The notes: generated by a model not told the origin, from the sequence alone. A DNA stretch of 64,000 nt from Armatimonadota bacterium (GCA_026003175.1 BPGT01000001.1:186001-250000); one strand, 5' to 3'; numbered from the stretch's first letter, positions 1-64,000 are shown. Numbers and translations are program-made.

Positions 1-2172
1 TATCTCACCTGCGGATTTCCATGCCTTCGTATCCCAGACGCCCGCCCAGAAGGCGTCTTTCTGTGGGTCTACGCCTGCCTTTTTCTCCACGCGCAGCACC
101 ACGTACACCTTCCATCGCCCTTTTTGAGCACTTTCAGGTAGAGCAGAGACCGGTACATGGTAAGCCCACTCATGGTGGTTGCCCGGCATCTTCACCGCCA
201 GACCATCTGACGCGAGCGGGTCACCCGAATAGATGCCCCAGCTGCCCTCGTTGGTGATGCGTGCTACCGATTCCTGGGCGTCTACGCAGCGGCGAGGGTC
301 TGCGCCCGGAATGTCGATGGGCGGGGGAGCCATGCCGGTCTTGCGCATACTCTCGGGAATAATCGGGTCAGGCTCGTCTACCGCGAACCGCTCAACGAAC
401 TTCTGTGGCGTCAGACCTCCTTCGTTTACATGCGTCATAGGCGACCAGCCTTTGGGTCCGGGACCGGTTGCTACTGCCAGCCACTCATCTGCTACCGCCT
501 TGCGCGAGAGGGGAAGGGGCCACTCTTTGCCCTTCAGCAGGCACTCGCGGCGCAGGCGCATCCAGTTTGTCAGGAAGGCGTAGCGCACCGGCAGGTGACC
601 TTGCTTGACGCGCCATAACAACTCAGGGTTGTCCTTGACCGCCTGCTCCGCCCGCTGCCACAATCGCTCCGCCTCACTCAAGGTTTCAAAGTTCAGGAAT
701 GGCGCGTTGGTGCCGGTGAAGCAGGTCATGTAGAAATCCTTCGCCGCATTGTGCATTAACTCCATATACTTCTTGATGTACGGAGCCGCCTTCCCATAAT
801 AGCCCTTCAAGAACTCCTCTATCAGCTTGCGGTCGTCCTGATATGGGTTCCACAGCAACTGAGCCAGTACCCATGCCCGTAACTCCGAAAACTCCGAACC
901 GTGAGATTGATACGCACCCTGCTCAAACAGACCTCGTACCCCGTGCTGGTGGAAGAAACGCACGTTCGGTCCCAGCACGAAATAGTTCGGGTGAGGCTGC
1001 ACATAATGCGCGAAGTTGGTGGTATAGTCCCACACATACAGACGCTGGCTCATCTTGGACCAGCCGCGTATGTCATCGGCAAACGCCTGATTGCTCGGAT
1101 GCTCTAACGGCTGCGCAAAGTTGCACTCGATGGAACACAAACGCACGATCACGTTGGGGCGAGGCTTCAGCGTCCTCGTCGGCTTGCGCGTGTATTGATA
1201 CGCTAAGGTGTCAAACGCCACATGCGGAAACTCTTTCTCCAGACGCTCGGCGATGTAGTTCACCATGTCCAGCACCGAACCCGCGTGGCTGCCCTCGCGC
1301 TCGTCTATCGCTTTGCAGTTCTCGCACTCGCACCAGCCTGCCCAGTCGTTCTGCGAGATGGAGATGATGCTCGCTTCTGGAGACTCTTGGAGCCACTGGC
1401 GTACCCGCTCCACCAGAAACTCGCGCAAATCGGGATTGGTGCAGCACAGCTGGGCATACTGGTATGTGCGCTTACCCTCCCGCAGGCTATACCACTCCGG
1501 GTGCTTTTCAAAATACTGCTCCGGCGGAACCAGCGGATAGAAGGTATGCACAAAACCCTTGTAGATGATTTTGCCACCGTGCTTCTCAGTCAAACGCGCC
1601 GAGTTGCCGTTGTAATAGTTACGCGCCGCCCAGTCGCCGTCAAAAGCGGGATACCAGAACGGCTCGCGGTATTCAAAGGCGGGTTTCTCCTCAATGTTCA
1701 GAGCAGGCAGGCGCAGGGTGCTTCTTTTCGGGATATGCGTTGCCCAGGGCGTCCACCAGCGCACGCCACACTGTGTGCTGAGGAATCGGTAGACGGCATA
1801 CAACGTCCCGCGCGGTCGCCCGCCTGCCAGCAGCAGGTAGTTGCCTTTGGTGCGGATGGTGAGTTGTTCGCCTGCGAATTCGCCCAGTTTCACTTCGGGG
1901 AAGACCGCTTCAGCGGGATGCCCCGGTCCGACGATGATACCGTTTTGCGGGATTTCGCCGGGGTGCACCTCGCGCAGCTCGAAGCGTGCTCCGGTGATTT
2001 GTTGCAGGTAGCTGGCGAGTTCTTCGGCGGCGTAGCGTTCGGTTTGGGTAGCGCCATACTGGATGAAGATGGGCAGTCGCGCTTTGCCGCCAGCAGCCAG
2101 CGTCAATTGTGACTGCGCGGCGGTTGTGCAGAGTAGCACGAACACAGGGCACATTCCTAAAGCGACTTTCAT
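1..2172 (-). CDS. DUF4838 glycoside-hydrolase-like secreted protein (C-terminus beyond window)
   Basis: The reading frame runs from ATG at 2172 to the left edge without a stop, giving 724 visible residues, so the C-terminus is missing. AGGAGG stands 7-8 nt before the ATG. Residues 1-20 form a hydrophobic signal peptide, so the protein is probably exported. Residues about 25-130 resemble the small alpha/beta domain that precedes GH20-type and alpha-glucuronidase-like barrels (GRPRGTLYAVYRFL, then GVRWWTPW). Residues about 170-480 match the DUF4838 pattern, including FEKHPEWYSL, SISQNDWAGWCECENCK and FFHQHGVRG. The family is thought to act on polysaccharides, but the substrate is unknown. A C-terminal carbohydrate-binding-like region appears to start near residue 600. 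Confidence 0.85.
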   Translation of the reverse strand, partial: MKVALGMCPVFVLLCTTAAQSQLTLAAGGKARLPIFIQYGATQTERYAAEELASYLQQITGARFELREVHPGEIPQNGIIVGPGHPAEAVFPEVKLGEFAGEQLTIRTKGNYLLLAGGRPRGTLYAVYRFLSTQCGVRWWTPWATHIPKRSTLRLPALNIEEKPAFEYREPFWYPAFDGDWAARNYYNGNSARLTEKHGGKIIYKGFVHTFYPLVPPEQYFEKHPEWYSLREGKRTYQYAQLCCTNPDLREFLVERVRQWLQESPEASIISISQNDWAGWCECENCKAIDEREGSHAGSVLDMVNYIAERLEKEFPHVAFDTLAYQYTRKPTRTLKPRPNVIVRLCSIECNFAQPLEHPSNQAFADDIRGWSKMSQRLYVWDYTTNFAHYVQPHPNYFVLGPNVRFFHQHGVRGLFEQGAYQSHGSEFSELRAWVLAQLLWNPYQDDRKLIEEFLKGYYGKAAPYIKKYMELMHNAAKDFYMTCFTGTNAPFLNFETLSEAERLWQRAEQAVKDNPELLWRVKQGHLPVRYAFLTNWMRLRRECLLKGKEWPLPLSRKAVADEWLAVATGPGPKGWSPMTHVNEGGLTPQKFVERFAVDEPDPIIPESMRKTGMAPPPIDIPGADPRRCVDAQESVARITNEGSWGIYSGDPLASDGLAVKMPGNHHEWAYHVPVSALPESAQKGRWKVYVVLRVEKKAGVDPQKDAFWAGVWDTKAWKSAGEI

Positions 2173-2488
2173 CGTTTGTCCTCCTTTATAGTCGTTCGTA
2201 GTCTTTTTCCTGGAGCAGGCTGTAATCCCGCTGTTTGGATGTTAGCAGAGCGCAGTGAAGCATCTCGCTTTTGCAACATTGAGATGCTCTGCTGTCGCTC
2301 AGCGCAACAGTATCAGCATCTCTCGCCCGAACCATCCTATCGTCATCTACACCTCGCTCCGGTACCAAAAATACTCGCATGGGTAAGCAGTTCCTGCCAG
2401 GTCTGTCGTGGTCATTGTGCCGCCCTACCAGCCTCCCCGTCTTCCTGCTTGATTTTGCGCCTATTCGTAAAAAATCCTTAACACGCCC

Positions 2489-2517
2489 TTGACAAACGCC
2501 CGGAAAGGATATAAAAT
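2489..2517 (+). promoter_or_regulatory. Sigma-70-type promoter of the prepilin gene
   Basis: A perfect -35 TTGACA (2489-2494) is followed after 17 nt by TAAAAT (2512-2517). Transcription would start near 2524, leaving a leader of about 140 nt before the prepilin ATG. Confidence 0.75.
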
Positions 2518-2527
2518 CATAGTGTAA

Positions 2528-2545
2528 CTCTTAAACGATTAAGAG
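2528..2545 (+). promoter_or_regulatory. 5'-end stem-loop of the prepilin mRNA
   Basis: CTCTTAA and TTAAGAG form a perfect 7-bp stem around an ACGA loop, only a few nucleotides after the predicted start of transcription. Such 5' hairpins can protect abundant mRNAs from decay. That role is inferred here. Confidence 0.5.
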
Positions 2546-2666
2546 AACGCTGCCTAAAAAGTACTGACGGAGGTATCAAGGCACTTTGCTGCCTGATATA
2601 ACGCGCTGTCTACCATCCGTACGGCGCTATATAAACCATCATCACTCTACAAGGAGGGTGCATTAC

Positions 2667-3491
2667 ATGAACCGCAAAGCGTTTACGCTGATCGAGCTGC
2701 TGGTGGTGATAGCGATTATCGCCATTCTCGCAGCGATCCTCTTCCCCGTCTTCTCGCAGGCGCGTGAGAAAGCGCGGGGTGCAACCTGCCTCAGCAACCT
2801 GAAGCAGATTGGTCTCGGCGTCATGATGTATGTCCAGGACTATGACGAGACCTTCCCCATGTCGCAGTACGGCGGCGGTAGCACCGGCGTGCCGCAGCAG
2901 GCGTGGTACAGCGTGATCTGGCCCTACGTCAAGAACGGTGACCGCTACCGCGATGCTCAAGGGGTAGAGTACAGCTGGGGCACTCATGGTATCTACGCCT
3001 GTCCGTCCTTCCCTGACCGGAATCAGAGCGGTAAGTACGGCTGCCACTATGACGTATTTGCCGACTTTTGGAACTGGCCTGTTGGTGGTACCGACGCGCG
3101 CCACCGGGTAACCCCCATTTCCGCACTGGAGACCCCTGCGGAGAAGGTGATGATTACCGAGAAGGGTGTCAATGACGCCTTCTGGGGCTGGGTGTACTTC
3201 GGCACCTGGGAGTGGGACTGGGTGGACTGGATCGGCAACCCGCCACAGAGAGATGGTGCCGAACGTGCTCTGCAGCGTGACTGCGACCTGGTGAACGATG
3301 GCGATGGCAACGCCACCTGGGCTGGATGCGGTATGATGCCGCGCTATCGCCACACGGGTACCGCCAACGTGGTGTTCTTCGACGGGCATGCCAAAGCCAT
3401 GGGACGCGGACAGATCCTGTGGTACAGGAACATCTACGTGCCTGTGGGCTTGCCGGCACAGTGGCACTCTGAGGGCTGGTATCCATACTAG
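2667..3491 (+). CDS. Type IV pilin / pseudopilin-like protein with H-x9-DG C-terminal signature
   Basis: The 274-residue protein opens with [20 protein letters not shown], a type III prepilin leader with cleavage after the short basic stretch, the conserved Glu at +5, and a hydrophobic helix. The globular part ends with [15 protein letters not shown], the H-x9-DG signature typical of the many pseudopilin-like surface proteins of Planctomycetota and Armatimonadota. The ATG at 2667 is preferred over in-frame starts further upstream because of the GGAGGG at 2652-2658 and the prepilin N-terminus. It has its own promoter. Function beyond a PilD-type-processed, surface-exposed filament or matrix protein cannot be told. 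Confidence 0.9.
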
Positions 3492-3519
3492 TATAGCGTG
3501 GTTACCAAGCCGATAATTA

Positions 3520-3546
3520 GGGACGGGGCTGACTTTGCCCCGTCCC
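3520..3546 (+). terminator. GC-rich stem-loop after the prepilin gene
   Basis: GGGACGGGGC (3520-3529) pairs perfectly with GCCCCGTCCC (3537-3546) around a TGACTTT loop. It lies 28 nt after the prepilin stop and 26 nt before the next start. No strong T-run follows, so it may only partly terminate and lower expression of the downstream gene. Confidence 0.6.
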
Positions 3547-3572
3547 CTTATCTGCAGGAGGAGAGATGCAGG

Positions 3573-3821
3573 ATGGAGAACAACAAGAAGGTGCTCATTG
3601 CGGTGGTACTCATTATCCTCGCGGTGCTGGTATTCGCATTCCAGTATCAACGGACGAAGGAGCCGCCGCCTAAGAAAGTGACAGCCGAGGACATCAAAGC
3701 GGAGATTCAGCGCATCCAGAACGACCCACGTATGCCCCCACAAGCGAAGGCGATTGCCATCAACCAGCTTCTACAATATCACCCCGAGGTAGCGAAAGAA
3801 CTGCAACAGCAGGGGAAGTAG
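3573..3821 (+). CDS. Small single-pass membrane protein (82 aa)
   Basis: Residues 1-5 are polar and residues 6-23 form one transmembrane helix (VLIAVVLIILAVLVFAF). A 55-residue charged helical tail follows, ending ...HPEVAKELQQQGK. The ATG at 3573 follows AGGAGGAGAG by 8 nt. It sits downstream of the prepilin gene, separated by a stem-loop, so it is probably co-transcribed at a lower level. I do not recognise a family. A pilus- or secretion-associated anchor is possible from position only. Confidence 0.75.
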   Translation: MENNKKVLIAVVLIILAVLVFAFQYQRTKEPPPKKVTAEDIKAEIQRIQNDPRMPPQAKAIAINQLLQYHPEVAKELQQQGK

Positions 3822-3834
3822 GTGCCATCCACCA

Positions 3835-3869
3835 ACACGGGGCTTGCAAGCGCAAGCCCCGTGTGTTTT
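3835..3869 (+). terminator. Rho-independent terminator
   Basis: A 12-bp stem (ACACGGGGCTTG with CAAGCCCCGTGT), a CAAGCG loop and then GTTTT follow the stop at 3821. It closes the prepilin transcription unit. Confidence 0.85.
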
Positions 3870-3893
3870 CACCCCGCGGGAGGTGAGCTTCTC

Positions 3894-4412
3894 TCAAAAC
3901 TGCCCTCTCCACCGGTTCCACCACCAACGCCGTTTTGCTATGTGAGACCATGCTCGTAGCTTGCGCTGTTGCTCCGGGCTCAGATGAAACGCTTTAGCCA
4001 TCTTGCCTGCCCGGTACGCTCGCCACATCTGCCAGCGGTGCCAACGCCACGCCCACAGCTTGCGCATCTTCTCGCGCTGCTCGGGAGTGAGCACCGACCC
4101 GATTTGCTGCCTGGTGTTCCGACGCAGATCCAGCAACTGCTTGTGCTTCTGCTCCGGCGTTAATGTGCTATCCGCGCGGATTTTGCGCGCCTGTTCTCGG
4201 GCGTTGCTCATGATGTCCCGGATCTTCGCCTTTTGCTCGTCGCTCAGCTGCAACCACCTGGCCAGGGCGTTCCAGCGGTGCAGGCGGCGTTGCGCCAGCA
4301 CTCCCGCGCCCGGTTTGGCGCCTTTGCCAGCACCCTGCGCCAGTACAGGCTGGCTACACCATATCGCCACAACACCGATCAACGTCCACAGCACAAAGAC
4401 TGTTTTCCGCAT
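3894..4412 (-). CDS. Spy/CpxP-like periplasmic protein with LTPEQ motifs
   Basis: The protein has 172 residues. A signal peptide (residues 1-25, ending VLAQ) is followed by an all-helical, very basic and Trp-rich body. It carries LSDEQKAKI, LTPEQKHKQLL, LTPEQREKM and LSPEQQRKL, the LTxxQ repeats of the Spy/CpxP family, whose members act as periplasmic chaperones or metal- and stress-linked adaptors. The start at 4412 follows AGGAGG by 8 nt. A second family member lies at 33696-34199. The gene converges on the terminator at 3835-3869. The exact partner is unknown. Confidence 0.8.
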   Translation of the reverse strand: MRKTVFVLWTLIGVVAIWCSQPVLAQGAGKGAKPGAGVLAQRRLHRWNALARWLQLSDEQKAKIRDIMSNAREQARKIRADSTLTPEQKHKQLLDLRRNTRQQIGSVLTPEQREKMRKLWAWRWHRWQMWRAYRAGKMAKAFHLSPEQQRKLRAWSHIAKRRWWWNRWRGQF

Positions 4413-4537
4413 CGCTCATCCCTCCTGTTTTCTACTCTACCCGTGCTTATAGACGTTGCGATGGCGAAAGGGTTCAAACGCAGGAGCCTCTCTGCCCGGA
4501 AGCGAACTCTTTCGTAGAACCGTTCAGGAGGCGGTAA

Positions 4538-5437
4538 GTGGCAACCTGGTACGTGTGGACAATGGACGACGCAGGCGCAGGCGATAACCAGATGGTAGAG
4601 GCGATGCGCCAGACGTGTGCTTTTCTGGAAGCGCGAGGCATAAGGTTAACCCTGTTTGTCGTGCCCAAACCGGGTGGGCAACCGATGAGCGAGCAGTGGA
4701 TCCACGCACTGTGCGAGGTGCGGGATGCGGGACACGACCTGCAGCTACACGGTCTGACGCACGAAGACTGCTTTGAGTTCGGTCCCCCCAACTGGCCCGC
4801 GACAGATATATCGCCTTCGTTCATGGAAGAATTTGAACGCCGGCGCGAGGAGCTGATGCCCCGCTATACCCTGCCCAATCTGCGACGGCGCATCGAGGAG
4901 GGGATAGGTATTTTTGAGGAGCGACTGGGCGTGCATCCCTCTATCTTTCGCGCACCATGTGGCGCAATGTCCAAGCCGATGTTCGAAGCTTTACATCAGG
5001 TGGGCATTCGCTACGAAACGGGCACGTTCATCAGCGGTACCGGGTATGAGCATCTGCCCCATCGCAGCGGAATGATTGCCCAGAAGTGGGTGAGCGGTTT
5101 TCCCCGCACCCCCTTCCGCTGGTACAGCGACGTGATAGAGATACCCATCCTGAACGAGTACACCTGGCGCGGCGCGTGGCAGAGGGAACAGGAGTTTCTC
5201 GCGCTGGCGAGGGAGGACGTGAGCCGTATCGCGCAGGAGAGCGAAGTGGCGGTGCTGTTAACGCATACGCACGGTGTAGGCGATAACCTCGATTACGCCT
5301 TTCGACTGATGGATGCGGTGATAGAGCATGTACGTTCCCACGGGCTGGGCGATTTCGCCACGCTGGGCGAGCTGGCAGCGGATGGCACAATAGAACAAGC
5401 GATGCGAGGGACGGGACCGGATATCCTGAGCGTATAG
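4538..5437 (+). CDS. Polysaccharide deacetylase-like protein (NodB-fold, DUF2334-type)
   Basis: The 299-residue soluble protein fits the deacetylase barrel: TMDDAGAGDN at residues 9-18 in the position of the metal-binding Asp motif, then DAGHDLQLHGLTHED (about 64-78) with the His-x-x-x-His motif, and FRAPCGAMSKPMFEALHQVG (about 138-157) as the RxPxG motif. No signal peptide is visible, so it probably acts on a cytoplasmic or precursor sugar. GTG at 4538 is chosen because AGGAGG lies 6 nt upstream. An 8-nt gap to the aminotransferase gene suggests one operon for making or modifying an amino sugar. Confidence 0.85.
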   Translation: MATWYVWTMDDAGAGDNQMVEAMRQTCAFLEARGIRLTLFVVPKPGGQPMSEQWIHALCEVRDAGHDLQLHGLTHEDCFEFGPPNWPATDISPSFMEEFERRREELMPRYTLPNLRRRIEEGIGIFEERLGVHPSIFRAPCGAMSKPMFEALHQVGIRYETGTFISGTGYEHLPHRSGMIAQKWVSGFPRTPFRWYSDVIEIPILNEYTWRGAWQREQEFLALAREDVSRIAQESEVAVLLTHTHGVGDNLDYAFRLMDAVIEHVRSHGLGDFATLGELAADGTIEQAMRGTGPDILSV

Positions 5438-5445
5438 GAGGCAAT

Positions 5446-6639
5446 ATGATGTATCGCATTGGCGAAGAAGAAGTGGAGGAAGTACGCAAGGTGCTGCTCA
5501 GTGGGCTCCTGTTCCGCGTGGGTGAGGGAGTAGAGGGGCACCTGCATGAGGTAGACCGGTTTGAGCGCGAGTGGGCACAGACCATCGGCACGGAGTATGC
5601 GCTATGCATGGCAGGGGGCGGCACTGCTGCGCTCATTTGCGGGCTGGTAGGCATGGGTATCGGGCCGGGCGACGAGGTGATCGTGCCCGGCTACACCTGG
5701 ATGGCGACCGCCACCAGCGTACTGGCGGTAGGGGCGATACCGGTTATCGCCGAGGTGGACGAGACGCTCGCCATAGACCCCGAGGATGTGCGTCGTAAAA
5801 TCACGCCGAACACGCGGGCAATCATCCCTGTTCACATGGTAGGACGGCCTGCCAACCTTCAGGCGTTACTGGACATCGCTCACGAGCACGGCTTGATGGT
5901 GCTGGAAGACTGTTGCCAGGCGGACGGTGGCAGCTACCGAGGCAAGCGGTTGGGCAGCTGGGGTGACGCGGGCGCATTCAGCTTCAACTACTTCAAGATT
6001 ATCTCCTGTGGAGAAGGCGGCGCGTTGACCACAAACAACCGCACCCTGTACGAACGCGCCCTGGTGTTCCACGACGGCGGAGCAGCGTTCCGCCCCTACG
6101 CCAAAGATCTGGGCATTCCTATTTTCGTCGGCATCCAGCTGCGCGCGGACGAAGTGATGGGGGCGATATTGCGCGTGCAGTTGCGCCGGCTGGACGGCAT
6201 CCTGAACGACCTGCGCCGCATCCGCAAACGGTTCGAGCAAGAGCTGTCGGATGTGCCGGGCTTGCGCATCGCACCTAACAACGACCCTGCAGGGGACTGC
6301 GGTGTGGTGGTGGCTTTCCAGTTTGACTCGGAGGCGGATGCGCGGGCATTTGCCCAACAGGCAGGTGGCTGGCTGCCTATCGACAGCGGCAAGCACGTCT
6401 ATTCCAACTGGGAGCCTCTGTTGCAGAAGCGTATCATGCACCATCCTGACATGAACCCCTTCAACCACCCGCGCAATCAGGGATTGCGCGCCGAGTACAC
6501 GCCAGACATGTGCCCGCGCACGCTGGATGTTCTCGCACGTACGGTGTTTATCTCTCTTCATCCTGACTGGAGCGAGGACGCGGTGACGAAGCGCATCGAG
6601 ACGTGTCGGAAGGCGGTGAGGGAGGCGGTAGCACAGTGA
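5446..6639 (+). CDS. DegT/DnrJ/EryC1/StrS family aminotransferase
   Basis: The 397-residue PLP enzyme carries the family landmarks. GGGTAALICGL near residue 60 binds the cofactor phosphate. PGYTWMATATSV and VLEDCCQADGG (near 155) follow. FSFNYFKIISCGEGGALTT (near 180) contains the Schiff-base Lys. These enzymes transfer amino groups to keto-sugars for surface glycans or secondary metabolites. A ribosome binding site AGGAGG precedes a double ATG, and the first is used here. It lies between a deacetylase and a small membrane protein, so a sugar-modification operon is likely. The sugar is unknown. Confidence 0.9.
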   Translation: MMYRIGEEEVEEVRKVLLSGLLFRVGEGVEGHLHEVDRFEREWAQTIGTEYALCMAGGGTAALICGLVGMGIGPGDEVIVPGYTWMATATSVLAVGAIPVIAEVDETLAIDPEDVRRKITPNTRAIIPVHMVGRPANLQALLDIAHEHGLMVLEDCCQADGGSYRGKRLGSWGDAGAFSFNYFKIISCGEGGALTTNNRTLYERALVFHDGGAAFRPYAKDLGIPIFVGIQLRADEVMGAILRVQLRRLDGILNDLRRIRKRFEQELSDVPGLRIAPNNDPAGDCGVVVAFQFDSEADARAFAQQAGGWLPIDSGKHVYSNWEPLLQKRIMHHPDMNPFNHPRNQGLRAEYTPDMCPRTLDVLARTVFISLHPDWSEDAVTKRIETCRKAVREAVAQ

Positions 6640-6815
6640 CCCCGGCGACGTGGTGGGCGATTGCGTTTATCGCCGCGTGTGTGGTGCTGATCGTATGGGT
6701 ACGGGTAAAATATCCTTTGCCGGACCCTGCCAGGAGTCGTCGCCCTGCGCGCCGTCGCACCTCGTCTCGTCGCCAGCGCACCGCCAGGCTCTCTTCCAAG
6801 GCACGAGGACGTTAA
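6636..6815 (+). CDS. Small membrane protein with basic tail (59 aa)
   Basis: GTG at 6636 overlaps the TGA of the aminotransferase (GTGA), which suggests translational coupling. The protein has one transmembrane helix (about residues 5-22, WWAIAFIAACVVLIVWVRV) followed by an Arg/Ser-rich tail (RSRRPARRRTSSRRQR). No family is recognised. A start at GTG 6603 would add 11 glycine-rich residues and is less likely. Confidence 0.55.
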   Translation: MTPATWWAIAFIAACVVLIVWVRVKYPLPDPARSRRPARRRTSSRRQRTARLSSKARGR

Positions 6816-6868
6816 TGGTGTCCCGTCAAAGCAGGGGGTTATTACAGCAAACATCTTATCGGAGGAGA

Positions 6869-6930
6869 GATTGCTTCAGCACTTCGTGCTTCGCCGTGAC
6901 ACCAGGCAGCCTCCATCGTGTCACTGCGAG
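6869..6930. repeat. REP-like palindromic intergenic repeat
   Basis: GATTGCTTCAGCACTTCGTG starts here and recurs at 59349, and the partner arm (GTGTCACTGCGAGG) corresponds to TGTCATTGCGAGG at 59386-59398. Both copies lie between genes. The arrangement is that of the widespread GATTGCTTC...TCATTGCGAGG intergenic repeats. Confidence 0.65.
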
Positions 6931-7029
6931 GGGCGTCTGGAACATCGCGTTGAACACACCCTGAGTGGAAGAGTCACTCAATCTATGTTATACTGTAGAG
7001 TGAGTGGCTTAAGTAGTAAGGAGGAGCCT

Positions 7030-7968
7030 ATGGGCTATACCAACTTCGACCAGATTCTCGAAGACGCTGCACGGCTAAAGCGCAATAAGGTGGCTGTAGC
7101 CTGTGCACACGAGCAGTCGGTAATGGAGGCGCTGCGCTTGGCACAAAATGCCAGTCTGGCGCAGCCTCTTTTTATAGGTGACGCCGAACGCATCTATGCT
7201 ATTGCACACGACCTGGAATACGCCATCACCCCCGATATGGTACTGGATGAGCCCGACGACATCGCGGCGGCGCGACGGGCGGTACAGATGGTGCGGGAGG
7301 GCGAGTGCGACGTACTGATGAAAGGACAAATCCACACCGCAGACCTGCTGCGTGCCATCCTGGACCGTGAAGCAGGCTTGCGCACCGGTCGCATCATGAG
7401 CCATGTGTTCATCCTGGAGCTGAAAGACCGCTTGCTGATGGTCACCGACGGCGCGATGAACATCAAGCCCGACCTGATGCAGAAAGCGCAGATTATCTGC
7501 AACGCGGTGTTCGTGGCTCAGGGACTGGGCATTCGCCGACCGAAAGTAGCTGTGCTGGCTGCGGTGGAGACCGTCAATCCCGACGTGCCATCCACCATCG
7601 ACGCTGCCATCCTCTCCAAAATGGCGGAACGCAACCAGATACCGGATTGTATCGTGGATGGGCCCTTCCAGATGGACAACATCCTGTCCGAGGAAGCGGC
7701 GCGGATGAAGAGGCTGAACAGCCCCGTAGCAGGCAACGCGGACATCGTGCTGGTTCCTGATATCGAGGCGGGTAACGCGCTGGTAAAGATGTTCGCGCAT
7801 GCCAGCAGCGGGCGGGTGGCCGGTATTCTGGTAGGGGCATCTGCGCCGGTGGTGTTGACCAGTCGTGCCGACACGGCGGAGTCTAAGATGTTGTCGATTG
7901 CGGTTGCCGCTATTCTGGCGAACCCGCCGCGCCGAGCGCGAATTAGATTGGGTACGGTGTCGGTGTAA
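7030..7968 (+). CDS. ptb: Phosphate butyryltransferase / phosphate acyltransferase (PTA_PTB family)
   Basis: The 312-residue protein aligns in order with phosphotransbutyrylases: VAVACAHEQSVMEAL (about 20-34), GECDVLMKGQIHTADLLRAIL (about 95-115), LLMVTDGAMNIKPDL (about 140-154), VDGPFQMDNILSEEAA (about 213-228) and VLVPDIEAGNALVKMF (about 247-262). It interconverts acyl-CoA and acyl-phosphate, usually with a butyrate kinase, which is not in this window. ATG at 7030 follows AAGGAGGAG. A possible -10 TATACT lies at 6989-6994 with a poor -35. Acetyl versus butyryl specificity cannot be decided. Confidence 0.85.
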   Translation: MGYTNFDQILEDAARLKRNKVAVACAHEQSVMEALRLAQNASLAQPLFIGDAERIYAIAHDLEYAITPDMVLDEPDDIAAARRAVQMVREGECDVLMKGQIHTADLLRAILDREAGLRTGRIMSHVFILELKDRLLMVTDGAMNIKPDLMQKAQIICNAVFVAQGLGIRRPKVAVLAAVETVNPDVPSTIDAAILSKMAERNQIPDCIVDGPFQMDNILSEEAARMKRLNSPVAGNADIVLVPDIEAGNALVKMFAHASSGRVAGILVGASAPVVLTSRADTAESKMLSIAVAAILANPPRRARIRLGTVSV

Positions 7969-8104
7969 GCGGAGCGTATACGGGGAGGGCGAGGCTCCTG
8001 CCGAGCTGTTGATGTCACACAGCCCTTTGAACTTTCCCCCTTTCCCTATAAGGGAAGGGGATGGGATTGGTCTGGCGCAGGGGAGGGCATCCCCGCTCCG
8101 CAGC
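7969..8104. repeat. Intergenic repeats after ptb
   Basis: The segment 7984-8007 is a copy of the dispersed GGCTCGGCAGGAGCCTCGCC family in reverse orientation (GAGGCTCCTGCCGAGC). Positions 8033-8060 hold CCCTTTCCCTATAAGGGAAG, a half copy of the hairpin found in the MITE-like elements at 55404-55784 and at 11805-11827. The rest up to the RHS relic shows no gene. Confidence 0.6.
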
Positions 8105-8329
8105 TCACAAGGACACATGGGATACGGAGGAAAAACTTTTTACAAAATTGACAAATGACAGGATACTAGACAGTGGAACGATATTTCGACGTACCAACGA
8201 GATGCCCTGCAAGTACAGCGCACTGGTCGCCCAGCTGCCGTCCTCCAGCGGCTTCTGCTGCTCTACCAACTCGCCCGCTCCGCACGCCACACCACACGGA
8301 TACCGCGTCAGGTCCTTTTCGGACCACTA
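8105..8329 (-). pseudogene. RHS-repeat core relic
   Basis: The minus-strand frame reads LTRYPCGVACGAGELVEQQK, then GSWATSALYLQGISLVRRNI, the usual 'R-Y-L-Y-D-G-x-E-L-V-x-E ... Y-x-x-G-x-x-L-v-R-R' run of an RHS core repeat. It is bounded upstream by an in-frame TAG near 8327 and degenerates after RRNI into unrelated sequence ending at TGA 8105. In an intact Rhs protein the next segment would be HHFDPLGTAG, which is present in the fragment at 9982-10569. It is a decayed piece of the same gene family, at the distal end of the cassette array. Confidence 0.6.
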
Positions 8330-8446
8330 CCCTTTCTCCCTACAGGGTTTACTATCACTCCTGTTGCTTAAGCACTTTTTACGAGGTGGCTTCTGGTAGC
8401 GCAGAAAGGTGAGCAGCACCCGCCTTCCCTCTTCGGGCACGTTTTG

Positions 8447-8971
8447 CTATCCCCTGTATAGCTCGTACAGAGGAATAAAACGAACAAGAGCATGGTAAAC
8501 ACATAATCCGACAATTATCCAGTAGGTCACTGCCGGCAATAACCAGACACGAGTGACGTTAACGTAGCCCATTGGCTCTCCTCGCAAAAGCCGCTGCCTG
8601 GCAAGCTCAGACACGATGAAAAATGTGAGAAAGGACAATAGCCAGTAGCCTTCAATCACTTCAGAAGTCTGCTGGGGGAACTGCACGAGAACGCTGAAAT
8701 TACCCGTTCGGGTGAACATGCAATGCGCAGCACGGGAGAGGATCTCTCCTAGTTTTGCTTGACCCAGCCTCGCAAGCAGGTAACCAGTGACGAACCACGC
8801 GCCCGCGAAAAGATACGAAAGCACTATACCCCGTTGGAAGTAATCCGTCAGTTGATGATTGCCTGCTCCTAACCTCGCCCTTGCCTGCACGTAAGCCAAA
8901 AGGCTGCAATACAGGAAAATGGGCGGAACTATCACTGCAAGTATGAAGATTCCTGTACCCGTCGTTAGCAT
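8447..8971 (-). CDS. Four-helix membrane protein, candidate immunity protein of Rhs tip A
   Basis: The 174-residue protein has four predicted membrane helices (about residues 7-28, 48-70, 108-126 and 142-168), with FPLYELYRG-like polar ends. ATG at 8971 follows GGAGGAGGTAG. It begins 15 nt after the stop of the Cys-rich RHS tip at 8987-9418, the position where immunity genes sit in contact-dependent or Rhs cassettes. No homologous family is recognised. It is similar in size and topology, not obviously in sequence, to the protein at 9419-9928. Immunity is inferred from position alone. Confidence 0.65.
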   Translation of the reverse strand: MLTTGTGIFILAVIVPPIFLYCSLLAYVQARARLGAGNHQLTDYFQRGIVLSYLFAGAWFVTGYLLARLGQAKLGEILSRAAHCMFTRTGNFSVLVQFPQQTSEVIEGYWLLSFLTFFIVSELARQRLLRGEPMGYVNVTRVWLLPAVTYWIIVGLCVYHALVRFIPLYELYRG

Positions 8972-8986
8972 CTACCTCCTCCACAC

Positions 8987-9418
8987 TCACCTGCTATTGC
9001 GAACACATGTGTCAAAACAGCTCATGCACCAGCTTATCGTTCCAGAGTGTCTAGCGTGACAGGAATCATCACGACTGCAAACCGTCCCCACTGTGAAGCA
9101 AAAAAACTTCAGCAGAGGGCCAGGCAGAAACAAACAAATGACACGTACAGAATCGCAGAAAGCCCCTTGTTTACGCCTACACTGCTCAAGTAAACTGTTG
9201 GCGTCTGCGATACAGCCCTTCACAAACTGATCACACATGGAGCGTGGGTAAGGTCCGCCTTGACTAAAAAGACAGTCTTTGCGCAAGTCATAGCTGCTAC
9301 TATATAGCGGGACAACCATCCGCTCCGGCAAGTAGAACTGTCCTTTGGGAGATACTCGCAACCCTTCTTCTCCAGCTTGGATCCAAACCCACCTCCACGG
9401 CGTCTCGGCACTGCCCTG
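8987..9418 (-). pseudogene. Orphan RHS C-terminal tip A, Cys-rich, without its own start
   Basis: The frame opens directly after a TAG with QGSAETPWRWVWIQAGEEGL, the end of the RHS core also present in the two fragments upstream (RYQQGSAETPWRW). A unique tail of about 120 residues follows with 12 Cys (for example KDC, SMC, KGC, EQC, SWCMSCFDTC). No ATG or GTG start with a ribosome binding site exists before the homology; the only candidate is TTG at 9361. It therefore looks like a displaced, silent toxin tip that needs recombination into a full rhs gene. It is followed by the membrane protein gene at 8447-8971. Confidence 0.7.
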
Positions 9419-9928
9419 CTAGCAGCGCTTGCCCCCAGAGCACATTGTAATGGTGGTGCCGCATTTATCTGTGTTTTGCTTAGGTTCTTGTAGCAACACA
9501 TTGAGTACCATCAGAGCCAGCAGTACAGAGAGCGTAACAAGGCCGGCTGAACTTATGTCGCTGAAGGAGCTCATCCAAGCTATAATGAAAAGACCAGATC
9601 CAAAGAAGCCTCTCAGGTGCCTACACCATCGCAAGTCCTCGCTCAGAGAGTCGTACAGGTGCAGCCTGCGAATGAGCCAGAAGGAGCCGTAGGCAACCAA
9701 CGGAATGGCATTACCCACATACACTACTACAGCCATTCCAACCACTAAGGCTGTAAGTGCCCGCCAGCGCGAGGATGCATTATATCGTACAAGTAAGGCA
9801 TAAACCGATATCAGGGTAAGAGCCGGAAGCCATACCCATGCGCTTACCGTGGTGCGTATGAGCAACAGGAGCAAGACAAACGTCTCCGCTGCGGTTAAAC
9901 CCCATTCATGCACTAAGTCGCGCTGCAT
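9419..9928 (-). CDS. Polytopic membrane protein, candidate immunity protein of Rhs tip B
   Basis: The 169-residue protein has about five membrane helices (LVHEWGLTAAETFVLLLLLI at the start, then helices near 30-50, 62-85, 110-127 and 131-150). A start at ATG 9928 has GGAGG 5 nt upstream and is better than the TTG at 9940. It follows tip B (9982-10569). Its last residues, CSGGKRC, run into a TAG that lies exactly at the junction with the RHS homology of tip A, in the same frame, so its natural C-terminus may have been altered by the recombination. No family recognised. Immunity is inferred from position. Confidence 0.65.
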   Translation of the reverse strand: MQRDLVHEWGLTAAETFVLLLLLIRTTVSAWVWLPALTLISVYALLVRYNASSRWRALTALVVGMAVVVYVGNAIPLVAYGSFWLIRRLHLYDSLSEDLRWCRHLRGFFGSGLFIIAWMSSFSDISSAGLVTLSVLLALMVLNVLLQEPKQNTDKCGTTITMCSGGKRC

Positions 9929-9947
9929 AGTTTCCTCCAATCCATCT

Positions 9948-9974
9948 GCGGTGAGCAGGGTTGCTGCTCACCGC
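9948..9974. other. Perfect intercistronic hairpin
   Basis: GCGGTGAGCAG (9948-9958) pairs completely with CTGCTCACCGC (9964-9974) around a 5-nt loop. It lies between the stop of tip B and the ribosome binding site of the membrane gene. No T-run follows on either strand. It could modulate translation or processing of the candidate immunity mRNA. Confidence 0.55.
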
Positions 9975-9981
9975 GATTTAT

Positions 9982-10569
9982 CTAATACTGCGAGATGTCC
10001 AGCCGCTTGTATCTCGGTATCGGGTAAGGCTTTCTTACGGGTTTCGCCGGCTCCTCTGGCTTGGGCCGCAACCCAAGCCACCCGGCGGCACCACATATAC
10101 TAGCACACCCGTTGAATATCCAGCGGCAAATGGCATCCTTTTCGCACTCCTGCTTGAAGGCATCGACAGCATTTGCCACGCACTCCCTCCACTGCATATT
10201 GAAGGGGTTTGGTACACCGCAATCCGCGATTAACGCCAAGAGCGGTGCTGCAAAGCCTCCGAGGCAGCCTAGGCACACTGGAGTTACAACCGGGCGCAAC
10301 CACCCAGTCCAGTTGGAGAAGAAACCTCTCGTCGTCGCATAGGATACACTAATGCCTCTGTCCACAATCCACAGATAGCTGTTGAACAGCCCTGTGCCTG
10401 GTTCATCACCAACTTGGACAACTACCCATCTCCACGGCGTCTCGGCACTGCCCTGCTGATACCGCAACACCCCGAACAGGTCATATAGGTTGTTGCTGAC
10501 CACCTGCGCGCTCCCGTTCGTGATCACACCCGCCGTGCCTAACGGGTCAAAGTGATGCCACTGGTTCAT
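9982..10569 (-). CDS. Orphan RHS-core fragment with Cys-rich C-terminal tip B
   Basis: The 195-residue frame starts MNQWHHFDPLGTAGVITNGS, then NLYDLFGVLRYQQGSAETPW, the terminal part of an RHS core (compare the usual H-Y-D-x-L-G-S-T-x-x-x-T-D ... Y-D-x-F-G). After GDEPGTGLF the sequence is unique: about 130 residues with 8 Cys (TPVCLGCLGG, WRECVANA, KQECEKDAICRW, NGCASICGAAG) and a Pro/Lys-rich end. In-frame RHS-like codons extend upstream of the ATG for about 7 residues to a TAA, and the GGAGG is about 17 nt away, so translation may be weak. Most likely a displaced Rhs toxin tip. The toxic activity is unknown. Confidence 0.7.
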   Translation of the reverse strand: MNQWHHFDPLGTAGVITNGSAQVVSNNLYDLFGVLRYQQGSAETPWRWVVVQVGDEPGTGLFNSYLWIVDRGISVSYATTRGFFSNWTGWLRPVVTPVCLGCLGGFAAPLLALIADCGVPNPFNMQWRECVANAVDAFKQECEKDAICRWIFNGCASICGAAGWLGLRPKPEEPAKPVRKPYPIPRYKRLDISQY

Positions 10570-10642
10570 GTCGGTTTCGTAGACCTCTCCTCCTTACCCC
10601 TCCACTGGAAAGAGAGACACACCCCTGTTTCATTGCACGGTT

Positions 10643-11137
10643 TCACTGTTCTTGTTCAATTTGCGGCATGTAGATTGAGAACGTGACGAGATGCCCTGCA
10701 CGGTCTTTCACCAGAGCGTCCAGTTGAGCTCGAAGTTCCTCTGCCTGCACTAGGGCGTATATACTTGTCCACCTCCCTTGTCTCCTGCTGGTGTACTTGG
10801 AGGTAGTTTCCCCTCGCACCCCATCCGAGAATAACAGCGTGACAACGCCTTGCTTCGTCTTGCCGCCTGAACGGCTGAAAACCACTGCAACGCTCTTGGT
10901 CTCGCCAGTGCGCGGATGGTACCAACGTACTTTTTCATTGCGGTAGCGCTGCTGATAGAACCTTTCAACATCTTCTCGTCTTGCTGGCACCACCGCAACA
11001 TAGCCTACGTCGTATTCGATTTTCCCTTGATTTTTGTCAGCCAATATTTCTACTCCTATGACCTCCGTCCCTGACGGGAAAAATAAAGGTGGTTCTAACG
11101 CCTTGGTGCCTATCTTTCTTAGTACCATCGTCTTCAT
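10643..11137 (-). CDS. Soluble protein of unknown function, candidate partner of tip C
   Basis: The 164-residue protein has mixed alpha/beta character (EVIGVEILADKNQGK, VGYVAVVPARREDVERFYQQ), is rich in Lys and Arg, and ends FSIYMPQIEQEQ. It has no signal peptide and no membrane helix. ATG at 11137 has AAAGGGG 8 nt upstream. It follows the RHS tip C gene by 64 nt and precedes tip B by 73 nt, so by position it is the immunity candidate of tip C, although unlike the other two partners it is soluble. No family recognised. Confidence 0.6.
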   Translation of the reverse strand: MKTMVLRKIGTKALEPPLFFPSGTEVIGVEILADKNQGKIEYDVGYVAVVPARREDVERFYQQRYRNEKVRWYHPRTGETKSVAVVFSRSGGKTKQGVVTLLFSDGVRGETTSKYTSRRQGRWTSIYALVQAEELRAQLDALVKDRAGHLVTFSIYMPQIEQEQ

Positions 11138-11201
11138 GTCCGTACCCCTTTCTTTTCGGCTTTTTTAGGGGATGTTCAAGGAGGTTGATTGGGTTGCGTG
11201 C

Positions 11202-11726
11202 CTAATTGTTATCCGGCTCCTGAGCGAGAGCGCACCTTCTCCAGCATATGGCTGGGCCCCCGCCTTCGCCCGGGCAAAGCTTTTCACAGCAGTCGCCACA
11301 CCTGCTGCTGGGTAGACTGAGACAAGGTTTGTAGCATCCTCCGAAATAGTCGCGGTTGTTAATATCTGCACAAATTGCCTCACAGCCAAGCTTCAAGACG
11401 TTCTCACACAGCGAGGATCCCTCAGGTAGCGCCTTGCAATAGGCAGCGAAAGATTTGCAAATAGTCAAACAACCTGCGTATGCCGGATCGCTGGGATTCT
11501 TGGGTGGGCACTTCGGGTTCCCACGACATCCCGGACCTACGCACAATCTGCCAGGAAAAATCACCCAGCACCAATTCCTCCACCCCATGCTCACCAGAAG
11601 GCCCTCATCACCTATCCTGTCGGTCTTCCACCTCCACGGCGTCTCGGCGCTGCCCTGTTGATACCGCAACACCCCGAACACATCAACCAGGTTGTTGCTG
11701 ATTACCGATGCCGACATGTTTCTCAT
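11202..11726 (-). CDS. Orphan RHS-core fragment with very Cys-rich C-terminal tip C
   Basis: The frame from about 11747 reads GIAEVMRNMSASVISNNLVD, then VFGVLRYQQGSAETPWRWK, homologous to the tip B fragment. RIGDEGLLVS follows, then a unique tail of about 115 residues with about 18 Cys, many as CxxxC or CxxC (GCLTICKSF, GCEAICAD, GGCYKPC, RCGDCCEKLC). ATG at 11726 is the first methionine inside the homology but lacks a good ribosome binding site. Further upstream the frame enters the inserted repeat at 11745-11880, which has replaced the rest of the RHS core. Likely a displaced toxin tip. The Cys pattern suggests disulfides or metal binding. Confidence 0.65.
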   Translation of the reverse strand: MRNMSASVISNNLVDVFGVLRYQQGSAETPWRWKTDRIGDEGLLVSMGWRNWCWVIFPGRLCVGPGCRGNPKCPPKNPSDPAYAGCLTICKSFAAYCKALPEGSSLCENVLKLGCEAICADINNRDYFGGCYKPCLSLPSSRCGDCCEKLCPGEGGGPAICWRRCALAQEPDNN

Positions 11727-11744
11727 CACTTCCGCGATGCCTGG

Positions 11745-11880
11745 TTGGTCAACCTCTCCCCCATCCCCTCTCCTACGAGGAGAGGGGAGCCGCGCGTCGG
11801 ACGCCCCCTTCCCTTGCAGGGAAGGGGTCAGGGGGTTAGGTTCCAACACCAACGGCTCGGCGGGAGCCTTGCCCTTCACA
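11745..11880. repeat. REPIN-like double hairpin plus GGCTCGGC repeat
   Basis: Two perfect hairpins, CCCCTCTCC-TACGA-GGAGAGGGG (11765-11787) and CCCCTTCCCTTGCAGGGAAG onward (11805-11827), are followed by GGGGGTTAGGTT. All three elements occur in the same order in the two MITE-like elements at 55404-55784. The block ends with GGCTCGGCGGGAGCCTTGCC (11857-11876), a member of a second dispersed family. It interrupts the RHS homology of tip C. Confidence 0.75.
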
Positions 11881-11912
11881 AGGGGATGGCGAGAAACATA
11901 CTGGATAGACTG

Positions 11913-14156
11913 CTACACCGCGCGTATCTTGTTAATCTCGCTCTGCAGGGTCACCAGGCGGTGGTACACACCCTCTTTCGCCATCAGCTCGTCGTGTGTG
12001 CCCACCTCCACCATCTGCCCTTGCTCCAGCACCACCAGCCGGTGGGCGTTGCGCAGGGTGGACAGGCGGTGCGCGATGGCGACCGTCGTGCGGTTCTGCA
12101 CCAGTCGGGCGATGGCTTCCTGAATCTGGCGTTCGGTCTCGGTGTCCACCTGCGAGGTGGCTTCGTCCAGGATCAGGATGCGCGGGTCGTGCAGGATGGC
12201 GCGCGCGATGGAGATGCGCTGTCTCTCGCCACCCGATAGTCGCTGTCCGCGCTCGCCTACCTGAGTGTCGTAACCATCTGGAAAGCGCAGGATGAAGTCG
12301 TGTGCGTTGGCTGCTTTCGCAGCGGCGATAATCTCTTCCTGCGTGGCACCGGGCTTGGCGTAAGCGATGTTGTCGCGGATGGTGCCCGGGAACAGGAAGG
12401 GTTCCTGCAGCACCACGCCCACATGCTTGCGCAGGTCTTCCATGCGAATCTTGCGCACATCCACGCCGTCTATCAGAATCTGCCCTTCGTCGGGGTCGTA
12501 GAAGCGCAGTAGCAGGTTGATCAGGGTGGATTTGCCTGCGCCGCTGTGTCCCACGAGCCCTACCATTTCGCCCGCTTCGATCTGGAGGTTAATGTTCTTG
12601 AGCACGGGCTTGTGCTTGTCGTAGCCGAAGGTGACGTTGCGGAACTCCACCTCACCGCGCACCTCGGGCAAGGAGATGGCGTCCTCGGCGTCCTTCACAT
12701 CGGGTTCGGTATCTAAAATCTCGAACACGCGCTCGGCGGCAGTAAAGGTGCGTGTGAGCCACTGGCTGACCCGGGTGAGAATCTGCAAGGGACCGTAGAA
12801 CATGCCCAGATAGCCCAGGAATGCCACCAGCGTGCCCAGTTGTACTTCGCCCTTCACTACGCCATAACCGCCGAACGCCCACACTAGGAAGAAGCCAATA
12901 TTGGTGAGCAGGTTGAGCAAGGGGAAGAAGGTCGCCCACATCATCTCCGCTTGCATCCCCGAGCTCATCAGGTCGCGGTTGCGTCGCTGGAAGCGTTCTA
13001 TCTCGTCGCTCTCTTTGGCGAAGGCTTTCACTACGCGAATGCCCGAGAGTGTGCTGTTCAGCGTGGCGGAGAGACGCGACCACCGGTGCCAGAACTGGTG
13101 GAACACGCGGCGTACTGTCTTCCAGAACCACATCGTCACCAGCACCACGACAGGCGTGGGCAACAAGATGAGCGCAGCGAGCTTCCAGTTCATCCAGAAG
13201 AGCACCGTCGTGATGCCGATCAGCAGCAGCACATTCACGATGAGCGAGCTCACCCCGTCCACCAGAAAATCGTATAGCGCGCCGGTGTCCTGGGTGATGC
13301 GCGACATAATCGCGCCGGTATGACGCTTGTCATAGAAGGAGAGGGAGAGCCATTGCAGGTGCTGGAACAACTTTGCCCGCACCTCGAACACCAGCCGTGC
13401 GCCCAGCCATGCGGATAGCCTTCCGCGCCACACCGATAGCCCCACGCCCGCCAGGCGCGTTACCGCCAGCACGGTTAAAATCACCACCAGCAGGTGCAAG
13501 TTCTGACGTGGCACCAACACCGAGTCCACCAGAATCTTCGTCAGATAGGGCGGAGCAAGCTCCAGTGCGGTGCCAGCCAGCATGAGCAATCCCGATAGCA
13601 CAATTTGCCACTTGTAAGGCTTGGCGAACCCCAGCAGCCGCCAGACTACCCGACCTTTGCGGGAACAGCGTGGGCACACCTGCGTATCCCCGGGCAGACG
13701 GAACCCACAGGCAGGACAGTGCGTGGGCTTTTGCTCCACCGGTTCAGGGGGAGGCTCCTGTTTAGCCACCGCAGCCAAATAGCGAGCAACCTCGGCAAAG
13801 ATACCGGCGCGCGCGTTGGAGTAACGCAACAACTCCAGCGGTTTGCCGTCCCGAATGACCATTAGCGCCCCACAGCCCACCAGGCTTTCGGTGGTGGCGT
13901 CGGAGATGCAGCTCAGGGGCAGGTCGATGTCGCAGTGCACATCGGGCGGTTCGATAGCGGTGTTCAGCCCGTTGCCCAGTACCGGCGGAACCCAGCCGGA
14001 CGGGGGAGAGTAAACCTGTACGCAATCATCCGTGACGATAAGCCAGCGGATACCGAATAACCCATCTGCACCGATGTCTGTATACGCGCTCAGGCGTATC
14101 TGCTCTTCTCCGATTTTCTCTTTCAAAACGCCAGGAACAGGCTCACACAAGGGCAT
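11913..14156 (-). CDS. ABC exporter (fused TMD-NBD) with N-terminal accessory domain and zinc ribbon
   Basis: The protein has 747 residues. Residues 1-130 form a mixed alpha/beta domain of no recognised family (LFGIRWLIVTDDCVQVYSP). A zinc ribbon CPACGFRLPGDTQVCPRCSR (about 151-170) is next. Then comes a six-helix type 1 exporter TMD (about 185-470). The nucleotide-binding domain carries Walker A GHSGAGKST, signature LSGGERQR, Walker B ILILDEATS and the H-loop AIAHRLST. It should work as a homodimer exporting lipid, peptide or drug. The frame is open 42 codons further upstream, but a promoter lies within that stretch, so ATG 14156, with GGAGGAAGG before it, is preferred. Cargo unknown. Confidence 0.9.
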   Translation of the reverse strand: MPLCEPVPGVLKEKIGEEQIRLSAYTDIGADGLFGIRWLIVTDDCVQVYSPPSGWVPPVLGNGLNTAIEPPDVHCDIDLPLSCISDATTESLVGCGALMVIRDGKPLELLRYSNARAGIFAEVARYLAAVAKQEPPPEPVEQKPTHCPACGFRLPGDTQVCPRCSRKGRVVWRLLGFAKPYKWQIVLSGLLMLAGTALELAPPYLTKILVDSVLVPRQNLHLLVVILTVLAVTRLAGVGLSVWRGRLSAWLGARLVFEVRAKLFQHLQWLSLSFYDKRHTGAIMSRITQDTGALYDFLVDGVSSLIVNVLLLIGITTVLFWMNWKLAALILLPTPVVVLVTMWFWKTVRRVFHQFWHRWSRLSATLNSTLSGIRVVKAFAKESDEIERFQRRNRDLMSSGMQAEMMWATFFPLLNLLTNIGFFLVWAFGGYGVVKGEVQLGTLVAFLGYLGMFYGPLQILTRVSQWLTRTFTAAERVFEILDTEPDVKDAEDAISLPEVRGEVEFRNVTFGYDKHKPVLKNINLQIEAGEMVGLVGHSGAGKSTLINLLLRFYDPDEGQILIDGVDVRKIRMEDLRKHVGVVLQEPFLFPGTIRDNIAYAKPGATQEEIIAAAKAANAHDFILRFPDGYDTQVGERGQRLSGGERQRISIARAILHDPRILILDEATSQVDTETERQIQEAIARLVQNRTTVAIAHRLSTLRNAHRLVVLEQGQMVEVGTHDELMAKEGVYHRLVTLQSEINKIRAV

Positions 14157-14184
14157 ACCGCAACACCTTCCTCCTGCAGATACC

Positions 14185-14213
14185 AGTATACCACCCCTCT
14201 CACAGGCTGTCAA
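14185..14213 (-). promoter_or_regulatory. Sigma-70-type promoter of the ABC exporter gene
   Basis: On the minus strand TTGACA (14213-14208), 17 nt, then TATACT (14190-14185). Transcription should begin about 20 nt before the ATG at 14156, which fixes the start codon and excludes the longer open frame. Confidence 0.85.
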
Positions 14214-14379
14214 AATGCGTGGGGATTTTCCCCCGTTTGATGACGCAGGAAAGGCGCAGGCGGTTCGCGAACTGAAAATCAAAGTGCAGGTGCTCCGTTA
14301 GACAGGAGATGATGAGATTCACGCCGAGCGACCAAACACAGCGCCAACCTTGGTAAACTGATAGAGTCTGGAGGTGTTC

Positions 14380-15120
14380 ATGAACCCGCTCTCAACCACT
14401 GACCCATCGCCAATCACAGGGCACTACCCCCTTCCTCGTTACGAGTGCTATCGGACGATAGACCGTATCCGGGTGGACGGCGCGCTAGACGAGGCAACAT
14501 GGAAATATGCTCCCGCCATGCGACTGGTGCTCTGGAAGGATGGCTCCGACCCAGAGCGGGAAACGCGCGTGAAAATGGCTTGGGACAGCAAGAACCTGTA
14601 TATCGCCTACTGGCTGCAGGACGATAGTATTCGCAGCAGACTGCGCAAGCGCGACGCCGAACTGTGGACAGAAGAGGTGGTGGAGTTCTTCGCCGACGCC
14701 GGAGGAGACCTGACCGACTATTGCGAGTTTGAATGGAACGGCTTGGGGGCATGTGTGGACCTGCTTGTGGTGTGGTTTCGCGAGGGCGTGTGGCATGCTT
14801 TCACTGAGTGGGATGCCAAAGGCATGAAGTGGGCGGTGAAAACAGGCAAAACGGTCATCGACGGTGTGGAGGTGCCCGGCTGGCAATGTGAGGTGGCTAT
14901 CCCCTTTACCGTGTTTCGAGACGCTCCGCATCTACCTCCTGCCGATGGCGATACCTGGCGCGTCAACCACTATCGCATCGAGATGAGCGGGAAAGAAACG
15001 GAATATACCTGCTGGTCACCGGTGTTGGGGGAAAGCGTATCCTATCATCGCCCGCATCGCTTTGGGCATCTCGTGTTTAGAGACAAACCAACCCCCACCC
15101 TCTCCCGCGAGTCAGGCTGA
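14380..15120 (+). CDS. CBM9-like (DOMON-type) carbohydrate-binding protein
   Basis: The 246-residue protein resembles family 9 carbohydrate-binding modules: IDRIRVDGALDEATWKYAPA (about 30-49), VKMAWDSKNLYIAYWLQDDS (about 68-87), WTEEVVEFFADAGGD, and WQCEVAIPFTVF with WRVNHYRIE toward the end. No signal peptide is seen with either start, so it may be cytoplasmic or leaderless. ATG 14380 is chosen over GTG 14374 because GGAGG precedes it. It is divergent from the ABC exporter gene. Whether it binds a sugar is inferred from the fold only. Confidence 0.75.
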   Translation: MNPLSTTDPSPITGHYPLPRYECYRTIDRIRVDGALDEATWKYAPAMRLVLWKDGSDPERETRVKMAWDSKNLYIAYWLQDDSIRSRLRKRDAELWTEEVVEFFADAGGDLTDYCEFEWNGLGACVDLLVVWFREGVWHAFTEWDAKGMKWAVKTGKTVIDGVEVPGWQCEVAIPFTVFRDAPHLPPADGDTWRVNHYRIEMSGKETEYTCWSPVLGESVSYHRPHRFGHLVFRDKPTPTLSRESG

Positions 15121-15155
15121 CTCGCGGCTCATGTCGCCACGCGCCGGGGTCAAAA

Positions 15156-15395
15156 CTAGTGCCGAACGGTGACCTCGTTGACCACTTCACGGATGCCCGG
15201 CTTCTGGCGGAAGATGCGGCACAGGGTGTCTATCTCCTTCTCCGGGTCGGCATCATAGCCACGCAGCTTGCGCACTGTGCCGCGCAGATACACCACGCCA
15301 TGCACCACGTGCAGGTCGAGTAACGAATAATCGATAGGGCGCTTGGCGACCTCATGCATCAGCTGCCGACGCAACTCGATGTCCTCAAGAGGCAC
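15156..15395 (-). CDS. BON-domain-like small protein
   Basis: The 79-residue protein shows the BON pattern: helix LRRQLMHEVAKRPIDYSLLD, strand HVVHGVVYLRGTVRKLRGYD, helix EKEIDTLCRIFRQKPGIREV, strand VNEVTVRH. BON domains bind membranes or lipids. I place the start at GTG 15395, 8 nt after AGGAGG. The GTG at 15404 overlaps that site. It is alone between convergent and divergent neighbours, with no signal peptide. Confidence 0.7.
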   Translation of the reverse strand: MPLEDIELRRQLMHEVAKRPIDYSLLDLHVVHGVVYLRGTVRKLRGYDADPEKEIDTLCRIFRQKPGIREVVNEVTVRH

Positions 15396-15564
15396 CTCTG
15401 TCACCTCCTTTCCCCAAGGGGTCGGGTGACATCATGCCAGCGCTGTGAGCGGTATCAACGATAATTGCGCCTTCGTTTTATTTGACGCTTACAGGCGGGG
15501 AATAGTTTCACTCCTTCAGGGCTATTGCGCAAAATAAAAAACGCGAATTTTTCCACCTAAGCTC

Positions 15565-15593
15565 TTGAATCCTTTGGCACCAGCCAGTATAAT
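15565..15593 (+). promoter_or_regulatory. Promoter of the heme O synthase/Sco operon
   Basis: TTGAAT (15565-15570), 17 nt, TATAAT (15588-15593). Transcription would begin near 15600, about 48 nt before the GTG of the ctaB-like gene. Confidence 0.8.
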
Positions 15594-15647
15594 TAGGATT
15601 GATAAATATTTCTCAATCTAGACATCCTTACCTAAGGAGCACGACCG

Positions 15648-16559
15648 GTGAAGCCAGCCCTGGTGGCAGCACAAAATTCGATACCGCTACCCTCCGCAGT
15701 CAGTCCCTCATTGCTGCGGCTCGTTGCTCTCTGGCAGCTGAGCAAGCCGCGTGTGACGATACTGGTCTGGCTGTCTGCGCTGGCAGCGATGTGGCTTCCG
15801 GGTAAGCCGTTCTCGTGGTGGGTGCTTGTGGCAACGGCAACGGGCGTGTGGCTGGTGGTGGCTTCTGCAAACGGCTGGAATCAGGTGCTGGAGCGCTGTC
15901 ACGATGCCCAAATGAAGCGCACCGCACAGCGTCCCATCCCCAGCGGCAGGCTGTCGGCAGGCGAAGCGGCGGCGATAAGCACCTTGTGGGGCGTCATAGG
16001 CGTGCTGGTCTTGTGGTTCTTCGTCAATCCACTAACCGCCATGCTGGGAGCGTTCGCTCTGCTGACCTATGTACTGGCATATACCCCTGCCAAACGGTTC
16101 ACCGCGTGGTGCACGGTCATCGGCGCGATACCGGGAGCGATACCTCCTGTGATGGGCTGGACGGCAGTGACGGGGCAGCTGGGCACAGAAGCGCTCTTCT
16201 TGTTTCTTATGCAGTTCCTCTGGCAGTTTCCGCACTTCTGGGCAATTGCATGGAAGTACCGGCACGAGTATCGCGAGGCTGGCTTTCGTATGCTGCCCTT
16301 CGACGACCAGGAAGGCATCTTACTGGGCAGGCTGATGCTGGTCTTCGCGATAGCGCTCGTCGGGGCGAGTCTGGTTCCTGCTCTGCTAGGTTGGCGGTCT
16401 GCGCTATACACTGCGGGCGCGCTGATTCTGGGAGCATGGAGCCTTCATGCAACGCTCATGTTCGCCAGACAGCCAGCTCCCACAACTGCTTTGCGGGTGA
16501 TACTCACTTCGGTAGGGTATCTGCCCCTGTGGCTTCTGTGGCTGATTCTGGTGCCTTAG
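15648..16559 (+). CDS. ctaB: Protoheme IX farnesyltransferase (heme O synthase)
   Basis: The 303-residue UbiA-family membrane enzyme has about nine helices. QLSKPRVTILVWLSALAAMW starts helix 1, and NQVLERCHDAQMKRTAQRPI (about residues 74-93) is the prenyl-diphosphate-binding motif equivalent to N-x3-D-x2-M-x-R-T. The second loop motif is WKYRHEYREAGFRMLPFDDQ (about 203-222). It farnesylates heme B to heme O for the oxidase encoded downstream. GTG 15648 follows AAGGAG. It leads a small operon with a Sco protein and a DUF420 protein, ahead of the act/cox operon, as expected of an assembly cassette. Confidence 0.92.
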   Translation: MKPALVAAQNSIPLPSAVSPSLLRLVALWQLSKPRVTILVWLSALAAMWLPGKPFSWWVLVATATGVWLVVASANGWNQVLERCHDAQMKRTAQRPIPSGRLSAGEAAAISTLWGVIGVLVLWFFVNPLTAMLGAFALLTYVLAYTPAKRFTAWCTVIGAIPGAIPPVMGWTAVTGQLGTEALFLFLMQFLWQFPHFWAIAWKYRHEYREAGFRMLPFDDQEGILLGRLMLVFAIALVGASLVPALLGWRSALYTAGALILGAWSLHATLMFARQPAPTTALRVILTSVGYLPLWLLWLILVP

Positions 16560-16569
16560 TGAGGGATAA

Positions 16570-17226
16570 ATGACCATGAACGCGATGAAATGGACAATTC
16601 GTGTGGCAAGCTGGGGCGTACTGGTGACCGCTATCTTGTTTCTGGGCATCGGATACGTCCACTCCCGGCGTGAAAAGCCATCCCTTCCTGCACCAACCAC
16701 GCTACCGCTGCTGGGTAATGTGCCCGCGTTTACCCTGACCGCCCATACAGGTCAACCGCTTACGCTGGATGACTTGCGCGGCAAAATATGGATAGCCAAC
16801 TTTTTCTTCACCTCCTGCCAAAGCATCTGCCCCATCATGCAAGACAACATGGTGGAAGTGCAAAAAGCTTTTGCCAGCAATCCAGCGGTGCAAATCGTCT
16901 CGTTTACGGTGGACCCGGAGCGTGATACCGCAGCGGTGCTTAGCGACTACGCTCAGCGTAAAGGGGCAATACCCGGCAAATGGCTGTTTGTTACGGGCGC
17001 GAAGAAAGCCATCTACCGCCTCGCCAGGCAGGGCTTCAAACTGGCAGCAGATGATATACCCGAACAGCTGCAGGGAACGAAGCACGACTTCATTCACAGC
17101 GAGAAGTTCGTGCTAGTAGATGCGCAGGGGCACATCCGAGGCTATTATAGCGGGCTGGACATAGAGCAAGTGCACCGGCTGATAGAAGATACGCACGCAT
17201 TGCTTCGCGAAGAGGGTATGCAGTGA
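16570..17226 (+). CDS. Sco1/SenC-family copper chaperone (first copy)
   Basis: The 218-residue thioredoxin-fold protein is anchored by an N-terminal helix (about residues 9-30). It carries FFTSCQSICPIMQ with the CxxxC copper motif near residue 80 and KHDFIHSEKF with the third Cu ligand His near 175. Sco proteins load the CuA centre of oxidase subunit II. ATG 16570 or 16576 can both serve. The stop overlaps the GTG of the next gene. A second Sco (25792-26643) lies inside the act-cox operon. Confidence 0.9.
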   Translation: MTMNAMKWTIRVASWGVLVTAILFLGIGYVHSRREKPSLPAPTTLPLLGNVPAFTLTAHTGQPLTLDDLRGKIWIANFFFTSCQSICPIMQDNMVEVQKAFASNPAVQIVSFTVDPERDTAAVLSDYAQRKGAIPGKWLFVTGAKKAIYRLARQGFKLAADDIPEQLQGTKHDFIHSEKFVLVDAQGHIRGYYSGLDIEQVHRLIEDTHALLREEGMQ

Positions 17227-17657
17227 TCGAGTGGCTTCCTTCCTTCAATGCGTTGATGAATCTGACCAGTTTTGTCCTGCTGTTAACAGGTAGGATGTAT
17301 ATCGGACGAGGCATGATTGCCCACCACCGCACGAGCATGATTGCCGCACTACTGGCTTCGACTCTCTTCCTGGTGGGCTACTTAACCTACCACGCCTACG
17401 CGGGAACAACTCGCTTCGCTGCGCCGCCCGCTCTGCGCACTTTTTACCTGACCGTTCTGCTCACCCATACGGTACTCGCGGCGATCATCGTACCGCTGGT
17501 GCTGACAACTCTATGGAGAGCGCTGCGCGCGCAGTTCGAAAGGCATCGCGCCATCGCGAGGTGGACGCTACCACTGTGGATGTATGTGTCGGCAACGGGA
17601 GTGTTGATCTATCTCCTGCTGTACGTGCTCTTTCCGCAGTATGCGCAGAGAGGCTAG
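17223..17657 (+). CDS. DUF420 family membrane protein (oxidase assembly)
   Basis: The 144-residue protein has four membrane helices and the conserved DUF420 features: LNLTSFVLLLTGRMYIGRG, AHHRTSMIAALLASTLFLVG, YLTYH, and YLTVLLTHTVLAAIIVPLVL. Family members (CtaM-like) are linked to maturation of heme-copper oxidases. GTG at 17223 overlaps the TGA of the Sco gene by 4 nt, suggesting translational coupling. Confidence 0.88.
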   Translation: MIEWLPSFNALMNLTSFVLLLTGRMYIGRGMIAHHRTSMIAALLASTLFLVGYLTYHAYAGTTRFAAPPALRTFYLTVLLTHTVLAAIIVPLVLTTLWRALRAQFERHRAIARWTLPLWMYVSATGVLIYLLLYVLFPQYAQRG

Positions 17658-17710
17658 ATAGTTAGCTTGTGAAAACAGGTGCAAATTTTTCTCGAAAAGC
17701 GCGTTTTCTC

Positions 17711-17739
17711 TTGAAAAACGGGATATGACAGTGTATAAT
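17711..17739 (+). promoter_or_regulatory. Promoter of the act-cox operon
   Basis: TTGAAA (17711-17716), 17 nt, TATAAT (17734-17739). The predicted start near 17746 gives a leader of about 105 nt before actA. Confidence 0.85.
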
Positions 17740-17801
17740 TAGCAACGAAAACTAAACGGTGAACTATATACGACCATCTGCTTAGCATTAAAAAGGTAGC
17801 G

Positions 17802-17821
17802 TTGTCAATATGTTGTGACAA
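17802..17821. promoter_or_regulatory. Inverted repeat in the actA leader, candidate operator
   Basis: TTGTCA (17802-17807) and TGACAA (17816-17821) form a perfect 6-8-6 inverted repeat about 60 nt after the predicted start of transcription and 31 nt before the actA ATG. It is reminiscent of redox- or FNR/Rex-type sites, but no exact match to a known consensus is claimed. Confidence 0.35.
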
Positions 17822-17851
17822 AAAGCACGAAGGAACGAGGGAGGGCAGTGA

Positions 17852-18508
17852 ATGCCACAGGTCTTTCATCGTAGCAGTAACACACTGGCAAGATTGAGCA
17901 TCGTGACCGGCGCTGCGCTGCTGGTATCTACTGTGCTCATTGGCTCTAATCTGAGTAGGTCACCATACGTGACGCAGGTTGGTGCTCCTGTGGACCAGCC
18001 GGTTCCCTTCAGCCACAAACACCATGTGAAGGAGCTTGGCATCGACTGTCGCTACTGTCACAGTACAGTGGAGAACTCGGCGGTAGCCAGCGTGCCTCCT
18101 ACGCATACCTGTATGAGCTGCCACTCTCAGGTGTGGACGAATAGTCCCCTGCTTGAGCCGATACGCCAGAGCTACCTGAACGGCACGCCAGTACAGTGGA
18201 ATAAGGTGTATGACCTCCCCGATTTTGTTTACTTCAATCACAGCATTCACGTGCAGAAAGGCATCGGCTGTACGACCTGCCACGGTGCTATCCACGAAAT
18301 GAACATCACCTATAAGGCACAACCGCTGAGCATGAGCTGGTGTCTGGACTGCCATCGACAACCGGAGAAATACATCCGACCGCGTGAAGAGGTGTTCAAC
18401 GTCAACTACCAGCCTCCAGCCAACCAGATGGAGCTGGGCGCGAAGCTGGTTAAAGAATACAACATCCAAAAAGGGCAGCTCACGAACTGCTCGATATGCC
18501 ATCGATAG
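17852..18508 (+). CDS. actA: Alternative Complex III pentaheme cytochrome c subunit ActA
   Basis: The 218-residue protein has one N-terminal membrane anchor (about residues 15-32) and five heme c motifs: CRYCH, CMSCH, CTTCH, CLDCH and CSICH. Several extra His (HKHH, HSIHV) may be distal ligands. The length and the five motifs fit ActA, the periplasmic electron relay of Alternative Complex III, a quinol:cytochrome c oxidoreductase that replaces bc1. ATG 17852 follows GGGAGGG. First gene of the operon. Confidence 0.93.
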   Translation: MPQVFHRSSNTLARLSIVTGAALLVSTVLIGSNLSRSPYVTQVGAPVDQPVPFSHKHHVKELGIDCRYCHSTVENSAVASVPPTHTCMSCHSQVWTNSPLLEPIRQSYLNGTPVQWNKVYDLPDFVYFNHSIHVQKGIGCTTCHGAIHEMNITYKAQPLSMSWCLDCHRQPEKYIRPREEVFNVNYQPPANQMELGAKLVKEYNIQKGQLTNCSICHR

Positions 18509-18526
18509 TGCAGGGTCAGGGAAAAC

Positions 18527-21500
18527 ATGAACAACAAACATAGCCAACCGCTCAACCTGGAAGAGATACGCCAGCGACTGGCACAGGCGAAAGGACAGCA
18601 ATACTGGCGCAGTTTGGAGGAAATCGCCGAGAGCGAGGAGTTCCGGCAGATTCTGGAGAAGGAGTTCCCGCGCCAGTCCTCGCCCTTAGGAGCATTCCTG
18701 CACCGTCGCCAGTTTCTGAAGCTGATGGGCGCGTCACTTGCTTTGGCAGGGCTGACCTCCTGTCGCCCGCTATCCATGCGCAAGATTGTGCCTCAGGTGC
18801 AACAGCCCGAGGAGATGGTTCCGGGTAAACCGCTCTACTTCGCCTCTGCCTTCTCGATGGGGGGATACGCACGAGGTGTGCTGGTAGAAAGCCATGAAGG
18901 TCGCCCCACCAAAATCGAAGGCAATGCGAAACATCCCGCCAGCCCGGGCCCGGGCGGAGTGGTCAGCCTCCAATCTCCGGCACAATTGAACCCGGATGGC
19001 ACGCCCAAACACATCGGTGCGAGCGATGCGTTTACGCAAGCTTCTATCCTAACCCTCTATGACCCTGACCGCTCGCAAAGCCCGCTGTACCAGGGACAGC
19101 TGAGCGCATGGACGGATTTCAACACGGCACTGGCTGCGGAGATGGCGAAGCAAGCCGCCGTGCGTGGAGCTGGGCTACGTATCCTGACGGACAACGTCAC
19201 CTCCCCCACCCTTGCTGCGCTGATTCAGGAGCTGCTCAAGAAGTACCCGCAGGCGAAGTGGCACCAGTACGAACCTCTCCACCACGATAACGCGCTGGAG
19301 GGAGCGAAAATCGCTTTCGGTGCCCCGGTGAACACTGTCTACCGCTTCGAACGCGCCGAGGTGATACTCTCGCTGGATAGCGATTTTCTGTTTGGTGGAC
19401 CTGCCGGCGTGCGCTATGCACATGATTACGCCACACGGCGTCAAGTGCGCCACAACACTACCCAGATGAACCGTCTGTACGTGGTGGAAAGCACCCCAAC
19501 GGTCACCGGGGCGGCGGCAGACCACCGCCTGCCGTTGCGTCCTTCGCAGATCAGGACGTTCGCGCTCGCGCTGGCAAAGGCAGTGGGGCTGCCGGTCTCC
19601 GCGCCGCAGCTACCCGCTGAACAGCAGCGCTGGGTAGAGGCGGTTGCCCGTGACTTGCAAGCGCATCGTTCACGCTGCGCCGTGATAGTCGGCGAGTCGC
19701 AGCCGCCAGAGATACACGCGCTGGTACATGCGATAAATCACACGCTGGGCAACGCAGGGCAAACGGTCTTCTACACCCAGCCGGTGGAAGCCAGTCCGGT
19801 GAACCACACCGAATCTCTGCGTGAGCTGGTACAGGATATGGCAGCAGGCAAAGTGGAAACGCTGGTTATTCTGGGAGGCAACCCTGCCTACAACGCCCCT
19901 GCCGATATGGAGTTTGCCAGCCTGCTAAGGGAAATGACCCAGCGCAACGGGTTTACCGTCCACCTGAGCCTGTATGAAGACGAGACCTCTGCGCTCTGTC
20001 TGTGGCACATCCCCGAATCGCACTATCTGGAGACGTGGGGCGATGTGCGCGCTTTCGATGGAACCGTATCTATCATCCAGCCTCTGATCGAGCCGTTATA
20101 TCCATCCCGCTCGGCTTGGGAGATGGTAGATGCCATGCTCGGTCGCCAGCGCAACAGCTACGATATCGTGCAGGCTTACTGGAGCAAGCGGCTCGGCAGC
20201 GCGAACTTCCAGAAGGCATGGCGCAAGGCGCTGCACGACGGAGTGATTGCAGGCACTGCGCTACCACCAAGCGCGGTACAGGTGCGTGTGGATGCAGTGG
20301 TCGCCGCAGTGCAGAAGGCAAGCATACCAGCAGGAGAAGGGCTCGAGATTGTCTTCACACCGGACCCCACCGTGTGGGATGGACGTTTTGCCAACAACGG
20401 CTGGCTACAGGAGCTGCCCAAACCGCTGAGCCATCTTACCTGGGACAACGCGGCGTTCGTCAGTCCTGCTACTGCACAAAAGCTGGGATTGCAGATGGAT
20501 ACCGGAGGGCTGGCAAACATCGTAGATGTGGTGGAACTGCGTTACCGGGGCGAGAAGCTGCATGTGCCTGTGTGGATACTGCCCGGTCAACCCGATGACT
20601 GCGTAACCCTCTCGCTGGGCTATGGGCGCACGCGCGCAGGCAAAGTGGGCACCGGCATTGGCTACAACGCCTACAAGGTGCGCTTTTCGGATGCGCTGTG
20701 GACGGCTTCGGGTGCAACGCTGGTCAAAACAGGTGAACGCTATCCGCTGGCAAGCACCCAGCAACATCACAGCATGCACGGGCGCGACCTGGTGCAGGTC
20801 GGCACGCTGGACGAGTTCCGCAGCGACCCCAAACACCTGGTGAAAGCAGCTGCCCACGAGGAACCTCTTCCCTCGATGTACCCCGAGCACAAATGGGAAG
20901 GCTACGCCTGGGCGATGGTGATAGATACCAGTCTGTGCATCGGATGCAATGCGTGCGTGACCGCGTGCCAGGCGGAGAACAACATCCCTGTTGTGGGCAA
21001 AGAGCAGGTCGCGCGTGGGCGCGAGATGCACTGGATACGCATCGACCGCTACTACGAGGGCGGTTTGGATAATCCTTCCACCCACCTTCTGCCTGTGCCG
21101 TGTATGCAGTGCGAAAACGCACCCTGCGAGCCTGTCTGTCCGGTCGGCGCGACCAACCACAGCGAAGAGGGCTTGAACCAGATGGTATACAACCGCTGTG
21201 TGGGCACGCGCTACTGCTCCAACAACTGTCCGTACAAGGTGCGCCGGTTCAACTTCTTGAAGTATAACGACCCCAAAGAGCCGGTGTTGCAGCTGTTGAA
21301 CAATCCCGACGTGACCGTTCGTGGGCGAGGCGTGATGGAGAAATGTACCTACTGCGTGCAGCGCATCAACGCCGCTCGCATTGAAGCGAAGAAACTGGGA
21401 CGCGAGATACAGGACGGCGAGGTGGTTACCGCGTGCCAGGCGGCGTGTCCCACACACGCTATCGTCTTCGGAAACATGAACGACAGGCAAAGCCTTGTCG

Positions 21501-21616
21501 CACGGCTCAGACAGCAACCGCACCGTTACGGTCTGCTGGAGGAACTGAACACCCGACCGCGCACCACCTATTTGGCGAAGGTGCGCAATCCCAATCCTGA
21601 GCTGGAAGGGGTATAG
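18527..21616 (+). CDS. actB: Alternative Complex III iron-sulfur/molybdopterin-like subunit ActB
   Basis: The 1029-residue protein has a Tat-like region HRRQFLKLMGASLALAGLTSC (about 63-83, longer than one run but with the RRxFLK core and a lipobox-like Cys). A long molybdopterin-oxidoreductase-like domain follows (about 100-760; in ACIII it carries no cofactor). A ferredoxin-like domain is next, with CIGCNACVTACQ (near 805), CMQCENAPCEPVCPVGA, CVGTRYCSNNCPYKVRRF and CTYCVQRINAAR, then ACQAACPTHAI, accommodating four Fe-S clusters. It is the peripheral electron-transfer subunit. Confidence 0.93.
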   Translation: MNNKHSQPLNLEEIRQRLAQAKGQQYWRSLEEIAESEEFRQILEKEFPRQSSPLGAFLHRRQFLKLMGASLALAGLTSCRPLSMRKIVPQVQQPEEMVPGKPLYFASAFSMGGYARGVLVESHEGRPTKIEGNAKHPASPGPGGVVSLQSPAQLNPDGTPKHIGASDAFTQASILTLYDPDRSQSPLYQGQLSAWTDFNTALAAEMAKQAAVRGAGLRILTDNVTSPTLAALIQELLKKYPQAKWHQYEPLHHDNALEGAKIAFGAPVNTVYRFERAEVILSLDSDFLFGGPAGVRYAHDYATRRQVRHNTTQMNRLYVVESTPTVTGAAADHRLPLRPSQIRTFALALAKAVGLPVSAPQLPAEQQRWVEAVARDLQAHRSRCAVIVGESQPPEIHALVHAINHTLGNAGQTVFYTQPVEASPVNHTESLRELVQDMAAGKVETLVILGGNPAYNAPADMEFASLLREMTQRNGFTVHLSLYEDETSALCLWHIPESHYLETWGDVRAFDGTVSIIQPLIEPLYPSRSAWEMVDAMLGRQRNSYDIVQAYWSKRLGSANFQKAWRKALHDGVIAGTALPPSAVQVRVDAVVAAVQKASIPAGEGLEIVFTPDPTVWDGRFANNGWLQELPKPLSHLTWDNAAFVSPATAQKLGLQMDTGGLANIVDVVELRYRGEKLHVPVWILPGQPDDCVTLSLGYGRTRAGKVGTGIGYNAYKVRFSDALWTASGATLVKTGERYPLASTQQHHSMHGRDLVQVGTLDEFRSDPKHLVKAAAHEEPLPSMYPEHKWEGYAWAMVIDTSLCIGCNACVTACQAENNIPVVGKEQVARGREMHWIRIDRYYEGGLDNPSTHLLPVPCMQCENAPCEPVCPVGATNHSEEGLNQMVYNRCVGTRYCSNNCPYKVRRFNFLKYNDPKEPVLQLLNNPDVTVRGRGVMEKCTYCVQRINAARIEAKKLGREIQDGEVVTACQAACPTHAIVFGNMNDRQSLVARLRQQPHRYGLLEELNTRPRTTYLAKVRNPNPELEGV

Positions 21617-21619
21617 CGT

Positions 21620-23044
21620 ATGCAACAGGAAATCGTGCGAACCGAACCTGCAGAGAGATTGATCGAGGGTAGGCATACCTACGAGAGCATCACCCACAAA
21701 ATCGGCTCGGTAGTGCTCAGCTACAAGCACCCGAGGGCGTGGTACATCGTCACCGCTGTCGCGGCAGTGGGCGTCTTTATGCTCATTACCTCTATTGCGT
21801 GGCTGCTCTTGCGTGGTGTGGGCATCTGGGGTATCAACCAACCTGTCGGCTGGGGCTTTGCTATCATCAACTTCGTGTGGTGGATCGGTATCGGTCACGC
21901 GGGCACGCTCATTTCGGCGATTCTGCTGCTGCTGCGCCAGCAGTGGCGTACCTCCATCAACCGCTTCGCAGAGGCAATGACCATCTTCGCGGTGATGTGT
22001 GCGGGCATGTTCCCCCTGCTACACGTCGGACGCCCATGGGTGGCTTACTGGCTGCTACCCATTCCTAACTGGACAGGTGCATGGCCGCAGTTCCGCAGCC
22101 CGCTTATCTGGGACGTGTTCGCAGTCACCACCTACTTCACCGTCTCGCTGTTGTTCTGGTTTACCGGTCTCATCCCTGACCTGGCCACCTTGCGCGACCG
22201 GGCGAAGAACAGGCTCTCGCAGATGATCTACGGCGTCCTGGCGATGGGCTGGCGTAACTCTGCCAAGCACTGGCACCGCTACGAATCGGCGTACCTGCTG
22301 CTGGCAGGACTCTCCACGCCGCTGGTGGTGTCGGTACACAGCATCGTGAGCCTCGACTTCGCGGTGTCGCTGATACCCGGCTGGCACACCACCATCTTCC
22401 CACCCTACTTCGTGGCGGGTGCTATCTACTCAGGCTTCGCCATGGTGCTGACACTGGTCATACCCATCCGCGCATGGTACAAGATGCAGGACCTCCTGAC
22501 CATGAAGCATCTGGACTGGATGGCGAAGATTATGCTTGCCACCGGGCTGATTGTGTTCTATGGCTACATCATGGAGATATTCACCGCACTCTACAGCGCG
22601 AACCAGTACGAGCAGTTCCTGGTTGCAAACCGCTTCTTCGGACCGTATGCGCCCTACTTCTGGGCGTTGCTGATATGTAACGGTCTCATCCCGCAGGTGC
22701 TGTGGTCGCCGAAGGTGAGGCAGAACGTAGTGCTGCTGTTCATTATCGCGCTGATAGTGAACGTTGGTATGTGGCTGGAGCGGTTCGTTATCGTGGTCAC
22801 CAGTCTGCACCGCGACTTCCTGCCCTCTTCATGGGGCATGTACCACCCAACGGTGTGGGACTGGGGGTTGTATCTGGGAACCATCGGTTTCTTTACCTTC
22901 ATGATGTTCCTGTTTGTGCGTTTCGTGCCGATGATTTCCATCTTCGAAATGCGCGACCTGCTGCACCAGACCGACAGACATCATCCAGCCGCTGCTACTA
23001 CCGCTGCAGCAACGCCGGTAGCCCATATGGAGGTGACACCATGA
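21620..23044 (+). CDS. actC: Alternative Complex III membrane subunit ActC (NrfD-like)
   Basis: The 474-residue integral membrane protein has about ten helices. NFVWWIGIGHAGTLISAILL (about 88-107) is the conserved region with the His near the quinol site, and AGMFPLLHVGRPW and HSIVSLDFAVSLIPGWHTTI (about 236-255) are typical NrfD/ActC segments. It contains the principal quinol-binding site. The start is 4 nt after actB. The 3' end overlaps actD by 4 nt (ATGA). Confidence 0.93.
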   Translation: MQQEIVRTEPAERLIEGRHTYESITHKIGSVVLSYKHPRAWYIVTAVAAVGVFMLITSIAWLLLRGVGIWGINQPVGWGFAIINFVWWIGIGHAGTLISAILLLLRQQWRTSINRFAEAMTIFAVMCAGMFPLLHVGRPWVAYWLLPIPNWTGAWPQFRSPLIWDVFAVTTYFTVSLLFWFTGLIPDLATLRDRAKNRLSQMIYGVLAMGWRNSAKHWHRYESAYLLLAGLSTPLVVSVHSIVSLDFAVSLIPGWHTTIFPPYFVAGAIYSGFAMVLTLVIPIRAWYKMQDLLTMKHLDWMAKIMLATGLIVFYGYIMEIFTALYSANQYEQFLVANRFFGPYAPYFWALLICNGLIPQVLWSPKVRQNVVLLFIIALIVNVGMWLERFVIVVTSLHRDFLPSSWGMYHPTVWDWGLYLGTIGFFTFMMFLFVRFVPMISIFEMRDLLHQTDRHHPAAATTAAATPVAHMEVTP

Positions 23045-23574
23045 GCGTGCCCTTGCATGGCATCATCGCCGAGTACGAAAGCGCGGAGGAACTGCTGCAC
23101 GCGGCAAATCGCGCCCGGGAAGCGGGTTATACCCGAATGGACGCCTACTCGCCCTTCCCGGTGCACGGTCTCTCCGAAGCCATTGGCTTCGAAGATCACA
23201 AAGTGCCCTGGGTGGTGTTCCTTTCAGGCGTTGTCGGCGCTGTCGCAGGCTTCTCACTGCAGTATTATATCTCGGTGGTCGATTATCCATTAAACATAGG
23301 AGGACGCCCGTTCCTGAGCTGGCCGTCCTTTATTCCTGTCACTTTCGAGACCACCGTTTTGTTCGCGGCGTTTGGTGCGTTTATCGGGATGCTAGCGCTG
23401 AACGGGTTGCCACAACCTTATCACCCCGTCTTCAACGCGCCACGCTTCGAGCGGGCGTCGCAGGACAGGTTCTTCCTGTGCATTGAAGCCAGCGACCCCC
23501 TGTTTGACCGTGTAAAAACACGGCAGTTTCTGGAGAACACGGGCGCGAGGCTGGTATCGGAGGTGGAGGAGTAG
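23041..23574 (+). CDS. actD: Alternative Complex III subunit ActD (DUF3341)
   Basis: The 177-residue protein matches DUF3341: N-terminal soluble part LHGIIAEYESAEELLHAANR (about 5-24), YTRMDAYSPFPVHGLSEAIG, and two membrane helices near 60-82 and 104-125. A small C-terminal domain ends FLENTGARLVSEVEE. It binds at the membrane side of ACIII. ATG 23041 overlaps the actC stop (ATGA). An upstream extension of the frame overlaps actC and is not used. Confidence 0.92.
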   Translation: MSVPLHGIIAEYESAEELLHAANRAREAGYTRMDAYSPFPVHGLSEAIGFEDHKVPWVVFLSGVVGAVAGFSLQYYISVVDYPLNIGGRPFLSWPSFIPVTFETTVLFAAFGAFIGMLALNGLPQPYHPVFNAPRFERASQDRFFLCIEASDPLFDRVKTRQFLENTGARLVSEVEE

Positions 23575-23578
23575 ACAA

Positions 23579-24214
23579 ATGATCTGTTCATCCCGTTCCG
23601 TGCGCCGGTTGGTTTCGCTCACCGCGGCGACCCTCGCTGTCGCCACGCTGGCTGGATGTCACATCGACATGTGGCATCAGCCCAAGTTCAAAGCACAATC
23701 GGCGAACCCTTTCTTCCCGGACGGTAAGACCGACCGACCGCTGGTGGCGAACACCGTGCCGGTAGGCTACCTGCGCGACAACGAGGCATACTACACAGGC
23801 AAGGTAGCGAACAAGCCAGTAGCACAACTGCCAATGCCTGTTACCCGAGACCTGTTACAGCGAGGACAGGACCGCTACAATGTCTTCTGCCAGCCCTGTC
23901 ACGGCAAGGTGGGTGATGGGCAGGGGATGATCGCGCAACGTGGGCTGGCTCTGCGTCGTCCTCCGGCTAGCTTCCACACCGACCGTCTACGCGCGATGCC
24001 GGTGGGATACTTCTACGATGTGATCACCAACGGCTTCGGGGTGATGTACAGCTATGCCTCGCGCATTCCACCAGAGGACCGCTGGGCTATCGCTGCATAC
24101 GTGCGCGTGCTGCAACTGAGCCAGTACGCCCGAACCAGTGAACTGACACCAGAAGACCTGCGCAAACTGCAGGAGAGCATGAACTCCACAAGCAGCACGG
24201 AGAGCAAACCATGA
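23579..24214 (+). CDS. actE: Alternative Complex III monoheme cytochrome c lipoprotein ActE
   Basis: The 211-residue protein has a lipoprotein signal (LAVATLAGC, Cys near residue 27). Its single heme motif CQPCHGKVGDGQGM lies near residue 103, with the axial Met probably in LRAMPVGYFYDVITNG. This is the ActE subunit, which passes electrons toward the oxidase. The last four bases overlap actF. Confidence 0.92.
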   Translation: MICSSRSVRRLVSLTAATLAVATLAGCHIDMWHQPKFKAQSANPFFPDGKTDRPLVANTVPVGYLRDNEAYYTGKVANKPVAQLPMPVTRDLLQRGQDRYNVFCQPCHGKVGDGQGMIAQRGLALRRPPASFHTDRLRAMPVGYFYDVITNGFGVMYSYASRIPPEDRWAIAAYVRVLQLSQYARTSELTPEDLRKLQESMNSTSSTESKP

Positions 24215-25407
24215 ACCCGGTAGAAGAGACCTATCAACGATTCGCACGCCTGCGCCAGACCGCGCTGACGGTAGGTATCGTCGCACTGCTCATCAGTGCA
24301 GCGGGATTCGGCATGGCTGGCAAGACACAATTCTTCCAATCCTATCTGTTCGCTTACATAGTGTGGATGTGCCTGACGCTGGGGCTGTTTGGACTAACTC
24401 TGCTACACCACACCGTGCGCGGAAGCTGGGGGCTGCCGATACTGCGCTTTCTGGAAGCTGGGGCGGCGGCGTTGCCGCTGATGCTGGTGCTGTTCCTGCC
24501 CGTTCTGGTAGGGCTGCCGGAACTCTATCCCTGGGCACGTCCAGAAGTGGTACAGGCTAACGAGCACCTGCAGCACAAAACAGGCTACCTGAACGTACCT
24601 TTCTTCGTGGTGAGGACAGCGGTTTACTTCGCGATATGGATTGGGCTGGCTCGGGTACTGCGCAAATGGTCGTTACAACAGGATATAACCGAAGACCCCG
24701 TGCTGGCGCAAAAGCGCATGAATCTCAGCGCACCCGGACTGGTGCTGTTTGTACTGACCGTCACCTTCGCCATGATAGACTGGGTGATGTCCCTGGAACC
24801 ACTCTGGCAGTCCAGCATCTACGGTGCGTGGTTCATTGTCGGGCAGGGATTGAGTGCATTCGCCTTCTCTACCGCCGTGCTGCTGATTGCCGCCCGTCAC
24901 AAACCGTTCGCCGATGTGGTGAACCCGAAACTGACGCGCGATTTGGGCAACCTAACGTTTGCTTTTGTTATCCTGTGGGCATATACGTCCTTCTCGCAGT
25001 TTTTGATAATGTGGTCAGCGAACCTGCCAGAAGAGATTGTGTACTACGTGAAACGCAATCAGGGCGGCTGGCAGTATCTCAGCGCGGCGTTGACGGTGCT
25101 GCAGTTTTTCCTGCCGTTCCTGCTGTTGCTATCCAGCAGAGTCAAACGATATGCTGGCTTGCTGTTAAAGGTTATGGTGTTCATCTTGATAATGCGAGTG
25201 ATAGACCTGTTCTGGATTATCGTGCCCGCGTTCGGCAGGCAAACTTTGAGCGTGCACTGGCTGGACATCACCTTGTTAGCGGGCATTGGCGGGGTGTGGC
25301 TGGCATGGTTTGCCCAGCAGGTGCGCTCCGCGCCATTACTACCTCGCCACGATTCACGTCTACAGGAGGCTTGGCTGTATGAGCACAGCGCATCACCCGT
25401 CGCCTAA
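24211..25407 (+). CDS. actF: Alternative Complex III membrane subunit ActF
   Basis: The 398-residue polytopic protein has about ten helices and is a structural relative of ActC that may carry a second quinone or proton path. Landmarks are VWMCLTLGLFGLTLLHHTVR (about 51-70), the central loop LNVPFFVVRTAVYFAIWIGL (about 130-149) and VMSLEPLWQSSIYGAWFIVG (about 193-212). ATGA overlap with actE. Its 3' end overlaps the next small gene by 29 nt. Confidence 0.92.
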   Translation: MNPVEETYQRFARLRQTALTVGIVALLISAAGFGMAGKTQFFQSYLFAYIVWMCLTLGLFGLTLLHHTVRGSWGLPILRFLEAGAAALPLMLVLFLPVLVGLPELYPWARPEVVQANEHLQHKTGYLNVPFFVVRTAVYFAIWIGLARVLRKWSLQQDITEDPVLAQKRMNLSAPGLVLFVLTVTFAMIDWVMSLEPLWQSSIYGAWFIVGQGLSAFAFSTAVLLIAARHKPFADVVNPKLTRDLGNLTFAFVILWAYTSFSQFLIMWSANLPEEIVYYVKRNQGGWQYLSAALTVLQFFLPFLLLLSSRVKRYAGLLLKVMVFILIMRVIDLFWIIVPAFGRQTLSVHWLDITLLAGIGGVWLAWFAQQVRSAPLLPRHDSRLQEAWLYEHSASPVA

Positions 25408-25795
25408 AAAGAACGGACACGGTGGCGGCTACGAGAAGCAGGATGTGGGCTTTCGCTTCGCTATGGTGTTCGTGTCGGCGTTGATAGCCGCCGTGATCGT
25501 GGTGCTGATATTTCTGGTGTGGTTCTATCGGGTGGTTGTGCCTCAACCTCCTCCTGCACCGAAACCGATAGCCCAGCAACGTCCACTGCCTCCTGCTCCC
25601 GTGCTGCAGGTGAACCCGGCGGTGGATATGCAGAAGTTCCGCGAGCGAGAGGAGCAGAAAGCCTCCTCTTATGGATGGGTGGATGAAAAGGGGGGCATCG
25701 CACACGTGCCCGTACAACGGGCGATGGAGATAGTAGCAGAACGCGGCTTGCCCCAGTGGCAGCCGCCCAAAGCGACGCAGGAGAAGAAACAATGA
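25379..25795 (+). CDS. Small single-pass membrane protein of the ACIII-oxidase operon
   Basis: The 138-residue protein has a His/Gly-rich N-terminus and a membrane helix (about residues 25-50, FRFAMVFVSALIAAVIVVLI). A Pro-rich linker follows, then YGWVDEKGGIAHVPVQRAME near residue 100, a motif recurrent in small proteins encoded between act and sco/cox genes. It may be an accessory or supercomplex subunit. ATG 25379 follows AGGAGG. It overlaps actF by 29 nt and the Sco gene by 4 nt. Confidence 0.8.
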   Translation: MSTAHHPSPKKNGHGGGYEKQDVGFRFAMVFVSALIAAVIVVLIFLVWFYRVVVPQPPPAPKPIAQQRPLPPAPVLQVNPAVDMQKFREREEQKASSYGWVDEKGGIAHVPVQRAMEIVAERGLPQWQPPKATQEKKQ

Positions 25796-26643
25796 AAACA
25801 GGGATAGCTATCGCTCTGTTGACCATATCGCTGATCGTGCCTGCCAGTGCACAATTCTGGCGGCAGCCTGAGCCGGAGAAGAGCACCAACGTGAACCTGG
25901 CTCGCGATATCACCATCGAGCAGAAACTGAACGAACAGGTTCCGCTTGACCTCACATTCCGCGATGAAACGGGCAAAACGGTGCAGCTGAGGCAGTACTT
26001 CGGGAAGAAGCCGGTGCTGCTGACGTTGGTGTACTACGAGTGCCCCTCGCTGTGCGGGCTGGTGCTGCAAGGGTTGCTGAAGAGCCTGCGCGTGCTCAAC
26101 TATACGCCGGGCGATCAGTTCGAGATTGTGACGGTCAGCATCAGCCCTTCCGAGACGCCCGAACTGGCTGCTACCAAGAAGCAGAACTTCCTGAAGGAGT
26201 ACGGTCGGCTGGACGCTGCGAAGGGCTGGCACTGGCTGACGGGCGAGGAGCAGAACATCCGCGCACTGGCAGATGCGGTGGGCTTCCGATATGTGTACGA
26301 CCCAAAGAGTAAACAGTACGCGCACGCCGCGGGCATCATGTTGTTGACACCCAGCGGCAGGGTCTCGCGCTACTTCTACGGCATCGAGTATTCGCCTCGC
26401 GACCTGCGGCTGGGCATCATGGACGCCTCGCAGGGCAAGGTGGGTTCGCTGGTGGAGAAGGTCATCCTGTTCTGCTACCAGTACGACCCCACCACGGGCA
26501 AATATAGCCTGGTCATCATCCGTATTGTACAGCTCGCCAGCGTGTTCACGCTGCTGGCACTGGGAAGTTTCATGGCTATTCATTTCTATCGCGAAAAGCA
26601 TGCTCAATCGTTGCGCAAGCGGGAGGAGGTCGCCAAAGGATGA
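25792..26643 (+). CDS. Sco1/SenC-family protein (second copy, with C-terminal anchor)
   Basis: The 283-residue protein has a cleavable signal (residues 1-20, ending ASAQ). A thioredoxin fold follows with LVYYECPSLCGLVLQG (CxxxC, near residue 90) and YAHAAGIMLL (Cu-ligand His near 180). Unlike the first Sco, it has a C-terminal membrane helix (about 243-265, IIRIVQLASVFTLLALGSFM). It lies directly before coxB with ATGA overlaps on both sides, so CuA loading of that subunit is its likely task. Confidence 0.9.
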   Translation: MKTGIAIALLTISLIVPASAQFWRQPEPEKSTNVNLARDITIEQKLNEQVPLDLTFRDETGKTVQLRQYFGKKPVLLTLVYYECPSLCGLVLQGLLKSLRVLNYTPGDQFEIVTVSISPSETPELAATKKQNFLKEYGRLDAAKGWHWLTGEEQNIRALADAVGFRYVYDPKSKQYAHAAGIMLLTPSGRVSRYFYGIEYSPRDLRLGIMDASQGKVGSLVEKVILFCYQYDPTTGKYSLVIIRIVQLASVFTLLALGSFMAIHFYREKHAQSLRKREEVAKG

Positions 26644-27647
26644 AAGGGGTAGCACTGCTTCCCGACACCGCCAGCACTTTTGCCCAGCAAGTGGACCTGC
26701 TCTTCTGGTTCCTGACGGCGGTGACGGTGTTCTTTACACTGCTGATAGCCGGGCTGGTGTTGTACTTCGCCTATCGATACCGGCGCGGTTCACCCGCCAG
26801 CCGTGCGGGCGCCAAAGAGACCGACCTCCGGTTGGAAATCGGCTGGTCGCTAATACCGCTTACCGTCGGGCTGATTGTGTTCGTGTGGGCAACGAAGCTG
26901 TACGCCGATGCATACGGACCTCCGCCCGACAACGCGCTGGAGATATTCGTTATCGGCAAGCAATGGATGTGGCATTTACAGCACCCTAACGGCATTCGCG
27001 AGAACAACGAGCTGCACATCCCTGCAGGTAGACCAGTGAAACTGACCTTGATTTCGCAGGATGTGATTCACAGCTTCTTCGTGCCAGCGTTCCGCATCAA
27101 GCGTGACGTGCTGCCTGGCAGGTACAACACAGTTTGGTTCACACCTACCAGGCCCGGCAAATACCATCTGTTCTGCGCGGAGTACTGCGGCACACAGCAC
27201 TCGCGCATGATTGGCTGGGTGTATGTGATGGAGCCGGCGGAGTACGAGAAGTGGCTTGCCAGCGGCGGTGAAGCCCGTCCGGGCGCGATAGCCAGCGGAG
27301 CAGGCACCATGGCAGGAGTGTCTACCGCCTCCCTGGTACAGGCGGGTGAGCAGCTCTACAAACAGCTGCGCTGTAACGCCTGTCACGGTGCGACCGACGG
27401 ACAGCGGGGTCCAACGCACTATGGACTGTTCGGCAAAAAAGTGAAACTGCGCGACGGTACTGTGGTGGTAGCAGACGAGGCGTACATTCGCGAGTCCATC
27501 CTGCGCCCTCTGGCGAAAGTAGTGGACGGCTACGAACCCATCATGCCCAGCTATGAGGGATTGCTGAACGAGGAGCGCACCCTGCAACTCGTCGCCTACA
27601 TCAAGTCGCTGAAGAAACCGGTGCAGACTGCGGAGGTGAAACCATGA
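26640..27647 (+). CDS. coxB: Cytochrome c oxidase subunit II with fused cytochrome c domain (caa3-type)
   Basis: The 335-residue protein has two N-terminal helices (about 18-45 and 62-82). The CuA cupredoxin domain follows with [13 protein letters not shown] and [15 protein letters not shown] (about 174-188, containing the Cys, Cys, His and Met ligands). The C-terminal c-type domain starts at [14 protein letters not shown] (near 240), with the axial Met in [11 protein letters not shown]. The fused heme domain allows direct electron input. Overlaps by 4 nt with both neighbours. Confidence 0.94.
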
Positions 27648-29305
27648 GTGTAGCGGTTGCCAAACCCGGCGAGGTAAAGCATAACTATTTGAACGCTGGA
27701 GATACAGTACGTTCGTGGTTGCTCACCACGGACCATAAACGCATCGCGGTGCTGTATCTCGTTTCGGTCACCCTGTTCTTTGCGGTGGGCGGACTGCTGG
27801 CGTTGCTTATCCGCCTGGAGCTGCTCACCCCGCAGGGTGACCTGATGACCTCCGAAACCTACAACCGCGTGTTCACTATGCACGGCGTGGTGATGATATT
27901 CCTGTTCCTGATCCCTGCCATCCCCGCTGTGCTGGGCAACTTCTTAGTGCCGCTGATGATAGGCGCGCGTGACCTCGCCTTCCCTCGCCTGAACCTCGCC
28001 AGCTGGTACGTATATATGGCGGGTGGGTTGATTGCCACTTGGGCGATGGTAAACGGAGGTGTGGACACCGGCTGGACCTTCTATCCGCCGTACAGCAGTT
28101 CGTACAGCACCTCGCAGGTCACGCTGACCATCGTCGGTGCGTTTCTTGTCGGTTTCTCTTCCATCTTCACCGGCATCAATTTCATCGTCACCATCCACAA
28201 GATGCGTGCGCCGGGGTTGACGTGGTTTCGCCTGCCGCTGTTCATTTGGGCGCACTATGCGACCAGCGTCATTATCGTGCTGGGCACGCCGGTGGTTGCC
28301 ATCACTCTGCTGCTTGTTGCAGTGGAGCGCGTGTTCCGGTTGGGAATCTTTGACCCTGCTCTGGGCGGCGACCCCATCCTGTTCCAGCACCTGTTCTGGT
28401 TCTACTCGCACCCGGCAGTGTACATCATGATCCTGCCCGCGATGGGCGTCATCAGCGAGGTGATCGCCTGTTTCTCGCGCAAGCGGGTGTTTGGCTACCA
28501 CTTCGTGGCGTTCTCCAGTGTGGCCATTGCGGTCGTCGGATTTCTGGTATGGGGACACCACATGTTTACCACCGGACAGTCAGTGTACGCGGGCATGGTG
28601 TTCTCCTTGCTCAGCTTCTTGGTCGCGGTTCCTTCCGCTGTCAAGGTCTTTAACTGGACCGCCACCATGTACAAGGGCACCATCGAGTTCCGCGCCCCGA
28701 TGCTGTACGTGATGGGCTTCCTGGGTCTGTTCGTGATTGGTGGGCTGACAGGTTTGTTCCTTGCCTCGCTGGCAACCGACATTCACCTGCAGGACACCTA
28801 CTTCGTGGTAGCGCACTTCCACTATATCATGGTGGGCGGCACCATTTTCGGCTATCTGGCGGGACTACACTTCTGGTGGCCCAAGATGACCGGGCGCATG
28901 TACCCTGAAGGAATCGCCAAGCTGGCTGCGCTCATCATCTTCGCGGGATTCAACCTGACCTTCTTCCCGCAGTTTGTGCTGGGCTACCTGGGAATGCCTC
29001 GGCGTTACCACTGGTATCCTGAGGAATGGCAGATGCTGCACGTGATGTCTTCAGCAGGGGCAGCGTTGCTGGGTATCGGTTATATCCTGCCCATCTTTTA
29101 CCTGCTATGGTCGCTGCGTAACGGCGCAATAGCCGGTCCGAACCCGTGGGGCGCTACCGGGTTGGAGTGGAAAACCGACTCACCCCCCATCACCCACAAC
29201 TTCGAGGAGACGCCCATCGTCACCGAAGAGCCTTACGCTTACGAGAATCATCACCAGCATGAGGAGGTCGCCAGTGGTACAGGAGCAAGCACCGCAGAAG
29301 CTTAG
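27644..29305 (+). CDS. coxA: Cytochrome c oxidase subunit I, A2-type
   Basis: The 553-residue protein has twelve helices. Heme and CuB ligands are visible: [15 protein letters not shown] (low-spin heme His), [20 protein letters not shown] (CuB His and the cross-linked Tyr), [10 protein letters not shown] (two CuB His) and [13 protein letters not shown] (heme a and a3 His). The YSHPxVY motif instead of GHPEVY marks an A2-type oxidase, in which Tyr-Ser replaces the D-channel Glu. [19 protein letters not shown] keeps the D-channel entrance Asp. Terminal electron acceptor of the ACIII chain. Confidence 0.95.
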
Positions 29306-29924
29306 CATCCAGTTCGAAGACCTGCACCAGCAGAACGAGTCCTACATCGTGGGGATGTGGACGTTCCTGGTCACCGAAATTATGTTCTTCGGTGGGCTAT
29401 TCACTACATACCTTGTCTATCGGGTGGCAAATCAAGAAACCTTCTGGGAGGCACATCGCCACCTCAGCGTGCCACTGGGCTTTTTCAACACCTGCGTCCT
29501 GCTGACCAGTAGCCTCACGATGGCGCTGACAGTGCACTATGCCCAGCGTGGTTTGCGCAAACAACAGCTGCTGTGGCTGCTGGCGACCATGGCGCTGGCG
29601 TGCACCTTCCTGGTAGTGAAGGGGTTCGAATATCACCACAAGTTCGTGGAAGGGCTGATACCCGGACCGAACTTCCGGTTCGAGCCGGTGGAGCACCTGC
29701 GTGTGGCGCAGCTGTTCTTCAGCCTCTACTTCGCCATGACCGGACTGCACGCGCTGCATGTCATCATCGGCGTGCTGGTGATGGCGATACTGGCAGTGCT
29801 CACCGCCATCAAACACCCCAGCGTACAGGACTTCATCCCCATAGAGCTGGCGGGTCTGTACTGGCACTTCGTGGACATTGTGTGGATATTCCTGTTCCCG
29901 TTATTGTATTTGATTCCGAGGTGA
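29274..29924 (+). CDS. coxC: Cytochrome c oxidase subunit III
   Basis: The 216-residue protein has about five helices. [20 protein letters not shown] (about 28-47), [20 protein letters not shown] (near 155) and [20 protein letters not shown] at the end are typical of subunit III. GTG 29274, 6 nt after GAGGAGG, is chosen. ATG 29259 would place the ribosome binding site inside the gene. The start overlaps coxA by 32 nt. Confidence 0.92.
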
Positions 29925-29928
29925 TGAG

Positions 29929-30255
29929 ATGAACAACGGACACGACACCCATACACATATCGTGCCCATCAAGGTTTACCTGCTGGTGTACGTCGCGCTG
30001 CTGGTATTGCTGGTGGCAACGGTCGGAGCGGCGTACCTGCCCGGACACCACACCCTGTTGAACAACATCATCGCGCTGACTATCGCGGTGGTCAAGGCGG
30101 TGCTGGTGGTGCTCTACTTCATGCATGTGCGCTATAGCACCCGCCTGACGTGGCTGTGGGCGTCGGCAGGGTTCTTCTGGTTGCTGATTATGTTCATCCT
30201 GACGCTGGGCGATTACTTCACCCGCCACTGGGTTCCGGTGCAGGGCTGGGAATAA
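29929..30255 (+). CDS. coxD: Cytochrome c oxidase subunit IV-like protein
   Basis: The 108-residue protein has three helices (about 15-35, 47-66 and 78-98) and HIVPIKVYLLVYVALLVLLV at the start, with VVKAVLVVLYFMHVRYSTRL in the middle, the pattern of the bacterial COX4/CyoD-like family. It starts 4 nt after coxC and ends the operon. It stabilises the CuB region in related oxidases. Confidence 0.88.
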   Translation: MNNGHDTHTHIVPIKVYLLVYVALLVLLVATVGAAYLPGHHTLLNNIIALTIAVVKAVLVVLYFMHVRYSTRLTWLWASAGFFWLLIMFILTLGDYFTRHWVPVQGWE

Positions 30256-30259
30256 CATC

Positions 30260-30289
30260 TTGACAGGCGCACGGAGCCTGTGCTATGCT
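30260..30289 (+). promoter_or_regulatory. Promoter of the dockerin gene
   Basis: TTGACA (30260-30265), 18 nt, TATGCT (30284-30289). It starts 4 nt after the coxD stop and separates the dockerin gene from the respiratory operon. Confidence 0.65.
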
Positions 30290-30325
30290 GCTACTGATTG
30301 ACATATCTATCACTTTGGAGAAAGG

Positions 30326-31564
30326 ATGAGTTCCATGCGAAAGGCTCTGCTTATACTGTTGGTTGCCACATTGGCGATATCTGCACATGCTCAATGGCGT
30401 GTGCGAGCCATCCGCATCCCACAGAAGTTCGTTACTATACGCCCGGCGAAGCAGACGGGAACCCCACCACTGCTAAGCGCGCAGGGGTTGTCTCCCCAGC
30501 AGACCGCGCTCATCTACGATAATTACCCGAACGATGACTCCGCGCCTCACCTGTTTTACTACGACCCCACCGGCAACGGCGAAAAGGCGGGAGAAAACTT
30601 TTGGGTAGACTACGATAACGTGGGCGCAGGCGGTGAGGTGCGTTCCTTCGAGTTTACCGCGGAAGTGACACAGGACAATGCGACGATCCGCATCTACTTT
30701 TTCCGAAACGTCACGCCCACCCAGCCACCCAGCCTGAGCAATCTGATACCGCTAAAGAACAGTGCGGGGTCTGCAGTGTTCGACATTACAGCGCAATACG
30801 CAGGCTACTACACCTTTACCGTCACTCTACCCAGTGCACTGTACTTTGACGTGAGCGGCGACATCGGCTGGAGTGTGGTCAAGCCGGGCAATATGGGGCT
30901 ATACTTCGTGACGTGGGATTTCAACGCCCCTGTCGGCCGGCGTGACGCCTACCTGTCCATCGACGGCGGTAGCAGCTGGCAGCTGACCGAATTCTTCGGG
31001 CATCCGGTAGCGAACTTCGCTATCCGCCTGATGGGTGTTCCAGCCACAAACAACGCCACCCTGTTCGGTAGTGTGGGGCTGGAAGACTTCGGGTTTGCAG
31101 TGCAACCTCCCAAGGATACCTCCGAGCCGGAAAACGACGCCTTCCTGCCCACGCTGGAGGTGGAACTGCGCCAGCCCGGCACGCTGGACGTGGTGCAAAC
31201 CTTCTACACGACGCCATACGCTACCGAGCAACCCGACGGCAGCCACGCCTATAGCTATCTGTTGTCAGTCGTACCTGAGGGCACATACGATATCGCCTTC
31301 CGTGCCAACCACTGGCTGCGCAAAGTGATACCCAATGTGACCATCGCGGGTGTGACGATGGTAGATGTGAATCTGGCGAACGCAGACATCGACGGCGATA
31401 ACGAAGTCACTCTCTTTGACTTCGGCGCGCTGGTCGCTGCTTTCGGCAGCCTGCCCGGTGACCCGAACTGGAGCTTCGCCGCCGATTTAGATGGCGACCT
31501 TGAGGTCACATTGTTTGACTTCGGCATTCTGGTGCGCAACTTCGGCTTGATTGGGGACGAGTAG
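30326..31564 (+). CDS. Secreted protein with C-terminal type I dockerin-like repeats
   Basis: The 412-residue protein has a signal peptide (residues 1-23, ending SAHAQ). A beta-rich N-terminal part with LFYYDPTGNGEKAGENFWVD follows, then a carboxypeptidase-regulatory-like region (LEVELRQPGTLDVVQTFYTT). The end carries a pair of Ca-binding dockerin repeats, ADIDGDNEVTLFDFGALVAA and ADLDGDLEVTLFDFGILVRN. Dockerins bind cohesins, but outside cellulosomes they also occur as surface-attachment modules. ATG 30326 and 30335 are both possible, and the second has the better-spaced AAAGGA. No cohesin is encoded here. Confidence 0.8.
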   Translation: MSSMRKALLILLVATLAISAHAQWRVRAIRIPQKFVTIRPAKQTGTPPLLSAQGLSPQQTALIYDNYPNDDSAPHLFYYDPTGNGEKAGENFWVDYDNVGAGGEVRSFEFTAEVTQDNATIRIYFFRNVTPTQPPSLSNLIPLKNSAGSAVFDITAQYAGYYTFTVTLPSALYFDVSGDIGWSVVKPGNMGLYFVTWDFNAPVGRRDAYLSIDGGSSWQLTEFFGHPVANFAIRLMGVPATNNATLFGSVGLEDFGFAVQPPKDTSEPENDAFLPTLEVELRQPGTLDVVQTFYTTPYATEQPDGSHAYSYLLSVVPEGTYDIAFRANHWLRKVIPNVTIAGVTMVDVNLANADIDGDNEVTLFDFGALVAAFGSLPGDPNWSFAADLDGDLEVTLFDFGILVRNFGLIGDE

Positions 31565-31576
31565 CGCTTTAGGGGG

Positions 31577-31639
31577 TGACGAGGCTCCTGCCAAGCCTGC
31601 GGGACCGTATTGCAGGGGCGCACCGCCGGGCGCCCCTGC
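31577..31639. repeat. GGCTCCTGCC repeat and GC-rich palindrome
   Basis: GACGAGGCTCCTGCCAAGCC (from 31579) is a copy of the dispersed GGCTCGGCAGGAGCC family. It is followed by a 10-bp stem, GCAGGGGCGC (31612-31621) with GCGCCCCTGC (31630-31639). It lies between two convergent genes and may serve as a bidirectional terminator, though no T-runs follow. Confidence 0.55.
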
Positions 31640-31693
31640 TGACAGTGAACAGTCGTCATTCTTTATCTGTGAACATCCGGATTCTCGAAGGGG

Positions 31694-32563
31694 CTACCTG
31701 CCCAGATACCACTCGCTGCCGCGCATCTGTTGCAGGCGGCGTACTCGCTCCTCAATCGGCGGGTGGGTCATAAACAGGCTCATCAGCGCGCCGCCCATCC
31801 CGCGCAAAGGGTTCACGATGAACAAGTGCGCTGTAGAGGGCGAAGCCTGCATCGGTATCATGCGCGAAGCCTGCTCCAGCTTGCGCAACGCGCTGATCAG
31901 CCCATCAGGGCTACCCACCAGCTTCGCACCGGTAGCGTCCGCTTCATACTCACGCGCCCGCGAGATAGCCAGCTGAATAAGCATCGCGGCGATAGGCGCA
32001 ACGATCATGATGAGCAGGTACACCAGCGGGTTGCCTCCCTCGCGGTCGTCGTTGCGCGCACCGCCGAAAATCATCGCCCATCGCGCCATATCTGCCAACA
32101 GCATCACCGCGCCTGCTATCGTCGCCACGACGGTCATCGTCAGCGTGTCGCGATGTTTGATGTGCGCTATCTCATGCGCCAGCACACCTTCCACCTCTTC
32201 CGTGTCCAGCAGGTGCAACAGCCCAGCGGTTACCGCCACAGCCGCATGGGCAGGGTCACGACCGGTGGCGAAGGCGTTGGGCTGCTCACCGGGAACCACG
32301 TACAGCCTGGGCAGCGGGATGCCTGCGCGTTCAGATAGCCGTTCTACCATCCGGTATAGTTCAGGCGCATCGGCTGGCGACAGAGCGCGCGCCCCGTACA
32401 TCCCCAGCACGATTTTATCGCTGAACCAGTAGCTGACGAAATTCATCACCAGCGCGAGCACGAAGGCTATCATCGCTCCGCCACGACCGCCAACCGCATC
32501 CCCTACAAAGATGAACAGGGCGGTCAGCGCAACCAGCAAAACGCCTACTTTGAGTGTGTTCAT
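31694..32563 (-). CDS. htpX: HtpX-like M48 zinc metalloprotease
   Basis: The 289-residue protein has two N-terminal helices (about 5-20 and 28-47), the zinc motif HEIAHIKHRD (about 130-139), two more helices near 145-165 and 178-200, and the third ligand Glu in SRAREYEADATGAKLV (near 205). HtpX degrades misfolded membrane proteins. ATG 32563 follows AGGAGG and GGGAGG. The gene lies behind a terminator and a yybP-ykoY manganese riboswitch, so its expression should rise with Mn2+. That is an unusual control for HtpX. Confidence 0.93.
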   Translation of the reverse strand: MNTLKVGVLLVALTALFIFVGDAVGGRGGAMIAFVLALVMNFVSYWFSDKIVLGMYGARALSPADAPELYRMVERLSERAGIPLPRLYVVPGEQPNAFATGRDPAHAAVAVTAGLLHLLDTEEVEGVLAHEIAHIKHRDTLTMTVVATIAGAVMLLADMARWAMIFGGARNDDREGGNPLVYLLIMIVAPIAAMLIQLAISRAREYEADATGAKLVGSPDGLISALRKLEQASRMIPMQASPSTAHLFIVNPLRGMGGALMSLFMTHPPIEERVRRLQQMRGSEWYLGR

Positions 32564-32589
32564 GTTCCTCCCTCACCTCCTGATGTGGC

Positions 32590-32626
32590 AAAAAACCTTC
32601 ACCGCACTATGAGATACGGTGAAGGT
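32590..32626 (-). terminator. Intrinsic terminator of the Mn riboswitch expression platform
   Basis: On the minus strand ACCTTCACCG (32626-32617) pairs with CGGTGAAGGT (32604-32595), followed by six T. Its 5' arm contains the CCTTC that closes the riboswitch P1 helix, so ligand-bound P1 and the terminator exclude each other. It sits 26 nt before the htpX ATG. Confidence 0.9.
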
Positions 32627-32710
32627 CTCGCGCATTGTTACAGCGGACACCGGCGCTGTGGCGTGTTGACGATGTCCGCTCCTGCTTTCGCAGGGGCTAC
32701 TCCCCTTCCG
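32621..32710 (-). promoter_or_regulatory. yybP-ykoY manganese riboswitch controlling htpX
   Basis: The minus strand shows the conserved yybP-ykoY blocks in order. GAAGGGGAGTAGC contains loop L1 and the P1 5' strand (GGGGAGTAGC at 32705-32696). A GAAA-capped hairpin CCTGCGAAAGCAGG follows. Then comes GGACATCGTCAACACG with the L3 motif (ATCGTCAACAC at 32673-32663), closed by GGTGTCC. GCGAGACCTTC (32631-32621) is the 3' strand. This RNA class senses Mn2+ by docking L1 and L3. P1 (GAAGG with CCTTC) competes with the terminator, predicting an ON switch. Recognition is from memory of the class consensus. Confidence 0.9.
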
Positions 32711-32716
32711 ATAAGT

Positions 32717-32745
32717 ATTATACCTTTTTCTCGCTAAAATGTGAC
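32717..32745 (-). promoter_or_regulatory. Promoter of the riboswitch-htpX transcript
   Basis: On the minus strand a perfect TATAAT (32722-32717) is preceded after 17 nt by GTCACA (32745-32740), 4 of 6 matches to TTGACA. The start would fall near 32710, the first base of the aptamer, which supports the assignment. Confidence 0.75.
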
Positions 32746-32786
32746 TTCTATCCCGTGAAGCATCAGTCAGGTGAGATAGCCACTGC

Positions 32787-33692
32787 TCACGATGACGTGA
32801 TTTCGCCAGGTCGGGCGTTGAGTGATTCATGGACAGGTTGCACTTCCAACCATTTCTCGACGAATTCCGCTATCTGTCCGTAGTAGTTCTCCGGCTGGTC
32901 TACCCGTGCCTGCACGTGCCCGCTGCCGTTAGCAATCCATAGCGTACGCGGCTCGCCCGCCGCTTGATACAGAGCGTATGCGTGCTCGACAGGAACGAGA
33001 TGGTCGCGGTCGCCGTGAATCAACAGCACCGGACGTGGGGCAATTTTGCCGATTTCACGTATCGGCTCGGCGTGGGAGAGGGGAGTACGTGTGAACAACA
33101 TCGCCACATACTTTACCGGTCGGCACAGTTTACCCAGCACTCTGCCAAAACCGGCTTCCCACCACGTATTCGCCGCGTGCGCCAGCCGGGCGTATGCGCT
33201 ATCGGCGATAACCGCGCCAACTCGCTGGTCGCGAGCAGCGGTCATGATGGCGACCGCACCGCCCATCGATGAGCCGAACAGCAGGATAGGCAGTCCGAAT
33301 CGCGCTGCGAAGTCTACTGCACCGAGAGCATCCTGCACCTCACGTGCACCGATAGTGGTAACGCGCCCGCCGCTTTCCCCGTGTGCGCGGAAGTCAAACA
33401 GCAAGCAGCTGAAGCCCAAGCGGCGCAGCTCTAATGCAACGCCCAGCACCTCGCAACGGTTCGCTACATAGCCATGACACAACACCGCTACCCCGCGAGG
33501 GCGTGGGTGCGATATCCACCATCCCGACAGGGGCGTGCCGTCACGTGAAGGAAAGGCGACGGGGTCAAAAGAAACCTGCACATCGAAAGGGGTCAGGAAC
33601 AGTGGAGCACGCGGTGGGTGTGTCGCCGCGACAGCAAGCAGCACCCACCCCAACACGAGCAGCGCACCTGCCGTCATTACCACCCAGAGCAT
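32787..33692 (-). CDS. Membrane-anchored alpha/beta hydrolase
   Basis: The 301-residue protein has an N-terminal helix (about 4-24) and an alpha/beta-hydrolase fold. VAVLCHGYVANRCEV (oxyanion region, near 70) is followed by the nucleophile elbow FGSSMGGAVAIMTA (near 143), LLIHGDRDHLVP with the acid (near 233) and GSGHVQ with the catalytic His (near 265). It resembles the FrsA/YfhR-type serine hydrolases. It starts 3 nt after the stop of the Spy-like gene, so it ends the sigma-factor operon. Substrate unknown. Confidence 0.85.
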   Translation of the reverse strand: MLWVVMTAGALLVLGWVLLAVAATHPPRAPLFLTPFDVQVSFDPVAFPSRDGTPLSGWWISHPRPRGVAVLCHGYVANRCEVLGVALELRRLGFSCLLFDFRAHGESGGRVTTIGAREVQDALGAVDFAARFGLPILLFGSSMGGAVAIMTAARDQRVGAVIADSAYARLAHAANTWWEAGFGRVLGKLCRPVKYVAMLFTRTPLSHAEPIREIGKIAPRPVLLIHGDRDHLVPVEHAYALYQAAGEPRTLWIANGSGHVQARVDQPENYYGQIAEFVEKWLEVQPVHESLNARPGEITSS

Positions 33693-33695
33693 ATA

Positions 33696-34199
33696 TTACC
33701 CCGGCTTGCCGCTGCGTCCGCGCCGTCCCCAATCGCCTTTAGGGGGGAAGAACATGCGCTCTTTCCACCACTCGTTCCACCGCTCGAACTGCTCTTTGTC
33801 CAGAATACGACGCAGCTGTTTCTGGTTCTCGTGATGTACCTTGAGTAGTTCCGCCTGCGTCTGGTTGATGCTCTGGATGATACGCTGCGCCGCACGCTCG
33901 TCGAGCTGATACTGTTGGTACAGTTGCATCAGCTGCATGCGCTGTTCGTGCAGCTTTGTCAGCAGCTGGCGTATCTTCTCTTCGGTCTCATTCATCAGAT
34001 TGATCAGCCGCGTGCGCTGCTGGGCGGTAAGATTCAACCTGGCGAACAGCGCTTCGCGGTCAAAAGGTGAAGGCGGTGCAGGTTGACCACCCGGAGCGCG
34101 TGGTGGCGGAGGTGGTTGAATCTGCGCCTGCACGCCAGAGATGATAACTCCGCTCAGCAGTAGTAGCAGCAATATTCCGGAAAAACGCCAGAAAACCAT
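33696..34199 (-). CDS. Spy/CpxP-like periplasmic protein in a sigma/anti-sigma operon
   Basis: The 167-residue protein has a signal peptide (about 1-25, ending GVQAQ), a Pro-rich stretch and a long helical region. It carries LNLTAQQRTRLINLMNETEE and LRRILDKEQFERWNEWWKER, the LTxxQ/heavy-metal-resistance pattern of Spy/CpxP/CnrX relatives. ATG 34199 is chosen because GGGAGG lies 9 nt before it. The frame also runs open upstream. Its place after an anti-sigma gene suggests a periplasmic sensor or modulator, like CnrX or CpxP. Confidence 0.8.
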   Translation of the reverse strand: MVFWRFSGILLLLLLSGVIISGVQAQIQPPPPPRAPGGQPAPPSPFDREALFARLNLTAQQRTRLINLMNETEEKIRQLLTKLHEQRMQLMQLYQQYQLDERAAQRIIQSINQTQAELLKVHHENQKQLRRILDKEQFERWNEWWKERMFFPPKGDWGRRGRSGKPG

Positions 34200-34221
34200 C
34201 TCGTTGTTCCTCCCGGTTCTT

Positions 34222-34692
34222 TCAATTTCCCCAACCGCTGAGGATAATTTGTGTATTTTCATTCAGGGGGTCATCCACGACCGTCGATTGTGCATAGGAT
34301 ACAGCATGCACGTAACCAGACAGGCTTACCGTCTCTTGCTGTGGCGGTATGCCGGAATGGGGCATTCGTGTCCACAGAGCCAGCATGATGAGCACCGCCG
34401 CAGCTGCCCAGCGCGACGAAGCAAGCAGCCTCCGGTTCCACCACAGCCACAGTCTTACCCGTTCGCGGGTGTGCGCTGGCTCATGTAGCCGAGCCTGTAC
34501 ACGCTCCCACGCCCAGGTGGGTAATGCTGCAGGCTCTTCGCGCAGCAACTGTAGCAGCGCGCGTTCCTCCTCAAGCATGTTCTGGCAGGCTTTGCACCGA
34601 TGGAGGTGCTGTTCTATCGCCTTCGCCAGACGAGGTGCACAGCTGCCCCGGAGATACTCCGTTAGATTGACCTGAACCTTTTGACATCTCAT
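34222..34692 (-). CDS. Anti-sigma factor with zinc-finger motif and one membrane helix
   Basis: The 156-residue protein starts MRCQKVQVNLTEYLRGS and carries HLHRCKACQ (about residues 28-36), the HxxxCxxC of zinc-binding anti-sigma domains. One membrane helix lies near residue 91-106 (WAAAAVLIMLALW). A short periplasmic tail ends ILSGWGN. Its ATG lies inside the sigma gene, overlapping by 122 nt, so the two are co-translated from different frames. It should sequester the sigma factor at the membrane. Confidence 0.82.
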   Translation of the reverse strand: MRCQKVQVNLTEYLRGSCAPRLAKAIEQHLHRCKACQNMLEEERALLQLLREEPAALPTWAWERVQARLHEPAHTRERVRLWLWWNRRLLASSRWAAAAVLIMLALWTRMPHSGIPPQQETVSLSGYVHAVSYAQSTVVDDPLNENTQIILSGWGN

Positions 34693-35278
34693 CGTACGGT
34701 GCCTCAAAACCCTCTGCAAGCAGGATATCGCGTAGTTTCCGCCTCGCACGGAAAAGCCTCGATTTCGCCACGTTGCGTGGGATTCCGGTGATGCGCTCGA
34801 TCTCCTCCAGCGAATGTTCCTGAAAGTGGTACAGCTCCACCAGCATCCGGTCGGTGGGTGGCAGTTGCGCGATGCTCCGTTGAAGCATCTCGCTCCGTTC
34901 GCGCCCCAGCGTCTCGCGCAGGGGGTCTACCCCGGCGGGGTCGGCTTCCCGCTCCAGCGCGTCCAGCGACTCGGCAGCGATAGGCTCGCGCACTTTGCGT
35001 CGGCGCAGGGCATCGCGTGCCAGGTTCGCCGCAATGGTGTATATCCAGTTGCGCACCAGCCCCCTGTGCCCGAAGTGCGCGGCGTGCTGCCACACCTTCA
35101 GGAACACTTCTGTCAGCAGCTCTTCCGCTTCACTGCGATTGCCTACTATCCGCTCGAGGAAGCGCAGTACGCCTCCGCCGTGCCTCTCCATCAGCAACCG
35201 CAGAAAGTCCGGCTCGCCTCTGGCGCAGCCCTGCAGCCAGAGATCATCTTCCCTGTCTCGCTCAGAGGGATTCGCCAC
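34571..35278 (-). CDS. ECF-type RNA polymerase sigma factor
   Basis: The 235-residue protein has region 2 (FLRLLMERHGGGVLRFLERI, then GLVRNWIYTIAANLARDALR, about 25-95) and region 4 (LPPTDRMLVELYHFQEHSLE, then GIPRNVAKSRLFRARRKLRD, about 140-190). No region 3 is present, as in ECF sigmas. GTG 35278 has AAGGGAGA upstream. The last about 40 residues overlap the anti-sigma gene in another frame and are Ser/Gly-rich, unlike the usual ECF end. First gene of a sigma, anti-sigma, Spy-like, hydrolase operon. Confidence 0.9.
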   Translation of the reverse strand: MANPSERDREDDLWLQGCARGEPDFLRLLMERHGGGVLRFLERIVGNRSEAEELLTEVFLKVWQHAAHFGHRGLVRNWIYTIAANLARDALRRRKVREPIAAESLDALEREADPAGVDPLRETLGRERSEMLQRSIAQLPPTDRMLVELYHFQEHSLEEIERITGIPRNVAKSRLFRARRKLRDILLAEGFEAPYDEMSKGSGQSNGVSPGQLCTSSGEGDRTAPPSVQSLPEHA

Positions 35279-35372
35279 CGGTGTTCTCCCTTCAATCGTT
35301 CCATAATAAAAGGACGCACTGGTACCGTTTCGGTTGCATTCACATGCTATAGCAACATCGAGCCTTGGTGCC

Positions 35373-36224
35373 CTACCCCGGAACGGTCACGGTGATATTG
35401 TCTATCAATCGCGCTACCCCCACGCGCGCCGCCAGGGAGATGAGAACCTCGCCACGCAGGTCGGTAAGAGGTTCCAGCGTTTCTGCGTCCGCGACATCCA
35501 CATACTCGGTTTTGACCAGCGTCTCGGTGGCGATGACTTGCTCCACCAGCGTCTGTACTTTCTTTCCGTCGCGTTCGCCGGCGAGGATGGCGTCACGCCC
35601 TGCGCATAGTGCACGGTACAATACGGTTGCCGCCTGACGTTCGTCAGGTTTCAGGTAGACGTTGCGTGAGGACATTGCCAAGCCATCCGGCTCGCGAACG
35701 GTCTCGCAGGGCACAATCTCTGTGGGGATATTCAGGTCTTTCACCAGCCGCTGGATCACCTTCAGCTGTTGATAGTCCTTCTTGCCGAAGTAGGCGCGGT
35801 CCGCCTGAACAATGTTAAACAGCTTGGTGCAAACCGTAGCCACCCCTCGGAAGTGTCCAGGGCGTGCTGAGCCTTCCAATCGGCGGGTCACCTCCGTGAC
35901 CTCCACGTAAGTCTGGTAGCCTTCGGGATACATCTCTTCCACTTCGGGGGCGAAGAGAAGGTCTACCCCTACGCTTTCCGCCATCGCCGCGTCGCGGGCG
36001 AAATCGCGTGGATAGCGCTGAAAGTCTTCCGAGGGACCAAACTGCGTGGGGTTCACGAACAGGCTCACCACGCACAGGTCGCACTCTGCCTTTGCGCGGC
36101 GCATGAGGCTCAGGTGCCCCTCGTGAAAATAGCCCATGGTGGGCACAAAGCCAACAGTTTTTCCATCGGTACGGGCGAGTCTCATCCACGCCCGAACTTC
36201 ACGAACGGTCTTCGCTACCTGCAT
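35373..36224 (-). CDS. panC: Pantothenate synthetase
   Basis: The 283-residue enzyme joins pantoate and beta-alanine with ATP. Motifs are VPTMGYFHEGHLSLMRRAKA (HxGH, about 27-46), FGPSEDFQRYPRDFARD, FGKKDYQQLKVIQRLVKDLN (about 148-167), REPDGLAMSSRNVYL (about 185-199, KMSKS-like) and a C-terminal beta-alanine domain. Its ATG shares one base with the panB stop (TGATG), a coupled arrangement. Confidence 0.95.
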   Translation of the reverse strand: MQVAKTVREVRAWMRLARTDGKTVGFVPTMGYFHEGHLSLMRRAKAECDLCVVSLFVNPTQFGPSEDFQRYPRDFARDAAMAESVGVDLLFAPEVEEMYPEGYQTYVEVTEVTRRLEGSARPGHFRGVATVCTKLFNIVQADRAYFGKKDYQQLKVIQRLVKDLNIPTEIVPCETVREPDGLAMSSRNVYLKPDERQAATVLYRALCAGRDAILAGERDGKKVQTLVEQVIATETLVKTEYVDVADAETLEPLTDLRGEVLISLAARVGVARLIDNITVTVPG

Positions 36225-37036
36225 CAGAACGCCTGCTCCTCCGTCGGGAATTGTCCGCCTCGAACCTCCTGTGCGTACTGCTGGATCGCTTTGGTAATGG
36301 TTTCACCGATGTGGGCGTAGCGCTTCGTGTGCTTAAACGGCTCGCCCGGAACCAGACCTATCAGGTCATGCAACACCTGAATCTGTCCGTCGCAGTGCGG
36401 TCCGGCTCCGATGCCGATGGTCGGTATGGTGAGCTGCTCGGTGATTTCCTTTGCCAGTGATGCCGGAATCAGCTCTAACACTACTGCGAACGCTCCCGCC
36501 TGTTCCACAATATGCGCGTCTTCTATCAACCGCTTGGCGGCTTCATCGGTCCGCCCCTGTACGCGATGTCCTCCAAAAGCGTGCACCGATTGGGGCGTCA
36601 TGCCCAGATGCGCCAGCACCGGTATACCGATACTCACCAGTCGGTGGATGGCTTCCGCGACCGGTTCGCCTCCCTCCAGCTTCACTGCCTCTGCGCCCCC
36701 ATCCTGAATAAATCGCCCCGCGTTACGCACCGCGTCCTCTACCGTAATCTGGTAGCTGAGGTAAGGCATATCCGCTACCAGCAGGGCACGCGGCTTCGCA
36801 CGAGCACACGCCTTCGTATGGTGTAGCATGTCCTCCATCGTCACCGGCAGCGTGGTGGGATAACCCAGCAGCACCATCCCCAGCGAATCACCTACCAGAA
36901 TCAGGTCTACACCCGCTGCGTCAGCGAAAAGGGTGGTGGGATAATCGTACGCAGTGACCGCTACAATCTTCTCGCCACCCTTCTTCTGCCGAATGGTGGG
37001 AACGGTTATCTTCTTCTCCTTACCCGGCATCACCAT
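36224..37036 (-). CDS. panB: 3-methyl-2-oxobutanoate hydroxymethyltransferase
   Basis: The 270-residue TIM-barrel enzyme makes ketopantoate from ketoisovalerate, a product of the ilv pathway encoded further along. Motifs: VAVTAYDYPTTLFADAAGVD (about 26-45), LVGDSLGMVLLGYPTTLPVT (Mg-binding Asp, about 47-66), VADMPYLSYQ, KLEGG, and GAGPHCDGQIQVLHDLIGL (near 205-223). ATG 37036 or 37030 both fit, with AAAGGGGG just upstream. It is transcribed from a promoter whose spacer is a perfect palindrome. Confidence 0.95.
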   Translation of the reverse strand: MVMPGKEKKITVPTIRQKKGGEKIVAVTAYDYPTTLFADAAGVDLILVGDSLGMVLLGYPTTLPVTMEDMLHHTKACARAKPRALLVADMPYLSYQITVEDAVRNAGRFIQDGGAEAVKLEGGEPVAEAIHRLVSIGIPVLAHLGMTPQSVHAFGGHRVQGRTDEAAKRLIEDAHIVEQAGAFAVVLELIPASLAKEITEQLTIPTIGIGAGPHCDGQIQVLHDLIGLVPGEPFKHTKRYAHIGETITKAIQQYAQEVRGGQFPTEEQAF

Positions 37037-37058
37037 TACCCCCTTTCCTCACATTGAG

Positions 37059-37087
37059 ATTGTACACCCGAAACGGGTGTAACGCAA
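37059..37087 (-). promoter_or_regulatory. panBC promoter with a perfect palindrome in the spacer
   Basis: Minus-strand TTGCGT (37087-37082), 17 nt, TACAAT (37064-37059). The spacer is exactly filled by TACACCCG-TTT-CGGGTGTA (37081-37063), an inverted repeat with 8-bp arms that also touches the -10. A dimeric repressor bound there would block polymerase. The regulator is not identified. Confidence 0.7.
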
Positions 37088-37163
37088 ACGGCAAGGAGAG
37101 TAAGAGGTGATCGGACAGGATTTGGCGAAACATCTTCACGGCACGAATTACCGATTGTTTAGG

Positions 37164-37213
37164 GGCAACCAGGCTCATCCTTCGCAGGGGCAGACCTTGG
37201 GTCTGTCCTCCTG
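37164..37213. repeat. Palindromic intergenic repeat
   Basis: AGGCTCATCC...GGGGCAGACC TT GGGTCTGTCC...CCTGGCT folds into an imperfect long hairpin between panB and the following divergent gene. No gene is seen in 37088-37243 otherwise. Confidence 0.4.
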
Positions 37214-37243
37214 GCTCGCAATAGGCGTGGAGGCAAGGGGATA

Positions 37244-38104
37244 ATGCCTCGTATTGTTCGTGTGCCTGCATATTACTACCAGCAGTTTGACGCTGACTAC
37301 ACACTGGATGTACCGGCGGAAGGTTACGGAGGTTGGAAAACAGCGGAGATAGAGGTAGACCTTGCCCGCACTGCAGTGGTGGTCATGCATGCCTGGCACC
37401 CTCGCACGCGGGAGGAGTTTCCGGGCTGGTATCGGGCAGTGGAGTACCTGCCTCGCTCTGCGCAGATTTGCCGGGAGGTGTTTCCCCGACTGCTGGGTGG
37501 TGTGCGTGCGGCAGGAATAAAGGTGTTTCATGTGGTGGGAGGGGGCAGTTACTACCAGCATCTGCCCGGATACCGGCGCACGCGCGACCTGGCAGGCGAA
37601 TCGCCACCGCCGCCGGAGCGTATCGAACCGGATGCCCATCTCGTGAAATTACAGCGGTTCCGCGCTGAAAACGTTTTTGTGGGCAGACATAACGAAGCCG
37701 ACGTGCGCCGTGCATTTGAGCAACTGCGTTTTGCCACCGAAGCAGAACCCCGGGAAGATGAGGAAATCGCCGAAGATGGACACCAGCTGTTCGCTCTGTG
37801 CAAACATTACGGCATCGGTCACCTGATTTACGCAGGTTTCGCTATCAACTGGTGCTTGCTCCTTTCGCCCGGCGGAATGGTGGATATGTCGCAGAGGGGG
37901 TTAATGTGTTCTGCATTCCGCCAGGCAGTGACGGCGGTGGAGAACAGAGAGACTGCCCGGCAGGAGCTGTGCAAACAGATAGCACTGTGGCGCGTGGCGC
38001 TGGCGTTTGGTTTCGTGTTCGATGTGGACGAGTTTCTCAAGCATCTGTTGCTGCCGATACAGCAAGATTCGGCTCCGACAAATCAGGAGGACCAATATGG
38101 GTAG
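37244..38104 (+). CDS. Isochorismatase-family cysteine hydrolase-like protein
   Basis: The 286-residue protein shows the isochorismatase fold: TAVVVMHAWHPRTREEFPGW (in place of the usual AxxxxDxQ), FPRLLGGVRAAGIKVFHVVG (about 88-107) and YGIGHLIYAGFAINWCLLLS (about 189-208), with Cys at the nucleophile position. The catalytic Asp of DxQ is not evident (HAW instead), so activity may differ or be lost. Its last 8 nt overlap the hybrid kinase gene, indicating co-expression. Confidence 0.75.
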   Translation: MPRIVRVPAYYYQQFDADYTLDVPAEGYGGWKTAEIEVDLARTAVVVMHAWHPRTREEFPGWYRAVEYLPRSAQICREVFPRLLGGVRAAGIKVFHVVGGGSYYQHLPGYRRTRDLAGESPPPPERIEPDAHLVKLQRFRAENVFVGRHNEADVRRAFEQLRFATEAEPREDEEIAEDGHQLFALCKHYGIGHLIYAGFAINWCLLLSPGGMVDMSQRGLMCSAFRQAVTAVENRETARQELCKQIALWRVALAFGFVFDVDEFLKHLLLPIQQDSAPTNQEDQYG

Positions 38105-40526
38105 CAATGTTCCTGGAGACGCCGTGAATACCCCCACATGGGTTCACTTCGAAGATCTGATAAGCACCTTGCCGGGCGTCGTATGGGAGTACGACCGACG
38201 CAAGCGTGCATTCACTCTGATCAGCGACTATGCACAGGTGCTGACTGGCTATCAGACGGAACGCTTTCTCCAGGACCCTCAGTTCTTCTTTCAACAGATT
38301 CATCCGGAAGACCTCGAACGGTTTCAGCAGCTGTGGGAACAGCTGAAGCAAACGAATCAGCCATGTACGTGGCGGTTCCGCCTGCGCAGCGAGGAGTACC
38401 CAGGAGGCTGGCGGTGGATGCAGGCGGAAATCGTGCCTGTGTTTGGTGAGTCGGGCGAACTTGTTGCTGTGCGCGGCGTCTCCTACGATATCCATCGCGA
38501 GGTAGAAACCCAGAAACTGCTGGAACGACACACGCAGCAGCTGGAAGCGCTGATCCATTTCAGCAGTCGCTTCGTGGAGGTGCAAACGGAAGAAGAGGTC
38601 GTGCGTGCGCTGCGCGAGTTGATGCGCTGGGCGCTGGACTTCGAGTACATCGCTGTGTACCTGCGCCGCCATAACGGTGTGGTGGAGAAAGCACAGGTCG
38701 TGGGGGATACGGTGGTCTGGGAGAGCATGGAGCTGGACCTGGTGGGAGATGTCACGCGCCTACGGGATGTACTGCTGGGACGCATTCCGTACTTCGTATC
38801 GCAGGATGCACTAAGGGATGTTTCGGAGATCGAGCGGGCTTTGTGGGTGCGGCTTCTTGGCAGCGCAGACAGGGTTTTCAGCAACGCGGTAGTGCCCATT
38901 CGGGGGCGTACACAGGTGCTGGGCGCGCTGGCGGTGGACCGTCGTGACACGGGCGAGCCGATTACCGAAAACGAACTTTCCATGCTGCTGACCATCGGGC
39001 GTTACACGGGGCTTGCGCTCGACAATGTGCGGCTGATGCAGAATCTGCGTGTGGCAGAGGAGCGGCTACGCCATCTGGTGCAGAACCTGCCGGTCATGGT
39101 GTGGGAACTGAACCTGGAAACGCGGCGGCTCGAGTTCGTAAGCGAATATGTGGAGCAGTGGCTAGGCTACACCCCCGAGGAGTGGCAAGCAGATCCCGCG
39201 CTCTATTACTCCACAGTACATCCCGACGACATCGATCTATTTCGGCGGGTTATTGACCCGGAGGTTTCTTCTGCGCCGCAGCCAGTGGAGATACGTCTGC
39301 GCGACAAACAGGGCAGATGGCACTGGTGTCGCATCCTGTGGAGGTTGGCGCGTGAGGAAGGGCGGGCTCCTCTTGTGCGAGGGGTCATCACCGACATCAC
39401 GGCGCAGAAGCAGGCGGAGCAACAGCAGCTGCACCTGATGCGCCTGCGTTCGTTGGGCGAGATTGCCAGCGGCGTTGCGCACAACTTCAACAACCTGTTG
39501 ATGGGCATCCTGGGCAATGCGGAGCTGTTGCACTCATCGCTGCAGCATGACCCGGAATTACAACGACGTGCCGAAATCATCGCGCAGCTGGCACATGATG
39601 CGTCGGCAATTGTACAGCGTATGCAAGGTTTCTACAAACTGCAGCCGACCACCCGGCGTGAACGAGTAAGGCTTCAGTCGCTGCTGGAAGATGTGGTGGA
39701 GTCGACACGACCAGTATGGCACGACGTAGCGGGACGACGCGGCGCGGAGATACAGGTGAACCTCGTGGTAGAGGCGGACCCTGTGGTGGAAGCTAACCGC
39801 AGTGAGCTGCTTGAGGTGTTTACCAACCTCATTATCAACGCCTGCGACGCGATGCCGCATGGCGGCACCATCACTCTTAGCCTGCGCGAGCAGGACGGGC
39901 GTGCGGTGATCGATGTGGCTGATACCGGTGTCGGTATGACGCCGGAGGTGCGGGAACACTGTTTCGATGCCTTTTTCACCACCAAGGGCGAAGAAGGTAG
40001 TGGATTGGGGCTGAGCGTCTCGTATCAGATTATCGCCCGGCACTCAGGACAGATTACGGTCTGGAGCGAGGTGGGACGGGGGACAGTATTTACCGTGCAA
40101 CTGCCTGTGGCGAAAGAAGGCGGGATGGTGCCGCAAGAATCTCCCCAACCCCTGCCCTCGAATACCCTGCGTATCTTAACGGTAGACGATGATGAGGCGG
40201 TGCGCATAGCCATACAACACCTGTTGGAAGCAGACGGTCATCGGGTCACCGCAGCTCCAGATGCCGACAGTGCTCTCGCCAAGTTCCAGCAGGAGCATTA
40301 CGACTTGGTGATCCTGGACCTCGGTATGCCCCATCTGGATGGGTTGAGCCTGGCGCGCCAGATAAAGCAGAAAGCCCCTTCCGTTCCTGTTATCCTGTTG
40401 ACGGGCTGGGGCGACCAGCTGCGCGAGGATAAACCGCGTGAGGTAGACATGGTGCTGGCGAAACCGGTGCGTCGTGCCGCTTTGCGCGCTGCGGTGACAC
40501 AGCTCGTGCGTCGGCAGGAGGCGTGA
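38097..40526 (+). CDS. Hybrid sensor histidine kinase (PAS-GAF-PAS-HisKA-HATPase-REC)
   Basis: The 809-residue soluble protein has a PAS domain (about 15-130), a GAF domain (about 150-320) and a second PAS/PAC (about 335-460). HisKA follows with the phospho-acceptor in IASGVAHNFNNLLMGILGNA (near 480), then HATPase with VFTNLIINACDAM, DTGVGM and GEEGSGLGLSV. A C-terminal receiver (about 700-805) has VDDDEA, phospho-acceptor Asp in LVILDLGMPHLDG and the Lys in LAKPV. There is no membrane segment, so it senses a cytoplasmic cue. ATG 38097 lies within the end of the preceding gene. Confidence 0.92.
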   Translation: MGSNVPGDAVNTPTWVHFEDLISTLPGVVWEYDRRKRAFTLISDYAQVLTGYQTERFLQDPQFFFQQIHPEDLERFQQLWEQLKQTNQPCTWRFRLRSEEYPGGWRWMQAEIVPVFGESGELVAVRGVSYDIHREVETQKLLERHTQQLEALIHFSSRFVEVQTEEEVVRALRELMRWALDFEYIAVYLRRHNGVVEKAQVVGDTVVWESMELDLVGDVTRLRDVLLGRIPYFVSQDALRDVSEIERALWVRLLGSADRVFSNAVVPIRGRTQVLGALAVDRRDTGEPITENELSMLLTIGRYTGLALDNVRLMQNLRVAEERLRHLVQNLPVMVWELNLETRRLEFVSEYVEQWLGYTPEEWQADPALYYSTVHPDDIDLFRRVIDPEVSSAPQPVEIRLRDKQGRWHWCRILWRLAREEGRAPLVRGVITDITAQKQAEQQQLHLMRLRSLGEIASGVAHNFNNLLMGILGNAELLHSSLQHDPELQRRAEIIAQLAHDASAIVQRMQGFYKLQPTTRRERVRLQSLLEDVVESTRPVWHDVAGRRGAEIQVNLVVEADPVVEANRSELLEVFTNLIINACDAMPHGGTITLSLREQDGRAVIDVADTGVGMTPEVREHCFDAFFTTKGEEGSGLGLSVSYQIIARHSGQITVWSEVGRGTVFTVQLPVAKEGGMVPQESPQPLPSNTLRILTVDDDEAVRIAIQHLLEADGHRVTAAPDADSALAKFQQEHYDLVILDLGMPHLDGLSLARQIKQKAPSVPVILLTGWGDQLREDKPREVDMVLAKPVRRAALRAAVTQLVRRQEA

Positions 40527-41230
40527 TGCGCAACCTTTGGCAAGCAGAGGTGTCCGAATCCATCGGAGCGGCTGAGAAGCGATGGGACACTGTACTGCTC
40601 GTCCTATGTTCTGGCATCATCGGGACGCTATATGCGTACAACAGCCAGCCTTACAGCCTTGCGAGCTGGTTAGAGCCTTCCGCTCAGCGCATCTACCGCT
40701 CCCACGAGGAATACCTTCTGGTGAACTGCTTGATGCTTTTGATGCCGCTGATAGTCCTTGTGTCGACGGGAGGCAAACTGCGCCCATACAACATGGGCAA
40801 AGGCAACCGGTGGGGGTGGTTGGTGGCTGGGTGTTGCTATCTGTTCATGCTACCCCTGCTATGGTGGGCGTCGGCGCGTCCCGATTTTCAGTATACCTAC
40901 CCGCTGTATCGTCCCGCGCGTGTTGCCCTGTCCGCTTTGCTATACCACGAGCTGACCTACACCTTCTACCTGTGGTGCTGGGAGATGTTCTTTCGCGGAG
41001 TGCTGACCAGCATCTGCTGGAGGTGGCTGGGATGGACGGGGTTAGCCTTGCAGTCGCTGGCTTTCGCCCTGTTACACCTCGGCAAGCCGACGCCAGAAGT
41101 AGCAGGCTCGTTCGTAGCAGGCATGGTACTGGGAGGCATCGCCGTCAGGGCACGGTCGTTCGTGCCGGGCTTTGTGTGCCATGCGCTGGTATCGGTCACG
41201 ATGGATATTTTCGTGCTGGCTCGGATGTAG
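40526..41230 (+). CDS. CPBP-family intramembrane protease-like protein
   Basis: The 234-residue protein has about six helices. CPBP (Abi) motifs are WEMFFRGVLTSICWRWLGW (motif 1, near 152; only one Glu before the FRG), FALLHLGKPTPEVAGSFVAG (motif 2 His, near 180) and FVCHALVSVTMDI (motif 3 His, near 217). These are glutamic-type intramembrane endopeptidases. GTG 40523 is an alternative start. ATG 40526 shares a base with the kinase stop (TGATG). Confidence 0.8.
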   Translation: MRNLWQAEVSESIGAAEKRWDTVLLVLCSGIIGTLYAYNSQPYSLASWLEPSAQRIYRSHEEYLLVNCLMLLMPLIVLVSTGGKLRPYNMGKGNRWGWLVAGCCYLFMLPLLWWASARPDFQYTYPLYRPARVALSALLYHELTYTFYLWCWEMFFRGVLTSICWRWLGWTGLALQSLAFALLHLGKPTPEVAGSFVAGMVLGGIAVRARSFVPGFVCHALVSVTMDIFVLARM

Positions 41231-41257
41231 CATTCTCTCAATCACGGAGGTGCCCCA

Positions 41258-42190
41258 ATGTTAGGTGTCATCGTCGGAGTTCTGGTGGCGGTGCTGTTCC
41301 TGCTGCTCAGTTTTCGGGTGGATACCAGCGGTGAACGACCGCGCACCGTATTGCGCAACCCCGGATTACTGATACTAGGCATCGGACTCACCGTCTTCAC
41401 CGCTGCGTTCGCGAACCGTTGCTTCTTGACCGTGCCTGCAGCGTATGTGGCTACTGTGTATGACCCTCTGCGCGATGGGGTGCAGCCCACGGAACTGCCT
41501 GAGGGATTCCATTTCGTCTTGCCTTGGTGGAAGACGGAACTGTGGCGTGTGCAGACACAGGAGTATACCATGAGCGCCATTCGTTCGGAAGGGGCGGTCA
41601 TTGGCGATGACTCTATCCACTGCCAGACGAACGAAGGGCTGGGGCTGAATCTGGACGTGACCGTGCTGTTCCACATCGACCCCAAAGAGGCTCATGCGCT
41701 GTGGCAAAAGGTGGGGGAGGACTACCAGCGGGTACTGGTGCGTCCGTATGCCCGCAACGTCATCCGCATGGTGGTGGCGAAGTACTCAGTGGTGGACGTG
41801 TACGGCGCAAAGCGACAGCAAATAGAGCAGGAGATTACCGAAGCGATGCGTCAGGCGTTCGCTGAGAAGGGTATAGCACTGGAGACCGTATTGTTGCGCA
41901 ACGTAGAGTTCGCCAACCCCGAGTTTGCCAGGACCATCACCGAGAAGCAGGTGGCAGAACAGCAGATTCGCACGGAGGAGCAGAACCTGCGCCGGGCGCA
42001 GATCGAAAAGCAAACAACGATCGCGCAGGCGAAGGGCGAAGCGGAAGCCATTCAACGGCGGGGAGAGACGCTTCGGCAGAACCCCGAGGTGGTGCAGTAC
42101 GAACTGGTGCAGAAGATAGCTCCCAATGTGCGCGCACTGTATCTACCGCCGAACTACCTGCCTGTATCACCGCGACCGGGAGGACGATAG
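41258..42190 (+). CDS. SPFH/Band 7 (prohibitin-like) protein, first of a pair
   Basis: The 310-residue protein has two N-terminal membrane segments (about 1-20 and 34-52). A Band 7 domain follows (about 60-200: VPAAYVATVYDPLRDGVQPT, EGFHFVLPWWKTELW, NLDVTVLFHID). A coiled coil KQVAEQQIRTEEQNLRRAQI comes next, and AKGEAEAIQRRGETLRQNPE lies near 260, the pattern of prohibitins. Such proteins form large rings that organise membranes and regulate proteases. It is paralogous to the next gene and 2 nt from it. Confidence 0.88.
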   Translation: MLGVIVGVLVAVLFLLLSFRVDTSGERPRTVLRNPGLLILGIGLTVFTAAFANRCFLTVPAAYVATVYDPLRDGVQPTELPEGFHFVLPWWKTELWRVQTQEYTMSAIRSEGAVIGDDSIHCQTNEGLGLNLDVTVLFHIDPKEAHALWQKVGEDYQRVLVRPYARNVIRMVVAKYSVVDVYGAKRQQIEQEITEAMRQAFAEKGIALETVLLRNVEFANPEFARTITEKQVAEQQIRTEEQNLRRAQIEKQTTIAQAKGEAEAIQRRGETLRQNPEVVQYELVQKIAPNVRALYLPPNYLPVSPRPGGR

Positions 42191-42192
42191 CC

Positions 42193-43233
42193 ATGCGAGA
42201 AGCCATACTGTTTCTGATAGGGTGTGTTATCGCCGCGCTGACAGTGGGATTGCGCCCTGGGCAGTATCATCGTTCGCGGCTATGGGCTGGTATCATCGCC
42301 GGCGCGCTGGTGATGGCTCTGCTCAGCAGAATGTGGGTGGAGGTTCCCCCAGGGCATGTCGGCGTGAAGTTCGACCCCTTTGCAGGAGGTATTCAAGAGC
42401 GTGAGCTGGGTGAAGGCTGGAGCCTCGTGTTACCCTGGCAGACGGTACAGCTGTTTAATGTACGCACCCAGCAGTATACCATGAGCAGCGCGCGCGACGA
42501 GCTGTCTGGAACCGATGACGCCATGACCTGCCAGACCAGGGAAGGGATGAAGGTTAAGGTGGACGTGACGGTGTTATTCCGCATCAGCGGCGCGGGGGCA
42601 GACCGCCTGTGGCGCACTGTAGGACCAAACTACGTGAACACCATCGTGCGCCCTGCAACGCGCAACGTGGTGCGGCTGGTGATAGCGCGCTACGGCATCA
42701 TGGAGGTATACAGTAACGCGCCGGAGACGCTCACCGCCGCCAGCCAGCAGGGCATCGTGCCCTACGTGGGCAAGCGTCAGCAGGTGCAAGACGAAATCTA
42801 CGCGGAGCTGAAGCCCAAGCTGGAGGAGAAGGGCATCACTCTGGAACGCGTGTTGTTGCGCAATGTCGCCTATGAGTCGCAGGAGTTCGAGCAAGCCATA
42901 GTCGCCAAGCAGGTAGCACAGCAGGCGGTCATCACCCAGCGGTATAAGCTGCGCATTGCGGAGATTCAGGCGCAGGCGCAGGTGGAGCGAGCAAAGGGCA
43001 TGGCGGAAGCCATCCGCCTGCGCGGGCAGGCATTGCGCCAGAACAGCGCGGTGGTGGGGCTGGAATTCGTGCAGAAGCTGCCGCAAGACGTGGAGGTGCG
43101 TATCCTGCCCGGCGGTACGGTGATAATGATGCCCACGCCAGCAGGAGCGTTGCCCTCCAGCATGGGGGCTATAGAGGTGCCTGCACAGACGGGACGCGAG
43201 CGTGTGCCTCAAGGAAGGCAAAGCGGAGAGTAG
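42193..43233 (+). CDS. SPFH/Band 7 (prohibitin-like) protein, second of a pair
   Basis: The 346-residue paralogue of the preceding gene has membrane segments near 3-18 and 30-45, then VPPGHVGVKFDPFAGGIQER, EGWSLVLPWQTVQLFNVRTQ and VKVDVTVLFRISG. A coiled coil with AQAQVERAKGMAEAIRLRGQ (near 265) and a Pro/Gly-rich tail follow. GGGAGG precedes ATG 42193. A pair of different SPFH subunits suggests a hetero-oligomeric ring, as with PHB1/PHB2. The CPBP protease directly upstream may be its client. Confidence 0.88.
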   Translation: MREAILFLIGCVIAALTVGLRPGQYHRSRLWAGIIAGALVMALLSRMWVEVPPGHVGVKFDPFAGGIQERELGEGWSLVLPWQTVQLFNVRTQQYTMSSARDELSGTDDAMTCQTREGMKVKVDVTVLFRISGAGADRLWRTVGPNYVNTIVRPATRNVVRLVIARYGIMEVYSNAPETLTAASQQGIVPYVGKRQQVQDEIYAELKPKLEEKGITLERVLLRNVAYESQEFEQAIVAKQVAQQAVITQRYKLRIAEIQAQAQVERAKGMAEAIRLRGQALRQNSAVVGLEFVQKLPQDVEVRILPGGTVIMMPTPAGALPSSMGAIEVPAQTGRERVPQGRQSGE

Positions 43234-43261
43234 GTTGGTGGGGGAACGCGCTTCGTTGCGT

Positions 43262-43392
43262 TCTCAAATGGACGGCTCGGCAGGAGCCTTGCCCTCCAGG
43301 GGGATGGTCTTGTAAGCGGGTCTGGAAGGCGAACCTCCGGGTGAGCCGAGCCTCACCTCCCCAACGGCTCGGCAGGAGCCTCGCCCTCCAGA
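43262..43392. repeat. Two copies of the GGCTCGGCAGGAGCCT repeat
   Basis: GGCTCGGCAGGAGCCTTGCC (from 43274) and GGCTCGGCAGGAGCCTCGCC (from 43364) lie in the same orientation about 90 bp apart, between the convergent SPFH and cimA genes. Further copies are at 7984-8007, 11857-11876 and 31579-31598. Each contains the mini-palindrome GGCTC-GGCAG-GAGCC. Confidence 0.7.
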
Positions 43393-43399
43393 AATGGAA

Positions 43400-44989
43400 T
43401 TACTTCGGCTCAGACTGTCCCCGAATCGTCAACAGGCCGTATTCAATGCTGTCTACCAGCGCGTGCCACGAGGCTTCGATGATATTAGTGGAGACACCGG
43501 TAGTGCTCCACGTCTGCCCCCCATCTTCCGATTCCACGATGACGCGCACTTTGGCAGCGGTACCCTCGCGCACATTTACCACACGCACCTTGTAGTCGGT
43601 GAGGCGAATCTGCGCCAGCTCGGGATAGAACTCCAGCAGTGCCTTACGCAGTGCGCTGTCCAGTGCGTGCACGGGACCGTTCCCCTCGGCGACGGTGAGC
43701 ATCTCACGCCCATCAACAGCCACTTTGACGGTTGCTTCAGTGACCACTTCGCCCTTCTCGCCCCGCTTTTCCACAATGACCCGAAAGCCCTTCAGCTCGA
43801 ACAGCTTGCGGTACTGTCCTGTCTGTTGCATCAATAGCAATTCAAAGGAGGCTTCTGCTGCCTCGAAGGAATATCCCTCGTTTTCCAGATGCGCCACTTT
43901 CTGCAGTACCCTGCGCACCTCAGGCGTGCTCTTATCCAGCTGTAATCCCAGCCGTTGTGCGTGGTGGGCGACCGTAGCGCCCCCTGCCAGTTCTGAAACG
44001 AGAATGCGCCGCTCGTTACCTACCGCGGCAGGCGGAATGTGCTCGTAAGTGCGTTCGTATTTCAACACTGCATCCACGTGCACGCCGCCCTTGTGCGCAA
44101 ACGCGCTGCGCCCCACGTAGGGCATCCGGTGGTTATGCGGCATATTCGCCACCTCGTCGATGTATCCCGATAGCGCAGTGAGATGCCGAAGGGAGTCGGG
44201 CTTCAGGCAGTCATAGCCCATTTTCAATACCAGAGCGGGGATGATAGAACAAAGGTTGGCGTTGCCGGTACGCTCGCCGTAACCGTTGATGGTACCCTGC
44301 ACATGCACAGCGCCGTGCAGCACTGCCATCAGGCTGTTCGCGACGCCGCACTCGCTATCATTGTGCGTATGGATGCCCAGCGGCGTGCGCACGCGCAGCT
44401 TGACCGCTTCCATAATTTGCGCGATCTCGTGCGGCAGGGTTCCACCGTTAGTGTCGCACAACACCAGCAAGTCCGCGCCCGCCTCTTCCGCTGCCTGTAG
44501 TGTTTTGATGGCGTACTCGGCGTTGTGCTTGTAGCCGTCGAAGAAATGCTCGGCATCGTAGATAACCTGCGGCACGCGCTCTTTGAGAAACTTCACCGAG
44601 TCGTAAATCATCTCCAGATTCGCCTGCAGCGACACCTTCAGTGCGTGCGTCACATGCATATCCCAGCTCTTGCCGAAGATGGTCACAACGGGTGTTTCGC
44701 ATGCCACCAGCGCCTGCAGGTTCTCGTCCTCTTCCGCTTTCAGTTTGGCGCGGCGCGTGCTGCCGAACGCCACCAGCTTTGCGTGAGAGAGTTGCAGGTG
44801 GCGTGCTCGCCGGAAGAACTCGGTGTCCTTCGGGTTCGAAGCGGGCCACCCGCCTTCGATGTAGTCCATACCGAATTCGTCCAGCCTCTGAGCGATTTTG
44901 AGTTTGTCCTCTACAGTAAAGTTGACCCCTTCGCCCTGCGAGCCGTCGCGCAGGGTTGTGTCGTAGATTTCAATACGTTGTTTCTCCAC
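43400..44989 (-). CDS. cimA: (R)-citramalate synthase-like enzyme
   Basis: The 529-residue protein starts with [20 protein letters not shown] (DTTLRD, active-site Asp). [20 protein letters not shown] in the metal-binding HxH region near residue 208 reads as [11 protein letters not shown]. The C-terminal LeuA-type regulatory domain is present (about 390-529). The S-Q-G-E-G-V variant after DTTLRDG is typical of CimA, which condenses pyruvate and acetyl-CoA toward isoleucine. GTG 44989, 8 nt after AGGAGG, is preferred to a 61-residue longer frame. It stands apart from the ilv operon. Confidence 0.88.
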
Positions 44990-45128
44990 GTATGACACCT
45001 CCTGATGAGACATGTATATTGCAGGCAATGGAATAACCGATGACGAAAGGGGTAGCAAAGGGATTCTTCGCTCGCTCACAACGACAGGGTGCCCCCTTAG
45101 CAGGAACGAGACGACGCGGAGGCACAGG

Positions 45129-45695
45129 ATGAAGACCGAAATCAGCATCGACGGCAACCGCTTTCTGGTCAACGGACGCCCTACCTATGCAGGCGTCACC
45201 TACAAGGGGATGCCTGTGGAAGGCTTGCTGTTCAACTCGCGCATGGTGCAGGCGATTTTCGACGACGAGTGCGAAGAGACCCGCAAGCTGTGGGCGTATC
45301 CTGATACCGGCGTATGGGACCCCGACCGCAACACTGACGAATTTTGCAAGATGCTGCCGGTATACCGTTCTTATGAGCTGCTGGCGGTTACCGTTGGGCT
45401 GCAGGGAGGGGGGGCGGTGTACACGCCGGAAGTGTACGACCGCTACATCAGCGACAGCGTGCATCTGGATAACCTCGAAGCCGCTTTGAGCGAATACGCC
45501 TCGTGGGGCTTCTACCACCAGGGCTACGGCAGCATGTGCAAAGACCGCCGCATGGACTGAACGGTGAAACCCCGCGAACGGGACTTCGCCCATCTGAGCG
45601 GTTTCCAGACTGTTCCCGTGAACTGGTCTATCAACGACGAACATAAGCGTGCCTTCTTCCAGAAGGTCAAAGAGATAACCGGAGGCAGTTCGTGA
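45129..45695 (+). pseudogene. Decayed glycoside-hydrolase-like TIM-barrel gene (internal deletion, in-frame TGA)
   Basis: The frame begins [20 protein letters not shown] and continues LFNSRMVQAIFDDE and WAYPDTGVWDPDRNTDEF, the N-terminus of a barrel protein family usually over 400 residues long. After GGGAVYTPEVYDRYISDSV it jumps to NLEAALSEYASWGFYHQGYG, the usual C-terminal part, so about 230 codons of the barrel appear deleted. TGA at 45558-45560 interrupts it (probably a former TGG: ...DRRMD-W-TVKPRE...). The frame then goes on through FAHLSGFQTVPVNWSINDEH to TGA at 45693. Deletion size is estimated from family memory. Confidence 0.7.
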
Positions 45696-46594
45696 ACGCC
45701 TTCGGCATCTTCTGGCAAGTCATCTTCCCTATCTTTTTCATCATCCTGGCGGGCGCGCTGTTGGAACGCGCTCTTACACTGGATATTGCGACGCTGACGC
45801 GCATCAACTTCTATGCCTTTGTGCCCGCACTCGTCTTCGTCAAAATGCTCAAGGCAGACCTCAGCCTGCTGACGATGGGCAGCATCGCTCTGTTTGTTCT
45901 GGTACACAGCGCAGTGATGTTACTGGTTGCTCTGCTGCTCTATCGGCACAGCGTGTTTCAGCCTTACCGCAAGGTGCTGTTGCTTGCCTCTATGCTCACC
46001 AACGCGGGCAACTACGGCATCCCCTTTGTGTTGCTCGCTTTTGGCGAACGCTACATGAGCGTCGCCGCGGTAGTAGTGCTTGTGCAAAATCTCATGACGT
46101 TCACCTTCGGCGTTCTGCTGATGGAAAGCGGTCAGCCGCACAGGGTGCATATCCTCCGCGCCATTGCCCGCTTGCCCGTTATCTATGCGCTGGCTGGTGC
46201 GCTCCTGCTGAACGCTTTATCCATTCAGCTACCGCAGCCTCTGATGATACCGCTGGACTACATGGCGAACGCTCTGGTTCCAGTTGCCTTGCTCACACTG
46301 GGCACCCAGCTGGGCAGAGGCATTGGGCGTCTGTCCGTCGTGCTCGTCGCGTTACCTGTTACACTGCGTCTGGTGTGTGCACCGCTGCTTGCACTGGCGA
46401 TGCTACCGCTATTCGCTTTTCCCAAAGACATCGCTACGGTGCTGATAGCCACTGCCGGACTGCCCATAGCGGTCAACGTCTTCATTCTTAGCACCCAGTA
46501 CCGTACACAGGAGGCGTTTGCCTCACAAATCGTCACTGCCTCTACCTTGCTGAGCGCGGTCAGCCAGTCGGTGTGGCTGGCACTGTTACACTAG
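45692..46594 (+). CDS. AEC (auxin efflux carrier) family permease
   Basis: The 300-residue protein has about ten helices in two halves: FPIFFIILAGALLERALTLD, INFYAFVPALVFVKMLKADL (near 32-51), LASMLTNAGNYGIPFVLLAF (near 100) and LIATAGLPIAVNVFILSTQY (near 250). AEC members export organic acids or amino acids. GTG 45692 overlaps the stop of the pseudogene and has GGAGG 6 nt upstream, so it was coupled to that gene. Substrate unknown. Confidence 0.88.
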   Translation: MNAFGIFWQVIFPIFFIILAGALLERALTLDIATLTRINFYAFVPALVFVKMLKADLSLLTMGSIALFVLVHSAVMLLVALLLYRHSVFQPYRKVLLLASMLTNAGNYGIPFVLLAFGERYMSVAAVVVLVQNLMTFTFGVLLMESGQPHRVHILRAIARLPVIYALAGALLLNALSIQLPQPLMIPLDYMANALVPVALLTLGTQLGRGIGRLSVVLVALPVTLRLVCAPLLALAMLPLFAFPKDIATVLIATAGLPIAVNVFILSTQYRTQEAFASQIVTASTLLSAVSQSVWLALLH

Positions 46595-46597
46595 CCC

Positions 46598-48018
<1,421 letters not shown>

Positions 48019-48347
48019 TTTGGGGACCTCCTGATGTGATTGTCTCGGCATGTTGTCGGGTGGAAAGAGTGTGCTGTTGTGATTCTAAGGGATGCTTCGC
48101 TGGCGCGCAGCATGACAGAAAGGAATCCTGTAGCCGCAGGCTTTAGCCTGCACAAAAACGTGTAGAGCCGTTCACGCCGACACCGCGAGGCGTCAAATAT
48201 CAACCTCCGTATCGGCTTCGCTGGCGGCGAGCCAATTGCAGGGTAGAAGCAGACGCGGTCGCGTGCGCGGTCTGGCTGCGGGCACGAAACCGCGTCTGAG
48301 GCATTTGCCTTCTATCACAGTGTGAGATTTGGCGCAATCAGACACCA
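48019..48347. other. Intergenic region with several palindromic repeats
   Basis: No gene is seen in these 329 bp. It holds GGGATGCTTCGCTGGCGCGC followed by AGCATGACAG (48089-48118), a TGTAGCCGCAGGCTTTAGCC motif (from 48130), and a large hairpin with arms CAGACGCGGT (48250-48259) and ACCGCGTCTG (48289-48298). No clear promoter for leuB was found. Confidence 0.5.
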
Positions 48348-48974
48348 CTAGGGAGTTTCCTCCGGTATGTACTCGCGCGTTATCGCGACCTCGTCGTATT
48401 CCGGCATCCTGTCGGTGCGTGCAATATGCGGAGCCATCTCGCGCAGGTCAAAGTAGTTACGTCCCACCACGTTGCGCAGTTCGCGCGCGGTCATCTCAGG
48501 GTGTGCCACTACCGCCACACGTTTGCCCTTACAGCGCAGCAGCTCTAGAGCACGCTCGAAGTCGCCATCTCCACTCATCAGCACGCACATGTCGAACAGG
48601 TTGACCGTATTAAACATATCGATAACCAGCTCGACGTCCAGGTTCGCTTTCTCTACAATTTCGCCGGTGGTATCGTCAATCACCTGTTTAATGTTTTTGG
48701 TGCGCACGATATAGCCGGAATACATCAGATACTCATGAAACCGCATGTCTCTTGCCAAGGTCGCGCTGTCCGCGCCGGTGTAATAGTAAGCCTCGCTGAT
48801 CACGTTATTCTGCGCCGGTCCGAAGAAGTGAAGTACTTTGCGAAAATCAATGAACCAGCCCAGTCGCTTCTGGGCATAGTACATGTTCGCCCCATCCACA
48901 AAGATGCTCACGCGAAGGGGCGGCTGACGTATCAGGATGCCCCGTTCGACCTTCCACGTGTCGCGTGAGTACAT
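48348..48974 (-). CDS. NYN-domain (LabA/DUF88-like) putative RNase
   Basis: The 208-residue protein has the PIN-like NYN fold: VSIFVDGANMYYAQKRLGWF (first Asp, about 22-41), EAYYYTGADSATLARDMRFH, VEKANLDVELVIDMFNTVNL (about 105-124), FDMCVLMSGDGDFERALELL (Asp-x-Asp, near 130) and GKRVAVVAHP. These acidic residues fit metal-dependent RNA cleavage. ATG 48974, preceded by AGGAGG, is preferred over TTG 48989. Stands alone between leuB and a membrane protein gene. Confidence 0.88.
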   Translation of the reverse strand: MYSRDTWKVERGILIRQPPLRVSIFVDGANMYYAQKRLGWFIDFRKVLHFFGPAQNNVISEAYYYTGADSATLARDMRFHEYLMYSGYIVRTKNIKQVIDDTTGEIVEKANLDVELVIDMFNTVNLFDMCVLMSGDGDFERALELLRCKGKRVAVVAHPEMTARELRNVVGRNYFDLREMAPHIARTDRMPEYDEVAITREYIPEETP

Positions 48975-49012
48975 GGCTCCTCCTTTCAATGTGCGTGTAG
49001 GTTATTTCTCCT

Positions 49013-49441
49013 TTAGACATCCCTCCCGTGTGTTCCTGCATAAAAAGAGGGGTTTATAGACATAATGCGCTTTTTTTCGCTTTGTTGCTGCTCCATAGTC
49101 TGTTGGATAGACTGGCGGGCGCGCTGGAGCCGTTCCTGTGCGTGTCGCTGCAGCTCCTCACGGGCAGGGAATGCCAGACCTCTGGCGACACCGATAGCCA
49201 GCGAGAGCAGGGCGTACACCAGCCAGATACGACTGTAGAATAGCGCCCCCTCCACCCAGAGCGGTAAGGGGATGAGCAGGCTAAAAAGGTACAGTGTGGT
49301 CATCCAGCGCGTCCACTCGGCACGCAGGGAAAAGCCTAATCCGTTAGCGATGCCGTGCCCCAGGATGCCGCCGACGAAGAACAACCCTATCGACGGCACG
49401 TACACCTGCATCATCCCCAGCGCCATCTGCCAGTAGTTCAT
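49013..49441 (-). CDS. Membrane protein with C-terminal coiled coil, downstream of leuA
   Basis: The 142-residue protein has three hydrophobic segments (about 9-35, 47-67 and 70-88). A charged coiled coil with many Gln follows (REELQRHAQERLQRARQSIQ, then QTMEQQQSEKKR). No family recognised. It starts 5 nt after the leuA stop, so it is in the ilv-leu operon. Confidence 0.7.
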   Translation of the reverse strand: MNYWQMALGMMQVYVPSIGLFFVGGILGHGIANGLGFSLRAEWTRWMTTLYLFSLLIPLPLWVEGALFYSRIWLVYALLSLAIGVARGLAFPAREELQRHAQERLQRARQSIQQTMEQQQSEKKRIMSINPSFYAGTHGRDV

Positions 49442-49446
49442 CTGTG

Positions 49447-51018
49447 CTATACCCGCTCCAGCTCTTCAGCGATAGCCGTACGTCGCACGCCTGACCGTTT
49501 GTCCAGCAGCTTGTTCAGAGCCTGCACGTACGCCTTCGCACTGGCGACCACGATATCGGTGGCGGAGCCCCTGCCGGTGAACACGTCGCCTTCTTGTCCT
49601 CGCACGCGCACGGTCACCTCCGCCATCGCGTCGATGCCTTCTGTCACCGCCTGCATGGTAAACTCCAGCAGCTCGTTAGGCGCCTGCACGATCTTGTTAA
49701 TCGCGCTGTAAGCGGCGTCTACGGGTCCTGTGCCCGTGGCGGTAGCGACGCGCTCTTCACCATTGGCGTGACGCAGTTTCACTGTGGCGGTCGGCACCAC
49801 CTTATCTCCCGCCAGAGCCTGCACGTGCACCAGCTCGTAGGTCTGCACCACCGTAGAAGCGGCGTCGGCAACCAGCAGCTCCAGGTCCTCGTCGTACACC
49901 TGTTTTTTCTTATCCGCCAGCTCGAGGAATTTCTCGTAGATGCGTTCGAACTGTTCGCCATCGAAGTGGTAGCCCAGCTCCTCCAGTCGGTGGCGCACAC
50001 CGTGCCGTCCGCTTCGCGCGGTGAGGATAATCTTGCTTTCGGTGATGCCTACCGAACGCGGGTCAATAATCTCGTAGGTGGTGCGCTCTTTCAGCACGCC
50101 GTCCTGATGGATGCCTGACGAGTGGGCAAAGGCGTTCGCGCCCACGATGGCTTTATTGGGCGGCACCAGGATGCCGGTCAATGTGCTCACCAGACGGCTG
50201 GTCTTGTAGATTTCGGTGGTATTGATGCCCGTGTACATGTCTTTGAACACGTCCTTACGGGTGTGTATCGCCATCACCACCTCTTCCAGCGAGGTGTTAC
50301 CTGCACGCTCGCCGATGCCGTTGATGGTGACCTCCACTTGCCTTGCGCCGTTGAGCACGCCTGCCAGTGTGTTCGCGGTCGCCATGCCCAGGTCGTCATG
50401 GCAGTGCACCGACACGATGGCTTTGTCGATGTTGGGCACGTTGTTCATGATGCCGCGAATCAACGCCCCGAACTCTTCGGGTACGGTGTAGCCGGTGGTG
50501 TCTGGCACGTTAATCACGGTTGCGCCCGCTTTGATAACCGCCTCGATAACGCGGTAGATGTATTCGGGGTCGGCGCGTCCCGCGTCTTCGAGGAAGTACT
50601 CCACCTCGTCCACAAAGCGTCGGGCGAACTTCACCGCATCCACACCACGTTCCAGCGCCTCTTCGCGCGACATGCGCAGTTTGTACTTCAGGTGAATGTC
50701 CGAAACACCCAGACCGGTGTGGATACGCGGGCGTTTGGCGGGCTTGAGCGCTTCCGCTGCCACCTCAATGTCTTTATGCACCGCGCGGGTAAGTCCGCAT
50801 ACCGCCGCGTTTTGCACGATTTTGCTCACCTCGTTCACCGCGCGAAAGTCGCCAGGTGAGGAGATGGGGAACCCGGCTTCGATGACGTCGACGCCAAGCC
50901 GTTCCAGCTGCCTGGCGATCTCGATTTTTTCCTCCACGTTCAGGGAGGCACCCGGAGATTGCTCTCCATCGCGCAGGGTCGTATCAAAAACGTAGATGCG
51001 TACCCCGTCGCTACTCAT
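49447..51018 (-). CDS. leuA: 2-isopropylmalate synthase
   Basis: The 523-residue enzyme condenses ketoisovalerate with acetyl-CoA, the first leucine step. DTTLRDGEQSPGASLNVEEK (about 10-29), VSVHCHDDLGMATANTLAGV (HxH metal site, near 205), TINGIGERAGNTSLEEVVMA (near 232), a linker with FAHSSGIHQDGV (near 300), and the C-terminal leucine-binding regulatory domain (about 395-505, GTGPVDAAYSAI). Part of the T-box-led ilv-leu operon. An 80-nt gap to ilvC holds a REP-like repeat. Confidence 0.95.
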   Translation of the reverse strand: MSSDGVRIYVFDTTLRDGEQSPGASLNVEEKIEIARQLERLGVDVIEAGFPISSPGDFRAVNEVSKIVQNAAVCGLTRAVHKDIEVAAEALKPAKRPRIHTGLGVSDIHLKYKLRMSREEALERGVDAVKFARRFVDEVEYFLEDAGRADPEYIYRVIEAVIKAGATVINVPDTTGYTVPEEFGALIRGIMNNVPNIDKAIVSVHCHDDLGMATANTLAGVLNGARQVEVTINGIGERAGNTSLEEVVMAIHTRKDVFKDMYTGINTTEIYKTSRLVSTLTGILVPPNKAIVGANAFAHSSGIHQDGVLKERTTYEIIDPRSVGITESKIILTARSGRHGVRHRLEELGYHFDGEQFERIYEKFLELADKKKQVYDEDLELLVADAASTVVQTYELVHVQALAGDKVVPTATVKLRHANGEERVATATGTGPVDAAYSAINKIVQAPNELLEFTMQAVTEGIDAMAEVTVRVRGQEGDVFTGRGSATDIVVASAKAYVQALNKLLDKRSGVRRTAIAEELERV

Positions 51019-51060
51019 GATTTGTCACCATCCTTTACGGTCGTACTCTTATACTCCACC

Positions 51061-51094
51061 ATGAGATGCTTCGCTATCGCTCAGCATGACGGCG
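51061..51094. repeat. REP-like palindrome between ilvC and leuA
   Basis: ATGAGATGCTTCGCTATCGC followed by TCAGCATGACGGCG matches the family seen near 2250-2335 and 48089-48118. It is within the transcribed spacer and could fold in the mRNA. Confidence 0.6.
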
Positions 51095-51097
51095 AGT

Positions 51098-52367
<1,270 letters not shown>

Positions 52368-52680
52368 AGGATGCTTTCCTCCGTTTTGTACGAAGTGCAG
52401 TCAGATAACCCACGACCGCGCCCAGCACCACAAACAGCGTGAGGTTGACCAGCAAGTTACGCACCGTATCCAGCCCCAGGTGGTCGGTGATGGCGTTATA
52501 GAGCCGCCAGAGTATCCAGTTGGCGGTGAGGAGCAGTCCCCACAGCAAGCCGGTCAGTGCGCGTTTGTTCCTCACCCAGCCGATAGCAGCTCCCGCAACA
52601 GGCGCCGCTATCGCCAGAACGAGGAACAGCACGTCCACCTGTTTTGCTGTGATGATCTCCTGCACCGCCGGTCCTCTGGA

Positions 52681-53196
52681 TTATGCTGTTTTGGTGCCGC
52701 GCGCCATGGCGATAACGCCGGTGCGAGCCATTTCCCGGATGCCGTAGGGCGCCATCAAGCGGGCAAAGGCGTCGATTTTGTCCGGTCCGCCGGTGAGCTC
52801 GATGAGAAACGTCTTCTCACCCACATCGATCACGCGACCGCGAAACACCTCCGCCAGCTGCAGTATCTCCGAGCGGTCTTTCGGTTCGGCGTTGACCTTA
52901 ATGAGCGCGAGCTCGCGTTCCACCGCCGTGTGTTCCACATAATCCACCACACGAATCACCTCTATCAGCTTGTTAAGCTGTTTGGTGATTTGTTCGAGCA
53001 CGCGGTCGTCGCCTCGCGCCACGATGGTCATTCGCGAGACCTCCGGGTTCTCGGTTACCGAAACCGCCAGCGACTCGATATTGAACCCGCGTCTCGCAAA
53101 CAGTCCTGCCACCCTTGCCAGCACACCCGGATGGTTCTGCACCAGCGCGGTAATCGTATGCTGGTGTTCTTTGCCGTTGTCTGTTATCCCTGCCAT
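52681..53196 (-). CDS. ilvN: Acetolactate synthase small (regulatory) subunit
   Basis: The 171-residue protein has an N-terminal ACT domain (HTITALVQNHPGVLARVAGL, then FARRGFNIESLAVSVTENPE, about 13-55) that binds valine, and the C-terminal small-subunit domain (ERELALIKVNAEPKDRSEIL, near 95; FLIELTGGPDKIDAFARLMA, near 133). It activates IlvB and confers feedback inhibition. It starts 13 nt after ilvB. Confidence 0.95.
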   Translation of the reverse strand: MAGITDNGKEHQHTITALVQNHPGVLARVAGLFARRGFNIESLAVSVTENPEVSRMTIVARGDDRVLEQITKQLNKLIEVIRVVDYVEHTAVERELALIKVNAEPKDRSEILQLAEVFRGRVIDVGEKTFLIELTGGPDKIDAFARLMAPYGIREMARTGVIAMARGTKTA

Positions 53197-53209
53197 GCCT
53201 GTACACCCC

Positions 53210-55000
53210 TTATTGCCTTGCAGGCTGTTCCACGAACTGTTTCAGAATCTCTTCCTGTTCAGCGAATGACCACTGTTCGCCGTCAGTGTCCACCGAAGCG
53301 CGCAGCTGTTCCAGGTCCTTACGCAGCATCATCTGCTCGATGCTCTGTCCGGATGGGATCATCGGGTAGACATTCTCTTCGGTTGGCACCACGAAGTCGA
53401 TAATCACAGGCTTCTTTCGCTGGCTCATCGCCTCACGCAGGGCTGGTTCTACGTCCTCGGGCCTGGTCACGCGCATCCCGATGGCGCCGTATGCCTCTGC
53501 CAGCTTCACGAAGTCGGGCGAGGCTTGCAGGTCCACCTCGCTGTAGCGCTCGCTCCAGAACAGCTCCTGCCACTGGCGCACCATGCCCAGCGAGCGGTTG
53601 TTGATAATCGCCACGATGATGGGCAGCTCGTATACCACTGCAGTCATCAGCTCCTGCACGGTCATCTGGAAGGAGCCGTCACCGTCGATGCACACCACCG
53701 TCTCGTTGGGGAAGGCGAGCTGCACGCCAATCGCAGCAGGCATCCCAAAGCCCATCGTGCCCAGCCCACCGGAGGTAATGAATTGGCGCGGACGCTTCAC
53801 CTTGTAGTACTGCGCCGCCCACATCTGGTGCTGTCCCACACCGGTGGTCACGATGGCGTTGCCTTCGGTCACCCGCCAGATTTCGTCGATCACGTATTCC
53901 GCGTGCATCTGTCCGTCCCTCGGATAGATGAGTGGGAACTTACGTTTCCATTCCATAATCTGGCGGTTCCACTCGGTAGCAGGGCGTGGCTCCACGTACT
54001 TCAACAGATCGCGCAACACGGTCTTCACGTCGCCCACTATCGGGATGTCGCAATGCACCACCTTGCCGATTTCCGCCGGGTCGATGTCGATGTGGATGAC
54101 CTTGGCGTACCTGGCGAACTGGTCCAGCTTGCCGGTCACGCGGTCGTCGAATCGTGCGCCCACCGCAATCAGCAGGTCGCAGTTGTGCACCGCGTGGTTC
54201 GCGTAGGCGGTTCCGTGCATCCCCAGCATCCCCAAACTGTTGGGGTGGTTTTCATCGATGGCGCCTTTGCCCATCAGGGTAGTGGTGACCAGAATGTTGG
54301 TGCGTTCGGAGAGCTCGGTCACCTCCGCCTGCGCGCCCGATTGCACTGCGCCGCCGCCCACATACAGCACCGGCCGCTTCGCCTCTTTAATCGCCTGGGC
54401 GGCTTTGCGAATCTGCATTTCATGCCCTTTGTAAGTGGGACGATAGGACGGGATGTCCGGGTCCTTCTGATATAAGGACGGGTCCCACTCTATTTTGCCA
54501 AGGCTTACGTCCAGAGGGATGTCTACAAGCACAGGACCGGGGCGCCCCGATCGCGCGATGTAAAAGGCTTCGGCGATAACGCGCGGGATGTCCTCCGTGC
54601 GTTTCAGCAGGTAGTTGTGTTTGGTGATAGGCATGGAGATGCCGATGGCGTCGGTCTCCTGGAAGGCATCCTTGCCGATATTGGTGGTGCGCACCTGTCC
54701 GGTAAGAGCAACCATCGGGATCGAATCCATTTGCGCGGTAGCGATTCCCGTGATCAGGTTGGTAGCGCCCGGACCGCTGGTCACCAGGCAGACCCCCACC
54801 TTTCCTGTGGCACGGGCATAGCCGTCTGCCATGTGTGCCGCTCCCTGCTCATGGCGCACCAGGATGTGTTTGATGTCCCGGTAGTCGTACAGCGCGTCGT
54901 AGATGGGCAAGACCGCGCCTCCCGGATACCCGAAGATGAACTCCACGCCTTCCTGCCTCAGACACTCCAGCAGGATTTGTGCTCCAGACATTTTTGCCAT
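53210..55000 (-). CDS. ilvB: Acetolactate synthase large (catalytic) subunit
   Basis: The 596-residue TPP enzyme forms acetolactate and acetohydroxybutyrate. FIFGYPGGAVLPIYDALYDY, LVRHEQGAAHMADGYARATG with the catalytic Glu (about 48-67), the FAD-binding middle domain (about 200-340), and TPP-binding CIDGDGSFQMTVQELMTAVV with IIVAIINNRSLGMVRQWQEL (about 445-490). ATG 55000 has GGAGG 10 nt upstream; ATG 54991 is an alternative. The gene is first behind a T-box leader. Confidence 0.96.
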   Translation of the reverse strand: MAKMSGAQILLECLRQEGVEFIFGYPGGAVLPIYDALYDYRDIKHILVRHEQGAAHMADGYARATGKVGVCLVTSGPGATNLITGIATAQMDSIPMVALTGQVRTTNIGKDAFQETDAIGISMPITKHNYLLKRTEDIPRVIAEAFYIARSGRPGPVLVDIPLDVSLGKIEWDPSLYQKDPDIPSYRPTYKGHEMQIRKAAQAIKEAKRPVLYVGGGAVQSGAQAEVTELSERTNILVTTTLMGKGAIDENHPNSLGMLGMHGTAYANHAVHNCDLLIAVGARFDDRVTGKLDQFARYAKVIHIDIDPAEIGKVVHCDIPIVGDVKTVLRDLLKYVEPRPATEWNRQIMEWKRKFPLIYPRDGQMHAEYVIDEIWRVTEGNAIVTTGVGQHQMWAAQYYKVKRPRQFITSGGLGTMGFGMPAAIGVQLAFPNETVVCIDGDGSFQMTVQELMTAVVYELPIIVAIINNRSLGMVRQWQELFWSERYSEVDLQASPDFVKLAEAYGAIGMRVTRPEDVEPALREAMSQRKKPVIIDFVVPTEENVYPMIPSGQSIEQMMLRKDLEQLRASVDTDGEQWSFAEQEEILKQFVEQPARQ

Positions 55001-55035
55001 TTCGAAACGACCTCCCTCTGTGTAGCCTTATGTAT

Positions 55036-55360
55036 CAAAAAAGCCTCCCATCCCTCCAAGGGACGAGAGGCTTTGATGACCTCACGCGGGTACCACCCTT
55101 GTTGCTCGCGCCGTTGGGCAGATACAGTAAACCGTTTATCGGTTGCGCGAGCCACTCTGTGCGCGATATCGGGCGCACCCGGAGAGACCTACTCGCAGGC
55201 GTAACTCCTCTTTCAGCCCCTCTGCTCCGAGGCGAGTTTCGGCAGGGGCGTCTACTGCCTCGCACCGACCGGCAGCTCTCTGTTAGTCCGCCCTCTGCCT
55301 ACTACTCCTCTTCATCGCGTTGCCGATATGTACTTTTCGGTATGATTGCTTTGTGCAGTG
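55036..55360 (-). promoter_or_regulatory. T-box leader, leucine (CUC) specifier
   Basis: The leader of ilvB carries the T-box sequence AAGGGTGGTACCCGCG (55100-55085), followed by a terminator. Stem I features precede it on the minus strand: GATGAAGAGGAGTAGTAGGC (S-turn strand) and CAGAGAGCTGCCGGTCGGTG (distal loop with the AGAG and GGTG elements). The specifier region is GCCGAAACTCGCCTCGG. Reading GAA-N-codon gives CTC, a leucine codon, as in the Bacillus ilv-leu leader. Uncharged tRNA-Leu would promote read-through into ilvB-ilvN-ilvC-leuA. The specifier is inferred from the motif spacing. Confidence 0.92.
55037..55074 (-). terminator. T-box terminator
   Basis: Minus-strand AAGCCTC (55074-55068 region) pairs with GAGGCTT around a long partly paired loop (TCGTCCCTTGGAGGGATGG), followed by a T-run (55042-55037). 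It forms when charged tRNA leaves the T-box unpaired. Confidence 0.9.
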
Positions 55361-55365
55361 CGTAG

Positions 55366-55395
55366 TTTATACCATATATTCGGAACGTTTGTCAA
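55366..55395 (-). promoter_or_regulatory. Promoter of the T-box/ilv operon
   Basis: Minus-strand TTGACA (55395-55390), 18 nt, TATAAA (55371-55366). The -35 abuts the 9-bp target duplication of the MITE-like insertion. Confidence 0.85.
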
Positions 55396-55403
55396 GGTTT
55401 ACC

Positions 55404-55589
55404 GAGGGTGTTCGAGAATTGTTGAGAAGTTGGTTGTAGCGCAAGGAGAGAGGCGTTCTTGCTATCCCTGCCTTACCTCACCCCCGTCCCCTCTCCTACG
55501 AGGAGAGGGGCGTTCCCCCTTCCCTTGCAGGGAAGGGGGCAAGGGGGTTAGGTTATCTATCCATTCAACCAGCAATTTCGAACACCCTC
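55404..55589. mobile_element. MITE-like element, copy 1 (186 bp)
   Basis: Ends are terminal inverted repeats GAGGGTGTTCGA...TCGAACACCCTC (12 bp perfect, with the following bases partly complementary). The interior holds two hairpins, CCCCTCTCC-TACGA-GGAGAGGGG and CCCCCTTCCC-TTGCA-GGGAAGGGGG, and no gene. AGGTTTACC stands directly before it (55395-55403). Copy 2 differs at one base (CTACGAGG here, CTGCGAGG there). Confidence 0.85.
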
Positions 55590-55598
55590 CGTGTCCGT

Positions 55599-55784
55599 GA
55601 GGGTGTTCGAGAATTGTTGAGAAGTTGGTTGTAGCGCAAGGAGAGAGGCGTTCTTGCTATCCCTGCCTTACCTCACCCCCGTCCCCTCTCCTGCGAGGAG
55701 AGGGGCGTTCCCCCTTCCCTTGCAGGGAAGGGGGCAAGGGGGTTAGGTTATCTATCCATTCAACCAGCAATTTCGAACACCCTC
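55599..55784. mobile_element. MITE-like element, copy 2 (186 bp)
   Basis: Same length, orientation, terminal repeats and hairpins as copy 1, separated from it by 9 bp (CGTGTCCGT, 55590-55598). AGGTTTACC follows directly (55785-55793) and duplicates the 9 bp before copy 1. The whole two-copy unit thus has one shared target-site duplication. Open frames inside it are not genes. Confidence 0.85.
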
Positions 55785-55813
55785 AGGTTTACCAGAGGAG
55801 CTGCCCCACCGGG

Positions 55814-56863
55814 TTAGCCCAGCGAGGCGTAGCGTAGCAGACGCGCCACCCCAACCATCTCCGCTGCAGTCAGACTGACTTTGTCGGCGAACGCCCTCCG
55901 CACATCGCGGTAGAGCTCCTGCGCCTGTAGGCGAGGCAACACCCGACATAGCCCCAGCCACATTCCGCCCGCACCGGGCATGTACTCGCTTCCATCCTCG
56001 TCCCCGCCGACCTCTCCTGCCCATGTGCCATCAGGGCGTTTGACCTTCAGCAACCACGTGTTCCCAAACCGTTCCCCGTCGCGACGGTTGAATACAATGC
56101 CCTCTGCAATGCACCGGGCGGCAAAATCCACGTTCAATGAGGCGTGCGAAATGTCCTCGCTACCACGCCCATCACCGTTCAGGCGATACCAGTAAGCCCA
56201 GTCGTAGAGGCGAGGGTCGCCGGTGCGCAGGCGATTACGGAAAAAGCGCGCCAGTCGTTCCACCTTGTTGCGATAGCGGTGATCGCCCGTCGTGCGCCAC
56301 ATTTCTATCAGCACGCTTCCCATGATGTTCTGCTGGTTGAGCGGCAAGGCGTCCTTCAGATGTGGGCTGTAGTAGTAGCCTTCACCGGCGTTTGGTCCAT
56401 CGCGCCAGTAAGGTTCGGCGTCACGGATACACTCCTCGACGCGCTGGCGGTACTGTTGCGCTTTTGCTCCGAACTCTGCCAATAGCCAGCGGTCTCTGCT
56501 GACCAGCCTGACGAACTCGGCGGGCGCGAGGGTAATCATGCCGGTATGCACAATCCACACATGCCATTTACCCTTTGTGTACTTCGTAGCTCCCCAGCCT
56601 GCCAGAGGCTTACCTGCGTAAGTGTCAGCGACGCCCCGCATGTCATCCCGGTTTGCCAGCACCCTGTCGAAGTGCTCTACCAGCTTGCGCAGGTAATGGC
56701 GGTCGTGTGTGGCACGGTACATCTCCATGTATGCCAGCAAGATGTACGCCTCCGCCCACGCCAACTCGCCGTTGTCGTTGGTGAGCTCCGAGTAGCCCTT
56801 GCCGCCGTGAATAGCGGCGTCGTTACGGTCGAAACGTTCGCGCAGTTGTTTGCGGATATCCAC
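55814..56863 (-). CDS. Putative six-hairpin (alpha/alpha-toroid) protein
   Basis: The 349-residue soluble protein is nearly all helical, with repeated aromatic helix ends: NGELAWAEAYILLAYMEMYR, YLRKLVEHFDRVLANRDDMR, WHVWIVHTGMITLAPAEFVR, NAGEGYYYSPHLKDALPLNQ, QNIMGSVLIEMWRTTGDHRY, and DISHASLNVDFAARCIAEGI. This looks like an alpha/alpha-toroid enzyme such as an epimerase, lyase or glycosidase, but no family is claimed. GTG 56863 is the probable start. The longer frame to 57034 is non-coding in character. Confidence 0.7.
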   Translation of the reverse strand: MDIRKQLRERFDRNDAAIHGGKGYSELTNDNGELAWAEAYILLAYMEMYRATHDRHYLRKLVEHFDRVLANRDDMRGVADTYAGKPLAGWGATKYTKGKWHVWIVHTGMITLAPAEFVRLVSRDRWLLAEFGAKAQQYRQRVEECIRDAEPYWRDGPNAGEGYYYSPHLKDALPLNQQNIMGSVLIEMWRTTGDHRYRNKVERLARFFRNRLRTGDPRLYDWAYWYRLNGDGRGSEDISHASLNVDFAARCIAEGIVFNRRDGERFGNTWLLKVKRPDGTWAGEVGGDEDGSEYMPGAGGMWLGLCRVLPRLQAQELYRDVRRAFADKVSLTAAEMVGVARLLRYASLG

Positions 56864-57097
56864 GGCTTCATTTCCCCCTTGTTGTTTTATATAACTGGCG
56901 CACCTCCTCTGGCGACAGCGCCGGGTTGGAGGAATGATAGCATACCTGCTGACACCACACAAGAGGAGCCTGTCAAACCGTTCCCGAGTGCGGGGAAGTG
57001 GGACTACCGCAGGTCCTTCACCATCTCTTTTCACAAGGGAAAGCTGCTCATCACGCAGAAGCTACCGGTGGCAAACTGCAGAGGCGTGAGGCAAGGG

Positions 57098-58216
57098 ATG
57101 ACACATAGAGAGAGGCTTCTGGCGGTGTTTCAGGGCAGACGACCCGACGTGATGCCCTGGTATGCCGATTTGACCTATTGGTACAACGCAGAGATTATCA
57201 AGGGTACGCTGCCGGAGAAGTACCGCGGTGACGGTGTGGTTCAGCTGTACAAAGACCTCAATGTTGGGGCACACGAGCACCTGCTCAACTGCCCCTGGCA
57301 CACTGAGTACGAGGATGTACAGATTCTGGTGGAGGAAGAACGCGATGCCGGTGGTAAGCCGGTGCGCACCCGCACGAGCTGGGTAACGCCCGTGGGCACG
57401 CTGACACAGGTGCAGGAGTTCGAGCCTAACTCCTACTGCTGGGCGTATCGCGAGTATCCCGTCAAGACTCCAGAAGACCTGGAGGTGCTGCGCTTTATCT
57501 TCCAGCATCAACACCTGACGCCCGACTACACCGAGCAGCACCGCATCATCGAACTGTTCGGCGATTGGGGCGTCGCTGCTTCCATGCCCAACCGCACGCC
57601 GATGGCGAACCTGTTTGTGATATGGATGGGGGTAACCAACGTCAGCTACGCTCTGGCGGACGCGCCGGAGGAGATAGATGAAACCATCGAGGTGATGTCC
57701 GCTGCCGAGGACGCGATGTACGAGATTATCTGCAACGCGCCTGCGCCGCTGGTATATTTCCCCGATAACATCACGGGCGAGGTAGTCAGTCCGCGGATCT
57801 TCCAGAAGTATTACGCGCCCTACTATCGCAGAAGAGCGGAGCAATTGCACAGGGCAGGCAAATACATCTTCGTGCACATTGACGGCACGTTCAGAAACCT
57901 GCTGCCGTATGTGGGACCGACGGGTGTGGACTGTGCGCAGTCATTAACCCCTGCGCCGGTAGGCGATGTGCCGCTGGAGGATTTCCGCACGCTGGCTGGT
58001 CCCGACCTGATTCTATGGGGTGGAGTGCCCGCCGCCTACTTCAGCCCGCTTTACAGCGAGGAGACGCTGAAGGAAATCGTGTTGAAAGCCATCCGGCTGT
58101 ACAAGCACGACCCGCGTTTCATGCTGTGCGTGTGCGACCAGGTGCCACCCGACGGCATTATCGAGCGGGTGAAGATGGTGAGCGACCTGGTGGAGGAGTA
58201 TGGGCGGATAGAGTAG
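57098..58216 (+). CDS. Uroporphyrinogen decarboxylase-like (UroD/MtaA-type) protein
   Basis: The 372-residue protein begins MTHRERLLAVFQGRRPDVMP, the usual start of UroD-like proteins (RxP). It continues with VVQLYKDLNVGAHEHLLNCP, APAPLVYFPDNITGEVVSPR (about 226-245), KYIFVHIDGTFRNLLPYVGP (HxxG region, near 270) and LILWGGVPAAYFSPLY. UroD-like paralogues of this kind are often methyltransferases or of unknown role rather than heme enzymes. ATG 57098 is chosen by homology. The frame upstream to 56546 is antisense to the divergent gene. Confidence 0.8.
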   Translation: MTHRERLLAVFQGRRPDVMPWYADLTYWYNAEIIKGTLPEKYRGDGVVQLYKDLNVGAHEHLLNCPWHTEYEDVQILVEEERDAGGKPVRTRTSWVTPVGTLTQVQEFEPNSYCWAYREYPVKTPEDLEVLRFIFQHQHLTPDYTEQHRIIELFGDWGVAASMPNRTPMANLFVIWMGVTNVSYALADAPEEIDETIEVMSAAEDAMYEIICNAPAPLVYFPDNITGEVVSPRIFQKYYAPYYRRRAEQLHRAGKYIFVHIDGTFRNLLPYVGPTGVDCAQSLTPAPVGDVPLEDFRTLAGPDLILWGGVPAAYFSPLYSEETLKEIVLKAIRLYKHDPRFMLCVCDQVPPDGIIERVKMVSDLVEEYGRIE

Positions 58217-58219
58217 ACC

Positions 58220-59269
58220 TCACGCTGCGAGCAGCTCCACTACCTTGCGTGCAATCTGGGGCAGAGGCAGCACAAACTCTGCACCACCCATTTGTATCGC
58301 CTCGCGTGGCATGCCGAACACCACGCAGGTCTCTTCGTCCTGCGCGATGGTATGTGCACCCGCCTCACGCAGTTTTTTCAACCCTCTTGCCCCGTCCGCG
58401 CCCATGCCGGTCAGCAGCACCGCAACGGCCGACGCGCCGCTCGCCTGCGCTACCGAATCGAACAGGGCATCCACTGAGGGGCGATGGCGGTTCACCGGCT
58501 CCGTTTGCACCACTCTGGCGCGATACTGTGAGCCGTTGCGCACGACCTGCAAGTGGTAGTCGCCAGGGGCGATGTAGGCATGTCCGGGCTGTAACACGTC
58601 GCCGTCCTCAGCCTCTTTGACGCATACGGTGCATGACTTATCCAGCCGCTCAGCGAAGGAGCGGGTGAAAACCGGCGGCATGTGCTGCACGATGACGATA
58701 GGCGGAACCTCTGCAGGCAGTCCCTGCAACACCTGCCGAATCGCCTCGGGACCACCGGTGGATGCGCCGATGGCGATAAGCCGATCGGTTCCCGTAACGC
58801 GCTTGACAGATGTTTGCGGCACCTCCACCGGGGCAACGTGCGCCTGTTTGGGACGTACGCGCGCACGCGCCGCCGCTTTTACCTTCGAGGTTATCTCATG
58901 CGACAGCGCCGCCATACCCGTGAAGATACTCTGTGTGGGTTTGGCGATAAAGTCCACCGCGCCCAGTTCAAGTGCTTTCAGGGTCACTTCGCTGCCTTCG
59001 CGGGTGAGCGTGGAAACCATCACCACCGGCATCGGATGCGAGCGCATGAGCTTCTCGAGGAAGGTGATGCCGTCCATGCGCGGCATCTCCACATCCAGCG
59101 TCAGCACATCGGGCTTCAGCTGGACGATTTTATCGTAGCCCTCAATCGGGTCGCTGGCAGTACCGACGACCTCTATCCCGCCATCCCGCACGAAAATGTC
59201 TTTCAATAGCTGCCGAATCACCACCGAATCATCGATAATCAGCACCCGAACAGGGCGATGGTCGTCCAT
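58220..59269 (-). CDS. cheB: Chemotaxis-type protein-glutamate methylesterase CheB
   Basis: The 349-residue protein has a receiver domain (VRVLIIDDSVVIRQLLKDIF; DVLTLDVEMPRMDGITFLEK with the phospho-acceptor Asp; IAKPT) and a methylesterase domain with the catalytic triad regions LIAIGASTGGPEAIRQVLQG (Ser), PIVIVQHMPPVFTRSFAERL (His) and VLLTGMGADGARGLKKLREA (Asp). ATG 59269 has GGAGG 8 nt before it. No other che gene is in the window, so it is an orphan or serves a distant cluster. Confidence 0.93.
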   Translation of the reverse strand: MDDHRPVRVLIIDDSVVIRQLLKDIFVRDGGIEVVGTASDPIEGYDKIVQLKPDVLTLDVEMPRMDGITFLEKLMRSHPMPVVMVSTLTREGSEVTLKALELGAVDFIAKPTQSIFTGMAALSHEITSKVKAAARARVRPKQAHVAPVEVPQTSVKRVTGTDRLIAIGASTGGPEAIRQVLQGLPAEVPPIVIVQHMPPVFTRSFAERLDKSCTVCVKEAEDGDVLQPGHAYIAPGDYHLQVVRNGSQYRARVVQTEPVNRHRPSVDALFDSVAQASGASAVAVLLTGMGADGARGLKKLREAGAHTIAQDEETCVVFGMPREAIQMGGAEFVLPLPQIARKVVELLAA

Positions 59270-59339
59270 GTGTACTTCCTCCAGAAGGTGTTCACCATAC
59301 AGCATTATCGGCTAGGAGGCGTGACGTAGTGAGGGATGA

Positions 59340-59415
59340 GCCGGGGGAGATTGCTTCAGCACTTCGTGCTCCGCGTACCGTTCAGTGTCATTGCGAGGAA
59401 GCGCAGCGACCGGAG
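59340..59415. repeat. REP-like palindromic repeat
   Basis: GATTGCTTCAGCACTTCGTG with TGTCATTGCGAGGAAGCGCA matches the copy at 6869-6930. It lies between cheB and the divergent glycosidase-like gene. No promoter is evident in 59270-59508. Confidence 0.7.
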
Positions 59416-59508
59416 CGTTCTCCCGTTCACATAAGTTACTCTCAGCACAGGAAAAGGCTTTCCTCGCATCCAATCCTATGGCAGACTACGCCTTCAGGAG
59501 AGTCCGCG

Positions 59509-60711
59509 ATGGTCACTATACAGCACACCGAGCACGGCTATACCCTTTTGCGCGATGGCGAGCCTTGCTTCATCAAGGGGGCGGTAGGCAACCGCTTTCT
59601 GGAACGCCTTGTGCAGGCGGGCGGCAACTCCATCCGTGCGGGCATCAGTGACCTTGATCGCGCCTACCAGTTGGGGCTGACCGTGCTGGCAAACCTGCCC
59701 TTCGGCAAGCCGCGCTGGGGCTTCGATTATACCGACCGCACCGCCGTTGCGAAACAACTGGACGAACTGCACCACACGGTGCAGCGGTTCAAAGACCATC
59801 CCGCCCTGTTGATGTGGGCAATCGGCAACGAGCTGGAGATTTGGACAACGCCCGAACAGCGCATTCCCCTGTGGCAGGCAGTGAACGAAGCGGCAGAGAT
59901 GATTCACGAAGTAGACGGCAAGCACCCGGTGGTAACGCCTGTCGGCTGCGACTACCGACATCTGCTATGGGAGATAGATGACCTGTGCCCTGCGCTGGAC
60001 GCCATCGGTATCAACGCCTATCAGGATATGCTTACTCTGCCTGAAGACCTGCGCCAGCTGCGGTGGGCGCGCCCATATGTGGTCACCGAATTCGGTCCGC
60101 GCGGACACTGGCAAGTCATCAAAACGCCCTGGGGAATGCCCATTGAAGACACCAGTACGCATAAGGCGGAGTTCTACCGTCGCGCTTACGAACATGCCGT
60201 ACGCAACCGCGCAAACTGCCTGGGGGCATACGTGTTCCACTGGAGCTTCCATCACGAGAAGACACACACGTGGTACGGTATGTTTTTAGAGAACGGTAGC
60301 CCGACGGAGGCTGTGGAGGTCATGCAGTATCTCTGGACGGGTTCTTACCCTTCCAACCGCTGTCCGCACATCGATGGGATGTGGATAGAACATGGTGATC
60401 GGCGTCAGAGCGTTTATGCATCTCTTCTGGCAGGAACACGGGTGCAGGCGATCGTGGAGGCATCCGACCCCGATGGAGATGCACTGACCATCTGCTGGGA
60501 CCTGCGCCCCGATGTAGCGGACAATCCCAACGTTGGCGGTGACCGTGAGGAACCGGTACAACCGCTGGATGACGCGATATTGTCTACCCAGGGTAGCCGG
60601 GCAATCGTGCAGATACCGGAGCAGGCGGGCAAGTATCGTCTGTTCGTGTACGTGTACGACCCGGCAGGCAACGCCGCCACCGCTAACATGCCAATACTGG
60701 CGAAAGAGTAA
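59509..60711 (+). CDS. Glycoside hydrolase (GH2-type TIM barrel)-like protein
   Basis: The 400-residue protein has a barrel starting LLRDGEPCFIKGAVGNRFLE and GGNSIRAGISDLDRAYQLGL, with ALLMWAIGNELEIW (acid/base Glu in NE, near 105), VGCDYRHLLWEIDDLCPALD, and RPYVVTEFGPRGHW (putative nucleophile Glu, near 190). A C-terminal beta domain (about 290-400, VEASDPDGDALTICWDLRPD) is Ig-like. No signal peptide. ATG 59509 follows AGGAGAG. It is related in type to the pseudogene at 45129. Substrate unknown. Confidence 0.8.
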   Translation: MVTIQHTEHGYTLLRDGEPCFIKGAVGNRFLERLVQAGGNSIRAGISDLDRAYQLGLTVLANLPFGKPRWGFDYTDRTAVAKQLDELHHTVQRFKDHPALLMWAIGNELEIWTTPEQRIPLWQAVNEAAEMIHEVDGKHPVVTPVGCDYRHLLWEIDDLCPALDAIGINAYQDMLTLPEDLRQLRWARPYVVTEFGPRGHWQVIKTPWGMPIEDTSTHKAEFYRRAYEHAVRNRANCLGAYVFHWSFHHEKTHTWYGMFLENGSPTEAVEVMQYLWTGSYPSNRCPHIDGMWIEHGDRRQSVYASLLAGTRVQAIVEASDPDGDALTICWDLRPDVADNPNVGGDREEPVQPLDDAILSTQGSRAIVQIPEQAGKYRLFVYVYDPAGNAATANMPILAKE

Positions 60712-60730
60712 CCCTGTTTAGATATGACAA

Positions 60731-60756
60731 GAGGGTCACGTTCCACCGTGACCCTC
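60731..60756. terminator. Bidirectional stem-loop between convergent genes
   Basis: GAGGGTCACG (60731-60740) pairs with CGTGACCCTC (60747-60756) around a 6-nt loop, in the 59-bp gap between two convergent stops. T-runs are poor. Confidence 0.6.
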
Positions 60757-60770
60757 CATCACGAACGGTG

Positions 60771-63700
60771 CTACTTATCCTCGGGGCGAATACCCATGCC
60801 CTTGCGGTCTGGGTAAGCCGGTCGTTTGGGCGGCACGTACGGGTTGCGTTTCAGCTCATCCAGCATCAGCTGAATCGCTGCATCCAGTTGCGGGTCCTCA
60901 CCGTTTACCATCAGCGCGGGGTCATCGATGACCTCGATGTCTGGGTCAACCCCGTGTCCTTCGATGCCCCATGTGCCGTCTTTCTCGTAAAAGGCAAAGG
61001 TAGGCGCGGAGGTGTATCCGCCGTCAATCAGACGTGGGTTGCCGGAAATGCCAATCAGCCCGCCCCACGTGCGCGTGCCAATGAGCTTGCCCAGCTTCGC
61101 CTGGCGGAAGTAATACGGGAAAGCGTCGCCGCCGGAGCCCGACAACCCGTTAATCAACATGCACTTGGGACCGAAGTGCGCATCAGGCGGCCAGGGCCAG
61201 TCGTTGCCATCGCGCCGTGCCCAGTAGTTGGTGAGCGGACGGTTGAGCAGTTCGATGAAACGGGTGGGTATCTGTCCGCCGCCGTTCCACCGCTCGTCAA
61301 TAATCAGCGCCTCTTTGCCGATTTGCCCGAAGAACTGCCGAACCAGCTCGGTCTGTCCATCAGTACCGGTGTTGGGCACGTAAATGTAGCCTACACGTCC
61401 ATTGGTCATCTGCTCCACATAGGCGCGTTTGCTTTCCACCCATGCGCGGTAGCGCAGGTTGCTGTCGCTACCCAGCAGGCGCACCGCGACCTCGCGGGCG
61501 CTGGAGTCTATCACTGGTTGGTCGTTCACGGTGATGGTGACCACGCGGTCTGCCATACCTTGAAACGCCGCCCAGGGGTCTTTGCTGGTATCTACCGGCA
61601 CACCGTTCACCGCCAGCAGGTAGTCGCCCTCTTTCACCTTCACGCCCGGCTCGCTGAGTGGTCCGCGAGCATCCGAATCCCACGGCGCACCCCGATAGAT
61701 TTTGCTGATGCGGTACGCGCCGCGATGCAGTTCAAAGTCGCATCCCAGCAACCCCACCGAGACGGAAGGAGCCTGCTCGGTATCGCCCCCCATGTAGTAG
61801 GCGTGACCGACATTCAACTCGGCAATCATCTCGCCGATGACGAAGCTCACGTCCTCACGGCTCACGCAGTCTTCCAGCATCGGCAAGTAGTGGTCGCGCA
61901 TGGCTTTCCAGTCCACGCCGTGCATATTAGGGTCATAGAAGAAGTCGCGCTGGATGCGCCATGCGTCGATGAATATCTGTTTCCACTCGGCGCGGGGGTC
62001 AATCATGGCAGTCATGCCGCTGGTCACCACTGCCTCGCCAGATGCACCCGCTGAGGCATCTTGAATGCTTGCGGTGTTGCCACGGACAACCAGCAGCTTC
62101 TTGCCATCGGCGGAGATGTCGAAATCGCTCGCCCCACTGGCAACGACCTTCTCTTCCCGCTTTTCGTCGTTGAGGTCAAAGAGCTTGATAGCGGGAGGCT
62201 CCTCGCTCCCGGCAACAGGCACCCGCACAAAAATCAGCTGTCCGCGGTCGTTCACCGCCAGCCTGCCGAATCGTCCGGGCTTAACTGGCAGCTGGATGGC
62301 GCGCGCCTCGAAGCCCACGAGGTCGATATGTACTTTCCCGTCAGGCTTAGCAGGTGGAGTAGTTTCCGGTTTCTCGGGTTGAGCGGGCGCGGTCGGTGCG
62401 CCCCCCACTTTCTCCGCCTGCAGCTGCACCTTCTCGCCGGTGGGAGCGGTTATCGTGCCCTCCATCGTGTTGCCGGTAATCTTCGCATTCAGGTTCAGCG
62501 TAGTGCCGTCGGGCAGGGTGATGACCAGCGCCAGCTCTTTTGTGGTTGGGTTGTAGGTTCCATTTGCCGCTGCGCTGCCCATAGGGCTTTCCACCGTGCC
62601 CGTGACCGTATTATTGGGCTGCAGCTGGAGCTTCGCCCGAATGCTGATACTGCCTCCCGGTATCATACTCCCCAACACTGTACCGCTCCATTCTCCGCTC
62701 ACCTCGTCCTGCTGTTGGGTGGGCGCTGTGGGCTTCTCCTCGCGCTTTTCGGGCTGCCCCTCTTTCGGCTGCTCCTTGCCCTTCTCGCCCCACTTCTCCT
62801 CGTCGGTTTTGGGCAGGTAGGGCGAGGCGATGTCTGCCCGAAGCGGCACCGCCAGCAGTACCTGCGTGCCCGCGTATATCCACGTGGTGCCCAGGTCCTC
62901 GTAGAACGGACGGAAACTGCGGCTGCTGACGAAGTAGAGGTAATCGCCTTTGCGGTCGAACACAGGCGAGATGTCGTTGAACATACCGCTGGTGACCTGT
63001 ACCTTCTCTTCGGTATCCACGTTGTAGAGCCAGATAGCAGAGGTACGGCTCCGGTCACCGTTTTTGGCGTAGGCTATCCATCGGCTATCGGACGACCAGC
63101 TGGGCGAATGCGTCTCCGCCCACGGGTCCTTATCCACCAGCCTCACCCTGCCGCTGTCCATGCCGTAGATGTACAGCGCGCCCGTCTTGTCGGAGAAGGC
63201 GATGAATTTAGAGTTGGGCGACCAAACAGGGTTGTACCGGAAGCACGCACCGTCGGTGGTGAGGCGTCTGGGATCGCCCTTGCCGTCGGATTGCATGATA
63301 TACAGCTCGTATTCGCCGGTGGCATCCGAAAAGTAGGCAATCCATTGTCCATCGGGGCTCCAGGCTGGGTCGCGCTCCGCGGTACCGCTGGTGCGGGTGA
63401 GGTTGCGCGGGGAGCCGTTCTTGGCGGGAAGCGTCCAGATGTCGCCGCGCGCCTGTACTACCGCCCGCTTGCCCGTTGGCGAGATGCCCCAACCGAAGAT
63501 GAAACGGCTCACATCCACCGCTCGCGGACGCAGAGTGGGGCGCGCGCCCGGAATCCGCACCTGCACCGGTTGCGCCTTGCGCGTGGCGAGGTTCAGCAGA
63601 TACAGATGCGACCCCTGCTGAAAGACAATCTCGCCCGGTCCGATGGATGGCCATTTCACGTCGAAGTCCTTGAAGTGGGTAATTTGCTCGCGCTTGCCGG

Positions 63701-64000
63701 TGCGCGTATCATATGCCCAAATGTTGAGGCGGTGCTCCGGTCCAGCATCCGACAGGTAGTACACCTTTTCGCCGTGCCACATCGGGAGGGTATCTGTGCC
63801 TTCCCAGTCGGTGATGCGTTTGGACTGTTTGGTGCGCAGGTTAAACAGCCAGATGTCGGTTGCCATGCCGCCGCGGTAGCGCTTCCACGTGGCGTTATCC
63901 GTAGAATGCGGAGTGTAGGCAAGCCACACTCCATCGCTGCTCAGGCTGCCGTTCACGCCGTAAGGGATGGGCAGCCTCTCCGGCAGACCGCCTTTCGCAG
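60771..64000 (-). CDS. Tricorn-like protease (beta-propeller, PDZ, S41 domain), N-terminus beyond window
   Basis: The frame is open to the right edge (AKGGLPERLPIPYGVNGSLS at the end), so the start lies outside. 1076 residues are visible. Repeated DPAWSPDGQWIAYFSDATGE-type blades form a propeller. A Lys/Glu/Pro-rich linker and an extra beta domain (about 62330-62820) interrupt it, followed by a second WD40-like part. Then come NVGHAYYMGGD (catalytic His region), a PDZ domain (KVKEGDYLLAVNGVPVDTSK) and the S41 core with GLSGSGGDAFPYYFRQAKLG (nucleophile Ser) and RTWGGLIGISGNPRLIDGG. These hydrolases complete peptide degradation. Location and signal peptide cannot be judged. Confidence 0.9.
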   Translation of the reverse strand, partial: AKGGLPERLPIPYGVNGSLSSDGVWLAYTPHSTDNATWKRYRGGMATDIWLFNLRTKQSKRITDWEGTDTLPMWHGEKVYYLSDAGPEHRLNIWAYDTRTGKREQITHFKDFDVKWPSIGPGEIVFQQGSHLYLLNLATRKAQPVQVRIPGARPTLRPRAVDVSRFIFGWGISPTGKRAVVQARGDIWTLPAKNGSPRNLTRTSGTAERDPAWSPDGQWIAYFSDATGEYELYIMQSDGKGDPRRLTTDGACFRYNPVWSPNSKFIAFSDKTGALYIYGMDSGRVRLVDKDPWAETHSPSWSSDSRWIAYAKNGDRSRTSAIWLYNVDTEEKVQVTSGMFNDISPVFDRKGDYLYFVSSRSFRPFYEDLGTTWIYAGTQVLLAVPLRADIASPYLPKTDEEKWGEKGKEQPKEGQPEKREEKPTAPTQQQDEVSGEWSGTVLGSMIPGGSISIRAKLQLQPNNTVTGTVESPMGSAAANGTYNPTTKELALVITLPDGTTLNLNAKITGNTMEGTITAPTGEKVQLQAEKVGGAPTAPAQPEKPETTPPAKPDGKVHIDLVGFEARAIQLPVKPGRFGRLAVNDRGQLIFVRVPVAGSEEPPAIKLFDLNDEKREEKVVASGASDFDISADGKKLLVVRGNTASIQDASAGASGEAVVTSGMTAMIDPRAEWKQIFIDAWRIQRDFFYDPNMHGVDWKAMRDHYLPMLEDCVSREDVSFVIGEMIAELNVGHAYYMGGDTEQAPSVSVGLLGCDFELHRGAYRISKIYRGAPWDSDARGPLSEPGVKVKEGDYLLAVNGVPVDTSKDPWAAFQGMADRVVTITVNDQPVIDSSAREVAVRLLGSDSNLRYRAWVESKRAYVEQMTNGRVGYIYVPNTGTDGQTELVRQFFGQIGKEALIIDERWNGGGQIPTRFIELLNRPLTNYWARRDGNDWPWPPDAHFGPKCMLINGLSGSGGDAFPYYFRQAKLGKLIGTRTWGGLIGISGNPRLIDGGYTSAPTFAFYEKDGTWGIEGHGVDPDIEVIDDPALMVNGEDPQLDAAIQLMLDELKRNPYVPPKRPAYPDRKGMGIRPEDK

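Follow-up and report, generated by a model that had tools for sequence, protein, structure and literature searches.

An array of displaced Rhs C-terminal ends in an Armatimonadota genome: a probable stranded store of cysteine-rich toxin-tip/immunity cassettes

Introduction

Orphan Rhs tips have been studied best in Enterobacteriaceae. What look like such tips are lined up in a 64,000-nucleotide stretch of DNA (hereafter the window) from an Armatimonadota bacterium, an organism of the hot-spring type, and the locus raises the question of what a row of displaced Rhs ends, each with a small gene behind it, represents in this genome. In Salmonella and other Enterobacteriaceae, orphan rhs-CT/rhsI tips are silent and become activated by recombination (PMC3967940), and 26 orphan tips have been described in Ornithobacterium (PMC13183296). 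The initial annotation proposed that the array stores displaced Rhs tips together with the partner genes linked to them. Here we analyse its anatomy, its relatives and the rhs genes to which it could belong, and we weigh this proposal against other readings.

Results

The array fills a 3944-bp gap between two genes that converge on each other, a phosphate butyryltransferase-like gene (ptb; 6871..7968, plus strand), which is also convergent with the array, and an ABC transporter gene (11913..14282, minus strand). Between 8447 and 11879 the minus strand carries three displaced Rhs C-terminal ends (tips C, B and A), each with a small gene after it, and the order in the direction of transcription is tip C, partner C, tip B, partner B, tip A, partner A and a core piece. 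The three core-bearing frames of the initial annotation, each with a downstream gene on the same strand (at 10643, 9419 and 8447), are all present on the minus strand, and the three tips and three partners are open frames of 143–225 codons.

Tip C (11205..11639, minus strand; the frame ends at 11202) combines a degenerate core end with a cysteine-rich tail (18 cysteines in 145 amino acids); the core in this frame reads ...VISNNLVDVFGVLRYQQGSAETPWRW. The core segment of this cassette, SNNLVDVFGVLRYQQGSAETPWRW (11628..11711, minus strand), is mostly 87–95% identical in DNA to the other copies, and the cassette C core also contains a REP-like dispersed repeat of about 95 bp (11749..11846, minus strand). 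Partner C, a putative immunity gene (10643..11137, minus strand), has no transmembrane segment. Tip B (9982..10569, minus strand), in which the core runs from WHHFDPLG to PWRW, is the only cassette of the array with an in-frame ATG just ahead of the core; a purine-rich stretch lies upstream of this ATG. Partner B (9419..9940, minus strand) has about three hydrophobic segments in a hydropathy scan, as has partner A (8447..8971, minus strand). Tip A (8987..9418, minus strand) lies directly after the stop codon of partner B. A full core-end motif had been attributed to all three tips, but tip A retains just the last ten core residues, QGSAETPWRW, and the fact that these residues directly abut the partner B stop indicates that tip A was joined there by recombination or deletion. 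A search of the cassette frames of tips A and C detected no native start codon, and in the window tips A–C carry no export signal. The array ends with a tipless core fragment, LTRYPCGVACGAGELVEQQKPL...LQGISLVRRN (8184..8309, minus strand). The fourth core piece that had been placed at 8105–8329 is therefore real but shorter, as 126 bp match intact cores, with DNA identities that range from 88.9% (with the C6 copy of the same genome) to 92.9% (with the congener G181). This fragment reads TRYPCGVACGAGELVEQQKPLEDGSWATSALYLQGISLVRRN and corresponds to the part of the core just upstream of that retained in the tip cassettes.

The core itself is present in 13 copies in the source genome (E 5e-31 to 3e-4, DNA mostly 87–95% identical), and a 150-residue version of it matches 58 of the 291 genomes of the phylum; in congeners, Rhs frames match at E about 1e-101, which bears out the initial annotation in that the core similarity is not due to chance. 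One shell clade with this core is found in several Armatimonadota families. The longest copy of the query segment in the source genome belongs to a 548-amino-acid frame with RHS repeats (C6:41312-42958), and in G181 a 1096-amino-acid frame encodes a protein with 12 RHS repeats and DUF6531. TIGR03696 does not match the core plus linker, and the DPxGL motif is absent from the core/tip junction. The core end and the first 25 or so tail residues can be aligned with the classical Rhs-associated core found in other Rhs genes of the source genome (hhalign 93%, E 2.8e-7), and from this alignment the EEGL...YLPER linker appears to be a decayed version of the classical ETGLYYLRARYYDP end. The REP-like repeat has 79 matches in the source genome and also lies inside the core of many other orphan cassettes, an observation that suggests that many copies spread or decayed after that insertion.

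The distance between ptb and the ABC transporter gene is only 39–156 bp in G180, G181, G184 and G185. In HRbin16 (G179), the ABC gene and ptb are found at two contig ends. Next to the ABC gene is the N-terminal half of an rhs gene, and next to ptb is a C-terminal rhs half, which has a cysteine-rich tip and a membrane partner; its orientation is that of the window array, and so is its core. The HRbin16 main gene is thus split over two contig ends, and its two halves are presumably continuous. In G187 a core remnant adjoins ptb. From this comparison of the site in the congeners, HRbin16 and G187, we infer that an rhs locus was gained at the ptb/ABC site and that its main gene was later lost in the source genome. 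Indeed, no intact rhs gene with this core was found in the source genome (97% complete, 7 contigs), in which the main genes of the family are internally deleted or truncated frames of 548 and 685 amino acids. A complete rhs gene with the same core, which the initial annotation suggested looking for elsewhere in the genome, was thus not detected there, but intact genes are present in the congeners G180 and G181. Of what would have refuted the initial annotation, the absence of such a gene therefore applies only in part, and a main gene in the same genome is common for orphan modules without being required. As the main genes of this core family are truncated in the source genome, the store in the window appears to be stranded.

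The tips recur together with their partners, tip A in G184, G181, G180 and G179, tip B in G187, where its tail domain is 80% identical and the adjacent partner B homologue 67% identical, and tip C in G187, G184, G181 and G164, the last a genome of another family in which pair C adjoins a different core. Between species, tip and partner are conserved together at 70–84% identity, and tip C has a second copy with its partner in the source genome (G000:C1:57007-57762). When the 40 cassettes with partners are compared pairwise, the partners are similar in 20 of the 33 pairs whose tails are similar and in 0 of the 747 pairs whose tails are dissimilar; these pairs are not independent of one another. 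The anatomy, homology and co-inheritance of the cassettes are established by these comparisons. A simple hydropathy scan detects at least one hydrophobic segment in 35 of the 40 partners; it detects none in partner C, homologues of which in G181 and G164 have an N-terminal hydrophobic segment. Other partners of the family match HEAT, TPR, BamE(-like) or beta-propeller repeats. We infer that the partners are immunity proteins located in or at the membrane.

Tails of at least 90 amino acids (n = 41) contain on average 8.0% cysteine, versus 1.5% in the long frames of the window. The distances between cysteines peak at 4, 7, 11 and 15 (z 5.6, 2.4, 4.1 and 5.3, respectively; 20 family representatives), which is the spacing of one helix face. 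The tails had been described as unrelated, and it is true that not all of them link, but 27 of the 41 join one similarity group, partly through a common stretch of about 30 residues at their start, and the tails share a cysteine frame as well as a degenerate Rhs core end. The other Rhs types of the source genome have tails that are mostly not cysteine-rich, with two exceptions of 13 cysteines each. Intact Rhs proteins of other families with the same core type have 10–14 cysteines at their end and twin-arginine-like or Sec-like signals at their start. A relative of tip B, at 37–39% identity, ends a 640-amino-acid shell frame with RHS repeats in G184; full-length Rhs fusions of tips A or C were not seen among the genomes compared.

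The AlphaFold2 model of tip A, built from three sequences, is all-helical, with a pLDDT of 77–89 for residues 41–130. Foldseek found nothing at E <= 0.001 for this model in the PDB; a likeness to saposin A (E 4.8, every match having E > 2) is not evidence. The model of tip B, from a single sequence, has a pLDDT of 53 and is unusable. Profile searches of tips A–C and their partners against Pfam, NCBIfam, PADLOC and PHROGs gave nothing convincing, in agreement with the earlier failure to recognise a toxin domain in the three tails, and a hit of tip B to aminodeoxychorismate lyase was rejected as a chance match (NCBIfam, 22.5 bits for a cut-off of 253). Neither the tail alignment against PDB sequences nor tip C against a plasmid collection gave a match, and no catalytic residues are recognisable in tips A–C.

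Two sibling tips carried by the same shell (L100 and L110, from G180 and from G050, a genome of another family) have the active-site signature of secreted phospholipase A2 (PLA2), D-x-L-D-x-C-C-x-A-H-D-x-C-Y. Their matches to PF00068 have E values of 0.001 (G050) and 0.09 (G180), both below the curated cut-off, and the G180 tip matches PDB phospholipases with a phmmer E of 0.004. Both are followed by a beta-propeller partner, and these two partners align with each other (E 7e-5). The CCxxHDxCY signature and the PLA2 His-Asp pair are absent from tips A–C; some tip A homologues have H-D before a cysteine, but a PLA2 identity of tip A was rejected because the histidine is not conserved among them. 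The VKOR disulfide-forming family is present in all ten genomes of the genus. Taken together, the cysteine-rich tails, the exported shells, the PLA2-like siblings and the presence of VKOR in the ten genomes make disulfide-bonded toxins that would act outside the cytoplasm the best interpretation of the tips.

At first sight, the shells of the genus have no signal peptide at their N-termini. The DNA directly upstream, however, contains a ribosome-binding site and MLRRFPYLRTLATVCILSLTVQVAAPLFAS, followed by a run of G and then by the shell in another frame; the codon of the junction residue is GTA, which is not a start codon. The sole in-frame copy has 6 G (G181:C18), and its signal frame is open over 531 amino acids. 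The tract is out of frame with 7 G in G181:C38, 8 G in G185:C60 and G180:C18, 10 G in two copies of the source genome (C4 and C6), in G179 and in G180:C38, and 13 G in G184:C2, the relatives being draft genomes, mostly metagenome bins, in which homopolymer lengths can be wrong. In a 401-kb sample of source-genome sequence, which is biased towards rhs loci, 7 of the 9 poly-G/C tracts of at least 8 lie at rhs 5' ends; the 64-kb window contains no tract of that length. These lengths are those expected from slipped-strand phase variation, and imply that the tract may vary in this way; programmed slippage and assembly error are the alternative origins.

Discussion

In this work we found that the array very probably stores orphan Rhs toxin-tip/immunity cassettes, of a disulfide-rich family with putative toxicity, and that this store is stranded. 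The recurrence of the pairs in congeners, the association of similar tails with similar partners (20/33 versus 0/747) and the existence of intact Rhs genes in the genus all uphold the original proposal of a store of displaced tips with linked partners. The tips would be disulfide-rich, mainly helical domains of exported Rhs shells, and we think it rather likely that their site of action is the cell envelope, outside the cytoplasm, with membranes as the most probable target; the partners would neutralise them in or at the membrane. The window tips lack an export signal, and A and C also lack their own start codon, which suggests that they would remain silent until a tip is fused to a main shell gene by homologous recombination in about 30–140 bp of common core. 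At most, the stranded store itself probably provides immunity genes or DNA for recombination. The poly-G tract between signal peptide and shell would be a further control of the main gene in congeners, and it is likely, judging from the reading frames, that the protein is exported only by cells in which the tract length is a multiple of three. The broadest reading, to which we give an even chance, is that of a phase-variable, Sec-exported Rhs weapon of the genus, with a poly-G switch at the signal-peptide junction. It would draw on a library, spread over the whole genome, of dozens of disulfide-rich tips that attack the envelope and are paired with immunity proteins in the membrane; the window array would be one drawer of this library.

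It is possible, and in our opinion rather doubtful, that the array is a dead remnant, a decaying relic of a deleted rhs locus that acts neither as a store nor as a source of immunity. The lack of an intact main gene of the family in the source genome would be explained in this way, as would the reduction of the tip A core to 10 residues fused to the partner B stop, the tipless core fragment and the repeat inserted in the cassette C core. Such decay is less easy to reconcile with six tip and partner frames still open over 143–225 codons, with pairs conserved together at 70–84% identity between species, and with the retention of tip C and its partner in two copies in the source genome. A mere likeness by chance, or a repetitive element mistaken for an Rhs core, can practically be dismissed: the REP-like repeat is indeed present in several core copies, but this reading is refuted by the 150-residue protein matches in congeners (E about 1e-101) and by the in-frame fusion of the core to RHS repeats and DUF6531 in intact proteins.

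Adhesins commonly have cysteine-rich exported domains, and this, with the lack of a catalytic motif in tips A–C, would also fit tips that are variable surface-recognition or attachment domains, involved in kin recognition or matrix binding, with partners that are dedicated membrane anchors, as the membrane partners could be, or folding helpers. We consider this unlikely, given the PLA2 signature in two sibling tips of the same shell and given that HEAT, TPR, BamE-like and beta-propeller partners form a variety typical of immunity proteins rather than one anchor; in addition, the displaced-tip arrangement is that known for Rhs toxins (PMC3967940). A store of toxin tips with their immunity partners remains our preferred reading.

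Such a store is already known in kind. The orphan rhs-CT/rhsI modules of Enterobacteriaceae (PMC3967940) are likewise displaced ends with a stretch of core and a small downstream gene, are silent and are expected to recombine, but their core homology is 522 bp compared with about 30–140 bp here. In addition, the Armatimonadota array differs from these modules by the absence of a main gene in the genome and of a DPxGL junction, by its cysteine-rich tips, by the Sec-type signal of the main genes and by the lack of a detectable type VI secretion system (T6SS) in the genus. The gene for the T6SS sheath protein VipA/TssB was found in none of the 10 genomes of the genus, and delivery by T6SS as a PAAR-Rhs effector was rejected on that ground. 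In bacterial teneurin-like proteins, one hydrophobic tip of a YD/RHS shell permeabilises membranes and inhibits only when exported (PMC13018210). These proteins resemble the present family in having YD/RHS shells with signal peptides, in the small size and variability of their C-terminal toxins and in the immunity gene that lies downstream; in contrast, the shell studied here scores only 21 bits for a Teneurin YD-shell cut-off of 50, and its cysteine-rich tips occur in arrays. Lipids are also attacked by the tips of polymorphic toxins of the Tox-PLA2 or Lipocone kind (PMC3482391, PMC12419801). Lipocone tips do so outside the cytoplasm, and their immunity proteins are membrane proteins or lipoproteins. 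Tips A–C differ in that they do not match PLA2 models, and the portions of these descriptions that we compared present no cysteine-rich repertoire linked to one shell.

What looks new is the cysteine-rich repertoire tied to one shell clade, together with the poly-G control. One Armatimonadota shell clade is associated with a large uncharacterised repertoire of cysteine-rich tips, whose co-inherited partners are mostly membrane proteins; this repertoire is a source of candidates for toxins that act on the envelope and for their immunity proteins. As for the control, homopolymer tracts are the basis of phase variation in the contingency loci of Neisseria and Campylobacter. The rhs main genes are similar to these loci in having an early poly-G/C tract whose length differs between copies, most of which are out of frame, and differ from them in that the genes under the tract's putative control are Rhs genes; the literature searched, which leaves out most subscription journals, contained no report of phase variation in such genes. 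If the tracts do switch expression, Rhs competition would gain a stochastic on/off control, and it could be tested why a costly toxin stays off in most cells. Out-of-frame tracts are also present in the signal peptides of other rhs genes of the source genome (G9 in L053; C8, C9 and C8 in L082–L084).

The main rhs genes of the window-type family, all of which lie outside the window, carry a poly-G tract where a Sec-type signal peptide meets the Rhs shell (L044, position 12991; L050, position 8564; L126, L127, L130, L132, L135, L139, L176 and L192). Among these genes the tract is in frame (6 G) only on contig C18 of the congener G181. The differing length of the tracts suggests, at the level of sequence, that the main rhs genes are phase-variable. 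Four other long rhs genes of the own genome have an out-of-frame poly-C or poly-G tract inside the signal peptide (L082:2930, L083:2107, L084:2631 and L053:2627); dockerin-like repeats follow the signal in three of them.

Two tips on window-type shells bear a secreted phospholipase A2 signature, each followed by a beta-propeller partner: L100 (G180:C22, a congener), whose tip is also the one in L148 (3-983), and L110 (minus strand), in a genome of another taxonomic family (G050).

The own genome also has, at 36 places, a second Rhs family of the classical type, with the TIGR03696 core and orphan arrays of its own (for example C2:637415-646238, C2:1117187-1126582 and C5:65635-72649). Several Rhs cores are interrupted by a palindromic-looking dispersed repeat of ~95 bp (window 11749-11846; 79 matches in the own genome), which also forms tandem arrays with a period of about 100 bp (C4:8826-9327, C6:43251-43735 and C1:552628-553124).
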